From the NCBI GenBank assembly GCA_902760905.1, contig CACWIL010000002.1:1-42820 (forward strand): DNA of 42,820 nt. Reading direction: 5' to 3'. How positions within the stretch are numbered: the stretch's first letter is position 1; each line of letters opens with the position of its first letter. The stretch is from an uncultured bacterium (GTDB taxonomy: Bacteria; Cyanobacteriota; Vampirovibrionia; Gastranaerophilales; Gastranaerophilaceae). A program made the position numbers and the translations under genes. Positions 1 to 42,820 of the stretch are shown piece after piece. Below the pieces are notes generated by a model, which was not told where the DNA came from, did no database searches, and worked only from the letters and a program-made list of their open reading frames with translations.

Positions 1-28
1 TAACCATGGACTTAAAGGAAAAATATAG

Positions 29-34
29 TATAAT
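29..34 (+). promoter_or_regulatory. -10 box of probable leaderless promoter
   Basis: A perfect TATAAT ends 7 nt before the ATG at 42. No Shine-Dalgarno sequence lies at a usable distance; the AAAGGA at 15-20 is too far upstream. Transcription would start at or next to the A of the start codon. Confidence 0.5.
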
Positions 35-41
35 TATAAAT

Positions 42-1190
42 ATGAGGAAGAGGTTATCAATATTTTTAGCCGGCTTAATGCTTTTGAACTCTGTTGCTTT
101 TGCAAGCGACACTTTTGAGGGGCATGCACAATACGATGATAATTTTGAACGCATTAACGAAGAAATGTTTACAGATAAAACCGACACTCTGGATAAAAAA
201 GATGTTGTTATTATGACTGTATCACAAGTTTTAGACGGTTCTTTTTCCCTTGAAGGTGACGAATTTTTTGCAGAAATAACATCTGATGTAGTAAGCGATA
301 AAGGTGTTATTTTACCAAAGGGAACTATTGCACACGGCACAATTACACAAGTTTCTGAAGCAAAAAGACTTGGCAGAAACGGATACCTTAATCTGAGTTT
401 TGATTACCTGACAACCCCTGACGGCAGAGAAATTCCTATCGAAGGAAAAATGTCAACAAAATTACATCCGGTAAAAGAAGTAGGTAAAATTGTTGCAACC
501 GATATTGGCTATACTGCGGCTGGCGGAGTTGTCGGGGGAATGTTTGCGCTTCAGGCTCTTGGACCGGCAGCAGCTGTAGCTTCTCACGGTTACACACTTG
601 CAGGTGGCGCAGCTATAGGAGGAACTATCGGTTTGGGTATGTCCTTATACAGAAAAGGGAAAAACGTACTTATTGCCCCCGGTGATGAAATAAGAGTTAA
701 AATTTTATCAAATGTTAACCTCCCTGTTTATAAAGATGAAGCTCTGCTTCAAAAAGAGCTTACTTATCCCGGCTTAGATATAAGAATCGCTAACATACTG
801 TATGAAAAAGATCCATTTGGAGAGGCAAATACAATTACACTTTCTCTTTCTGTTACAAATATGTCAAAGAAAACCATTTCCGGTATGGATTTGGCATTAA
901 TGAATGATTACAATATGATTTTTAATCCGTCTATTTTTGGAGATACAAAACTGTTGTTTTCCCAGCTGAAACCGGGCGACAGATTTGCAGGCAAAATCTC
1001 ATTCAGCGTAAATAACGTTAAAGGAACATACTGGCTTATTGTTAATGACAGAACTAAAAACAAACCACTTGTAAAATTATCTCTTGATAATGCATACAAA
1101 AATGTAGCCAAAGATGTAAAAAAACGTAACGATAAAATTAAACAGGGCAAAAAGAATTACTACAAAGAAGACGACCCGTTTGATATGTGA
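42..1190 (+). CDS. secreted or envelope protein of unknown function
   Basis: I do not recognise this 382-residue protein. The first 21 residues look like a signal peptide: MRKR, a hydrophobic core, then cleavage after AFA. An in-frame ATG at 6 would place a long polar stretch before the signal, so I chose 42. Residues about 60-140 contain a segment of the type 'LPKGTIAHGTI', which recalls the 'lPaGt' loops of VirB10/TrbI-like beta domains, but the match is too weak to name. Residues about 147-205 are Gly/Ala-rich and hydrophobic, possibly a membrane hairpin. The C-terminal part looks like a beta-sandwich, and the tail is very charged (Lys/Asp). The next secreted-protein gene follows 30 nt downstream on the same strand. 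Confidence 0.6.
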   Translation: MRKRLSIFLAGLMLLNSVAFASDTFEGHAQYDDNFERINEEMFTDKTDTLDKKDVVIMTVSQVLDGSFSLEGDEFFAEITSDVVSDKGVILPKGTIAHGTITQVSEAKRLGRNGYLNLSFDYLTTPDGREIPIEGKMSTKLHPVKEVGKIVATDIGYTAAGGVVGGMFALQALGPAAAVASHGYTLAGGAAIGGTIGLGMSLYRKGKNVLIAPGDEIRVKILSNVNLPVYKDEALLQKELTYPGLDIRIANILYEKDPFGEANTITLSLSVTNMSKKTISGMDLALMNDYNMIFNPSIFGDTKLLFSQLKPGDRFAGKISFSVNNVKGTYWLIVNDRTKNKPLVKLSLDNAYKNVAKDVKKRNDKIKQGKKNYYKEDDPFDM

Positions 1191-1220
1191 TTACATATAT
1201 TTTTATGATAACCTTTTGAT

Positions 1221-2108
1221 ATGAAGAAGTTAGCTTTTATTTTAATATCTTTATTCTTACTAAACCTGACGGTTTTTGCAGATACTTCAGTTTATTCTGA
1301 TAACAGTCGTTTCGGACTTAAAAATAATACTGATGTAATTACTAAAGCTAAATACAAAAAACTTGTTCGTTTAGGAAACACTGCCTGGATTTTTCAGGAA
1401 AGAACAAAATTTGGTATTATTGACGATAACGGAAATATAATTATAAAAGCAAAATACGATCAGGCTGAAAGAGTATTGGGGAAATATGCAAAATTCAGAA
1501 AAGGAAGTAAATACTGTTTACTAAATGAAAAAGGAGAAGATGTTTTGGAGAATTCTCCTAATGAAAAGCCCGAAATGTTTTCATCTATAGATTTACTGCC
1601 GGGAGGTTTAATAGTATCTTCAAAACACCATAAGTATGGTTTGCATTCTTTTAACGGCAACACAAATTTAGAGCATCTGTTTGATGATATATATATGCCC
1701 GACAGAGATACGTTAGTTGTTGTATATGGGGGAAAGCCGCTGGAGTTTAAACGACAAAACAGCAACGACAGTCCGTTCAATTTTGTTTTTGTTGATGGTC
1801 TGAAAGAGCAGGATATAAAGCTTGGCGATTTGGCTTCAAGTCCGCTGGCAACAACGGGATACTACAGCATAACATTTACGGATTATGTTCTGAAAATAAT
1901 ATCATCTATATCACCTGCGTATGAAGAAACTATTGATGATTTGATGTTTTCGCAGGGAGCAGATACGGTTTCTGTATTAATGAGATTTTCCTGGCTGCCA
2001 AAATTCCCGTTTGTATATGCAAGAAACTATTATTACAATGTAACAGATCCGACAAAAGGACCATTAAACAAGGCAAAAAAGAACCTGCGCCAGCAAATAA
2101 AAGAGTAA
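1221..2108 (+). CDS. secreted WG-repeat-like protein
   Basis: This 295-residue protein has a clear signal peptide (MKK, a Leu/Phe-rich core, cleavage near VFA-DT). After it come repeats of the WG type: 'FGLKN...VITKAKYKKL' and 'FGIIDDNGNIIIKAKYDQ', the usual 'G(l/i)ID..G..ii.. kYd' pattern. Only two or three units are recognisable, in residues about 28-130. The rest is unassigned. WG-repeat proteins are usually exported and their ligands are mostly unknown. No good Shine-Dalgarno is visible; TATGAT at 1204-1209 lies 11 nt before the ATG, so the leader would be very short. It may be co-transcribed with the preceding secreted-protein gene. Confidence 0.6.
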   Translation: MKKLAFILISLFLLNLTVFADTSVYSDNSRFGLKNNTDVITKAKYKKLVRLGNTAWIFQERTKFGIIDDNGNIIIKAKYDQAERVLGKYAKFRKGSKYCLLNEKGEDVLENSPNEKPEMFSSIDLLPGGLIVSSKHHKYGLHSFNGNTNLEHLFDDIYMPDRDTLVVVYGGKPLEFKRQNSNDSPFNFVFVDGLKEQDIKLGDLASSPLATTGYYSITFTDYVLKIISSISPAYEETIDDLMFSQGADTVSVLMRFSWLPKFPFVYARNYYYNVTDPTKGPLNKAKKNLRQQIKE

Positions 2109-2137
2109 AAATTTTATCGGCAATATTTACTTTGCAA

Positions 2138-2965
2138 CTACAGTCTGTGACGCAAAACTGAGTTTGAGCCCTGACAAGATACAAACAACATATTTCCATC
2201 AATATGCAGTCCGTACGGTTTGTCAACACGGCCAATAATCACCGTAAGCTCGCCTTGTGGTGTTATTTTAACTACATTGTTTGCAGAATAATTCGATACA
2301 TAAATATTACCGATACCGTCAGACACTAGACTGATAGGTCCGCTTATCATGTCGCTTTTTACAAAAACCTGTCTTTTGTTATCAGGAGTTATTTTATAAA
2401 TAACATTTTCTGAGAATGCAGCAACATATAAATTCCCATTTGCGTCTGAAGTCACACCCGTAGGACTGGGCAAACTTTCGTACACACCTGAATATTGTGC
2501 AATCTTGGAAGGTGCATTTACAGGTTTTTGAGGAGGCGCAGCAACTGCCAGTTTACAGGATTCGGACAGTTCTAAAGCACGCTGATAATATTGGCTTGAT
2601 GGCGGGATGAGTTTTATATATTCTGAAGTCTGGTTATAATCTTCAATTTTAGAACTCATCAAAGCAAGCTTATATACAACTTCATAATCATTGGGATTTC
2701 TCACGTAAACCTGTTTATACATATTTAATGCTTCTGCATACTGCTTCAAATATTCAAGTACAGTCGCAAGATTATAATATGCATCCACATAATCAGGATA
2801 TGTTCTTATTGCAGAACGAAAAGATTCTATAGCTCTTTCATACATTCCGAGTTTATAAAAATCTATTCCCTGATTATAATCAAGTCTTGCATCAACAGGA
2901 ATTTCTACCGCATTTGCGGATAAACACACCGATAACATTAAGATTGCAGCTACTCTTTTAAACAT
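2138..2965 (-). CDS. secreted TPR protein with C-terminal NHL-type propeller blades
   Basis: A signal peptide covers residues 1-20 (MFKRVAAILML...SANA). About three TPR units follow (residues about 28-125; 'YERAIESFRSAIRTYPDYVDAYYNLA' pattern), then an Ala/Pro linker and NHL/SMP-30-like beta-propeller repeats (about 155-275; 'SPTGVTSDANGNLYVA', 'GPISLVSDGIGNIYVS', 'KPYGLHIDGNMLFVS'). Only about three blades are present where a closed propeller has six or so, so the protein must pair blades in trans, be shortened, or use an open form. I chose the ATG at 2965 over an upstream GTG because it starts the signal peptide and lies 6 nt after a TATAAT box. The role is probably protein scaffolding in the envelope; the partner is unknown. 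Confidence 0.7.
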   Translation of the reverse strand: MFKRVAAILMLSVCLSANAVEIPVDARLDYNQGIDFYKLGMYERAIESFRSAIRTYPDYVDAYYNLATVLEYLKQYAEALNMYKQVYVRNPNDYEVVYKLALMSSKIEDYNQTSEYIKLIPPSSQYYQRALELSESCKLAVAAPPQKPVNAPSKIAQYSGVYESLPSPTGVTSDANGNLYVAAFSENVIYKITPDNKRQVFVKSDMISGPISLVSDGIGNIYVSNYSANNVVKITPQGELTVIIGRVDKPYGLHIDGNMLFVSCQGSNSVLRHRL

Positions 2966-2971
2966 ATGTTT

Positions 2972-3004
2972 ATTATACCACACTTTTTAATTTTAGAGTA
3001 AAAT
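2972..3004. promoter_or_regulatory. divergent leaderless promoter pair (TPR/NHL gene and miaA)
   Basis: The 45 bp between the two start codons hold two back-to-back -10 elements. On the minus strand TATAAT (2977-2972), with an extended-10 TGG before it, ends 6 nt before the ATG at 2965. On the plus strand TAAAAT (2999-3004) ends 6 nt before the ATG at 3011. Neither gene has a Shine-Dalgarno sequence. Confidence 0.55.
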
Positions 3005-3010
3005 TATTTT

Positions 3011-3862
3011 ATGAAACAAAAAGTAATCGCAGTGGTTGGTCCGACAGCAAGCGGAAAAACAGCATTAGCAATAAAACTTGCACATGAAAGAAACGGAGAA
3101 ATAATTTCTGCTGATTCACGTCTTGTGTACAAAGGTTTTGACATAGCTTCCGCTAAACCTACAATTGAAGAAAGAGAAGGAATACCACACCATCTAATTG
3201 ATATAGTTGAGCCGGAAACAGATTACACCGCAGGAGATTATGCACGTGATGCAAAAAATACTGTTGAAGATATTTTATCAAGGGATAAATTACCAATAAT
3301 CGCAGGCGGTACAGGGTTATACTTTAGAGTTTTACTTGAGCATTACGATTTACCCCAAGTCGAAACAAACTATGAACTTCGTGAAGAACTTGAAAAAAAA
3401 TCAAAAGAAGAACTGACTGAGGATTTGAAAGAACTCGATTTTGAAGCGTACAACAATCTGATAAAAGACAACAGCAAAAGACGAATTATAAGAATAATTG
3501 AGCTTATTAAAACTCTTGAAAAGCCTTTATCCGAGATAGAAAAACAAAAAGAACCGGAGTATGACGTTGAATGGATTATGCCTGAACTTAAATCAAGAGA
3601 ATGGTTGTATGACAGAATCAACAAACGTGTTGACTTAATGCTGGAACAAGGAATAATTGACGAAACAAAACAACTACTTGAAAAACATGGAAGAATACAA
3701 AATTTTACTGAAACAATAGGATACAAAGAAATACTCACATACCTTGACGGAATCTGGACCCTCAATGAAGCCGTTGAAAAACTCAAACAGCATACAAGAA
3801 ACTACGCAAAGCGGCAATTAACCTGGTTCAGAAAAAATCCGCATTTGGAGATAAATATATAG
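3011..3862 (+). CDS. miaA: tRNA dimethylallyltransferase MiaA
   Basis: MiaA transfers a dimethylallyl group to A37 of tRNAs that read UNN codons. The 283-residue protein is slightly shorter than the usual 300 or so. It begins with the P-loop GPTASGKT (residues 10-17). Next comes 'ADSRLVYKGFDIASAKP', the family's 'ADSMQVYkgmdIGTAKP' substrate motif with Ser-Arg-Leu in place of Ser-Met-Gln. The 'AGGTGLYFRVLL' motif and the C-terminal 'HTRNYAKRQLTWFR' are also present. The likely promoter is leaderless. The dimethylallyl donor comes from the MEP isoprenoid pathway, to which ispF in this window belongs. Confidence 0.95.
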   Translation: MKQKVIAVVGPTASGKTALAIKLAHERNGEIISADSRLVYKGFDIASAKPTIEEREGIPHHLIDIVEPETDYTAGDYARDAKNTVEDILSRDKLPIIAGGTGLYFRVLLEHYDLPQVETNYELREELEKKSKEELTEDLKELDFEAYNNLIKDNSKRRIIRIIELIKTLEKPLSEIEKQKEPEYDVEWIMPELKSREWLYDRINKRVDLMLEQGIIDETKQLLEKHGRIQNFTETIGYKEILTYLDGIWTLNEAVEKLKQHTRNYAKRQLTWFRKNPHLEINI

Positions 3863-3900
3863 GGGTAAATACCTTGGGGTAGGGGTAAATACCAAGAGTG
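3861..3900. repeat. two 20-bp tandem repeat units after miaA
   Basis: The 13-mer aggggtaaatacc occurs at 3861-3873 and 3881-3893, giving two 20-bp units. Each carries a small GGTA/TACC inverted repeat. The first unit overlaps the end of miaA by 2 bases. No T-run follows, so this is not an obvious terminator. Confidence 0.6.
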
Positions 3901-3927
3901 ACAATATAGAACAAGCAATTCCAAAAA

Positions 3928-4233
3928 TCAATCATTTATAACATCAATATGCTCTGTTGCTTGAAAAATCCTGATTCTTTCCATAACATCATTCATTGTT
4001 TGTGATTTATTATTCTCACCTATAGTTATATAAAAATCAAATCCCAGTTTTGAGAGTTGTTTTTCCAATAACTCTGCCAAATAAGAAACTTCGTACAAAT
4101 CATCATTATTAATATTAGCCTTACAAAACTTATCTAATGCAGAAGCAAGCTTGTGTGCATTACACAACTCTGCAGCAACTTCTTTTAAATTATACTTTAA
4201 ATTATCTATTTCTTCTTTTAATTCTTCATCCAT
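3928..4233 (-). CDS. small coiled-coil protein, function unknown
   Basis: This 101-residue acidic protein is predicted to be almost all helical. The first 40 residues have a Leu/Ile heptad pattern (LKEEIDNLKYNLKEVAAEL), suggesting a coiled coil. It has no signal peptide or membrane segment. It has a strong ribosome binding site, AAAGGAG 5 nt before the ATG. It is divergent from an XRE-family regulator gene, and a 16-bp perfect palindrome lies in the shared 62-bp promoter region, so the two are probably co-regulated. I do not recognise the family, and nothing in the sequence indicates a toxin. Confidence 0.6.
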   Translation of the reverse strand: MDEELKEEIDNLKYNLKEVAAELCNAHKLASALDKFCKANINNDDLYEVSYLAELLEKQLSKLGFDFYITIGENNKSQTMNDVMERIRIFQATEHIDVIND

Positions 4234-4246
4234 AAATACTCCTTTC

Positions 4247-4262
4247 TATCCATATATGGATA
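4247..4262. promoter_or_regulatory. perfect 16-bp palindrome, candidate operator
   Basis: TATCCATATATGGATA is its own reverse complement. It lies 13 nt upstream of the coiled-coil gene on one side and 33 nt upstream of the XRE regulator on the other. The size and symmetry fit a dimeric helix-turn-helix repressor site. That the neighbouring regulator binds it is inference. Confidence 0.55.
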
Positions 4263-4295
4263 ACTATTAAATATAATAAAGCTTATTATACATAT

Positions 4296-4571
4296 ATGCA
4301 ACGGAAATCAGAAAAAACTTTACAATTTCGTAAAACTTTAGGAAATATTATTAAAAAGATACGTCTTGAAAATACAGGACTTTCAGGAAATAAACTTGCT
4401 AACGAGTATGATATTGGTAACGGTAATATATCAAGAATTCAAAATGGTGAAGTAGATTGTAAATTAATAACAGTTTGGAAAATAGCAGAATCTTTAGGAA
4501 TTAAATTTTCAGAATTATCAAAACTTCTTGAAGAGGAACTTGGCGAAGATTTTAAATTAATTGATGAATAA
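4296..4571 (+). CDS. XRE/Cro-family helix-turn-helix regulator
   Basis: The 91-residue protein is essentially one HTH_3 domain (residues about 12-72): 'LGNIIKKIR...LSGNKLANEYDIGNGNISRIQNGEVDCKLITVWKIAESLGI'. This gives the five-helix Cro/C1 layout with the recognition helix at about 42-52. No effector domain follows, only a short acidic tail. TATTAT (4284-4289) ends 6 nt before the ATG and there is no Shine-Dalgarno, so the mRNA may be leaderless. With the palindrome at 4247-4262 between it and the divergent coiled-coil gene, it probably controls both itself and that gene. A solitary chromosomal regulator or a remnant of a mobile element is possible. Confidence 0.8.
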   Translation: MQRKSEKTLQFRKTLGNIIKKIRLENTGLSGNKLANEYDIGNGNISRIQNGEVDCKLITVWKIAESLGIKFSELSKLLEEELGEDFKLIDE

Positions 4572-4585
4572 AAATGTGGAAATTA

Positions 4586-4749
4586 TATACTATTTTACAG
4601 TAATATTATTATAATCCGGTCATTCTGAGGGAAATAGCTGTTTAATCCCGAAGAATCTCTTTTAAATATAAGTTATAGCGATTCTTCACCACTGAATTAT
4701 TATTGGGTTCAAAATGACAATATTTTACTGTAACACTGTACATAGTTAT
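4586..4749. mobile_element. MITE-like palindromic element, copy A
   Basis: This non-coding block recurs at 39728-39890 with roughly 85% identity by eye. It is an imperfect long palindrome. The ends carry TTTTACAGTAATATT facing AATATTTTACTGTAA. Inside these, GTCATTCTGA faces TCAAAATGAC, and the centre has GAAGAATC (4650-4657) facing GATTCTTC (4679-4686). No open reading frame is present. From memory, the CATTCTGA...GAAGAATC core resembles repeats found in many bacterial genomes. I see no convincing target-site duplication. Confidence 0.65.
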
Positions 4750-4775
4750 CAAAAAAGATAAAACAAACATAAACA

Positions 4776-4810
4776 GGGACGGACAATATGTCCGTCCCGA
4801 TTTTATTTTC
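4776..4810 (+). terminator. Rho-independent terminator after the XRE gene
   Basis: A perfect 9-bp stem, GGGACGGAC (4776-4784) and GTCCGTCCC (4790-4798), encloses a 5-nt loop and is followed by GATTTTATTTT. The A-rich left flank means it might also stop minus-strand transcription leaving pgi. Confidence 0.7.
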
Positions 4811-4966
4811 AATCTTCGTAAACTTTGTCAACTAACTTAAAGTCTGTTCAAGAGGTGAGTCTGACAAATCCTGTTTTTAACAAACTCATTGTATTCTCGC
4901 CGACCTTTTTACGAAAAGTCTTTTGTTCTTTTCTGAAGAAAAGAACACCCATTCTATTTACCCCGC
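4811..4966. other. gap before pgi with one hairpin and no gene
   Basis: With the MITE and terminator, this completes a 395-nt gene-free stretch (4572-4966). It holds a 10-bp perfect hairpin, TGTTCTTTTC (4924-4933) with GAAAAGAACA (4938-4947), just beyond the pgi stop. No T-run follows on either strand, so termination there is doubtful. Confidence 0.45.
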
Positions 4967-6262
4967 TTAACCAATACGACCGGGAACAACAACTCCGCCT
5001 TTGAGATTCTTTTTGTAGAACTCTACGTGCGGTTGAAGTACGCTGTCTAATACTTCAGGAAGTTCTTTATTCTGCATAACAGCTTCAACAATTTCCTGAT
5101 AGCAAGTTGCAAATGCTCTTAATTGAGTTACCGCACCTGCTGCTTCCGGAGTTAAACCGAGTTTAGATGTTTCAACTGTTTCCATAAAGAAAGCGCCTGT
5201 TACTTCATAAGATTTGCTTAAAGCACCTATATAAGCTTCTGCATTTGATTTGCAAACACCGTTATCAGAAGGAACTGTAAGAGCAAAAACAAGTTTGTTT
5301 GCCGGGTTAAAATGAGCTTCTGCTGAGTGGTGCATAGCATCAGGAACTTTTGCAATCTGTTTAAGCGTATCTTTTTGTGATTCGTTTTGCATTTGAGCGT
5401 GCCAATAAACAGTATTTTCAAACATTGAACCCATATACTGATGAACAGAAGCTGTAATACCGTTCATTTTTGCATTTGCCCAGAAAATACCTTCTTTTAA
5501 TGCATCATTAAGTTCCAAATCAGCAGTAAGAGAAAGAGTTGAAATTTCCTGTGCGCTTCTGAGCATTGAAGCCATATCTTCTTTTTTCATACCTGCAAAA
5601 GCAAGAGTAAACAGAGCGTGGTCATCAAAAGCAGAAAATCTTCCGCCTACATCATCATGAATAAACAAATCACCGAGCCAGTTTTGTTCAATAGAAGTTC
5701 TTCTGAGTTCACTCTTTTCTGCATTCTTGTCTGTTACAGCGATAAAGTGTTTAGCAGCAGCTCTATCTGCTTCACTTTCAGATAAACCTTTAGCTATATA
5801 AGCGTCTTTAACAAGTTTAAGTATTCTCAAAAATCCGTCTTTTGTTTCAAAAGTAGAACCTGATTTAGATGCAATTAAATAGTTTGATGATAAAACATCA
5901 CCAAGTTTTGCAAGATATCTTTCCCAGCTTATTGAATCAACATCAGAATAGAATAAAACTGATTCACCGCAAAGATTAAGACCATTGATACCGAGCATGT
6001 GTTCAACAGTATGTTTTGAGCCGCCGATACCCATAACACTTAACTTTGAAGCACCTGAGTTTGATTTAAGAGATGACACCATTGAATAAATATCATCTAA
6101 CCTTGTTAACTGATAATTCGGTAAATCAACCCAGTTTAAGAATTTACCTTCTTTATTTGCTCTCTTTGAGAACTCGTTTACAAACTCAGATACTTTTGAT
6201 TCATACTTAGAAAAATCAACACCTGAGAAAATTGTTTTTAGTGATGAACTTTTTGTTAACAT
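4967..6262 (-). CDS. pgi: glucose-6-phosphate isomerase
   Basis: It interconverts glucose 6-phosphate and fructose 6-phosphate in glycolysis and gluconeogenesis, in the cytoplasm. The 431-residue protein is near the 450 of compact bacterial forms. Two SIS-type domains are visible: 'GIGGSKHTVEHML' (about 78-90), the signature 'SKSGSTFETKDGF' (about 132-144) that holds the phosphate, and 'DDVGGRFSAF' (about 203-212). A later HH pair ('MHHSAEAHFNP', about 310) contributes to the active site. A strong AAGGAG lies 9 nt before the ATG. The permease genes lie upstream on the same strand, across a 61-nt gap. Confidence 0.95.
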   Translation of the reverse strand: MLTKSSSLKTIFSGVDFSKYESKVSEFVNEFSKRANKEGKFLNWVDLPNYQLTRLDDIYSMVSSLKSNSGASKLSVMGIGGSKHTVEHMLGINGLNLCGESVLFYSDVDSISWERYLAKLGDVLSSNYLIASKSGSTFETKDGFLRILKLVKDAYIAKGLSESEADRAAAKHFIAVTDKNAEKSELRRTSIEQNWLGDLFIHDDVGGRFSAFDDHALFTLAFAGMKKEDMASMLRSAQEISTLSLTADLELNDALKEGIFWANAKMNGITASVHQYMGSMFENTVYWHAQMQNESQKDTLKQIAKVPDAMHHSAEAHFNPANKLVFALTVPSDNGVCKSNAEAYIGALSKSYEVTGAFFMETVETSKLGLTPEAAGAVTQLRAFATCYQEIVEAVMQNKELPEVLDSVLQPHVEFYKKNLKGGVVVPGRIG

Positions 6263-6323
6263 ATTTATCTCTCCTTTACTGTTTATATCTTATCGTAAAA
6301 ATAAGGCAGAGCAAACTGTATAT

Positions 6324-7859
6324 TTATCCTTCTGATTCTTCTTCTCGTTTTGATTTATAGCTATATGCAGCATAAATTACAACACCAATGGCAAGCCATA
6401 CTATAAAATAGAGTGCTGATGTTGCTTTTGCGGAAAATTTGCAATACATAAGAGCAAGACAGGTTAAAACTCCCAATATAGGAAACCAGGGACAGAAAGG
6501 TACTTTAAACGGTCTTGGTCTGTTTGGTTCTGTTTTTCTTAAAATAAGAACAGCAATACAAATTATGATAAACGAAGTAAACGTACCAAAGTTACAGAGT
6601 TCTGCTGATAGATTTAAGTCCATAAATAAAGCACAGACAATTACCACAAGACCTGAAAGCCAAGTCATAATATGAGGTGTTTTATATTTTTTATGAATGG
6701 CATTTAATGACTTCGGTAAAAATCTGTCACGACTCATTGCCCAGAGTATTCTTGTTGTACCCAACTGATAAATCAAAAGAACTGAAGTCAGGGCACAAAG
6801 AGCACCAACTGAAAGCAAACCTGCATACCAGTTCATTCCGATAAATCTCATTGCGTGAGCAAGCGGAGCCTGTGTATCAATAAAGTTGAAAGGAACAATC
6901 CCCGTCAACACGAGTGCCGCACAAACATACAAAATCGTACAGATTAATAATGTTCCCATAATTGCAATCGGCAAATCTTTTTGCGGATTTTCTGTTTCTT
7001 CTGCCGCAGTAGAAACGGCATCAAAACCAATATATGCAAAGAAAATTATAAATGCACCTGAGAAAATTCCTTCCAGTCCGTTTGGAGCAAAAGGCATCCA
7101 GTGTTCAGGCTTAACATAAAAAGAACCGACAACAATAAATGAAAGTATAATAAACATATTTACACCTACCATTATTGTTGCAACTTTTGTTGATTCTTTT
7201 ACCCCTTTTATTAAAAGCAAAGTTAATATAAAAACAATAGCTATAGCCGGTATGTTTATTGCAATAGGTAAATCTATTCCGAACGGTAAATGAAGGAAAG
7301 GCATTTTATCGTGAACATCCCAGCCGTATTTGTTACAGATTTCATACATTGTTCTGTAATCATTTCTTAGCCACAAAGGACAGTTAACAACAAAAGCAGG
7401 AAGTATGTGTTTAAATCCTTTTAATAATTGGACAAAATAACCTGTCCATGCACTTGCAACAGTAATATTACCGATAGCGTACTCAAGCATCAAAATCCAG
7501 CCGACCATCCACGCCATAAACTCGCCCATTGTTGCATAAGTATATGTATATGCACTTCCTGCAACAGGTATCATTGCTGCAATTTCAGAGTATGAAAGAG
7601 CTGAGAATACACTTGCAATTGCAGCCAAAAGCATTGATATAACAATTGCCGTTCCTGCACCTGCTCCGTCAGAACTGCCGACAATAGCACTTCCTATAAT
7701 TGTAAAAATCCCTGTTCCGACAACGGCACCTATACCCAAAACAATCAAATCAAAAGCATTTAATGTCTTTTTAAGTTCTGAGTTTGTCCCTTCGTCAATA
7801 AGTTCCTGAGGGCTTTTACATTTTATTAAATTATTAAATATTGTTTTTAAACTATTCAT
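6324..7859 (-). CDS. APC-family amino acid permease (second of tandem pair)
   Basis: This 511-residue inner-membrane transporter has about 12-14 hydrophobic segments. The first holds the unwound substrate-binding motif 'GIGAVVGTGIFTI' typical of APC transporters. The overall layout matches the cationic amino acid transporter branch (CAT, YhdG/YfnA-like), including 'FFAYIGFDAVSTAAEETENPQKDLP' in the middle loop region and 'RPRPFKVPFCPWFP' before the last helices. The start overlaps the stop of the upstream permease by 8 nt (ATGAATAG), implying translational coupling. The two are clearly paralogues from a tandem duplication. The substrate cannot be read from sequence. Confidence 0.9.
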   Translation of the reverse strand: MNSLKTIFNNLIKCKSPQELIDEGTNSELKKTLNAFDLIVLGIGAVVGTGIFTIIGSAIVGSSDGAGAGTAIVISMLLAAIASVFSALSYSEIAAMIPVAGSAYTYTYATMGEFMAWMVGWILMLEYAIGNITVASAWTGYFVQLLKGFKHILPAFVVNCPLWLRNDYRTMYEICNKYGWDVHDKMPFLHLPFGIDLPIAINIPAIAIVFILTLLLIKGVKESTKVATIMVGVNMFIILSFIVVGSFYVKPEHWMPFAPNGLEGIFSGAFIIFFAYIGFDAVSTAAEETENPQKDLPIAIMGTLLICTILYVCAALVLTGIVPFNFIDTQAPLAHAMRFIGMNWYAGLLSVGALCALTSVLLIYQLGTTRILWAMSRDRFLPKSLNAIHKKYKTPHIMTWLSGLVVIVCALFMDLNLSAELCNFGTFTSFIIICIAVLILRKTEPNRPRPFKVPFCPWFPILGVLTCLALMYCKFSAKATSALYFIVWLAIGVVIYAAYSYKSKREEESEG

Positions 7860-9429
7860 TTTCTGCTATTTCTTTTTTTTCAGCTAATCTGTTTTTTCTG
7901 TATCCGTAAGTTGCGTAAATTAAAACGCCCATAACAATCCATGCAAAGAACAATTCCGTAGAAAGTTTGGCAGATTCTCCGGTTGAGGAGAACATCATAA
8001 ATGCCATTAATCCACCGCAGCAAAGTATTCCTGCTAACGGGAACCAGGGACAGAAAGGAACCTTAAACGGTCTTGGTCTGTCAGGGTCTATTTTTCTTAA
8101 AATTATAATTGCAGCACAAACTATTATAAATGATGTGAATGTTCCAAAATTACACAATGCTGCAGCTGCATCAAGATTCAGTGTTAATGTTCCGAATATA
8201 GAAACAATACATACAACCCAGGTCAGAATATGCGGTGTGTTAAATTTTGGATGAAGTTTTTGGAAAACTTCAGGTAAAAAGTGATCCCGACTCATTACAT
8301 ACAATATTCTTGTTGCGGCCATCTGCATTACAAGAAGAACAGATGTCAGACCTGCAATAATACCAACTGACATAAATCCGGGGATAGCCTTTGCAACCCA
8401 GCCATGCAAAACATTTTCCATTGCAAATGCCAAAGGCGCACCTAAAAATGCCTGATCAACATGCCCCTGTGTTCTGTACATACCTGTTAACACTAAAGCA
8501 ACAAGTGTATAGACAATTGTTGTTACAACAAGAGAACCTATAATACCTCTTGGCAAATCTCTCTGCGGATTCTTACATTCTTCTGCTGTTGTTGCAAGAG
8601 CATCAAATCCGATATAAGCAAAGAAAATTATAAACGCACCCATAAACACACCGCTAAATCCGTTTGGTGCAAATGGTGTCCAGTTTTCAGGCTGTACAAA
8701 AAACAAACCTGAAACAATAAACAAGCCTATAATTCCCAGTTTTAAAACAACCATAAATGTTGCAAACTTAGTTGAATCTTTTGTTCCTTTTATAAGAGTT
8801 AAAGTTATAAATAGTATAATTAAAGCAGCAGGAAGATTTATACTAAACGGTATTCCGCAGATTGAAGGGATAACAGAATGATAATCAATGCCCTGATTGG
8901 ATAAAGTATGAACTGCACTCCTAAAATCGTTTACCAGCCACACTGGAGGATTAACAATCCATGCCGGAAGTATATGTCCAAACCCTTTTAAAAACTGAAC
9001 AACATAATTTGCCCAGGCACAAGATACAGCAATAAATGCAATTACGTATTCAAGCATCAAAATCCAGCCAACCAGCCAGGCTGCACATTCGCCTAATGTT
9101 GCATAAGTATAAGAATACGCACCTCCCGATACAGGAATCATTGCTGCAAATTCGCTGAAACAAAGCGCAGAAAATACGCACGCAATGGCTGCAACTATCA
9201 TAGATAATATCAATGCCGGTCCTGCACCGGGGCTTGTTCCGTCAGCCGAGCCGGCTGCCGCAATACCTACTACTGCAAATATTCCTGAACCGATAATTGC
9301 ACCTACACCTAAAATTATCAAATCCCAAACGCCGAGAGTTTTTTCCAAACCGCCTTTTGATGCACTTTCTACTGCATCATCAGGAGTTTTTCTCTTTAAC
9401 AAGTTTGCTATTATATTTTGTAGTGTCAT
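7852..9429 (-). CDS. APC-family amino acid permease (first of tandem pair)
   Basis: This 525-residue membrane transporter is the paralogue of the downstream permease. It begins with the same 'KTPDDA...GLEKTLGVWDLIILGVGAIIGSGIF' architecture: a short cytoplasmic helix, then TM1 with the G-x-G-x-I-x-G-x-G-I-F unwound motif. It shares the loop 'FFAYIGFDALATTAEECKNPQRDLP' and 'RPRPFKVPFCPWFP'. GAAAGG lies about 6 nt before the ATG. Differences cluster in the periplasmic loop around residues 165-200, which suggests different substrate preference or regulation. It probably imports amino acids for a fermentative organism with limited biosynthesis (inference). Confidence 0.9.
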   Translation of the reverse strand: MTLQNIIANLLKRKTPDDAVESASKGGLEKTLGVWDLIILGVGAIIGSGIFAVVGIAAAGSADGTSPGAGPALILSMIVAAIACVFSALCFSEFAAMIPVSGGAYSYTYATLGECAAWLVGWILMLEYVIAFIAVSCAWANYVVQFLKGFGHILPAWIVNPPVWLVNDFRSAVHTLSNQGIDYHSVIPSICGIPFSINLPAALIILFITLTLIKGTKDSTKFATFMVVLKLGIIGLFIVSGLFFVQPENWTPFAPNGFSGVFMGAFIIFFAYIGFDALATTAEECKNPQRDLPRGIIGSLVVTTIVYTLVALVLTGMYRTQGHVDQAFLGAPLAFAMENVLHGWVAKAIPGFMSVGIIAGLTSVLLVMQMAATRILYVMSRDHFLPEVFQKLHPKFNTPHILTWVVCIVSIFGTLTLNLDAAAALCNFGTFTSFIIVCAAIIILRKIDPDRPRPFKVPFCPWFPLAGILCCGGLMAFMMFSSTGESAKLSTELFFAWIVMGVLIYATYGYRKNRLAEKKEIAENE

Positions 9430-9542
9430 TTTTAGCCTTTCGTTTTTTAGTCGGAAATGGAAAATTGAAAGCGGAAAGTTAGTGTCAGTCTATATACAAG
9501 ACATACATCACTTTTAGTCAGTATCCTTCTATATTTACCTCT

Positions 9543-10418
9543 TTACCCCTTGCAAAGCGGGAAGCCGAGTTTTTCTCTCTGTTCAACATAAAGTTTAGCA
9601 ACTGCTGAAGCCATTGTACGAACTCTGTTAATAAAGTTTATACGTTCGTCTTTTGAGATTACCCCTCTGGCATCAAGAAGGTTAAATGTATGAGAACATT
9701 TTAAAACGTAATCATAAGCAGGAAGTACAAGTTCTGCATTAACGCAGTTATCAACTTCTTTCTGATAAGCGTCAAAAAGTCCGAAAAGCCTGTCTGCATC
9801 AGAGTATTCAAAATTGTATTTTGATTGCTCTATCTCGTTTTGAAGGTAAATTTCACCATATTTAAGAGTATTGTTCCACATAATATCAAAAACTGATTCC
9901 TTGTTTTGAATATACATGGCAATTCTCTCCAACCCATAAGTAATTTCCAAAGCAACAGGCTTTACTTCCAAACCTCCTACCTGTTGGAAATATGTAAACT
10001 GAGTAATTTCCATACCGTCTAACCAAACTTCCCAGCCTACACCTGCTGCACCAAGAGTTGGTGATTCCCAGTTATCCTCAACAAATCTTACGTCATGTTT
10101 GCTTAAATCAATACCCATAGCCTCAAGACTCTTTAAATAAAGTTCCTGAGCATTGTCAGGTGACGGTTTAAGAATAACCTGATACTGAAAATAATGTCCT
10201 AATCGGTTAGGGTTTTCACCGTATCTTGCATCAGTAGGACGTCTGCAAGGTTCTACCATTGCAGTCTGCCAAGGTTCAGGGCCCAATGCTCTCAGAAAAG
10301 TTGCCGGATTCATTGTAGAAGCACCTTTTTCGATATCATAAGGCTGTTGAATAATACAACCATAATCAGACCAAAAACGTGACAAATTTAAAATTAAATC
10401 TTGAAAATTTAGCGCCAT
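9543..10418 (-). CDS. glyQ: glycyl-tRNA synthetase alpha subunit
   Basis: GlyQ is the catalytic subunit of the bacterial alpha2-beta2 glycyl-tRNA synthetase. The 291-residue length is normal. The near-invariant family blocks are present: '[19 protein letters not shown]' near the start, then '[15 protein letters not shown]' and '[19 protein letters not shown]', and mid-protein '[19 protein letters not shown]' followed by '[14 protein letters not shown]'. The ribosome binding site is AAAGGA, about 9 nt before the ATG. The beta subunit gene glyS, often adjacent, is not in this window and must be elsewhere. Confidence 0.97.
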
Positions 10419-10564
10419 TTCATATTTCCTTTGTTGTAAAATTTACACTTTTTTAAATATACATAAAAAAAATGGAAATATCAAACCTGAGAAATATTTA
10501 TTGTTAATTTTTGTTAAATTTCTATTGTCGCAAACTTAATTTGTTTTGAAATTTTAGTTCCTGT

Positions 10565-10747
10565 TTATTTTATAATTCTATTTATTGCATTACCAATTTT
10601 TTTAAACATTTCAACTAATGGATTTTTATATTTTAGTTCTGGCATAAAATGAAACTCCTCGTAATGATGCTGAACCGGAGTATGTTTAGAGTAACCGCCC
10701 ATACGAAATCTGCTTGAAAAACTTACGTTATCAATTTTGTTTATCAT
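10565..10747 (-). CDS. small basic protein of unknown function
   Basis: A 60-residue protein with a strong AAGGAG 5-6 nt before the ATG, the main reason to accept it. It starts 'MINKIDNVSFSSRFRM', has a His/aromatic-rich middle (HHYEEFHFMP) and ends in a short amphipathic helix (LVEMFKKIGNAINRIIK). There is no signal peptide. It lies between glyQ and the M20 peptidase, all on the minus strand, with about 80-145 nt gaps. The family is not recognised. Confidence 0.55.
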   Translation of the reverse strand: MINKIDNVSFSSRFRMGGYSKHTPVQHHYEEFHFMPELKYKNPLVEMFKKIGNAINRIIK

Positions 10748-10825
10748 TATTATCTCCTTTTTAAAGCCTTTATATTCTTTATAAAAAACAGTAAAAATTT
10801 TTTTTGCCAGATAATAAAGTATTTT

Positions 10826-12064
10826 TTAACCTTCATTAAATACCATAAATGTATTTCTGATAACTTCATACCCTTTTAACAAAGATTTATAATCAACTTT
10901 TTCGTTTGCGGAATGCATATTATATACATCAGCCAAACCAAGAAGCATCGGCATAAATGTTTCACCCTTTGAGTTTTTATGCTGGCAATAAATATGAGTT
11001 TCAGCTCCTGCATGAAAAGAGGAAATATCATTTTTTATTCCAGCCATCTCACAAGCCTTTGTATGTACTTTTTCGATTCTGTCGTCTTCTGCTCTTTCAA
11101 AAGGAGGCAAATGACATTCAAATTCAATATTTGCTTCTGCAAGACCTTCATATTTTGAGTTAAATTTCGCAACAATAGATGCCATCAGAGTTTTCAGAGC
11201 ATCTTCTCTTTGTACACTAGCGCTTCTTATTGAATAAGATGCCATACCAAGAACATTGATTATATTTGTAGAAGTCTTCTTCATAATCTCTGTTATATAA
11301 TCATTTGTCTTAACTCCTTTTTCTACAATAGAAGCCACAGAATTTTGTATTCCGCCAGCTACCATAGCACCAAGGTTACACGAAGTAATAACACCCGTTT
11401 CATCTTCATAAAACACACCCTGTGGAAACTCTGCAATAAGTTCTGCAAGGAGCTTTGCTGCATTGAGCCTTGTTTTATCTCCGATATCGATTCCGGAATG
11501 CCCGCCTTTAAGACCTCTTACAATAATTTTTGCATTTGTATAACTTGCACCAGAAATTTGGAGTTGTCCAAGTTTATCTGCATCATTTACAAGAACATAT
11601 TTTGACAGAATTTTATCAAACTCAACATGTTCAATCCCGCTCATACCGGTTTCTTCATCTCGAGTGAAAGTAATTTCTAATCCACCATGAGCACCAGATT
11701 TACCATTTACCGTCTCTTTAGCAAGCATTAACGCACAGGCAACACCGACTTTATCATCAGCACCCAATGTTCTGCCTTTTGCATGAATAAAACCTTCATC
11801 ATCAAGGTAAATATCAACAGGACTGTCATCACCAACAACATCCATATGTGAAGAAAGCATTATTGGCTCTTTTGAGCTATCTGTTGCCGGTACATGAATA
11901 TATATATTTCCATAGTAATCTTTTTTACAGTTTATTCCGTTTTTTGCACAAAAATCTAAAATCCAGTCAATGACTTTTTCTTCTTTTAAAGATGGTGACG
12001 GAATTGACACTAAATTACAAAATATATCCAAAACTTCGTTTTCTTTTCTTAAAATTTCTAACAT
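10826..12064 (-). CDS. M20-family metallopeptidase (PepT/PepD-like)
   Basis: This 412-residue cytoplasmic di-zinc exopeptidase shows the M20 ligand motifs in order: 'LSSHMDVV' (His and Asp, about residue 80), 'TLGADDKVGVA' (bridging Asp), 'TRDEETGMSG' (catalytic Glu pair) and a late 'FHAGAETHIY' with the final His. The inserted dimerisation domain is at about 175-300 ('GLKGGHSGIDIGDKTRLNA'). This is the layout of PepT tripeptidase and PepD aminoacyl-histidine dipeptidase; which one cannot be settled here. AAGGAG lies about 9 nt upstream of the ATG. With the amino acid permeases it fits peptide and amino acid salvage. Confidence 0.88.
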   Translation of the reverse strand: MLEILRKENEVLDIFCNLVSIPSPSLKEEKVIDWILDFCAKNGINCKKDYYGNIYIHVPATDSSKEPIMLSSHMDVVGDDSPVDIYLDDEGFIHAKGRTLGADDKVGVACALMLAKETVNGKSGAHGGLEITFTRDEETGMSGIEHVEFDKILSKYVLVNDADKLGQLQISGASYTNAKIIVRGLKGGHSGIDIGDKTRLNAAKLLAELIAEFPQGVFYEDETGVITSCNLGAMVAGGIQNSVASIVEKGVKTNDYITEIMKKTSTNIINVLGMASYSIRSASVQREDALKTLMASIVAKFNSKYEGLAEANIEFECHLPPFERAEDDRIEKVHTKACEMAGIKNDISSFHAGAETHIYCQHKNSKGETFMPMLLGLADVYNMHSANEKVDYKSLLKGYEVIRNTFMVFNEG

Positions 12065-12145
12065 TTATATAATCTCCTTTTATATATAACACTATTTTTG
12101 CGTTGCTACTATGATTGATATAAATTCTTTTACACCATCACTATT

Positions 12146-12352
12146 TTAGCTTCCGCGAAAGAATCTCCTGTCTGTAGCACTTTTATCATTGCTGTCTATG
12201 GGTACACGCACAGAGCGAAGACATTTGGGACATCTGCCTCTGTAACAGGTTCCTTCTTTGTTTTGATACAACCTTCCATATGCATGGCAGCAATCAAACC
12301 ATACACCGATATATTTCCTTTTGGCTGGCTTATTTTCACTATCTTCTGGCAT
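12146..12352 (-). CDS. small zinc-ribbon-like protein
   Basis: This 68-residue protein has four or five cysteines arranged 'FDCCHAYGRLY...GTCYRGRCPKC' and ends 'RRFFRGS'. The pattern fits a small zinc ribbon. I recall similar short proteins with 'YRGRCPKC.R.V...RFF' endings in other bacteria, but no function. Its start lies 14 nt inside the end of the upstream GHL10 gene, with GAGGT about 8 nt before the ATG, so the two are translationally linked. The conserved cysteine pattern and coupling argue that it is real. Confidence 0.65.
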   Translation of the reverse strand: MPEDSENKPAKRKYIGVWFDCCHAYGRLYQNKEGTCYRGRCPKCLRSVRVPIDSNDKSATDRRFFRGS

Positions 12353-14132
12353 GTTTGTAACCTCTGGCTGAAGTATCCCTTGGTATTGGTTTAAAAATGC
12401 TTTGCGTTAACATCTCTATATAACTGTCTTTCAGATGAGCATAATCGAATATTATAAGACCATTAAGCGCATACCTTCTTGCAGCATGAATCTGTTTTAT
12501 TAAATCCGAGTTTGCACCGTTCATGAAAGTAACAAATAAACCGGCATACAGCTTTGTTCTTGGAGATTTATTTCTCAATACATTCCCCATAAGATTCATT
12601 GCGGTTTTATCATCACAAGTAAGAAGAAGCGGAGTAAACCCGTCAATAAAATCATTCATTGACCATGTTTTCCAATCTTGTAATTTGGTATCATAAGCCA
12701 TTTGAAGATTTGGGAATATTACTGCGGTTACAGTAACACCGTTCATTCGTGCAAGTCTTCCGACACGACGGACAAAGTCCGTTATTTTACCTGCTCTGTA
12801 TATGTTCCATTGATACCACAGGTAATCACTCGGTACAAGTTCTATCGGGTCAACATCATACATTCTTTGAAATTCTTCTCTGGCATACTTTGTATAACCC
12901 CAATTAGACATATCATAATTTGAATAATTTGGTGCTAGAGACTGCGGATATCGGATATAATCCAGATTTATACCGTCTGGTCTGTATCTCATGATTATTT
13001 CGTCTATCAGATTATACAGAAATGCCTGAACATCAGGATTTGCAGGATCAATAAAATATCCGTTATGTTCTGATACAGAATAAGGTATGGTATCAGAGTC
13101 AACATTTCTCTTCTGGTAATTTGCCCATTCAGGTTTGACAGCGAGAATATATCTTGGGTTTGTTTCAGGAGGTTTGTTTCCTACGTAAAAAGACTCAAAC
13201 CATATATGAACTTTTATTCCTCTTCTGTGAGCCTCTTTTATCCATATTTTTAAAGGATCAAAACCGGCAAATTCCGGATTCTGTTTTATAAAACCGTATT
13301 CCTCCATTGTTCTTGATGGAAATATCGTCTGACCGTGATAATAAGTTTCTATAAATATATTATTTATTCCGGCATCAGCAATTCGGTCGAGGACGGAAGT
13401 TATTTCTTCCATATTATGATAAGCCGGTCGTATCCATACACCTTTAAATTCATAAGGATTATACGGAATTACCGTTGACATTGCCATATCGGCATATTCA
13501 ATAGCTTTAGAAGCATATTTTTGAGAATCTTCACTATCTCTCTGTGCCCGTTCTATATAATCTTTTGCCTTGGTTATGTTCTGAATAGTCCGTTTTTGAT
13601 TATATGTAGAATCCGCAGGATAATAAAACATCATATTTTCTACTTCCTTAACTTTTTCTCTTGCTCCATACAAAAAAGTATCAGAGGTAATATAAGATGT
13701 TATTATTTGTTTTTCCAAATCAATAAAAATTTTAGAACCAACCATTACATTTTCATTAATCCATTTTTTTGCTCTTCCATGCCCGCTGATTACAACACCG
13801 TTTGCAGGAATGAGAGAATCTGCACCACTCAAAGATGAAACAGTATCCCCGGAAATAATAGCCTCAGTCCCAAATTCATTGGTATTTGTTCTGAAACCAA
13901 AAGCAGGAGTGTAAACTACAAGCTGGTTAGCACCTCTTAAACCCGGATAATTTGCTCCGACTCTGTTTGTTGTAGCTTGGGGATCAACAGCATCAATCGG
14001 ATATGTTGACTGATTAAATATAACTTCATTTTCCTGAGGAACATACTGAGTATAAATATCCTGTGCCATTACACCGGTACAGAATACAAATGATAATAAT
14101 ACAAAAAATAAACTTCTTAGTACTCTCTCCAT
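12339..14132 (-). CDS. secreted GHL10-type glycoside hydrolase (DUF187/YngK family)
   Basis: This 597-residue protein starts with a signal peptide (MERVLRSLFFVLLSFVFCTG). I chose the ATG at 14132 because AAGGA precedes it and the signal peptide begins there. Residues about 30-160 form a separate beta-rich domain. From about residue 200 comes the TIM-barrel GHL10 domain: 'FKGVWIRPAYHN', 'GINNIFIETYYHGQTIFPS', 'RRGIKVHIWFESFYVGN', 'DGINLDYIRYPQS' (Asp-Tyr-Ile-Arg-Tyr active-site strand) and 'GLIIFDYAHLKD'. The family probably cleaves peptidoglycan or exported polysaccharide after export. It is divergent from ispF. Confidence 0.88.
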   Translation of the reverse strand: MERVLRSLFFVLLSFVFCTGVMAQDIYTQYVPQENEVIFNQSTYPIDAVDPQATTNRVGANYPGLRGANQLVVYTPAFGFRTNTNEFGTEAIISGDTVSSLSGADSLIPANGVVISGHGRAKKWINENVMVGSKIFIDLEKQIITSYITSDTFLYGAREKVKEVENMMFYYPADSTYNQKRTIQNITKAKDYIERAQRDSEDSQKYASKAIEYADMAMSTVIPYNPYEFKGVWIRPAYHNMEEITSVLDRIADAGINNIFIETYYHGQTIFPSRTMEEYGFIKQNPEFAGFDPLKIWIKEAHRRGIKVHIWFESFYVGNKPPETNPRYILAVKPEWANYQKRNVDSDTIPYSVSEHNGYFIDPANPDVQAFLYNLIDEIIMRYRPDGINLDYIRYPQSLAPNYSNYDMSNWGYTKYAREEFQRMYDVDPIELVPSDYLWYQWNIYRAGKITDFVRRVGRLARMNGVTVTAVIFPNLQMAYDTKLQDWKTWSMNDFIDGFTPLLLTCDDKTAMNLMGNVLRNKSPRTKLYAGLFVTFMNGANSDLIKQIHAARRYALNGLIIFDYAHLKDSYIEMLTQSIFKPIPRDTSARGYKHARR

Positions 14133-14193
14133 CCCATATTTCCTTAATAAAAATATTATAGAGCCATAAAGGTATAAATACAAGAATAATTCA

Positions 14194-14202
14194 TGATAAA
14201 AT
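14194..14202 (+). promoter_or_regulatory. extended -10 promoter element of ispF
   Basis: TGATAAAAT is a TGN extended -10. It ends 16 nt before the ATG at 14219, leaving a short leader that still carries the GAGG ribosome binding site. Confidence 0.5.
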
Positions 14203-14218
14203 TGGAAAAGAGGTAATT

Positions 14219-14707
14219 ATGAATAAACTAAATTTCAGAACAGGCATAGGATATGATATACATCGGTTAGAAGAAAACCGCGATTTGATAATAGGCGGAA
14301 TCAAGATTCCATATGAAAAAGGACTATTGGGACATTCTGATGCTGATGTTCTGATTCACGCTATTATTGATGCGCTTCTTGGAGCCCTTGCATTACCGGA
14401 TATAGGAACACTTTTCCCTGATACTGATGAAAAATTTAAAGATGCTGACAGTATAGAACTCTTAAAAAAAGTTTATTCAATGATTAAAGAAAAAGGATTT
14501 TTAATCAATAACCTTGATACAAATATTATTGCCCAGGCTCCTAAGATGATGCCATATATTCCTCTTATGAAAGAAAAACTTGCATCTGTTTTAGAACTGG
14601 ATATGAGTGATGTGTCAATAAAGGCAAAAACAAAAGAACATCTTGATTCAGTAGGCGAAAAACTGGCTATTGAAGCCCAGACTGTTGTTTTGGTTTACAA
14701 AGTCTAA
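14219..14707 (+). CDS. ispF: 2-C-methyl-D-erythritol 2,4-cyclodiphosphate synthase
   Basis: IspF makes MEcPP in the MEP pathway of isoprenoid synthesis. The 162-residue length is standard. The zinc ligands are in 'GIGYDIHRL' (Asp and His) and 'GHSDADVLIHAIIDALLGA' (His). 'LPDIGTLFPDTDEKFK' is the CDP-binding loop; the family usually has GDIG-HFPDTD. Near the C-terminus 'KAKTKEHLDSVGEKLAIEAQTVVL' corresponds to the 'aTt-E-lg--Gr-EgIa' motif but is more divergent than usual. GAGG lies about 5 nt before the ATG. The gene overlaps the stop of the convergent asparaginase gene by 4 nt. Confidence 0.95.
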   Translation: MNKLNFRTGIGYDIHRLEENRDLIIGGIKIPYEKGLLGHSDADVLIHAIIDALLGALALPDIGTLFPDTDEKFKDADSIELLKKVYSMIKEKGFLINNLDTNIIAQAPKMMPYIPLMKEKLASVLELDMSDVSIKAKTKEHLDSVGEKLAIEAQTVVLVYKV

Positions 14708-15612
14708 ACAGAAACCTGTATCTGCCCAACAACTTTTCCTGCAATTGTTTTTAGCCTGTTGTCATACTTAATTTCACCCCAGCCAAGACGGTTTATCAGC
14801 TCATAAAGAGCAAACCTTCTTGCTTCTGTAGAAGCATCATTAATTTTGACAACAAAAGCATTACATTCTTTAACGTTCAAAACCGCACACAATCCCCCGG
14901 CTCCGACTTTTGCTATTAAATTTTCGGTTTTGCTGATTATCTCTGTATCTGTTCTGCCTTCTCCGCCAAATATATACGGATTCATTTTTATAGAACGAAG
15001 AAGCTGCGGATATTCAAGAAGTCTTACATATCCTTCAGCCAAATTTTTCAATGGCATACTTACAATCGGAACACCGCAACCGTCAGTTGTCATAGGATAA
15101 TCCTGTTTTATGCCGCATAAATTATATATTTGTTCTTTTACAAGTACCTGAAGCGGATGGGTTGGTTCTTCATAAGTTTCCATATCCCAGTCATTTTTAT
15201 CACATAGTGCCAGAAAACCGATATGCTTTCCTGAACAGTTATTATGAAGGACGGTAGGAACATCACCACGCACAATCATTCTGTTTTGCATACCTTTAGA
15301 TAAAGGGGCATGAATACCGCATTTAAGCATTTCCTCTTTAAGCTTAAACTTCTTTAAAAGCTTTGTTGCAACTTTTATATGACAATCTTCACCGGCATGG
15401 GAAGCACTGCAAAAAGCCAGTTCTTCAGGTGTCAAATTTATTTTATTTTCTATTAGTAATGTTGCTTGCAGAGGTTTTGCGCAAGAACGCAAAAAATATG
15501 GAGTAGTGTGAGTATTATCAGGTGAAAAACCATTAACCGGTTTTGCTAATACCCAAACTCCCGAATGAGATTCTTCTATTAATCCATCTCTTACATACTC
15601 AACCTTTAACAT
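14704..15612 (-). CDS. L-asparaginase II (AnsA/Rhizobium-type)
   Basis: This 302-residue enzyme hydrolyses asparagine to aspartate and ammonia. It belongs to the thermolabile asparaginase II family (Rhizobium etli type), unrelated to the E. coli enzymes. Signature motifs are 'RSCAKPLQA' (catalytic Ser-x-x-Lys, about 43-51), 'FCSASHAGEDCHI', 'HNNCSGKHIGFLALC' and 'TTDGCGVPIVSMPL'. There is no signal peptide. AAGGT lies about 9 nt upstream of the ATG. It follows the 249-residue gene with a 22-nt gap, so they are probably one operon. Its stop overlaps that of ispF on the other strand. Confidence 0.9.
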   Translation of the reverse strand: MLKVEYVRDGLIEESHSGVWVLAKPVNGFSPDNTHTTPYFLRSCAKPLQATLLIENKINLTPEELAFCSASHAGEDCHIKVATKLLKKFKLKEEMLKCGIHAPLSKGMQNRMIVRGDVPTVLHNNCSGKHIGFLALCDKNDWDMETYEEPTHPLQVLVKEQIYNLCGIKQDYPMTTDGCGVPIVSMPLKNLAEGYVRLLEYPQLLRSIKMNPYIFGGEGRTDTEIISKTENLIAKVGAGGLCAVLNVKECNAFVVKINDASTEARRFALYELINRLGWGEIKYDNRLKTIAGKVVGQIQVSV

Positions 15613-15634
15613 TTTTATAATTACCTTCTATATA

Positions 15635-16384
15635 TCACTCCGATTTGTGATCCTTAATGTATGTTAACACAGCATCCATTTTTTGACGTAAAATTTCATT
15701 TTCTTCTTTTAAACGCGTATTTTCAACTTGTAAATCATAGGTTTCTTGTTCAAAAGATATATTTGGCATTTCTTCTGTATTAAGAGAAAATCTTTTTCCT
15801 GCTTCTTCCTTCATAAATATAATACTTTTTACATCTTTATCCTTTACAAACCCCATCTGAACCATAAGTTCCGCAATAAAAACATGCTTTCCTGACTCTT
15901 TAATTTCCTGCTGTTTGTTTAAAACTTCATCCAGCTGTTCTATAGTCATTTTACCTGCACGCACAAGATATTCACCTGTCCTGTATTTACCGGCAATAAA
16001 TCCGGCTATTGCGCTTACAAGATTAGGAACTTCATTAGAAAAAAACTTTGAGGTTTTGCAAAAAGTAAATGCCTTTGCTACTTCTTCCATTGTTAAATTA
16101 TTTTCAATTGCAATCTCAATAAGCGACATGTGTTTTTCACAGCAATTAAGAAAAGCATAAATACTTTCATCATATCCTGACTCTTTTGTAAAAAGTTCTT
16201 TTTGACCATGCTCGGATAGAGACGGTTTATATACATGAAATAAGTCGCCTTCTTCAACATCTAAAAATTCATTACTTAAATACTGAGTCAAATCATTTGA
16301 CAGGTTCAAAAATATTACCTGTTTTATCCATAAAGGATAAGAACATAATTTATCCATATAATTAACAAATAGGCTCTTACTCAT
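15635..16384 (-). CDS. MshEN/GspE-N-like protein with C-terminal coiled coil
   Basis: A cytoplasmic 249-residue protein with no signal peptide. Residues about 130-195 resemble the N-terminal MshEN/GspE-N fold of type II secretion and type IV pilus ATPases: 'TGEYLVRAGKMTIEQLDEVLNKQQEI' followed by 'IAELMVQMGFVKDKDVKSIIF'. This is the 'LG-iLv--g-it--qL--aL--Q' pattern. No ATPase domain follows; the C-terminus is a coiled coil (residues 215-245). Some MshEN domains bind c-di-GMP, but I cannot show the nucleotide-contact residues here. AAGGG precedes the start. The gene is divergent from flaG-fliS-fliT, so a motility link is conceivable. Confidence 0.55.
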   Translation of the reverse strand: MSKSLFVNYMDKLCSYPLWIKQVIFLNLSNDLTQYLSNEFLDVEEGDLFHVYKPSLSEHGQKELFTKESGYDESIYAFLNCCEKHMSLIEIAIENNLTMEEVAKAFTFCKTSKFFSNEVPNLVSAIAGFIAGKYRTGEYLVRAGKMTIEQLDEVLNKQQEIKESGKHVFIAELMVQMGFVKDKDVKSIIFMKEEAGKRFSLNTEEMPNISFEQETYDLQVENTRLKEENEILRQKMDAVLTYIKDHKSE

Positions 16385-16472
16385 AAAATAACCCTTCTTT
16401 TATATGATGTAACAAAATAAATTATATCATAATATGTTAAGTAAGTTAATATTTGTAAAGGACAAAATATTT

Positions 16473-16925
16473 ATGGGCATGGACGGACTCTCCTTTTCAA
16501 ACACAGGTGCAATAAAGGAGCAAACTTCAGCAGAATATACAAACAAAGTAGAACAGTCAATGGCAATGGATCCTGCTAATGTTTCACAGCAAGTTCACGG
16601 GCTTGCAAGTAACCAAAGGGTTAAGGAAAAAGAAGAAAGCGAAGAGCAAGAAAAGAAAAGAGAGCAGGGACAACAGCCACAGGAAGAATTTCAGGACGGA
16701 CTGGTAGAAGAAAAGCCTGAAGAAGAAGCTCAGGAATTTCATGTTGAAGATTTTGAAAATCCTGATAAAGATTTTTATGTTAAACTTAATATAAAAGATG
16801 ATATAATTGAATTATATGACAGTTCATCCAACAGATTAATTGAAACAATATCAGGTGATGAACTCGGAGAGCTTGTTCAAAAGCTGAACATGGCTTCCGG
16901 CATATTTGTAAACAAGAAGGTCTAA
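16473..16925 (+). CDS. flaG: FlaG-family flagellar protein
   Basis: This 150-residue protein has a Gln/Glu-rich, disordered first two thirds and a C-terminal FlaG domain (residues about 95-150): 'FYVKLNIKDDIIELYDSSSNRLIETISGDELGELVQKLN...GIFVNKKV'. FlaG is a small protein linked to filament length control. I chose the ATG at 16473, with AAAGGA upstream, over one at 16434 because the extra residues are hydrophobic and lack a ribosome binding site. fliS starts 1 nt after its stop, so this is a tight operon and the family call is well supported by context. Confidence 0.75.
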   Translation: MGMDGLSFSNTGAIKEQTSAEYTNKVEQSMAMDPANVSQQVHGLASNQRVKEKEESEEQEKKREQGQQPQEEFQDGLVEEKPEEEAQEFHVEDFENPDKDFYVKLNIKDDIIELYDSSSNRLIETISGDELGELVQKLNMASGIFVNKKV

Positions 16926-16926
16926 A

Positions 16927-17415
16927 ATGCCGCCAATAAATCCTTACAATAAATACATAAAACAATATCAAGCAAATAATATCAATACAGCAACGCCTGA
17001 GAAATTAATGATATTACTGTTTGATGGTGCAATACAGTTCTTAATGAAAGCAAAAACTGCTATCGCAGAAAATAATTATAAAGAACGTTCTGCCAACATT
17101 GACGGAGCCAGAAAAATAATAAGAGAACTTATGCGCACTATCGATTTGGAAAACGGTAATGATGTTTCAAAACATCTGTTCAGATTATATAATCGCATGG
17201 CTATGGATCTTATAAAAGCAAACGTTCAGCGCAATAGTTCAAAAATTGATGAAGTAATAGAAGATCTTACCAACATAAGATGGGGATTTCAGAAGGCTAT
17301 TGAAATTCAGAGCGGCGTAACTACGCTGGAAGATGCAATGAACGAACAAAACCCTTTTGAAAAAGCACAGGATACAACTCCTCAAGCAGAAGGAGAAAAT
17401 GACAATGCAAAGTGA
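16927..17415 (+). CDS. fliS: flagellin export chaperone FliS
   Basis: FliS binds the C-terminus of newly made flagellin and delivers it to the flagellar export apparatus. The 162-residue protein has the family start 'NPYNKYIKQYQANNINTATPEKLMILLFDGAIQFLMKAKTAI', whose 'NpY--Y-----TasP--Li-lLYdGai--L--A' pattern is diagnostic. The four-helix body extends to about residue 130; a short acidic tail follows. It lies between flaG and the FliT-like gene. No flagellin or fliD gene lies in this window. Confidence 0.92.
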   Translation: MPPINPYNKYIKQYQANNINTATPEKLMILLFDGAIQFLMKAKTAIAENNYKERSANIDGARKIIRELMRTIDLENGNDVSKHLFRLYNRMAMDLIKANVQRNSSKIDEVIEDLTNIRWGFQKAIEIQSGVTTLEDAMNEQNPFEKAQDTTPQAEGENDNAK

Positions 17416-17779
17416 ACAACAATATGAACAGTTAATGCTGCAATATAATCAGCTTAAAAACGGCGCAATTGATATTGCCAGATTGCTTGAAAAAGAAGAT
17501 TTTGACAGTGCTATTAATCTTATAAAAATAAGGGAAAGTATTTTTCTGAGCTGCAAAACAATAAGAAGATATCTTGAACTCACTCCGGAACAGCAAAAAG
17601 AAGTCGATAAAATTTTTAATGAGATAAAAGAGCTGGAACTAAAAAATATTAATACTTTACAGGAAAGTATCGAAAACGTTAAATCCGAGCTTATCAGAAC
17701 TCAAAAAGTACAAAAGTTAAATAAAGCTTACGGCAGCAATGATAACTCTCAAGGTACTATTGTAAATTTTGAGCACTAA
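17405..17779 (+). CDS. FliT-like flagellar chaperone
   Basis: A helical protein of about 125 residues encoded directly after fliS. The likely ATG at 17405 lies inside the end of fliS (11-nt overlap), with AGGAG 9 nt upstream; an ATG at 17399 is too close to that site. The sequence 'QYEQLMLQYNQLKNGAIDIARLLEKEDFDSAINLIKIRESI' resembles FliT/FlgN-type chaperones: amphipathic helix pairs with an 'l--L---l--gdw--l--Li--R--l' pattern. Position after fliS favours FliT, the FliD chaperone, but sequence alone does not decide. Confidence 0.65.
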   Translation: MQSEQQYEQLMLQYNQLKNGAIDIARLLEKEDFDSAINLIKIRESIFLSCKTIRRYLELTPEQQKEVDKIFNEIKELELKNINTLQESIENVKSELIRTQKVQKLNKAYGSNDNSQGTIVNFEH

Positions 17780-17890
17780 TTTAGTGTATTTCAAGAATAT
17801 CAGCATGCCATTTTATCGATATATAAGGATTTTTTGACTTTTTGCATGCTAAAAAACAGAAAAAATCATACTTTTGGGTGAAAAAAATAC

Positions 17891-17918
17891 TTGCATTCTT
17901 TTATTAAAGAGCTATAAT
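17891..17918 (+). promoter_or_regulatory. sigma-70-type promoter of the HU gene
   Basis: TTGCAT (17891-17896), a 16-bp spacer and TATAAT (17913-17918) form a strong promoter. The leader is about 25 nt and ends with AAAGGAG before the ATG at 17951. Upstream, the gap 17780-17890 holds an AGCATGC/GCATGCT inverted repeat but no gene. Confidence 0.75.
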
Positions 17919-17950
17919 AAATTTTGTAAATTTAAGAAAGGAGTTTTATA

Positions 17951-18229
17951 ATGAACAAAGAAGAATTAGTATCAGAAATTTCAAAAAAATCAAAAGTTAC
18001 TCAAAAAGAAGCTAACGAAGTATTGTCAGCTTTAATTGAAACAGTTCAAAAGACTGTATCTAAAGGTAAAAAAGTAACTTTAGTTGGTTTTGGTACTTGG
18101 GAACCACGTAAAAGAGCAGCTAGAAATGGCAGAAACCCACAAACTGGTAAAGCTATTAAGATTCCTGCTAAGACAGTTCCTGTATTCTCAGCTGGTAAAA
18201 AATTCAAAGAAGTTGTTAACGGTAAATAA
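17951..18229 (+). CDS. hup: HU-family DNA-binding protein
   Basis: HU bends and compacts DNA as a dimer. The 92-residue length is typical. It starts 'MNKEELVSEISKKSKVTQKEA', has the dimer core 'VTLVGFGTWEPRKRAARNGRNPQTG' and the DNA-binding arm ending 'AKTVPVFSAGKKFKE'. Codon use is rich in preferred codons and the promoter and ribosome binding site are both strong, as expected for an abundant protein. It is single-gene, closed by its own terminator at 18256-18282. Confidence 0.97.
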   Translation: MNKEELVSEISKKSKVTQKEANEVLSALIETVQKTVSKGKKVTLVGFGTWEPRKRAARNGRNPQTGKAIKIPAKTVPVFSAGKKFKEVVNGK

Positions 18230-18255
18230 TTAGTAACTTTTTGAATATAAGTTAG

Positions 18256-18289
18256 ATGGCGCAATCTAAAAGATTGCGCCATTATTTTG
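18256..18289 (+). terminator. Rho-independent terminator of the HU gene
   Basis: A perfect 12-bp stem, ATGGCGCAATCT (18256-18267) with AGATTGCGCCAT (18271-18282), has a 3-nt AAA loop and is followed by TATTTTG. Confidence 0.85.
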
Positions 18290-18298
18290 TGATAAAAT
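18290..18298 (+). promoter_or_regulatory. extended -10 of probable leaderless promoter (aminotransferase)
   Basis: TGATAAAAT fits the TGN extended -10 consensus. It ends 6 nt before the ATG at 18305, begins right after the HU terminator, and no Shine-Dalgarno is present. Confidence 0.6.
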
Positions 18299-18304
18299 CA
18301 GTGT

Positions 18305-19423
18305 ATGAAGATTTCGCCTTTTAAAATTGAAGAATGGATGAACAGATATGAAGCAGGTGCCCTGTATGATTTAACTACAACATGCATTAAACCATTAACA
18401 TTGCGTGAACTTATGAATATAAACAACTCCTCTTCATACGCTGAAGCGGAATTTTCAAAAATATTTGATACCTCATTAAGTTATGGCGACATCACAGGTT
18501 CAGAAAGACTAAAAAACAACATAAAATCATTATATTCAAATCAGGAACTTGTAAATATTACTGTCACACATGGTGCTATCGGAGCAAATCAGCTTATTTT
18601 TTACTCACTTTTGGAAAAAGGAGATGAAGTCGTATGCATTGTTCCGACATATCAGCAGCATTACTCAATTCCAGAATCGATTGGCGCAGATGTAAAACTG
18701 TATTTCTTAAAAGAAGAAAACAACTGGCTTCCAGATATAAAAGAACTGTCTAAAATTGTAACGTCAAAAACAAAACTTTTATGTCTTAATAATCCAAATA
18801 ACCCGACAGGCGCAGTTATTCCGAATTGGTTAATTGAAGAGCTGGTTGAGTTTGCAAAGAGAAATAACGTATGGGTTTTATCAGATGAAGTTTACAGAGG
18901 ACTTAATCTGATTGGGAATCCTTACTCAATATCAATTGCTGATATTTATGAAAAAGGCATTTCTGTAGGCAGCATGTCTAAAACTTATTCACTTCCGGGT
19001 TTAAGATTAGGCTGGATATGCGCAAGGGAAGATTTAATCAATGAAATCAACCACCAAAGACAATATAATACAATTAGCGTTGGTGTAGTGGATGATTTTT
19101 TTGCATCAATTGCTATAGAAAACAAAACTGCCATTCAGGAACGCAACTTTAATATTATGCAACTTGGCATGAAAACATTTTCAAATTGGCTTACAAACGA
19201 ACCTTTAGTTGAATGTGTCATTCCAAACGGAGGAACGACAGCATTAGTAAAATACAAAAAAGACATGCCATCCCGTGAACTCTGCAGAAGATTACAAAAC
19301 AGAACAGGAGTTGCGCTTCTTCCCGGGGAGACAATGGAAATGGAAGGATATGTAAGGATAGGATTTTGCGCAATTGCACTAAAACCTGCTCTTGATTTAT
19401 TTTCAGAATTTTTACATCAGTAA
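18305..19423 (+). CDS. PLP-dependent aminotransferase, class I/II
   Basis: This 372-residue fold-type I PLP enzyme has 'NPNNPTGAVIP' (substrate and PLP binding, about 162-172), 'VLSDEVYRGL' (Asp contacting the PLP ring nitrogen) and 'SMSKTYSLPGLRLGWI' (catalytic Lys, about 225, with the distal Arg). A late 'GYVRIGF' motif carries the carboxylate-binding Arg. The N-terminal 'FKIEEWMNRYEAGALYDL' is that of a subgroup of short aspartate/alanine-type aminotransferases. The substrate is not assignable. Its stop is directly next to the stop of the convergent yqeG-like gene. Confidence 0.88.
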   Translation: MKISPFKIEEWMNRYEAGALYDLTTTCIKPLTLRELMNINNSSSYAEAEFSKIFDTSLSYGDITGSERLKNNIKSLYSNQELVNITVTHGAIGANQLIFYSLLEKGDEVVCIVPTYQQHYSIPESIGADVKLYFLKEENNWLPDIKELSKIVTSKTKLLCLNNPNNPTGAVIPNWLIEELVEFAKRNNVWVLSDEVYRGLNLIGNPYSISIADIYEKGISVGSMSKTYSLPGLRLGWICAREDLINEINHQRQYNTISVGVVDDFFASIAIENKTAIQERNFNIMQLGMKTFSNWLTNEPLVECVIPNGGTTALVKYKKDMPSRELCRRLQNRTGVALLPGETMEMEGYVRIGFCAIALKPALDLFSEFLHQ

Positions 19424-19900
19424 TTAAGAACGTATTGTGCTTCTTTCAAGCGCTCTGACTAATTTTGTAGGAATATTTTCATTTGGATTAATTGAACCTA
19501 CAAGAATTGTTTTACACCCCAGAAATTTTCCGACAAGAATATCCGTCAGAGGTCTGTCACCTACCATAACCGCCTCTGATGGTTTTACCCCAATCTCATC
19601 CAAATACTTTTTTGCAATTTTAGGATTTGGCTTATTAGCTTTTCCGATAACTCTGCAAGGCGCAATCTTTGATGCTTTTTCTATATATTCTTTTTGGGTA
19701 TTATTTGATACGATTGCCACTTCAAAATCATTTATAAAAGTATTAAACCATTCTATTGTTTTTTGAGTAAATTCTGATGATTTTGACTGCATAACAGTAG
19801 AATCCAAATCTAACATTATGCATTTTATTCCCTGCTCTTTAAGTTCATTAAAATTTATCTCATATATATTTTTTAAATTATAGTCAGGTTTGATAAACAT
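19424..19900 (-). CDS. YqeG-family HAD phosphatase (subfamily IIIA)
   Basis: The 158-residue protein has the HAD nucleophile motif 'MLDLDSTVMQ' (Asp-x-Asp, about 32-36), motif II 'IVSNNT' (about 64), a Lys-containing loop 'GKANKPNPKI' (motif III) and 'MVGDRPLTDILVG' (acidic motif IV). This is the layout of Bacillus YqeG and cyanobacterial homologues, phosphatases of uncertain substrate. AAAGGA lies 7-8 nt before the ATG. The gene is divergent from the GNAT-like gene and convergent with the aminotransferase, with no spacer between stops. Confidence 0.88.
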   Translation of the reverse strand: MFIKPDYNLKNIYEINFNELKEQGIKCIMLDLDSTVMQSKSSEFTQKTIEWFNTFINDFEVAIVSNNTQKEYIEKASKIAPCRVIGKANKPNPKIAKKYLDEIGVKPSEAVMVGDRPLTDILVGKFLGCKTILVGSINPNENIPTKLVRALERSTIRS

Positions 19901-20022
19901 TTAAATTTCCTTTATACTCCCTCTGTATTCTTCTATGTTTACATGATTTAAATATTTAGTCAATTTTATAACAAAACGCAAAAATATTTTTTAGGATTTT
20001 TAATAATATTAAAGGAAGGAAC

Positions 20023-20646
20023 ATGGTTTCAGGAATATCTTTTTTAAGCAGAATAAAAACAAATACCCTGCAAAGAATTTACAAATATAAAAATCAGCTA
20101 AAATCAAATCTGCCAAAACTTCAGCTGCTAAAACAGGACATTTTAGAATTCAAAGACGGAATGCCTGAAGTTTTGGCTTACAATCCGCCTATAATTGAGG
20201 GAAAGTATTATACAGGAATAAACGACCCCAGATTTGCTAATTTTTGTGCGGAATATCGTGCTTATAACTTTGAAGGATACGAAAAATTCCCAAGCAAATA
20301 TATTTGTATAGATTCAGTTGGTGACAGAAGACTAAAGCCACATGTATATTTAAAATATGTAGAAATCAGACCTGAGTTTGCAAGAAAAGGCATATACTCT
20401 AACGCTGTCAAGCAACTTATTGAGCTAGTAAAACTTGATACAGAGTGCGAAGGACGAATTATTCTTGATGCAAGAAAGATAGAGAGTCCGACAATGACAA
20501 AAATCCCAAGTCCGTCACTTGCACACTGGAAAAACGGATTCAGATTTGTTAACCCTGAAAACAATGAGATAATGGAGCGTGTTTTGAAAGGAGAGCTGCC
20601 GCCGGAAAAAGCCCCTGAAGGAAGCATGTTTTTTGATAGATTTTAA
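20023..20646 (+). CDS. GNAT-like acetyltransferase-fold protein
   Basis: This 207-residue protein has a divergent GNAT core at about 105-165: 'YLKYVEIRPEFARKGIYSNAVKQLIELV' (strand 4 and the acetyl-CoA loop in a form close to Q/R-x-x-G-x-G/A) followed by 'GRIILDARKIES'. The N-terminal 45 residues are basic and helical. AAGGAAGG lies 3-4 nt before the ATG. There is no signal peptide. The substrate is unknown. Its stop is next to that of the convergent U32 gene (1-nt gap). Confidence 0.6.
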   Translation: MVSGISFLSRIKTNTLQRIYKYKNQLKSNLPKLQLLKQDILEFKDGMPEVLAYNPPIIEGKYYTGINDPRFANFCAEYRAYNFEGYEKFPSKYICIDSVGDRRLKPHVYLKYVEIRPEFARKGIYSNAVKQLIELVKLDTECEGRIILDARKIESPTMTKIPSPSLAHWKNGFRFVNPENNEIMERVLKGELPPEKAPEGSMFFDRF

Positions 20647-20647
20647 T

Positions 20648-21916
20648 TTATGAACATGCACATTTTGAAGCTTCATTAACCCCGTTTTTTATTCCGACAG
20701 TTCTAATCAGAGCATATTCCCAATCTTTTGGTTCGTTTAATAATTTTACAAGCAATTCATGATTTGTATTTGCGAGTTCCTGTTCCTCACCCTTCAGGTC
20801 TTTGATTTCCGTAACCTGAGTAACAATTTTTTCTGTCGGAGTAATTATTTCAATATCTTCGTTTTTATAAAATTTGTTTTTTGTAATAATCCTGTAGTAT
20901 CCGTTTTCGTACCCATGGACTTCACACAGAAAATCTGCACCTGCAAGACCTTTCGAAATATCATAGCTGTATCCGTCAGAAGGATATTCACCGTCACCTA
21001 AATAAAATCCTGTTGTGTATCCTCTGTTACCGACTTTCAGGAGCTCCTCAAAATACGGTTCCATATCTGCATCAGGATTTTTCATAACTTCGTCAATTGC
21101 TTCCCGGTACGCTTTTGCTACAGCTGATACATAGTATAAACTCTTTGTTCTTCCCTCAACTTTAAATGAATCAATACCGGCACTTATCATTTCTTTCAGA
21201 TGCTTTACGAGACATAAATCTTTTGTTGAAAGAATATGCGTACCTTTGTCATCCTGAATTATTTCCTGATATTCATTAGGTCTTGTTTCTTCAAGAAGTT
21301 TGTAACTCCATCTGCAAGGCTGCGAACAGTTGCCGGAGTTAGCTTTTCTTTCACCATTTGTCATGTAGTCACTCAATAAACATCTGCCGGAAAAAGAAAC
21401 ACATTGAGCACCATGGATAAAACATTCCAGTTCCATATCGGGAACTTTTTGTTTTATCTCAGCAACATCTTTTATCGGAAGTTCACGCGCTAAAATACAT
21501 CTTGTTGCGCCCATATCCTGCCAGAATCTGACAGCCTCATAATTAAGAATATTAGCCTGAGTTGAAACGTGAATAGTAGTTTTAGGCATATATTTTTGCG
21601 CAAGTCTCATAATTCCTGGATCACTTATAATAAGTGAATCCGGGTTTGAATCTGAAATTCTGTCCATACAGGCTTCAAGAGATTTTATATCAGAATTAAA
21701 CCCGAAAATATTCAGAGTTAAATAGGCTTTTGCACCCATATTGTGCGCAGTGTCAATAGCAAGCTTGAGGTTATCCATCGTAATAAGCTCGCCTTTTCGC
21801 ATTGCTCTCAGGCTGAAATCAACAACGCCAAGATATACCGCATCTGCGCCGTACCTGATTGCGTATTTTAATTTTTCAACATTGCCCGCAGGCATAAGTA
21901 ATTCTGGTTTAATCAT
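20648..21916 (-). CDS. U32-family protein (TrhP/YrrO-like)
   Basis: This 422-residue protein was once named a collagenase-like peptidase. Characterised members (RlhA, TrhP) act in hydroxylation of rRNA or tRNA with iron-sulfur and prephenate involvement. It starts 'KPELLMPAGNVEKLKYAIRYGADAVYLG', and the signature Cys cluster is 'ECFIHGAQCVSFSGRCLLSDYM...NSGNCSQPCRW' (about 165-205). The domain 'FKVEGRTKSLYYVSAVAKAYREAID' follows. The length fits the tRNA 5-hydroxyuridine (TrhP) branch better than the longer RlhA. An extended -10 TGTTATTAT lies 6 nt before the ATG, suggesting a leaderless mRNA. Confidence 0.85.
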   Translation of the reverse strand: MIKPELLMPAGNVEKLKYAIRYGADAVYLGVVDFSLRAMRKGELITMDNLKLAIDTAHNMGAKAYLTLNIFGFNSDIKSLEACMDRISDSNPDSLIISDPGIMRLAQKYMPKTTIHVSTQANILNYEAVRFWQDMGATRCILARELPIKDVAEIKQKVPDMELECFIHGAQCVSFSGRCLLSDYMTNGERKANSGNCSQPCRWSYKLLEETRPNEYQEIIQDDKGTHILSTKDLCLVKHLKEMISAGIDSFKVEGRTKSLYYVSAVAKAYREAIDEVMKNPDADMEPYFEELLKVGNRGYTTGFYLGDGEYPSDGYSYDISKGLAGADFLCEVHGYENGYYRIITKNKFYKNEDIEIITPTEKIVTQVTEIKDLKGEEQELANTNHELLVKLLNEPKDWEYALIRTVGIKNGVNEASKCACS

Positions 21917-21946
21917 AAATTTATAATAACATAGAAAAAATATTAC

Positions 21947-22258
21947 TTACACGTGTTTTTCAACTTCTTTTTTAACTAAAATAAAAGTAAGAGTTCCGAG
22001 CAGGCTCTTTAATTGCCCTATTAATAAATCAAAAAGAAACGCTTTGATTTGATTTGCAACCATTGGTGCAAGTTCTACAAGCTGTTTTGAGATTTTACGA
22101 ACCACAATCATCAGACTCTTAACTGAAGGTTTTGTTTCATCAACAATGTCATTGTATTTTAAAATCATCTTATCAGCTTTAAGCAGGTATATAAAAACAG
22201 TTAAACCAATGATAACCTCTGCTATAAAAACTATTGAAACTAAAAAATAAAAAACCAT
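21947..22258 (-). CDS. small membrane-anchored helical protein
   Basis: This 103-residue protein has an N-terminal transmembrane helix (residues about 4-26: 'FLVSIVFIAEVIIGLTVFIYLL') followed by a long amphipathic helical region, the layout of DUF948-like or apolipoprotein-like membrane proteins. There is a weaker second hydrophobic stretch near the end ('LLGTLTFILV'). Only a poor ribosome binding site (GGGTAAG) is visible. It is divergent from murT, sharing a roughly 85-nt promoter region with several TATAAT-like boxes. Function unknown. Confidence 0.55.
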   Translation of the reverse strand: MVFYFLVSIVFIAEVIIGLTVFIYLLKADKMILKYNDIVDETKPSVKSLMIVVRKISKQLVELAPMVANQIKAFLFDLLIGQLKSLLGTLTFILVKKEVEKHV

Positions 22259-22343
22259 TTTTTCTTACCCGTTTTTGTAATAATATAATTATAACCTTTT
22301 ACGAAAATTTTTCAAATTATTTGACACAAGGGGAATACTAAAA

Positions 22344-23714
22344 ATGAAGGGCAGTTTTTTATTTTCTTTATTTACAGCTAAAGCAATAAAGTTAGGCTTA
22401 GACATTACAAAACTTTCAGCAGGAACTTCAATTATCGGAAAGATTGTTCTTAAAATTTGTCCTGATTTTTTGTCACACACAAATAAATACATAGAAACAA
22501 AGATTAATGTTACAGGAACTAACGGAAAAACAACAACATCAGGCTTAATTTCACATCTGTTAAAAGAAAGCGGAAGTTCCGTAATCAATAATGAGCTTGG
22601 TGCAAATATGATTCAGGGAGTAGTTAATGCGATTGCTCTTCAGCTGAATCCTCTAAAAAAATATAACTATTCCGTTATTGAATCAGACGAAGCGTTTTTA
22701 GAAGTAATTTATGATAAATTTGAAGCAGATTATCTTGTTGTCACAAATCTTTTCCGTGACCAGTTAGACAGATACGGAGAACTTGCAACAACAAAAAGAT
22801 TTATTCAAAACGGAATAGATAAAGGAGCTAATAACAAGGGAGAAAAACCTGTCTTGATACTTAATGCGGATGATCCTCTTGTTGCGAGTTTTGAAGGAGG
22901 CAGGGAACATATATTCTATGGTGTAAAAGAAGTAAATTATGAAGACGGATTAAAACCATCAGAAAGTCACACCGAAGAAGCGTTTAATTGTCCTAATTGC
23001 GGAAAGCCTTTAACTTATGACAAAAAATTCTACGCTCAGCAGGGACATTACTATTGCGAATGCGGTTACAGACGACCCGAGCCAAAATACAAGGCAAATG
23101 TTACATTATATAAAACTCATTCCGTTTTAAATGTTAACGGCGAAGAATTTGAAGTTCCGCTAGTGGGATTATTTAATGCATATAATGCCCTTGCCTCAAT
23201 TGCCCTCTGCAAAGAGCTTGGTATTGAAGCAAATGATATTCAGAAGAATTTAAAAACATTTAAAGTTGCTTTTGGAAGAAGTGAAATAAAATATCTGAAC
23301 GGAAAAAGAACATTAATTCAGTTAATAAAAAATCCTATCGGTGCAAACGAAGTTCTTAAAACCGTTGATTTGGACTCAAATCTTTTAATTATTATAAATG
23401 ACAATTATGCGGACGGGCGTGACGTTTCTTGGCTCTGGGATGCTGAGTTTGAAGTATTGAATCCCACCCCTCAATCCACTCCCGTTAGGAGCGGGAAAGC
23501 TCAAAAAGAGATTATAGTTTCCGGTTCAAGAGCAAATGACATGGCTCTTCGATTAAAGTATGCAGGAGTTGATACAGATAGAATTAAAGTAATCTCAGAT
23601 ATAGAAAAAGCTGTTGATTATGTCGGTAAATCGGCGGATAATAATATTACAATACTGCCGACATATACAGCATTGTTGAAATTAGATAAGATGAAAAGTT
23701 TAAAGAAAAAATAA
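22344..23714 (+). CDS. murT: MurT, lipid II isoglutaminyl synthase ligase subunit
   Basis: MurT with GatD amidates D-Glu of the peptidoglycan stem peptide in lipid II. The 456-residue protein has the Mur ligase P-loop 'VTGTNGKTTT' (about 56-65), the middle domain 'TNLFRDQLDRYGEL', a zinc ribbon with four Cys ('CPNCGKPL ... YCECGY', about 218-245) that is specific to MurT, and the DUF1727 C-terminal domain ('NPIGANEVLK', 'INDNYADGRDVSWLWD'). Residues about 373-391 look like an in-frame insertion derived from a palindromic DNA repeat (see repeat at 23460-23505). AAGGGG precedes the ATG. The usual partner gene gatD is not adjacent; pdxJ follows. Confidence 0.92.
   Translation: MKGSFLFSLFTAKAIKLGLDITKLSAGTSIIGKIVLKICPDFLSHTNKYIETKINVTGTNGKTTTSGLISHLLKESGSSVINNELGANMIQGVVNAIALQLNPLKKYNYSVIESDEAFLEVIYDKFEADYLVVTNLFRDQLDRYGELATTKRFIQNGIDKGANNKGEKPVLILNADDPLVASFEGGREHIFYGVKEVNYEDGLKPSESHTEEAFNCPNCGKPLTYDKKFYAQQGHYYCECGYRRPEPKYKANVTLYKTHSVLNVNGEEFEVPLVGLFNAYNALASIALCKELGIEANDIQKNLKTFKVAFGRSEIKYLNGKRTLIQLIKNPIGANEVLKTVDLDSNLLIIINDNYADGRDVSWLWDAEFEVLNPTPQSTPVRSGKAQKEIIVSGSRANDMALRLKYAGVDTDRIKVISDIEKAVDYVGKSADNNITILPTYTALLKLDKMKSLKKK
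23460..23505 (+). repeat. palindromic repeat inserted in-frame in murT
   Basis: The stretch CACCCCTCAATCCACTCCCG followed by TTAGGAGCGGGAAAG has the same left arm (ACCCCTCA) and right arm (GGGAAAG) as the intergenic repeats before pdxJ and nifS. It folds with TCCCG facing CGGGA. It encodes an extra Pro/Ser/Thr/Lys-rich segment (PTPQSTPVRSGKAQK) between 'WDAEFE' and 'IIVSG'. Confidence 0.55.
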
Positions 23715-23721
23715 AGAGGGT

Positions 23722-23769
23722 TTACCCCTCACCCAGACCCTCTCCCACAAGAGGCGAGGGGAGAAAGGA
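23722..23769 (+). repeat. CACCCC-family palindromic repeat ahead of pdxJ
   Basis: It begins ACCCCTCACCCAGACCC, has a central CCCTC...GAGGG stem and ends GGGGAGAAAGG. The terminal AAAGG is the ribosome binding site of pdxJ. Confidence 0.65.
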
Positions 23770-23774
23770 ATAAT

Positions 23775-24494
23775 ATGTTATTAGGTGTAAATATAGATCA
23801 TGTAGCAACATTAAGAAATGCAAGAGGCGGAAATGACCCTGATATTTTAACAGCAGTCAGAATTTGTAAGGATTGTCAGGTTGCATCAATCACAACTCAT
23901 TTAAGAGAAGACCGACGTCACATTAAAGATGCTGATGTTGAAGCAATCAGAATGATGCCGAGAGTTCGACTCAATTTAGAGATGGCAATGACAAAAGAGA
24001 TGCAAAAATTTGCTCTTAAAATCAGACCTCATGCAGTTTGTATCGTACCTGAAAAAAGAAAAGAGCTTACAACAGAAGGCGGACTTGATGTTGCAGGACA
24101 GCTAAAATGGGCAATTGAGTTTACAAAACCTCTTATTGATAAAGGTATTGAAGTCAGTTTCTTTATTGACCCAGATGTACACCAGATTTCAGCAGTATCA
24201 AAAACAGGAGCTCCCTTTATAGAACTCCATACAGGAAGATATTCTAATGTTTACGGAACACCTGAGGAAGAAAAAGCTTTTGAAGACCTAAAAGGAGCAG
24301 CAGTTTTTGCACAAAACTTCGGATTAAGAGTTAATGCGGGACATGGTTTAAACTATGATAACGTTCACAGAATGCACGAAATACCGGGATTAGTAGAACT
24401 TAACATCGGACACTCAATTATCTCAAGAGCTGTATTTGTCGGACTGGAAAAAGCCGTTAAAGAGATGAAGGCTTTGTGCGAAGAAGTAATATAG
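23775..24494 (+). CDS. pdxJ: pyridoxine 5'-phosphate synthase
   Basis: PdxJ condenses 3-amino-2-oxopropyl phosphate with deoxyxylulose 5-phosphate to form pyridoxine 5'-phosphate, the last ring-forming step of the DXP-dependent vitamin B6 route. The 239-residue length is standard. Motifs: 'GVNIDHVATLRNARGGNDPD' at the N-terminus, 'ITTHLREDRRHIKDADV', 'VCIVPEKRKELTTEGGLD' and 'VNAGHGLNYDNV' (phosphate site). Its ribosome binding site lies in the end of a CACCCC-type repeat. Its product serves the PLP enzymes of this window (NifS and the aminotransferase). Confidence 0.96.
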   Translation: MLLGVNIDHVATLRNARGGNDPDILTAVRICKDCQVASITTHLREDRRHIKDADVEAIRMMPRVRLNLEMAMTKEMQKFALKIRPHAVCIVPEKRKELTTEGGLDVAGQLKWAIEFTKPLIDKGIEVSFFIDPDVHQISAVSKTGAPFIELHTGRYSNVYGTPEEEKAFEDLKGAAVFAQNFGLRVNAGHGLNYDNVHRMHEIPGLVELNIGHSIISRAVFVGLEKAVKEMKALCEEVI

Positions 24495-24501
24495 ATTATT
24501 C

Positions 24502-24540
24502 AACACCCCAACCCTCACCAATTGGAGAGAGAAAGGAAGT
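24502..24540 (+). repeat. CACCCC-family repeat ahead of the zinc-ribbon gene
   Basis: It reads CACCCCAACCCTCACCAATT, then GGAGAGAGAAAGGAAG. It is a shorter and less symmetric copy than those before pdxJ and nifS, but again AAAGGA at its end is the ribosome binding site of the gene starting at 24544. Confidence 0.55.
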
Positions 24541-24543
24541 TTT

Positions 24544-24879
24544 ATGAAATCAAAAGAAGAAATTGTTAAAGAAATGCAGCTTGTCGTTGAACAGATGAGA
24601 TTAGATGACATAGAAGAAAATCCTGATTGTGAACACGAATTTTTCACTTGTGATGCTTGCGGCAGCACAAAAGATATGGCAGGCTCCGTAATATACGGGC
24701 ATCACAGACTTTGCAACGATTGTGTATTATTAGCGGAAGTCGGATTCGAACTCGGACAAATCAAAGATATTCACGAGCTTATTGATGCAATGGAAGATAA
24801 ACGTCTTGAAGCAGATTGCGAATTCCTTAAAGAAGAAGAAAAAAGAAAACAAGCTCTTGATAACGCAGAGTTGAACTAA
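24544..24879 (+). CDS. small zinc-ribbon protein, function unknown
   Basis: A 111-residue acidic protein. Two CxxC pairs, 'CDAC' (about residue 36) and 'CNDC' (about 58), with His residues between them ('YGHHRLC') would bind one zinc ion. The N- and C-terminal parts are helical and rich in Glu and Lys. There is no signal peptide. The gene follows pdxJ by 49 nt, separated by the CACCCC-type repeat, and is convergent with the RP-repeat gene. A role in nucleic-acid or protein binding is possible; nothing decides it. Confidence 0.65.
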   Translation: MKSKEEIVKEMQLVVEQMRLDDIEENPDCEHEFFTCDACGSTKDMAGSVIYGHHRLCNDCVLLAEVGFELGQIKDIHELIDAMEDKRLEADCEFLKEEEKRKQALDNAELN

Positions 24880-24888
24880 TATTTTTTA

Positions 24889-25566
24889 TTACACAAGATA
24901 AGATACTGTTGAGTTATTGGGAAGATTAAACTCTTTTACAACTCCGTTTGCGTCCCTGTTAAGATCAATGAATATTTCCTGTGCTTCGAGATAAGAAATA
25001 CCGTATTTTTTTGCAATATCCCAGGCTGAATATTTTAAATGCATTGAATTTCTCAACTCATATAAGATAGCATTTTTTTGCTTAGGTAATTCTGAAGATG
25101 CAGGTTTTGTTAGAGTCTCTTTATCCGGACGATTAACCCTCAGTGGATTTGATTCCGGACTAACTTCAGGTCTGTTTATTTCTAATGCCGGTTGAGTTTG
25201 CTGAGCAGAAACATTTGCCATCAGAGTCTCTAATTCAGGATCTGTTTCGGGGCGTTTGATTGATAATGCAGATTGAGCATCTCTGTTTGATGTATTAACA
25301 TTAAGAGGATCTGTTGTATTAGCATCCTTTTGGGCTTTTTCTTCTGCATTTCTTTCGGCTCTTTCCAGGTTACTGTTGTAACTTCTTTCCAAAAGCTCAG
25401 ACAATGCTTTTCTTGTAACTTGACGATTACTGTTATCAGAGACTTTATTTTCTTCTTCTGTATTATCCGGATTCTCAGATTTGATCGAGCCTGTACGCAT
25501 GAATGATTTAATATCAGACAATACACTTAACGACACATTGGTTGACGAACTTATACTTTCTGTCAT
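24889..25566 (-). CDS. low-complexity repeat protein, function unknown
   Basis: A 225-residue Ser/Asn/Glu-rich protein, probably disordered through residue 165. It carries three imperfect repeats of about 26-28 residues built on '(I/V)(K/N)RP(E/D)': 'LSIKRPETDPELETL', 'LEINRPEVSPESNPL' and 'LRVNRPDKETL'. Residues about 170-225 look folded, with a helix-turn-helix flavour ('YSAWDIAKKYGISYLEAQEIFIDLNR'). I chose the ATG at 25566 (AAGGGA about 9 nt upstream) over an upstream TTG. A coiled or extended adaptor with a small C-terminal domain is plausible. Confidence 0.6.
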   Translation of the reverse strand: MTESISSSTNVSLSVLSDIKSFMRTGSIKSENPDNTEEENKVSDNSNRQVTRKALSELLERSYNSNLERAERNAEEKAQKDANTTDPLNVNTSNRDAQSALSIKRPETDPELETLMANVSAQQTQPALEINRPEVSPESNPLRVNRPDKETLTKPASSELPKQKNAILYELRNSMHLKYSAWDIAKKYGISYLEAQEIFIDLNRDANGVVKEFNLPNNSTVSYLV

Positions 25567-25740
25567 AAAACACAATCCCTTTTATTTTTCCAAGCTCATT
25601 ATAACTCTTAAAGTAAAAAAAGGAAGTGCAATAGTAGTAAATTATTAATAAATCATTAAATTTTATTTAGGGTAATATAAAATAATCTTTCTTTGATATA
25701 AAATTAAAAAAGAACTACACTAAATCACGAGGTATAAATT

Positions 25741-26574
25741 ATGTGGGATTATTCAGAGAAAGTATTGGATCACTACAGAAACCCAAGAAATGTGGGCAAA
25801 ATTGATAATGCAGATTTAATCGGTGAGGCTGGTTCTCTTGCCTGTGGTGATTCTTTAAAATTATATTTAAAACTTGACGGAAATCAAATTATAGATGCAA
25901 AATTCCAGACTTTTGGCTGCGGTTCCGCAGTTGCTTCTTCAAGTATTCTTACAGAAATGATTATCGGCAAAACTTTAGATGAAGCAAAAAAAATTACTAA
26001 CAAAGATATCGCAGATGAACTTGGCGGACTTCCGCAGGAGAAAATGCACTGCTCCGTTATGGGACATGAAGCTCTTGAAGATGCCCTTAAAAAATATTAC
26101 GGAGAAGATATCGTTGAAGATAATTTACCTCAAACATCAGATAAAATTGTTTGTACCTGCTTTAACGTAACTGAAAATCAAATTTTAGAAGCCATTAAGG
26201 TTAACAATCTCAAAACCGTCGAAGAAGTTACAAACTACACCAAAGCAGGCGGTGCGTGCGGAAGATGTAAAGGGTACATTAAAGATATAATTGACACTTA
26301 TTGGAACAGTCTAAATAAGGAAGCAAATAAAGAACCTTTGACATCTACCCAGAAAATTCTTAAAATCAGTAAGGTTATTGAACAGCAGATTTCACCGGAA
26401 CTTCAAAAAGACGGCGGAGACATTGAATTTGTTGATTTAGACGGCAACAAAGTTAAGGTGAAGCTAACAGGAATGTGCCAGGGCTGTAAGAATTCAAGAA
26501 TGACCATAAAAACATTTGTCGAATCAATCTTAAAAGACAAAGTTGACTCTAATCTTGAGGTTGAACAAATATAA
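25741..26574 (+). CDS. nifU: NifU iron-sulfur cluster scaffold
   Basis: NifU assembles Fe-S clusters from sulfur delivered by NifS. This 277-residue protein has the complete three-domain form. The IscU-like scaffold (1-125) has three Cys, in 'GSLACGDSL', 'FGCGSAVASSS' and 'KMHCSV'. A central permanent [2Fe-2S] domain has 'VCTCFNVTE' and 'GGACGRCKGY'. The C-terminal NifU domain has 'GMCQGCKNS' (CxxC). GAGG lies 8 nt before the ATG and a TTGATATAAAAT promoter about 50 nt upstream. No nitrogenase genes are present, so it is likely the general Fe-S system of an anaerobe. nifS is 900 nt downstream. Confidence 0.95.
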   Translation: MWDYSEKVLDHYRNPRNVGKIDNADLIGEAGSLACGDSLKLYLKLDGNQIIDAKFQTFGCGSAVASSSILTEMIIGKTLDEAKKITNKDIADELGGLPQEKMHCSVMGHEALEDALKKYYGEDIVEDNLPQTSDKIVCTCFNVTENQILEAIKVNNLKTVEEVTNYTKAGGACGRCKGYIKDIIDTYWNSLNKEANKEPLTSTQKILKISKVIEQQISPELQKDGGDIEFVDLDGNKVKVKLTGMCQGCKNSRMTIKTFVESILKDKVDSNLEVEQI

Positions 26575-26591
26575 AAAAACAGAGGAAAATA

Positions 26592-26852
26592 ATGTTTAGA
26601 GTTTTAAGCACAAAAATTAATCCGAGCAAAATTTCATCAATACACAACGGCTGTGCAAAAATATACCGGGTTTACAAAAATCCGAATGCAAAAGATTTAT
26701 TTTTAAAAGCCCAAAAGGCAGAAACCGCAGAAGAAAAAGCAATGCTGCTTGAAAAGATGGGTAACTACAATGTTGTTACAGAAAAAAATGAAAGACATTC
26801 TAAAAACAGGCTTATGCAATTTTTGAAGGGGCTATTTAGTTCTTTAGAATAA
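26592..26852 (+). CDS. small basic protein of unknown function
   Basis: An 86-residue Lys-rich protein encoded 17 nt after nifU, with AGAGGA about 6 nt before the ATG, so it is probably translated from the nifU transcript. It contains a helical 'AKDLFLKAQKAETAEEKAMLLEKMGNY' segment. There is no Cys, so a direct cluster-carrier role is unlikely. The family is not recognised. Confidence 0.5.
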   Translation: MFRVLSTKINPSKISSIHNGCAKIYRVYKNPNAKDLFLKAQKAETAEEKAMLLEKMGNYNVVTEKNERHSKNRLMQFLKGLFSSLE

Positions 26853-26916
26853 ATATAACAAAATATTGGATAGGATACAAAACAGACAAAAAAATATAAG
26901 TTTTATAAGTAAAAAG

Positions 26917-26938
26917 TGTCAGGCAATGCCTGACCTAC
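26917..26938. repeat. 22-bp inverted repeat, left copy
   Basis: The core GTCAGGCAATGCCTGAC is itself a near-perfect hairpin. The 22 bases are the exact reverse complement of 27388-27409, so two copies in opposite orientation bracket the membrane-protein gene between nifU and nifS. Confidence 0.75.
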
Positions 26939-26970
26939 AAATTGCAATATAAAAATTACAACAGAAAATT

Positions 26971-27357
26971 ATGTATATGAAAAATCTAAAACAAAATATA
27001 GGTATAATATTGATTTTTATGACTATAGCAGCCATCATTATATTTTTGCCATATAAAGAAATTCTAAAATGTAATGAAGAAAATTGTTCTATAGGGCAAT
27101 GTTATATACTAAAAAATAAAAATAATTCATACATATTTAATAGGAATGATGAACTATTACCTGTCTACCATAGTAGCGGTGGTAAACTGGGTTCAACAAG
27201 AATAATAAATCTATCTAACAATAAATACATTTTTGAAAACGATTTTTTGTCACATCAAGGTGCTGAAAATATAATTAATGTAATAAAAAATAGGACATCA
27301 GATATAAAAATAACAAAATATTGGTTTGGCTATAAAATAGAAAATAAAACAAAATAG
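26971..27357 (+). CDS. single-pass membrane protein between inverted repeats
   Basis: A 128-residue protein with one N-terminal transmembrane helix (residues about 9-28: 'IGIILIFMTIAAIIIFLP'), two close cysteines after it ('KCNEENCSIGQC' region) and a mixed alpha/beta extracytoplasmic part. It is very AT-rich, more so than its neighbours, and has no clear ribosome binding site. The start could be the ATG at 26971 or 26977. A 22-bp palindrome in inverted orientation lies on both sides and breaks the nifU-nifS arrangement, so the gene may have been inserted as a unit. Function unknown. Confidence 0.5.
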   Translation: MYMKNLKQNIGIILIFMTIAAIIIFLPYKEILKCNEENCSIGQCYILKNKNNSYIFNRNDELLPVYHSSGGKLGSTRIINLSNNKYIFENDFLSHQGAENIINVIKNRTSDIKITKYWFGYKIENKTK

Positions 27358-27375
27358 GTCGGGTTAAAACCCGAC
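27358..27375. repeat. hairpin after the membrane-protein gene
   Basis: A perfect 8-bp stem, GTCGGGTT with AACCCGAC, and a 2-nt loop starts at the stop codon of the membrane-protein gene. It is followed by A-residues rather than T-residues, so it is not a normal plus-strand terminator. Confidence 0.5.
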
Positions 27376-27387
27376 AAAAAAATAAAA

Positions 27388-27409
27388 GTAGGTCAGGCAT
27401 TGCCTGACA
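27388..27409. repeat. 22-bp inverted repeat, right copy
   Basis: Exact reverse complement of 26917-26938, with core GTCAGGCATTGCCTGAC. It lies 13 bp after the 27358-27375 hairpin. Confidence 0.75.
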
Positions 27410-27433
27410 ATAACAAATAGGAGTGAGAATAAT

Positions 27434-27475
27434 ACCTCACCCCAACCCTATCCACAAAAGGATAGGGGGAAAGGT
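27434..27475 (+). repeat. CACCCC-family palindromic repeat ahead of nifS
   Basis: It begins CTCACCCCAACCC and has a perfect 8-bp stem, CCCTATCC (27446-27453) with GGATAGGG (27460-27467). It ends GGGGGAAAGG, which supplies the ribosome binding site of nifS. The stem lies 4-5 nt from the AAAGG and may limit access to it. Confidence 0.7.
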
Positions 27476-27479
27476 TAAT

Positions 27480-28670
27480 ATGATATATTTAGACAATAAT
27501 GCAACAACAGCTACTGATAAGAAAGTTTTTGAAGAAATGCTTCCTTTTTTGAGCGGAGAATATGCAAATCCTTCAAGCATGTATGATTTTGCAAAAAAGC
27601 CCGCAGCAGCTATTAGAGAAGCAAGGGTAAAAATGCGTGAATTTTTCGGTGCAAAAGACGAAAAAGAAATCTTCTTCACCTCATGCGGTTCTGAATCTGC
27701 TAATATGGCAATTAAAGGAGTTCTTAACTGCAACAGAGAAAAACGCCATATAATAACAACAAAAGTTGAACATCCATGTGTTTTAAATACATATAAATGG
27801 TTTGAAAAGCAGGGATATGAAGTTGACTACATTGGTGTTAATGCACAAGGTGAACTTGATACCGAAGAACTTAAATCCAAATTAAGAAAAGATACTGCGC
27901 TCGTTTCCGTTATGTGGGCAAACAACGAAACAGGCGTTATCCACCCTGTTGAAGAAGTCGCAGAATACGTTAAATCTCATTCTCCGGAAACAAGAATTTA
28001 TGTTGACGGAGTTCAGGCAGCGGGTAAAATTCCTATGAACGTAAAAGACACAGCTATCGATATGGTTGGTATTTCAGGTCATAAATTCCACGCTCCGAAA
28101 GGAATAGGCGCATTGTATGTTAAGCCGGATGTACGTTTAACACCGCTAATTAACGGCGGGCATCAGGAAAGAGGTATGAGAGCGGGTACGGAAAATGTCC
28201 CATACATTGTCGGTATGGGTAAAGCAGCTGAACTGGCTTTAGAAAACATGAATCACGAGCTTACAGAAGTAAAAAGACTGCGTGATAAATTAGAAGCAGG
28301 AATATTAAAAAATGTATTCAATGCACGCCTTAACACAGGTATCTCAAACAGAGTTCCAAACACTACAAACATTGGTTTTGAATATGTTGAAGGGGAGTTA
28401 ATCTTATTACATTTAAGCGATATCGGAGTTTGCGCAAGTTCAGGAAGTGCCTGCACATCAGGTTCATTAGAACCCAGTCACGTACTTAGAGCAATGGGAA
28501 TACCATTTACAGCTCTGCATGGTTCAATAAGATTTTCGCTTTCAAGATTTACAACCGAAAAAGATATTGACTTTGTTATAGAAAATATGCCAATAATAAT
28601 GGATAAATTAACAAAAATTTCACCGTTCCAGTCAGAATTGGAAGAGTTAAAGAAACGTAAAGGATTTTAA
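27480..28670 (+). CDS. nifS: cysteine desulfurase NifS
   Basis: This PLP enzyme removes sulfur from cysteine and passes it as persulfide to NifU. The 396-residue protein has 'IYLDNNATT' at the start, 'TSCGSESANMAIKG', 'VEHPCVLNT', 'YVDGVQAAGKIP', the PLP Lys in 'ISGHKFHAPKGIGALYV' (about 202) and the persulfide Cys in 'CASSGSACTSGSLEPSHVL' (about 325). The long loop is NifS/IscS-like rather than SufS-like. I chose the ATG at 27480; an in-frame GTG at 27423 would translate the palindromic repeat. mscS follows by 21 nt. Confidence 0.95.
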   Translation: MIYLDNNATTATDKKVFEEMLPFLSGEYANPSSMYDFAKKPAAAIREARVKMREFFGAKDEKEIFFTSCGSESANMAIKGVLNCNREKRHIITTKVEHPCVLNTYKWFEKQGYEVDYIGVNAQGELDTEELKSKLRKDTALVSVMWANNETGVIHPVEEVAEYVKSHSPETRIYVDGVQAAGKIPMNVKDTAIDMVGISGHKFHAPKGIGALYVKPDVRLTPLINGGHQERGMRAGTENVPYIVGMGKAAELALENMNHELTEVKRLRDKLEAGILKNVFNARLNTGISNRVPNTTNIGFEYVEGELILLHLSDIGVCASSGSACTSGSLEPSHVLRAMGIPFTALHGSIRFSLSRFTTEKDIDFVIENMPIIMDKLTKISPFQSELEELKKRKGF

Positions 28671-28691
28671 TGAATATAAGGAAGATGAAAA

Positions 28692-29552
28692 ATGATTGAT
28701 AATATTTATGACATGCTTATAAAGCCAATTTTTAGCTTTTTGGGGAAACATTCTCCCTTTATTTTCGGTGTAATTATAAATATAGTTATAATAATCTTTA
28801 TTAATAAAATAATTGATACTTTAGAAGCAAAATTAACATCAAAATTAAAAGAAAAGCATTCCGATTCAACACTTTTAAACATTTTACCACTATTGGTAAA
28901 AGTATTAAAAGCCGTTATTATATTTATGCTTTTGGTCGGATTTTTGGAAAGCTTTGGATATAATGTTTCTTCCATAATTGCAGGTTTCGGAATTACAGGT
29001 TTGGCAGTCGGTTTTGCTGCTAAAGAAGCTATCGGAAACGTATTCGGTTCAATAGGTTTGTTAGGTGACAGAGTTTATAAGATAGGTGATTATATCAAGT
29101 TTAATGATATTGAAGGGTATGTTGAAAAAATAAACCTCCGCTCTACTTCTATAAGAACATTAGATAACTTTTTGGTCAATGTTGCTAACAACAAAATCGC
29201 TAACGAAGAGATTACAAATGTTTCAATGTGCAAAAAAAGAAAAATTGATATAACAGTAGGTATTGAATACGGAACTCCAAACGAAAAAATTGACAGAGCT
29301 GTTGAAATACTAAAAGAGATTGCAACAAACAGTGAAAAAATTATCGGTTCAGGTATGTTTACCACAATTGATGAACTTGCCGACAGCTCAATTAACATAA
29401 GATTCTTTGGATACACTTCAGAAACAACCTGGGCAAAATATAAAGTTGTAAGAGGTAGTTTTATTCGTGAGATTATTCACCGATATCGTGAAGAAAGCAT
29501 AAGCTTTGCATTCCCGTCAACAAGTGTTTATATAGAAAAGGGACAAATATAG
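28692..29552 (+). CDS. mscS: MscS-family mechanosensitive channel
   Basis: It opens under membrane tension to release solutes on osmotic downshift. The 286-residue length equals that of the classical small MscS. Three hydrophobic segments lie at about 17-40, 62-86 and 90-120. The third is the pore helix with the Gly/Ala packing pattern 'IAGFGITGLAVGFAAKEAIGNVFGS'. The beta domain begins 'YKIGDYIKFNDIEGYVEKINLRSTSIRTLDN', the most conserved family block. AAGGAAG lies about 9 nt before the ATG. It is 21 nt after nifS and probably in the same transcript. Confidence 0.92.
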   Translation: MIDNIYDMLIKPIFSFLGKHSPFIFGVIINIVIIIFINKIIDTLEAKLTSKLKEKHSDSTLLNILPLLVKVLKAVIIFMLLVGFLESFGYNVSSIIAGFGITGLAVGFAAKEAIGNVFGSIGLLGDRVYKIGDYIKFNDIEGYVEKINLRSTSIRTLDNFLVNVANNKIANEEITNVSMCKKRKIDITVGIEYGTPNEKIDRAVEILKEIATNSEKIIGSGMFTTIDELADSSINIRFFGYTSETTWAKYKVVRGSFIREIIHRYREESISFAFPSTSVYIEKGQI

Positions 29553-29652
29553 ATTTATAAATTTTTGTAACAACTTTTAATATTATAAGCAAATTTCCTC
29601 GTGAAAAATTCTTTATATATACAAGGAAAACATTAAAAGAGGAGATATTGTA

Positions 29653-30099
29653 ATGGGAAATCATTTTGATTTAAGAATTGGAATGAAAACACAACAAGTT
29701 CTGTCTAATATTAACAGAATGAATACAACCGATACTACAAAACAAAAAATAATTAACTTTTGCAATCGGGATCATGATAAGAAAATCTCAAACGTAATTG
29801 AACTTACGATGCTGCAAAGTTGGGCAAACGGCTCAGATAAAGTTCCTATGCCAAAAACATTAACACCTTATGACAGTATGAAAAACATGCAGGATGTCAA
29901 AAAAGTTGCTGTTGAAGGAACAGAACCAGGCAACAAGGATGTTTTGATAGATATTGATAATGACGGTTTTGCTGATTCAAGAGAGGTTTTCTCTACAAAA
30001 CTAGGACAAGGTAACGGACGTAAGTTATGGTTGTTTGAAGATACAAAACTTTCCGGAGATTTTGATAACATGGATTACTGGGATTTAGATAATTTATAA
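29653..30099 (+). CDS. calcium-binding (dockerin/EF-hand-like) protein
   Basis: A 148-residue protein with two calcium-loop-like motifs. The first is 'NRDHDKKISNVIEL' (residues about 37-50), with the D-x-(D/N)-x-(K/S) spacing of dockerin or EF-hand loops. The second is 'DIDNDGFADSREVF' (about 98-111), a good match to D-x-D-x-D-G-x-x-x-x-x-E/D. No signal peptide is visible, which is odd for a dockerin. GAGGAG lies 8 nt before the ATG. Partner and location are unknown. Confidence 0.65.
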   Translation: MGNHFDLRIGMKTQQVLSNINRMNTTDTTKQKIINFCNRDHDKKISNVIELTMLQSWANGSDKVPMPKTLTPYDSMKNMQDVKKVAVEGTEPGNKDVLIDIDNDGFADSREVFSTKLGQGNGRKLWLFEDTKLSGDFDNMDYWDLDNL

Positions 30100-30151
30100 T
30101 AGATTTTGCTGAATAATTATCAATTTTAACGAAAGATAATGCTTAATTTTC

Positions 30152-30160
30152 TGATATAAT
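30152..30160 (+). promoter_or_regulatory. extended -10 of probable leaderless promoter (rlmH)
   Basis: TGATATAAT is a perfect TGN extended -10. It ends 6 nt before the ATG at 30167, with no Shine-Dalgarno in between. Confidence 0.65.
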
Positions 30161-30166
30161 TAGCAT

Positions 30167-30637
30167 ATGAAAATTAAGGTAATTGCATTAGGCAAAATTA
30201 AAGAAAAATTCTTAAAAGACGGAATTGATGAGTTTTTAAAAAGACTCACTCCTTATGCATCTTTAGAAATTATCGAGCTTAATCCGATTGAGATTAAAGA
30301 TGAAAACCTGACTCAAAAAGCACTCGATGAAGAAGGGGTAAATATTTTATCTCATATTAAGGATAATTCATTCGTTATAACGATGGAAATTCAGGGAAAA
30401 CAATTATCCTCGGAAGAATTTGCTCAAAAAATCAACGAAGTTATAAAAAGCGGAGTTTCAGAGCTTGTTTTTGTTATAGGTTCTTCATGCGGAATATCCA
30501 AAAAAGTTTCTCAAAGAGCTGATTTTAAACTGAGCATGTCAAAAATGACTTTTCTGCATCAGTTTGCAAGACTTATTCTTGTTGAACAAATTTATCGTGC
30601 GTTTAAAATCCTGAAAGGTGAAAAATATCACAAGTAG
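30167..30637 (+). CDS. rlmH: 23S rRNA (pseudouridine1915-N3)-methyltransferase RlmH
   Basis: RlmH is a SPOUT methyltransferase that modifies helix 69 of 23S rRNA. The 156-residue length is standard. It starts 'MKIKVIALGKIKEKFLKDGIDEFLKRL', the family signature. The knot includes 'FVIGSSCGISKKV' (usually 'fiiGGayGl', so a divergent SAM-binding loop) and 'LSMSKMTFLHQFARLILVEQIYRAFKILKGEKYHK', which matches the invariant C-terminal block. A bidentate terminator-like hairpin follows at 30650-30682. Confidence 0.94.
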   Translation: MKIKVIALGKIKEKFLKDGIDEFLKRLTPYASLEIIELNPIEIKDENLTQKALDEEGVNILSHIKDNSFVITMEIQGKQLSSEEFAQKINEVIKSGVSELVFVIGSSCGISKKVSQRADFKLSMSKMTFLHQFARLILVEQIYRAFKILKGEKYHK

Positions 30638-30649
30638 GGATAAATTAAT

Positions 30650-30682
30650 ACACCAAATTATATAATTTGAGGTGTTTTTTTT
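30650..30682 (+). terminator. Rho-independent terminator of rlmH
   Basis: A stem of ACACC(A)AATTA with TAATT(TGA)GGTGT is followed by T8. The stem is AU-rich, with a GC-rich base. Confidence 0.75.
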
Positions 30683-30690
30683 ACCTCCAC

Positions 30691-30753
30691 TATATGTAGT
30701 ATTTTTGTTAAATATTCTTCAGAAAAATAAATTTATACCGATATATGTAGTAT
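30691..30753 (+). promoter_or_regulatory. 12-bp direct repeat, probable promoter region of the small RNA
   Basis: TATATGTAGTAT occurs at 30691-30702 and again at 30742-30753. The second copy contains TATATG (30742-30747), which would serve as a -10 for a start at about G30754. The first copy begins just after the rlmH terminator. Confidence 0.4.
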
Positions 30754-30828
30754 GGAAAGCCTCAGATGAGGTTTTCTACCTCCTCCCCAAGTCTGGTAGC
30801 CGTTCTCTAATGAAACGGCTTTTTTTTA
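30754..30828 (+). ncRNA. Yfr2-like small RNA candidate
   Basis: Between the rlmH terminator and the convergent muramidase gene lies a compact RNA-like unit. Stem 1 is AAAGCCTC (30756-30763) with GAGGTTTT (30768-30775), 8 bp including one G-U, with an AGAT loop. Stem 2 is CTACC (30776-30780) with GGTAG (30795-30799). The 14-nt loop plus part of that stem carries CCTCCTCCC (30779-30787). Stem 3 is AGCCGTT with AACGGCT followed by T8, a terminator. CCUCCUCCC in a loop is, as I recall, the hallmark of the cyanobacterial Yfr2 RNA family, which also has this size. The motif could pair with Shine-Dalgarno sequences. Confidence 0.6.
30798..30827 (+). terminator. Rho-independent terminator of the small RNA
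   Basis: A 7-bp stem, AGCCGTT (30798-30804) with AACGGCT (30814-30820), has a 9-nt loop and is followed by a run of eight T including the last stem base. The nearest protein gene on this strand already has its own terminator upstream. Confidence 0.8.
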
Positions 30829-31806
30829 TGCAATAGTATTTAATTGATTATCAGCAGCATCTTTTATTGCAATAACTCTGTTATTCCAGCCATCTTCATG
30901 TACTTTTTGTCTGGAATCTTTTTCTATAATTGCTTTATATCTGTTTTTTCTTAATTGTTCAAATTTACTTCTGTCACCTCCGCACTTATCCAGAAAATCT
31001 TTTGCAACACTCACACCCATATTTACTGCAGTATCAAATACATACAATGCAAGTTTTTTATCGGATATTTTATCTGCACCGCTTGCTTTATAGAATTTTT
31101 CGTAGTAGATTTCCTGCATTTCATCATCAGTCATTTTTGTTACACTCTGAGTTGGCAAACCTTTTGATTTACGGTACTCATCATACGTTGTATGAGTTAC
31201 TCCTTTTAAGGTTTCTCCGCCTCTATCGTTTTTGTTATTTGAATATCCGCCCTCTCGGTCCATCAATATGGATAAAAATTTATTAAATCGTTTGTCATCA
31301 TATCGATTAAAGCCGGTTGATTGTTGTACGGGTTTGTCCTTTTTATCGGTTGATTTATCACTGCTTTGTTGCGGTCCAAACCAATATGAGAACGGATTAA
31401 ATGATATTTGAGGTAGATTAAAAAATGACATAAACGGATATTGTTGATTAGATTTATTAGATTCTTTCATTTGCTTTTCATATTCCTGATATGCTTCTCT
31501 CATTCTCTTGTTATATTCTGAATCAGGGTTTGTATATGTATCCCAGATTGTCTGACACACACCGTTACAATCCACAGTCGGAAAAGATGGATTAGCAAAT
31601 GTTGTGGGAGGGATCATTGCAGCAGAAGACGACATATTATAACCGGGACCAAAAACAGATGGGAATGGATTTGCAAATCCGCCAAAATTCATACTGCCAT
31701 ACATCACAGGATATATGCCAAAACCAAAACACCCTCTTGCAAACGGATTGTTTACCAACATACCGAATGCCATCCCGCCTATGAAATTGTCTAAAAAGCT
31801 GCTCAT
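30826..31806 (-). CDS. GH108-type muramidase with a Phe/Gly/Asn/Pro-rich N-terminus
   Basis: The C-terminal half of this 326-residue protein (about 170-320) is a GH108/ZliS-like lysozyme domain: 'FLSILMDREGGYSNNKNDRGGETLKGVTHTTYDEYR', with the catalytic Glu in REGGY, and 'YYEKFYKASGADKI...ALYVFDTAVNMGV'. Such domains occur in phage endolysins and bacterial cell-wall hydrolases. The first 75 residues are hydrophobic, Phe/Gly/Pro/Asn-rich and without charged residues at the start, so not a standard signal peptide. A charged linker with polar Gln/Lys/Asp repeats follows (about 85-165). No holin or phage genes are nearby. It may remodel the cell's own wall or attack others. Confidence 0.8.
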   Translation of the reverse strand: MSSFLDNFIGGMAFGMLVNNPFARGCFGFGIYPVMYGSMNFGGFANPFPSVFGPGYNMSSSAAMIPPTTFANPSFPTVDCNGVCQTIWDTYTNPDSEYNKRMREAYQEYEKQMKESNKSNQQYPFMSFFNLPQISFNPFSYWFGPQQSSDKSTDKKDKPVQQSTGFNRYDDKRFNKFLSILMDREGGYSNNKNDRGGETLKGVTHTTYDEYRKSKGLPTQSVTKMTDDEMQEIYYEKFYKASGADKISDKKLALYVFDTAVNMGVSVAKDFLDKCGGDRSKFEQLRKNRYKAIIEKDSRQKVHEDGWNNRVIAIKDAADNQLNTIA

Positions 31807-31886
31807 ATATCCAATATCCCGTCTATAAATATAAACAAATTTTTTGGGATAAAATTGCTTTTATAAACAACTTTTGTAAAGATATA

Positions 31887-31908
31887 TTACAGAAAAATTT
31901 TTCTGTAA
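31887..31908. repeat. perfect 22-bp AT-rich palindrome between the muramidase and pcrA
   Basis: TTACAGAAAAA and its exact reverse complement abut with no loop. It lies 28 nt beyond the pcrA stop and could form a hairpin in the pcrA transcript 3' end, or be a protein-binding site upstream of the muramidase gene. Confidence 0.55.
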
Positions 31909-31935
31909 CTTAAAAAATTTTCTATGATAATCTCA

Positions 31936-34461
31936 CTAAAATTTCTTTAAACGGGCATAAGCAGCATCCATAGCTTTTTTACCGAGTTTACCGAAATCAA
32001 TTGTATACATGGTACTATCACCTATTTGAATAACATCTGCAATATGTCCGATACCCAATTTTTCGTGGAAAACACGTTCCCCGACATTAAAGAAATATTG
32101 TGTTGTTGAGTTTTTTAGTTCTTCTTTTTGTCTTTTTAATTCTTCCTGTTCTGCTTCAAGTCGTTTTTGTTCTTCAATTTTTTTGCGCATCGGATTATTT
32201 TCAAAAAATGCTTTTAATTTTTCTTCTTCTTTTTGTTTGTTAACAGGACTTTTGTTGACAATAACTTTTGCAGGTGTACGCTTTACAACAGTTGTTGTCT
32301 TGTTGACCGAAGGAGCAACAAAATCTTTACCAAACCCTTTTGAAGTATCCGTTGATTTTTTATTTTTTGAAGACGGTGCAACAAAATTAGAACCAAAGCT
32401 TGTTGCAGGTTTAACAAAACCATCGGTTGTAAAAGATGATTTATTGTTTTTTACTGTATTAACAGCATTTCTGAATGTACTTCTTTCTGAAAAGTCTGAA
32501 AACTCGGATTCTTCTTCATCAATAAGATTTACAGGGATTTCTTCCAAAAATCTGCTTGGAGTGTAATATTTATATTCACCCCACATCTGACGGCGTTTTG
32601 CAGTTGTCAGATATAGCTTTGTTTCAGCCCTTGTAACACCAACGTACATTAACCGTCTTTCTTCTTCAAGTTCTGATAACGTATTTGAACATCTTGCTGA
32701 CGGGAAAATTCCCTCATCACACCCGGCAAGGAAAACTATCGGAAACTCCAAACCTTTAGAAGCATGAAGGGTCATCAATGTAACATTATTTGCAATTTCA
32801 TCCATTCCGTCAATATCAGAAACAAGTGAAACCTGTGCCAAAAACTCACCAAGAATATTATCTTCTTCCTCAGGTTCAAACTCATTAGCTACGTTAACCA
32901 GCTCCTGAAGGTTTTCTATTCTGGTTTCATCTTCATCAGTGTTTGAAGCGTGAAGTTCATTCAAATATCCGCTTTTTTCAAGAATTAAACCCAAAAATTC
33001 CGGCAGAGAATATCTTTTTTCTGCTTCCCGGAACTTTTCTATAAGAGTTGCAAAATCTTTTAATTTTGTTGCCGTACCGGATTTGATGGCAGATATATTG
33101 TCAACGTCTTCTATCGCACCAAACAAGCTTAAATCATTCTCATCTGCATATTCCTGAAGATGTTTAAGAGTTGTTTCGCCGATTGCGCGCTTAGGAACAT
33201 TAACAATTCTTCGCAAAGACTGAGAATCATCCGGATTATAGACCAGTTTTAAGTATGCAATTGCATCTTTGATTTCTTTTCTGTCATAGAACTTCAGACC
33301 GCCGTAAATACGATATGGAATACCTGCTGCAATAAGAGCTTCTTCTAAGGCACGGGATTGATTATTTGTTCTGTACAAAATTGCAAACTGGTTATAATTA
33401 TCAGATGTATTACGTATAGAGTTGACAATATATTGCGCCTCATCAGCTTCGTCCTGTGCTTCATAGAGTGATATTTTTTCACCGTCACCTTTTTGAGAGT
33501 ACAAAACCTTATCTACACGTTCTTCATTATTTTCAATAATCGCATTTGCAGCATTTAATATATTAGCCGTTGAACGATAATTTTGCTCAAGTTTAACAAC
33601 TTTAGCATTCGGAAAATCATTCTGAAAATTAAGAATAATCCTGAAATCTGCGCCGCGCCAGGAATAAATAGACTGGTCTACATCACCTACAACACATAAA
33701 GAACGGTTTTCGGGAACTTCCGGCTGCAAATTCGTATAAAGGGCTTTTACAAGCTGATATTGTGCCTGGTTAGTGTCCTGATACTCATCAACCATAATAT
33801 GTTGGAATTTATTGTAATATTTTTTTCTGACTTCGGAATTTTGTTCCAATAACTTAACCGTAATAAGAAGCATATCGTCAAAATCAATTGCATTATTATT
33901 ATTCAGCGTAGTTTCATAAAGCTCAAATACTTTAGCAATATTCTGTGACTTAAAATCACGTGCAAAAGTTGCAAACGTATATGCGTCCTGCATTTTGTTC
34001 TTAGCATTAGAAATAACAGCTTTAATCAGCTTAGGCTGGTATATTTTGTCATCCAGGTTTATCTTTTTAATTGCCTGCTTAATAACAGCAAGAGAATCGG
34101 TTTCATCATATATTGTGAAGTTTTTATCTAGAGATTTTCCTGACTGGAAAGAATAATTTTCAATATCCTGTCTTAATATACGACCGCAAATACTGTGAAA
34201 AGTACCAACCCACATATATTTAACAACATTATCACCAACCATTCGGCTAAGACGCTCTCTCATTTCACGAGCTGCCTTATTAGTAAATGTTACGGCCAGT
34301 ATTTTACCAGCAACAGCACCGTGCTGGACCATATAAGCAATTCTTGAGGTTAAAACCTTTGTTTTACCGCTTCCTGCTCCTGCCAAGATAAGCAAAGCAC
34401 CTTTTGTTGTTTGGGCAGCCTCAAGCTGTTCCTTGTTAAGTCCTTCTAAAATATTTTCCAT
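31936..34461 (-). CDS. pcrA: UvrD/PcrA-type DNA helicase
   Basis: This 841-residue superfamily 1 helicase functions in repair and in clearing stalled replication or transcription. Motifs in order: Q motif 'LNKEQLEAAQ', Walker A 'LAGAGSGKTKVLTSRI' (about 26-41), 'MVDEYQDTNQAQY' (motif II, about 230), 'SIYSWRGADF' (III), 'LEQNYRST' (IV), 'LMTLHASKGLEFPIVFLAGCDEG' (V) and 'LMYVGVTRAETKLYLTTA' (VI). Residues about 655-780 form a low-complexity linker with repeats of 'G(F/S)..(D/N)FVAPS'. The C-terminal Tudor-like domain 'GERVFHEKLGIGHIADV...TIDFGKLGKKAM' binds RNA polymerase in PcrA. The start has GGGAATAGGG just upstream. Confidence 0.95.
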   Translation of the reverse strand: MENILEGLNKEQLEAAQTTKGALLILAGAGSGKTKVLTSRIAYMVQHGAVAGKILAVTFTNKAAREMRERLSRMVGDNVVKYMWVGTFHSICGRILRQDIENYSFQSGKSLDKNFTIYDETDSLAVIKQAIKKINLDDKIYQPKLIKAVISNAKNKMQDAYTFATFARDFKSQNIAKVFELYETTLNNNNAIDFDDMLLITVKLLEQNSEVRKKYYNKFQHIMVDEYQDTNQAQYQLVKALYTNLQPEVPENRSLCVVGDVDQSIYSWRGADFRIILNFQNDFPNAKVVKLEQNYRSTANILNAANAIIENNEERVDKVLYSQKGDGEKISLYEAQDEADEAQYIVNSIRNTSDNYNQFAILYRTNNQSRALEEALIAAGIPYRIYGGLKFYDRKEIKDAIAYLKLVYNPDDSQSLRRIVNVPKRAIGETTLKHLQEYADENDLSLFGAIEDVDNISAIKSGTATKLKDFATLIEKFREAEKRYSLPEFLGLILEKSGYLNELHASNTDEDETRIENLQELVNVANEFEPEEEDNILGEFLAQVSLVSDIDGMDEIANNVTLMTLHASKGLEFPIVFLAGCDEGIFPSARCSNTLSELEEERRLMYVGVTRAETKLYLTTAKRRQMWGEYKYYTPSRFLEEIPVNLIDEEESEFSDFSERSTFRNAVNTVKNNKSSFTTDGFVKPATSFGSNFVAPSSKNKKSTDTSKGFGKDFVAPSVNKTTTVVKRTPAKVIVNKSPVNKQKEEEKLKAFFENNPMRKKIEEQKRLEAEQEELKRQKEELKNSTTQYFFNVGERVFHEKLGIGHIADVIQIGDSTMYTIDFGKLGKKAMDAAYARLKKF

Positions 34462-34552
34462 TCCCTATTCCCAAAATTAAAAATTTGTGCTATTATTATC
34501 AAGCATACAAAAAAGACGAACAAAAGACAATATAGTAATAGAAGGTGTACGA

Positions 34553-35131
34553 ATGATTGAAATTTTAGATTCTATTGATGAAAATGAGCAACAACAACCA
34601 TCAATAATGGTGCCTGTTGACGATTTGGATACAGCTGAAAGCACTCCTGATACAGTTGATGAACTTGCAATGGAGCTTGCTACAATAAAACAGCCTGCAA
34701 AAAGAATTGCTATCATTGGTTCAAGAAACCTTGCTATTACACATCAGCAAATGATTGAAACTCTGGCGACTGCTCTTGTTCAGCAAGGCAATACAATTAT
34801 CACATCAGGTGGTTCTTGCGGAACAAATGCTGCAGCTATTCGCGGAGCAATGAAATCAAATCCTGATAAATTAAAAGTTATTTTACCCCAGACAATAGGT
34901 CAGCAGCCATCTGATGTTCAGGATCAGCTAATCGGAGTTCCTAACATTGTTGAGCATTCTGACAGAGCGATGATGACTTTGGCTGACGCATCCAGAGTTT
35001 GTAACAGAGAAATTATTGATGACTGTAACCAAATGATTTGTTTCTTGTCACACACAAGTAAAACTCTCCACACAGCAGTCGAATATGCTGAAGAAAATCA
35101 CAAAGTTATTACAGTTTTCTATTTGGATTAA
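34553..35131 (+). CDS. DprA-like SLOG-domain protein
   Basis: The 192-residue protein has an acidic N-terminal tail (1-45) and a Rossmann-like SLOG domain: 'RIAIIGSRNLAITHQQMIETLATALVQQGNTIITSGGSCGTNAAAIRGA', where 'GSR' and 'TSGGS-GTNAAA' match the nucleotide or ligand loop of the DprA core. It lacks the winged helix of full DprA. Similar short 'DNA recombination-mediator A' proteins are common in cyanobacteria. I chose the ATG at 34553 (AGAAGGTG upstream) over 34487. The role may be single-strand DNA handling or nucleotide-derived signalling. A HEAT-like gene follows by 6 nt. Confidence 0.75.
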   Translation: MIEILDSIDENEQQQPSIMVPVDDLDTAESTPDTVDELAMELATIKQPAKRIAIIGSRNLAITHQQMIETLATALVQQGNTIITSGGSCGTNAAAIRGAMKSNPDKLKVILPQTIGQQPSDVQDQLIGVPNIVEHSDRAMMTLADASRVCNREIIDDCNQMICFLSHTSKTLHTAVEYAEENHKVITVFYLD

Positions 35132-35137
35132 TTAATT

Positions 35138-36313
35138 ATGGATTTATTTAAGGCACTTACAGGGAAAAACCCTGCTGAGTATGAACAAGCGGCAAAAATA
35201 CTTGTTGATACTCCTGATATTGAGTTATTCAAAAAACTTGTCAAACAAGATGATTTTCTGTTTGACTTTATCAAGTCAAATGTTGCAAAACGCATTAAAA
35301 ATGCCTGCAATAAGAATAACTATGCTAATTTATTGAAATTTTTTGATTATTATTCACCATCTTATGACAACACGTTTGCGGAAATTTTATTTGAACATGG
35401 CGGAGAATCTCTGATTCCACAAATAAAAGACCTGTTTAAAACAGGTAATGACTCCACTAAAGCCTATGCCTTAAAAGTTCTGTCACAATTACCAAAAGGT
35501 AATTTAGATGATATTATGCCGCAAATAAGAGCAGCTGCAAAATCAGAAGATGAATACGTAAGCAATAACGCTATTGAAGTGTTATCCGTTAATGATGACA
35601 GAGCATCAAAAGAAGAAGCTACAGATCAGCTTAAATCAGATGACGAGTTCGAGCAGTATAAAGCAGTAAAATTTCTTGTAACTTATGGTGCAAAAGACTG
35701 TTTACAGAGTATTGTTAATGTAATGAAAAAATCATCATTATCTGAAAATATTGCGGCAGAAATACCGTTTTTGGTGGCTTTGGAAACTTTGCTTGAAAAA
35801 GATTTTGAATTGGCAGTTTTAGTTTTGTGTAACATAGTTAACGCAATACCTGAAATCATACAGCCGGCAGCCGCTATTGATTACAATTTGCTTGAGATAT
35901 TTGAAAATCTTTATTACCACAATCTTACAAGCTCATCGGCCCTTCTTTTAAGAATGGCAAAAGAGCAATTCGCAACGCTGGAAGAAAACGAGGAATACCT
36001 GTTTGATTGCGATAAAAACACAAAAGATGAAATATCAAATATAAACAAATTCTTCAAAGGGGTAAACGTCAACAAATTAAACAGCTTGCTATATGATGAA
36101 CTTTATGACGAAAGCGACTTTGTATTCTTTGCAGTTGACTATATTAATGATATAGAAGAACTTGAAACACTTTTAGACAGCTCTAATCAGACGTTGTTAC
36201 TTAAAGTTCTTACAACACTAAAAGAAAAACAAGCTCTTACACAAGCCCACAAAGAACAGGCTCTAAAACATATTACCAGCGAAGATATTAAGCGCATTGT
36301 AGAAGTTCTTTAA
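35138..36313 (+). CDS. HEAT-repeat-like protein
   Basis: This 391-residue all-helical protein is built from repeats of paired helices, clearest at residues about 85-210: 'SLIPQIKDLFKTGNDSTKAYALKVLSQLPKGNLDDIMPQIRAAAKS' and 'EDEYVSNNAIEVLS...EQYKAVKFLVTYG'. It has no catalytic motif or signal peptide. Such proteins are scaffolds. It begins 6 nt after the SLOG-domain gene with no ribosome binding site of its own, which implies coupling and suggests that the two proteins act together. It is convergent with the VWA gene (6-nt gap). Confidence 0.7.
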   Translation: MDLFKALTGKNPAEYEQAAKILVDTPDIELFKKLVKQDDFLFDFIKSNVAKRIKNACNKNNYANLLKFFDYYSPSYDNTFAEILFEHGGESLIPQIKDLFKTGNDSTKAYALKVLSQLPKGNLDDIMPQIRAAAKSEDEYVSNNAIEVLSVNDDRASKEEATDQLKSDDEFEQYKAVKFLVTYGAKDCLQSIVNVMKKSSLSENIAAEIPFLVALETLLEKDFELAVLVLCNIVNAIPEIIQPAAAIDYNLLEIFENLYYHNLTSSSALLLRMAKEQFATLEENEEYLFDCDKNTKDEISNINKFFKGVNVNKLNSLLYDELYDESDFVFFAVDYINDIEELETLLDSSNQTLLLKVLTTLKEKQALTQAHKEQALKHITSEDIKRIVEVL

Positions 36314-36319
36314 TTACCC

Positions 36320-37231
36320 CTAGTCTGCAATAAATTCGTAGCTTTGTTTTTTGATTTCCTGTTGAGTTGCAGGCTTAGACTGGATTGTCTTTGTCATTGT
36401 TGTAGTAAAATCACCTAAATTATCTACATTATACAAATGTCCGCCTGTTGTAGAAGCTAAACAAGACAAAGATTTTGAATAAGAAGATACAAGAACAACA
36501 TCTATATGAATATCCGAGCGTTTTCTCATCAGTGCACGGGCAAAAGCACAGGGATCGCCGCCACAGTTTTCACCACCGTCAGTTATAAGAACAATTTTCT
36601 TTGGAGTTGTTGTATCATAGTTTGCAAAGTCCTGATACGCGGCTCTGTCAAGCGCATAAACAAGCGGAGTTGCTCCGCCTATATCAACAGAGTTCATACC
36701 ATACAGAATAGAGTTTGAGTTGGCAGCTATAATAGGAGCTACCTGTTTTGTTGCGCTGCAGGCTCCGCGTGTTGTACCAAGAGGACTTCTTTCTGTAACG
36801 ACTGTAAATTTGTTTCCGTTTTTAACAATCTTTTTTACATCCTGCAATGTATGAATACTTGTAGGGTTTGAGCCGTCTGAATCATGTCCGAATACTCTGA
36901 ATCCGATTTGTGTTGAGGAAGGAATCTGAGCAACAATAGCAGTCATACTCCTTTTTGCTACAGTAATCCAGTTTGACATGCTACCCGAAAAATCCATTAC
37001 TATCTCAATCATACCAACCTGATTCTCGTTCACAACATTGTTATTTACATAATTTGCTGCTGTATAATTATTAAAAAAGTTCTGATTAACACTGTTTGCA
37101 GGTGATGTAATTGTTTGCCCTGCCTGATTTTTAACTGTTCCGGATTTGCTGATTGTATATTTTGCCGCAAAAACCGTTGTCGTTGCAATAGTTACTCCAG
37201 CTATTAATAATGCTAATATCTTTTTATTCAT
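36320..37231 (-). CDS. secreted von Willebrand factor A-domain protein
   Basis: A 303-residue exported protein with an N-terminal signal peptide (MNKKILALLIAGVTIATTTVFA) and an Asn-rich spacer. A VWA domain with a complete metal-ion-dependent adhesion site follows: 'MDFSGSMSNW' (D-x-S-x-S, about 79-83), the Thr in 'DIGGATPLVYAL' (about 183) and 'LITDGGENCGGDP' (about 217-229). Cysteines at 'GACSATK', 'ENCGGDPC' and 'LSCLAS' could form disulfides. AAGGAG lies 10 nt before the ATG. The domain binds a partner protein; the target is unknown. Confidence 0.85.
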   Translation of the reverse strand: MNKKILALLIAGVTIATTTVFAAKYTISKSGTVKNQAGQTITSPANSVNQNFFNNYTAANYVNNNVVNENQVGMIEIVMDFSGSMSNWITVAKRSMTAIVAQIPSSTQIGFRVFGHDSDGSNPTSIHTLQDVKKIVKNGNKFTVVTERSPLGTTRGACSATKQVAPIIAANSNSILYGMNSVDIGGATPLVYALDRAAYQDFANYDTTTPKKIVLITDGGENCGGDPCAFARALMRKRSDIHIDVVLVSSYSKSLSCLASTTGGHLYNVDNLGDFTTTMTKTIQSKPATQQEIKKQSYEFIAD

Positions 37232-37397
37232 ACGTAATCGCTCCTTTTTATAAAATTATTATACATCATGTTAAACGCAAATAATTTATAAAAGTTCTAA
37301 AAATTAAAAATTGTAAAAATTTTATTTACAATAAGCAAAAAATTTTTTTAGGTGATATATTACTATATATAAGTACAATATTTTAGGAGTTTGAATT

Positions 37398-38243
37398 ATG
37401 GTTGCAATCAACAAAATAGCAAAAGCAGGTATATTAGGCGGATTATTAATGGGCGCAGTTGCTCTGAAAGCGACAAACCCTATAACAAACGTAAGTAAAA
37501 CACCTAATCAGACAGAAGTTGTATCAAAAGAAGGTGCTGCAGCTCTAAAAGCTGCAAGTTTGCAGGGTGTACAACAATCACCAGTCACAAGTGTTCACAA
37601 TATGAAACTTGAAACTATGTACAAAAAATTTGCAGCTAATTCTAATGAAGTACAAATGGTAAATAATATAGTAAACGATTTTTATAAACAATACGGAACT
37701 TTTCTTGCCAGTGCAAGGATTCAGCATGAGTTAGACAGACAACAATTATTTGTATTGCTTCAGGCAGATAACACTACTCTTGCAAGGGTAAATCCGCAAC
37801 TGGCTAAAGAAGTAAAAGAAACTGGTCCGCAATTTTACAAATCAGTTATCCCTAATGCAGATAAGGTAACAAAATGGCTTGAGAAAGAGTATAGTCCTGC
37901 CTTGGTACAACTTTTAAACTTTGACCATAAACCTACTGCAAAAGAGGTACTAAAACAAATTGATTTAATAGCTGAAAAAAAAGCCGGTTTTAGCGTCGAT
38001 GATCTTATTGATTATCACGTTGAAGTAGATGATTATAAGCGTAAATACACTAAAGACAGAACAGATAATATGTCAATGTCTGATCTTATTGCTTATAAAA
38101 TATTTGTCCTTGATAAAATATTAATTAAAAAATCTTTAACAAACTGTAACTTTTTTGGTAAAGACAGCCATTTCGACAATTATTCAGGATTATCCGTGTA
38201 CTATGATGACTGGATGAACACAGTTAGTCCCAGAAATAGATAA
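37398..38243 (+). CDS. probable exported protein, function unknown
   Basis: A 281-residue protein with a short hydrophobic N-terminus (residues about 8-24: 'AKAGILGGLLMGAVALKA') that may act as a signal or anchor. Ala/Val-rich and helical segments follow, and a C-terminal half with many charged helices ('VKETGPQFYKSVIPNADKVTKWLEKEY'). No known motif is visible. AGGAG lies 8 nt before the ATG and a strong terminator follows. It is divergent from the VWA-protein gene across a 166-nt AT-rich promoter region and could be functionally linked to it. Confidence 0.6.
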   Translation: MVAINKIAKAGILGGLLMGAVALKATNPITNVSKTPNQTEVVSKEGAAALKAASLQGVQQSPVTSVHNMKLETMYKKFAANSNEVQMVNNIVNDFYKQYGTFLASARIQHELDRQQLFVLLQADNTTLARVNPQLAKEVKETGPQFYKSVIPNADKVTKWLEKEYSPALVQLLNFDHKPTAKEVLKQIDLIAEKKAGFSVDDLIDYHVEVDDYKRKYTKDRTDNMSMSDLIAYKIFVLDKILIKKSLTNCNFFGKDSHFDNYSGLSVYYDDWMNTVSPRNR

Positions 38244-38280
38244 ATTTTTAATTTAAAATGTTAAGTTTTGTAACAAAATA

Positions 38281-38317
38281 AAAAAATAAGTGAAATTCAT
38301 ACACTTATTTTTTTTTT
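38281..38317 (+). terminator. Rho-independent terminator
   Basis: AAAATAAGTG (about 38283-38292) faces CACTTATTTT (38302-38311) across a 9-nt loop, with a long T-run after it. It closes the gene ending at 38243. Confidence 0.8.
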
Positions 38318-38377
38318 ATATTCATGTTCGTTTAAATAAAACTTATCCCAATAATAAATACATGAGGAACAAGCAAG

Positions 38378-39645
38378 ATGTCAATCTCGCCTACTAATGC
38401 TGCTTCTTCATCTAACAATATACTAAATAACCCAACTATCAAAGCAGCTACATCAGAGAATAATATAGATATAATTAAAGAAGCTGAAAAAGATTCTAAA
38501 GAAGTTACTGCAGTTTGTAATGTTAACTCAAATTCAGAATTAACACTGGAAAACTTTGAAAAAATATTAGAAAAGGAATATAAGAAACCTTTTAACAGAA
38601 TTGAAGCTAATATTAAAGAAAAACACTTTAGTATTATACTCTGCAATATGTCTGACGAAGAAAAAGCAGCAAAACTAAATTTTATTTTTTTGATGTTCAA
38701 AAAGAAATCATTAAACATATGTCAGTTCCTGGTACTCAAAAATTATTCAATGAATGTGAAGACAAAGTTTATGCTTTTTACCATAAACATCAAGATATTA
38801 TAGATAAAGTATATAAAAACAGCTTGTCAGAGGAAGAGCGTCAAACGCTGATTGACAGTCTCACTGAAGATGAAAAATCAGTTATTAAACAATACTGTGA
38901 ACTTGTACAAATAGGTATAAATATTACACAGGGCGTTACGGGTAATGAGAATTTATCTGAGGAAGAAAAAGAGGAATTTATTACTCAGGCTAATAACTTT
39001 TTCAAAGAATTACCAAGTTATAATTTATTCCTGGAAGAAATGGCAAAATTCATTTCTAATAACCCTGATGATCTGAATATAGATAAAAAGAAATTAACTG
39101 AAATTCTTGACAAACTAAGCGAAAATAAATTTTCTGATAAAGTACAAAAATTGGCTGAAAAATCCGCAATTGACAAAGATACGGGAATGCTTAAAACAGC
39201 TGATAAGGAAACAATTTATTTGTCTAAAGAAAGAATTCAGGAAATTAAACAAAACATTACCGATATTTCAAATCCTGAACCGATAGTTGTCGAAGCGGAA
39301 AACAGTAAAAGTGAAACAAATAATACATCTGATACCGGTACTATCAGTTATAAAACAATTACAGGTGATGATGGCTCTGATATTATAAAAGACATCTTTA
39401 CAGGAAAAGTAAAAGTTTCAGAGTATCTTGAACAAGTAGCAATAAAACAATATAAACTTATGAACACAGCTGTTCAGGGTAATATTTTGCTTAACGCTAC
39501 AGGGGAATTCTTTAATGATTTGGTTCAGACCCTTGAAACTTCAACATTCGAACATTTATTAAGCATCGGCTGGAAAGGAAGAAGCTACGCTGCAACTCAA
39601 CAAGTTAAGGACGAAGTTGAAAAACGACAGGATGATGTAGCATAA
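38378..39645 (+). pseudogene. hypothetical protein gene split by a 1-nt frameshift at a T7 run
   Basis: Two overlapping reading frames here read as one protein of about 422 residues if one T is added to the T7 run at 38685-38691. The first frame then continues 'AKLNFIFFDVQKEIIKHMSVPGTQKLF' into the second. Without it, the first frame goes out of register into unrelated residues and stops at 38803, and the second opens only at the ATG at 38719. The joined protein is acidic and helical, with an N-terminal Ser/Asn-rich stretch, several E-rich 'LSEEE' helices and no signal peptide or known motif. The cause may be a real mutation, an assembly error at the homopolymer, or slippage that makes both forms. 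GAGGAA lies about 9 nt upstream of the first ATG. Confidence 0.6.
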
Positions 39646-39727
39646 TTTTACCCAATACCCTTCTATATCATACAAATGGCGAGGAAATATTTTATAAAAA
39701 ATTTTCATTAAATAAATAAGGGGATTG

Positions 39728-39890
39728 TATACCGTTTTACAGTGATATTGTTATAATCCGGTCATTCTGAGAAAAATAGATATTTAGCCCCGAAGAATCT
39801 CTTTAAATATAAGTTATAGCGATTCTTCACCCCTATATTATTATTGGGTTCAGAATGACAATTATTTACTGTAACATTGTATATAGTTAC
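39728..39890. mobile_element. MITE-like palindromic element, copy B
   Basis: Second copy of the element at 4586-4749. Its inner GTCATTCTGA (39761-39770) pairs exactly with TCAGAATGAC (39850-39859), and GAAGAATC/GATTCTTC flank the centre. It fills most of the 307-nt gap between the frameshifted gene and the agmatinase; the rest of that gap (39646-39727 and 39891-39952) is AT-rich with no gene seen. Confidence 0.65.
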
Positions 39891-39952
39891 AATAAATAAT
39901 ACATTTACGCCCGCAATTCTTTATTATATAATGTGTAACAAAAGGAGAAAGT

Positions 39953-40687
39953 ATGTTAAGAGGACCGTTTTTAGACAGAAACTGGATGGGTGAAAACAAG
40001 GATTACGCATCATCTGAGATAGTTATGTTAGGATTACCCTTCGATGGCACAGTCTCTTACCGTCCGGGTTCAAGATTTGCGCCTGAGCAGATAAGACTTG
40101 CAAGCTGGGGACTGGAAGAATACTCTCCATACTTTGACAAACACCTTGAAGACTGCAACTTTCATGATGCGGGAGATTTGGAATTTCCGCTCGGAAATAC
40201 GGTTAAATCACTTGATTTAATTGAACAAAACGTTGAAGATATTTATAAAGACGGCAAAAAAGTTTTCGGAATCGGCGGAGAACACCTTGTAACCCTGCCT
40301 GAAATAAAAGCCGTTTCAAAATTTTATGATAACCTTGCAATCATTCATTTTGATGCACATACTGACCTGAGAGAAGAATATTTAGGCGAAGAGCTTTCTC
40401 ACTCTGCCGTTATCAGACATTCAGGCAACATTACAGGGTTTGAAAACCTTAAACAAATCGGTATCCGATCAGGAATGAAAGACGAGTTTGAGCTGATGAA
40501 AAAATACAACACAAGAGCAACAAAATACGAAGATTTAGACTGTCTGAAAGACAAAAATATTTTTGTAACAGTTGACCTTGATGTTCTTGATACATCAATA
40601 ATGCCCGGAACAGGAACTCCCGAAGTCGGCGGACTTACTTTTAATGAGTTATTGGGCTGGTTTAAAAAATGCTTTCGCAAACATTAA
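39953..40687 (+). CDS. agmatinase/arginase-family ureohydrolase, C-terminally short
   Basis: This 244-residue protein is about 40 residues shorter than the usual agmatinase. The binuclear manganese ligands are present: 'GGEHLVTLP' (His), 'HFDAHTDLREEY' (D-x-H-x-D) and 'TVDLDVLDTSIMPGTGTPEVGG' (D-x-D). The first half has the substrate-loop family patterns 'LGLPFDGTVSYRPGSRFAP'. The protein ends soon after 'LTFNELLGWFKKCFRKH', where relatives continue with the final strand and helices ('VELsP.yD...'). The last coding bases overlap the end of the convergent rel gene by 4 nt. AAAGGAG lies about 7 nt before the ATG. It may hydrolyse agmatine to putrescine and urea if still active. Confidence 0.75.
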   Translation: MLRGPFLDRNWMGENKDYASSEIVMLGLPFDGTVSYRPGSRFAPEQIRLASWGLEEYSPYFDKHLEDCNFHDAGDLEFPLGNTVKSLDLIEQNVEDIYKDGKKVFGIGGEHLVTLPEIKAVSKFYDNLAIIHFDAHTDLREEYLGEELSHSAVIRHSGNITGFENLKQIGIRSGMKDEFELMKKYNTRATKYEDLDCLKDKNIFVTVDLDVLDTSIMPGTGTPEVGGLTFNELLGWFKKCFRKH

Positions 40688-42820
40688 TCATGTTTCTTTT
40701 TAGGCGGTTTTTGCTTGCTGTTCTTTTTTGTAAACTGCTGTGGAGCAGCATTAAAAGATGTCTGTATCCTCTTAACACTCAGGACATCAGGCATTGACTG
40801 GAGTGCTGTCATAACCCGTCTAAGTGTGTCTATATTGTCCAGTTCGATTCCAAGCTCTATTATACCGACTTTGCCCTTTGATTTAACGTTTGCGGAGTTA
40901 ATATTTGTATTGTTATCAGATACAACCCCGATAACATCTTTAAGCATACCCAAACGTTCACCTGTTTCTATACGAATTGTAGTACTGTATGTTCTGTTAA
41001 CATTATTTCCTGACCACTGAATATCCATCAGGCGTTCAACAGGAATATTTTCCAGTGTTTTACAGTCAAGGCGGTGGACAGTAACCCCTTTAGAGCGGGT
41101 AACAACACCTACAATCGGCTCTCCAGGGATTGGAGAACAACATCTCGCAAATGAATACAGAAGACCTTCAAGCCCTATTATATCTTTTTCTGATGCTTTG
41201 CGTGGTTTATGCTGATGTACATTTTCTGCTTCTGTTTTAACAACAGGTTTTTTAAGTCTGTTTATAATCTTATTTAAGGTAGTTTCACCATAACCAAGCG
41301 CAGCAAACAAGTCATCTGCGCTTACGTAATTCATTTGTTTGGCAACTTTTTCAAATTCGCCGTCTTTTACATATTCATCAAAAATTGATTTTGTAAGCTC
41401 GTGCTCGAGATTAGCTTTACCAATATTAATATGGTCTTCACGTTTATTCTTTTTATACCAGTTACGTATCCTTTGCGCAGCCTGTTTTGTAACTACAAAA
41501 TGCAGCCAGTCTAATCGTGGAGCGGCAACTTTAGATGTCATAATTTCGACAATATCACCGTTTTTAAGCTTTGTATCAAGCTGTGCTATACGTCCGTTAA
41601 TCAATGCTCCTACAGTCTTGTGACCAACATCGGAGTGAATACGGTAAGCAAAGTCAACCGGAGTTGCTCCCTGCGGTAAATCAATAACATCACCGCCCGG
41701 AGTAAACGCAAATACCTGATCCGAAAACAAATCCAGCTTAACAGAATCAACGTAATCTGCGGCATCTTTTGTATCTTTATTGTATTCAACCAGCTTTCTC
41801 ATCCAGGAGAATTTAACATCATTTGCCGAATCTGCTTTTTGAGAGCCTTTTTCTTTATATCTCCAGTGAGCCGCAACACCATATTCTGCTATTTCATGCA
41901 TTTCCCAGGTTCTTATCTGAACTTCAAGCGGTTTTTGACGGGGCCCGATAACAGATGTGTGTAATGACTGGTACATGTTACCTTTTGGCATTGCAATATA
42001 ATCTTTAAATCTTCCGGGTATAGGCTTAAATCTTGAGTGAATAAGCCCTAATACCTCATAACACTCTTTTTCGGTATCAACAATTACACGAACGGCTGTA
42101 ATATCGTACAAGTCGTGGAATGCAACATTAAGTCTGTTCATTTTTTTGTATATACTGTAATAATGTTTTGCTCTGCCTGTAATAGTTGCATTAATTCCGC
42201 TTGCTTTTACGTCTTTCGAAATACTGTCAATAAGATGTTTTACGGTAATTTCACGTTCAGCTTTCTTCTGAGAAACAAGCTGTGCAATTTCGTAGTATTT
42301 ATCTGGATGAAGATACTTCAGCGATAAGTCTTCTAGCTCTGCTTTAATCTTACCTACACCTAAACGGTTGGCAAGCGGTGCAAAAATATCAAGAGTTTCC
42401 TGAGCTATCCTCTGCTGCTTTGCAGGAGCCATATAATTAAGCGTTCTCATATTATGAAGTCTGTCTGCAAGTTTAAGGAAAATTATTCTGACATCAGATG
42501 CCATTGCGATAAACATTCTTCTGAAATTTTCCGCCTGACGTTCTTCTTTTGATTTAAATTGATATTTACTTAGCTTTGTAACACCTTGAACAAGATTAAC
42601 GACATCTTCGCCAAATTTTTTACGCATTTCATCGGCTGTTGTTTCGGTATCTTCTAAAACATCGTGTAAAAAAGAAGCAATAATAGTATCTCTGTCAAGT
42701 TTTAAATCAACAAGTATTCTTGCGACTTCAACAGGGTGAATAATATATGGTTCGCCCGATATTCTGTATTGCCCTTCATGAAGTTTTTTTGCCCATAAAT
42801 AGGCATCTTCAATCAGCTCG
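40684..42820 (-). CDS. rel: bifunctional (p)ppGpp synthetase/hydrolase Rel (5' end beyond window)
   Basis: It makes and degrades the alarmone (p)ppGpp. Translation in this frame stays open to the window edge, so the start lies beyond 42820; the ATG at 42627 is internal. The visible N-terminal part holds HD-domain residues ('KKLHEGQYRISGEPYIIHPVEVARIL', 'ASFLHDVLEDTETT'). The synthetase domain follows with 'RAKHYYSIYKKM', 'RFKDYIAMPKGNMYQSLHT' and 'LEVQIRTWEMHEIAEYGVAAHW', then TGS ('VFAFTPGGDVIDLPQGATPVDFAY'), the Cys-containing 'CCSPIPGEPIVG...HRLDC' and a C-terminal ACT domain. The RFKD sequence and the intact HD motifs mark a bifunctional RelA/SpoT homologue. Confidence 0.95.
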   Translation of the reverse strand, partial: ELIEDAYLWAKKLHEGQYRISGEPYIIHPVEVARILVDLKLDRDTIIASFLHDVLEDTETTADEMRKKFGEDVVNLVQGVTKLSKYQFKSKEERQAENFRRMFIAMASDVRIIFLKLADRLHNMRTLNYMAPAKQQRIAQETLDIFAPLANRLGVGKIKAELEDLSLKYLHPDKYYEIAQLVSQKKAEREITVKHLIDSISKDVKASGINATITGRAKHYYSIYKKMNRLNVAFHDLYDITAVRVIVDTEKECYEVLGLIHSRFKPIPGRFKDYIAMPKGNMYQSLHTSVIGPRQKPLEVQIRTWEMHEIAEYGVAAHWRYKEKGSQKADSANDVKFSWMRKLVEYNKDTKDAADYVDSVKLDLFSDQVFAFTPGGDVIDLPQGATPVDFAYRIHSDVGHKTVGALINGRIAQLDTKLKNGDIVEIMTSKVAAPRLDWLHFVVTKQAAQRIRNWYKKNKREDHINIGKANLEHELTKSIFDEYVKDGEFEKVAKQMNYVSADDLFAALGYGETTLNKIINRLKKPVVKTEAENVHQHKPRKASEKDIIGLEGLLYSFARCCSPIPGEPIVGVVTRSKGVTVHRLDCKTLENIPVERLMDIQWSGNNVNRTYSTTIRIETGERLGMLKDVIGVVSDNNTNINSANVKSKGKVGIIELGIELDNIDTLRRVMTALQSMPDVLSVKRIQTSFNAAPQQFTKKNSKQKPPKKKHD

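Follow-up and report, generated by a model that had tools for sequence, protein, structure and literature searches.

Analysis of the window, a stretch of 42,820 nucleotides from an uncultured bacterium of the Gastranaerophilaceae, revealed 3' of rlmH what is almost certainly a real small RNA (sRNA) gene with its own promoter and terminator. New in this analysis is the position of the predicted gene behind a σ28 (FliA) promoter pattern in genomes that also encode FliA, and the sRNA is very probably under σ28 control, as judged from promoter sequence and gene content. The element probably represents a new family of σ28-dependent, anti-Shine-Dalgarno (anti-SD), trans-acting, stand-alone sRNAs, with early flagellar genes as candidate targets where the host is flagellated. 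Nearly all sampled genomes of its host family, a large and uncultured group of non-photosynthetic cyanobacteria from animal guts, carry the sRNA, which joins control by a flagellar σ factor to an exposed anti-SD motif, neither of which is reported for this lineage in the papers found. The family is apparently undescribed, since it has no Rfam match and a literature search found no description of the element.

The predicted transcription unit and its conservation

The rlmH gene (30167-30637), the identity of which was confirmed, is followed on the same strand by its own terminator and then by a second, independent unit, in which a single-stranded CCUCCUCCCC stretch separates a hairpin from a terminator hairpin with T8 (Table 1), confirming the two terminators proposed here by an earlier sequence-only reading. 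Folding of the unit beat 200 of 200 shuffles (z −3.65), and R1, a covariance model built from 33 copies of the element, matched the window at 30748-30827 with an E value of 1e-18. Transcription probably begins near 30750, a little 5' of the 30754 first suggested. Of the three stems originally drawn, the 5' hairpin and the terminator hairpin stand, but the third is a marginal 3-bp CCA/UGG pairing that is abolished by the A variant of other families; similarly, the motif CCTCCTCCC sits exactly at 30779-30787 as described, but the T8 follows the terminator hairpin rather than the motif. In the window copy, a few bases of the conserved hairpin arm TTTTTCATACC are missing at 30770-30780, which reads TTTTCTACC and may be a natural variant or an assembly error. 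A direct repeat, TATATGTAGTAT, covers the sRNA promoter and start at 30742-30753 and recurs 51 nt upstream at 30691-30702.

Table 1. Sequence features of the sRNA locus (window coordinates)
Feature	Position	Strand	Remarks
rlmH rho-independent terminator	30650-30682	+	ACACCAAATTATATAATTTGAGGTGT-T8; outside the sRNA, which it insulates
−35-like element TTCAGAAA	30718-30725	+	family consensus TAAAGAAA / TAAAGTTT; degenerate in window copy
−10 element ACCGATAT	30737-30744	+	11 nt after the −35 element
sRNA gene	30750-30827	+	transcript predicted at about 78 nt, its 5' end placed from the promoter
5' hairpin, 10 bp	30754-30777	+	sequence varies with pairing kept across genera
Conserved core ACCTCCTCCCCAAGTCTGGTA	30778-30798	+	mostly unpaired; anti-SD plus AGUCU[G/A]GU
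Intrinsic terminator, GCCGTT..AACGGC + T8	30799-30827	+	hairpin 30799-30819, T8 30820-30827

This architecture is common to the family. Among 83 distinct copies, the 5' hairpin folds in 81 and the 3' hairpin in all 83, and the core is unpaired in the predicted folds with a mean probability of 0.81. The hairpin sequences diverge widely between genera with pairing retained, and RNAalifold run on a mixed alignment, the sole formal covariation output, supported the terminator stem alone. The core, nearly invariant in the genus, reads ACCTCCTCCCC[A/G]AGTCT[A/G]GT[A/T]GCCG in most copies, two of its positions alternating between A and G. It includes the anti-SD motif CCUCCUCCC, but this nonamer is not the most conserved part, because genera g33 and g38 shorten it and retain CUCCCC-AAGUCU.

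Conservation of the element is far beyond chance. Searches with blastn (query 30720-30835) found it in 56 of 58 genomes of the same genus and in 75 of 97 relatives, including most genomes of the order's other families, with up to four matches per genome and multiple copies in some families. R1 matched 208 of the 289 genomes of the class and 187 of 188 of the same family; 185 of the latter were strong, two (G261 and G291) were at noise level and one genome (G313) had no match. Two further families of the class (f9 and f15) carry diverged homologues of the form AACCTCCTCCCCAAGTCACGCTACCG, and in the photosynthetic members sampled the scores of R1 did not rise above noise, which lies at about 25 bits. 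Scanning GTDB contigs for the exact core gave at least 115 loci and, among the named matches listed, most were titled Gastranaerophilales or Melainabacteria, with a few others such as Caenarcanum and Clostridia. The earlier proposal of a conserved small RNA with an exposed anti-SD stretch in a Gastranaerophilales-type host is thus borne out, as is its expected conservation across relatives. A phage origin was rejected, the exact core being absent from viral contigs.

The genes beside the sRNA vary among 117 copies, the largest groups of neighbours resembling ribose-phosphate pyrophosphokinase, an alpha/beta hydrolase and a glycosyl hydrolase 108 (GH108) protein. Because neighbouring genes differ between copies, the element is not the leader or 3' UTR of one gene, and a trans-acting gene is favored; for rlmH itself, both of these origins were rejected on the basis of the separate terminator and promoter and the varied neighbours. 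In the window, the convergent gene downstream of the sRNA (30826-31806, minus strand) encodes a lysozyme-like GH108 domain, and this gene is also a neighbour of the sRNA at 11 further loci.

A σ28-type promoter in genomes encoding FliA

The E. coli σ28 consensus is TAAAGTTT-N11-GCCGATAA. Upstream of nearly all copies of the sRNA we found the pattern TAAAG[AA/TT]N-N11-[G/A]CCGATA (that is, TAAAG-N15-CCGATA), so that a σ28 promoter with the correct spacing is present directly upstream of the sRNA at the level of the family. Scoring of 69 copies against the 16-position E. coli consensus, which comes from outside the host group, gave a mean match of 12.1 of 16 at a spacing of 11; other spacings gave 9.2 to 10.0, and shuffles and background 8.5. 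Scores of at least 12 were reached by 42 of the 69 copies versus 0.8% of 723 background windows. The promoter of the window copy, with its degenerate −35 element, matches at 10 of 16 positions overall. Of 97 relatives, 86 encode a FliA (TIGR02479) that scores over the cut-off, the genome of the window among them, and the flagellin genes of five families (f2, f3, f4, f5 and f6) have the same σ28 promoter. In family f1, to which the window belongs, the flagellin genes tested lack this promoter and carry a different upstream motif around AGAAAAATCTAAC...TGTGAAGGA (L250-L253, L279 and L281).

The association of FliA with the sRNA extends to genomes lacking flagellin. No flagellin domain is encoded by 20 family members, each with a genome completeness of 96% or more, and a high-scoring FlhA was absent from those included in the FHIPEP search, in line with the reported loss of flagella in some Gastranaerophilales (PMC4040986). 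FliA was over the cut-off in 18 of 18 flagellin-less genomes tested and the sRNA gave a strong match in 18 of 20; in the promoters read from these genomes, the σ28 spacing was mostly kept and the −10 element had drifted in some. Retention of both FliA and the sRNA indicates that the circuit outlived flagellin and, because many flagellin-less genomes keep the sRNA, flagella cannot be all that it serves; the sRNA thus offers an entry point to the role of FliA where flagellins are missing. Since lineages without flagellin and canonical FlhA keep this pair, FliA and the sRNA could tentatively be viewed as a module separated from motility, in which FliA runs a non-motility programme with the sRNA as a core output, although we consider this rather doubtful. 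Such a module would perhaps control a second, divergent flagellum-type basal-body/export cluster. A cluster of this type in one relative (G067:C11; L412:72-9000) encodes FlgB-, FlgC-, FliE-, FliF-, rod- and FlhA-like proteins, of which FlhA and FliF fall below the NCBIfam cut-offs; the FHIPEP match retained in flagellin-less genomes has a score similar to that of this FlhA.

Relation to known RNA families

The sequence-only reading had assigned the element to the Yfr2 family (Cyano-1), which would place a Yfr2 RNA in a non-photosynthetic relative of the cyanobacteria. Small size, multiple copies in some families, unconserved loci and the phylum Cyanobacteriota are indeed shared, but the remaining evidence leaves this assignment a negligible probability. 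The Rfam consensus (RF01701; uugUGUGUGAGGAG...GUGGAAACAAGGAAACACU) is purine-rich and nearly the opposite of CCUCCUCCC, which it lacks, and Yfr2 motifs have been described as GGA/ANGGA (PMC2662882). Compared with this consensus, the element differs in structure and has neither the unpaired 5' GUGUGAGGAG nor the GGAAACA central loop. The RF01701 model did not match the element and gave no match over the cut-off in 97 relatives; its two best weak matches (L075 and L076, in G059/G079) are identical stretches of unrelated sequence away from the element. Yfr2 membership was therefore rejected. More broadly, no Rfam family matched the element at the gathering threshold, none came near the cut-off at E≤10 on 400 bases, and none matched it in 20 relatives.

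A closer architectural parallel is Yfr1, the other near-universal cyanobacterial sRNA, which has two stem-loops and 16-20 unpaired nt within 54-69 nt (PMC2190773). The element likewise has a 5' hairpin and a terminator hairpin on either side of an unpaired, pyrimidine-rich anti-SD stretch, and its hosts are a sister class within the same phylum, raising the possibility of a far-diverged Yfr1 relative. We regard such descent as improbable, since the ultraconserved undecanucleotide ACUCCUCACAC is absent from the copies read, Rfam gives no match, and a search of the sampled photosynthetic members with R1 brings up no convincing copy. The element also differs from Yfr1 in its σ28-type promoter and in its occurrence in Gastranaerophilales and related Vampirovibrionia.

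The exact CCUCCUCCC occurs as an unpaired anti-SD motif in αr14/NfeR1/SmelA075 and in Rhodobacter RS0680a, and NfeR1 silences mRNAs at the ribosome-binding site (PMC10746234, PMC3927594). In contrast to the single copy in a linker found here, those alphaproteobacterial RNAs present the motif in hairpin loops, with two to four such hairpins in a row, and NfeR1 has a σ70 promoter; membership of αr14 was rejected on the difference in motif number and placement.

Where predicted control is concerned, the nearest counterparts of the element are the sRNAs governed by flagellar σ factors in Campylobacter and E. coli. Campylobacter CjNC1 and CjNC4 are σ28-dependent with predicted action on earlier flagellar genes, and CJnc230, with an anti-SD stretch between two stem-loops, represses flgM (PMC11187230, PMC4626219). 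The comparison implies no homology; the motif is a different one, and CJnc230 depends on RpoN and arises by processing of the flgE mRNA. The σ28-dependent E. coli sRNAs UhpU, MotR, FliX and FlgO also feed back on flagellar synthesis (PMC10578931), but these are UTR-derived whereas the element stands alone and outlives the loss of flagellin.

Proposed mechanism and candidate targets

We propose that RNA polymerase with FliA transcribes the sRNA from the promoter at 30718-30744 and stops at the sRNA's own terminator. The ends of the RNA would be protected by the 5' hairpin and this terminator, which would also keep the ACCUCCUCCCC-AAGUCU core accessible; the core would pair with purine-rich ribosome-binding sites in target mRNAs and block their translation. 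Anti-SD pairing by the core is likely. In flagellated lineages the candidate targets would be flgB, fliF, fliP and fliQ, so that late flagellar expression feeds back on early genes; lineages that lack flagellin would have to retain targets of another kind.

Candidate targets came from surveys of sampled stretches, with ranks noticed after the fact. Within 400 kb of one flagellated relative (G068), flgB ranked second by pairing energy and fliF third among 364 initiation regions, with perfect complements to the core of 10 bp at the flgB SD (CGGGAGGAGGT) and 8 bp at fliF (ACTAGACT); this result was equalled by 2 of 120 shuffled cores. The same flgB and fliF sites are present in a congener (G063). 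In family f6, the top four of 119 regions, from loci chosen near flagellar genes, were fliP, fliQ, a response regulator beside flgB, and flgB. Ribosome-binding sites of early flagellar genes are thereby among the top predicted partners in two families. The fliP, fliQ and flhB starts examined in f1 genomes, where flgB was not located, showed no strong pairing and were not special, and the near-full complement GGGGAGGAGGT was not enriched genome-wide over a reversed control, leading us to reject perfect-complement targets. For these two reasons the flagellar targets are a lead rather than a result, and early flagellar genes as targets in flagellated lineages are a possibility we rate at somewhat below even.

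The absence of enrichment, together with pairing energies over all initiation regions that were only slightly better than those of shuffled cores, would also suit a general anti-SD RNA that damps the translation of many mRNAs with a strong SD, or that vies with the tail of the 16S rRNA, and has no specific flagellar targets. The core is complementary to any GGAGG, and retention of the sRNA without flagellin fits as well. Nevertheless, such a general role seems unlikely because conservation runs past the anti-SD into AGUCU[A/G]GU, which would be superfluous for it, because g33 and g38 trim the CCUCCUCCC part yet retain the rest, and because flgB and fliF stand at the top of the G068 ranking. 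The long, nearly invariant single-stranded stretch could instead bind a protein, making the RNA a sponge that titrates a regulator or another RNA without blocking mRNAs. We give this little credence, as the A/G variation at two core positions is that expected for pairing with U and no ANGGA/CsrA motif is common to all families; a CsrA sponge was rejected for the latter reason.

Two further observations concern flagellar loci. The flagellin leaders of family f3 (L268, L277, L278, L284 and L285) are several hundred nt long and contain repeated GGGAG and CsrA-consensus-like ACARGGAUGU motifs; because these could be CsrA sites, we do not claim the leaders as main targets. In G067 (contig C27, L418:11653), a flgB-fliI operon ends with fliI, and one copy of the sRNA follows immediately downstream in convergent orientation.
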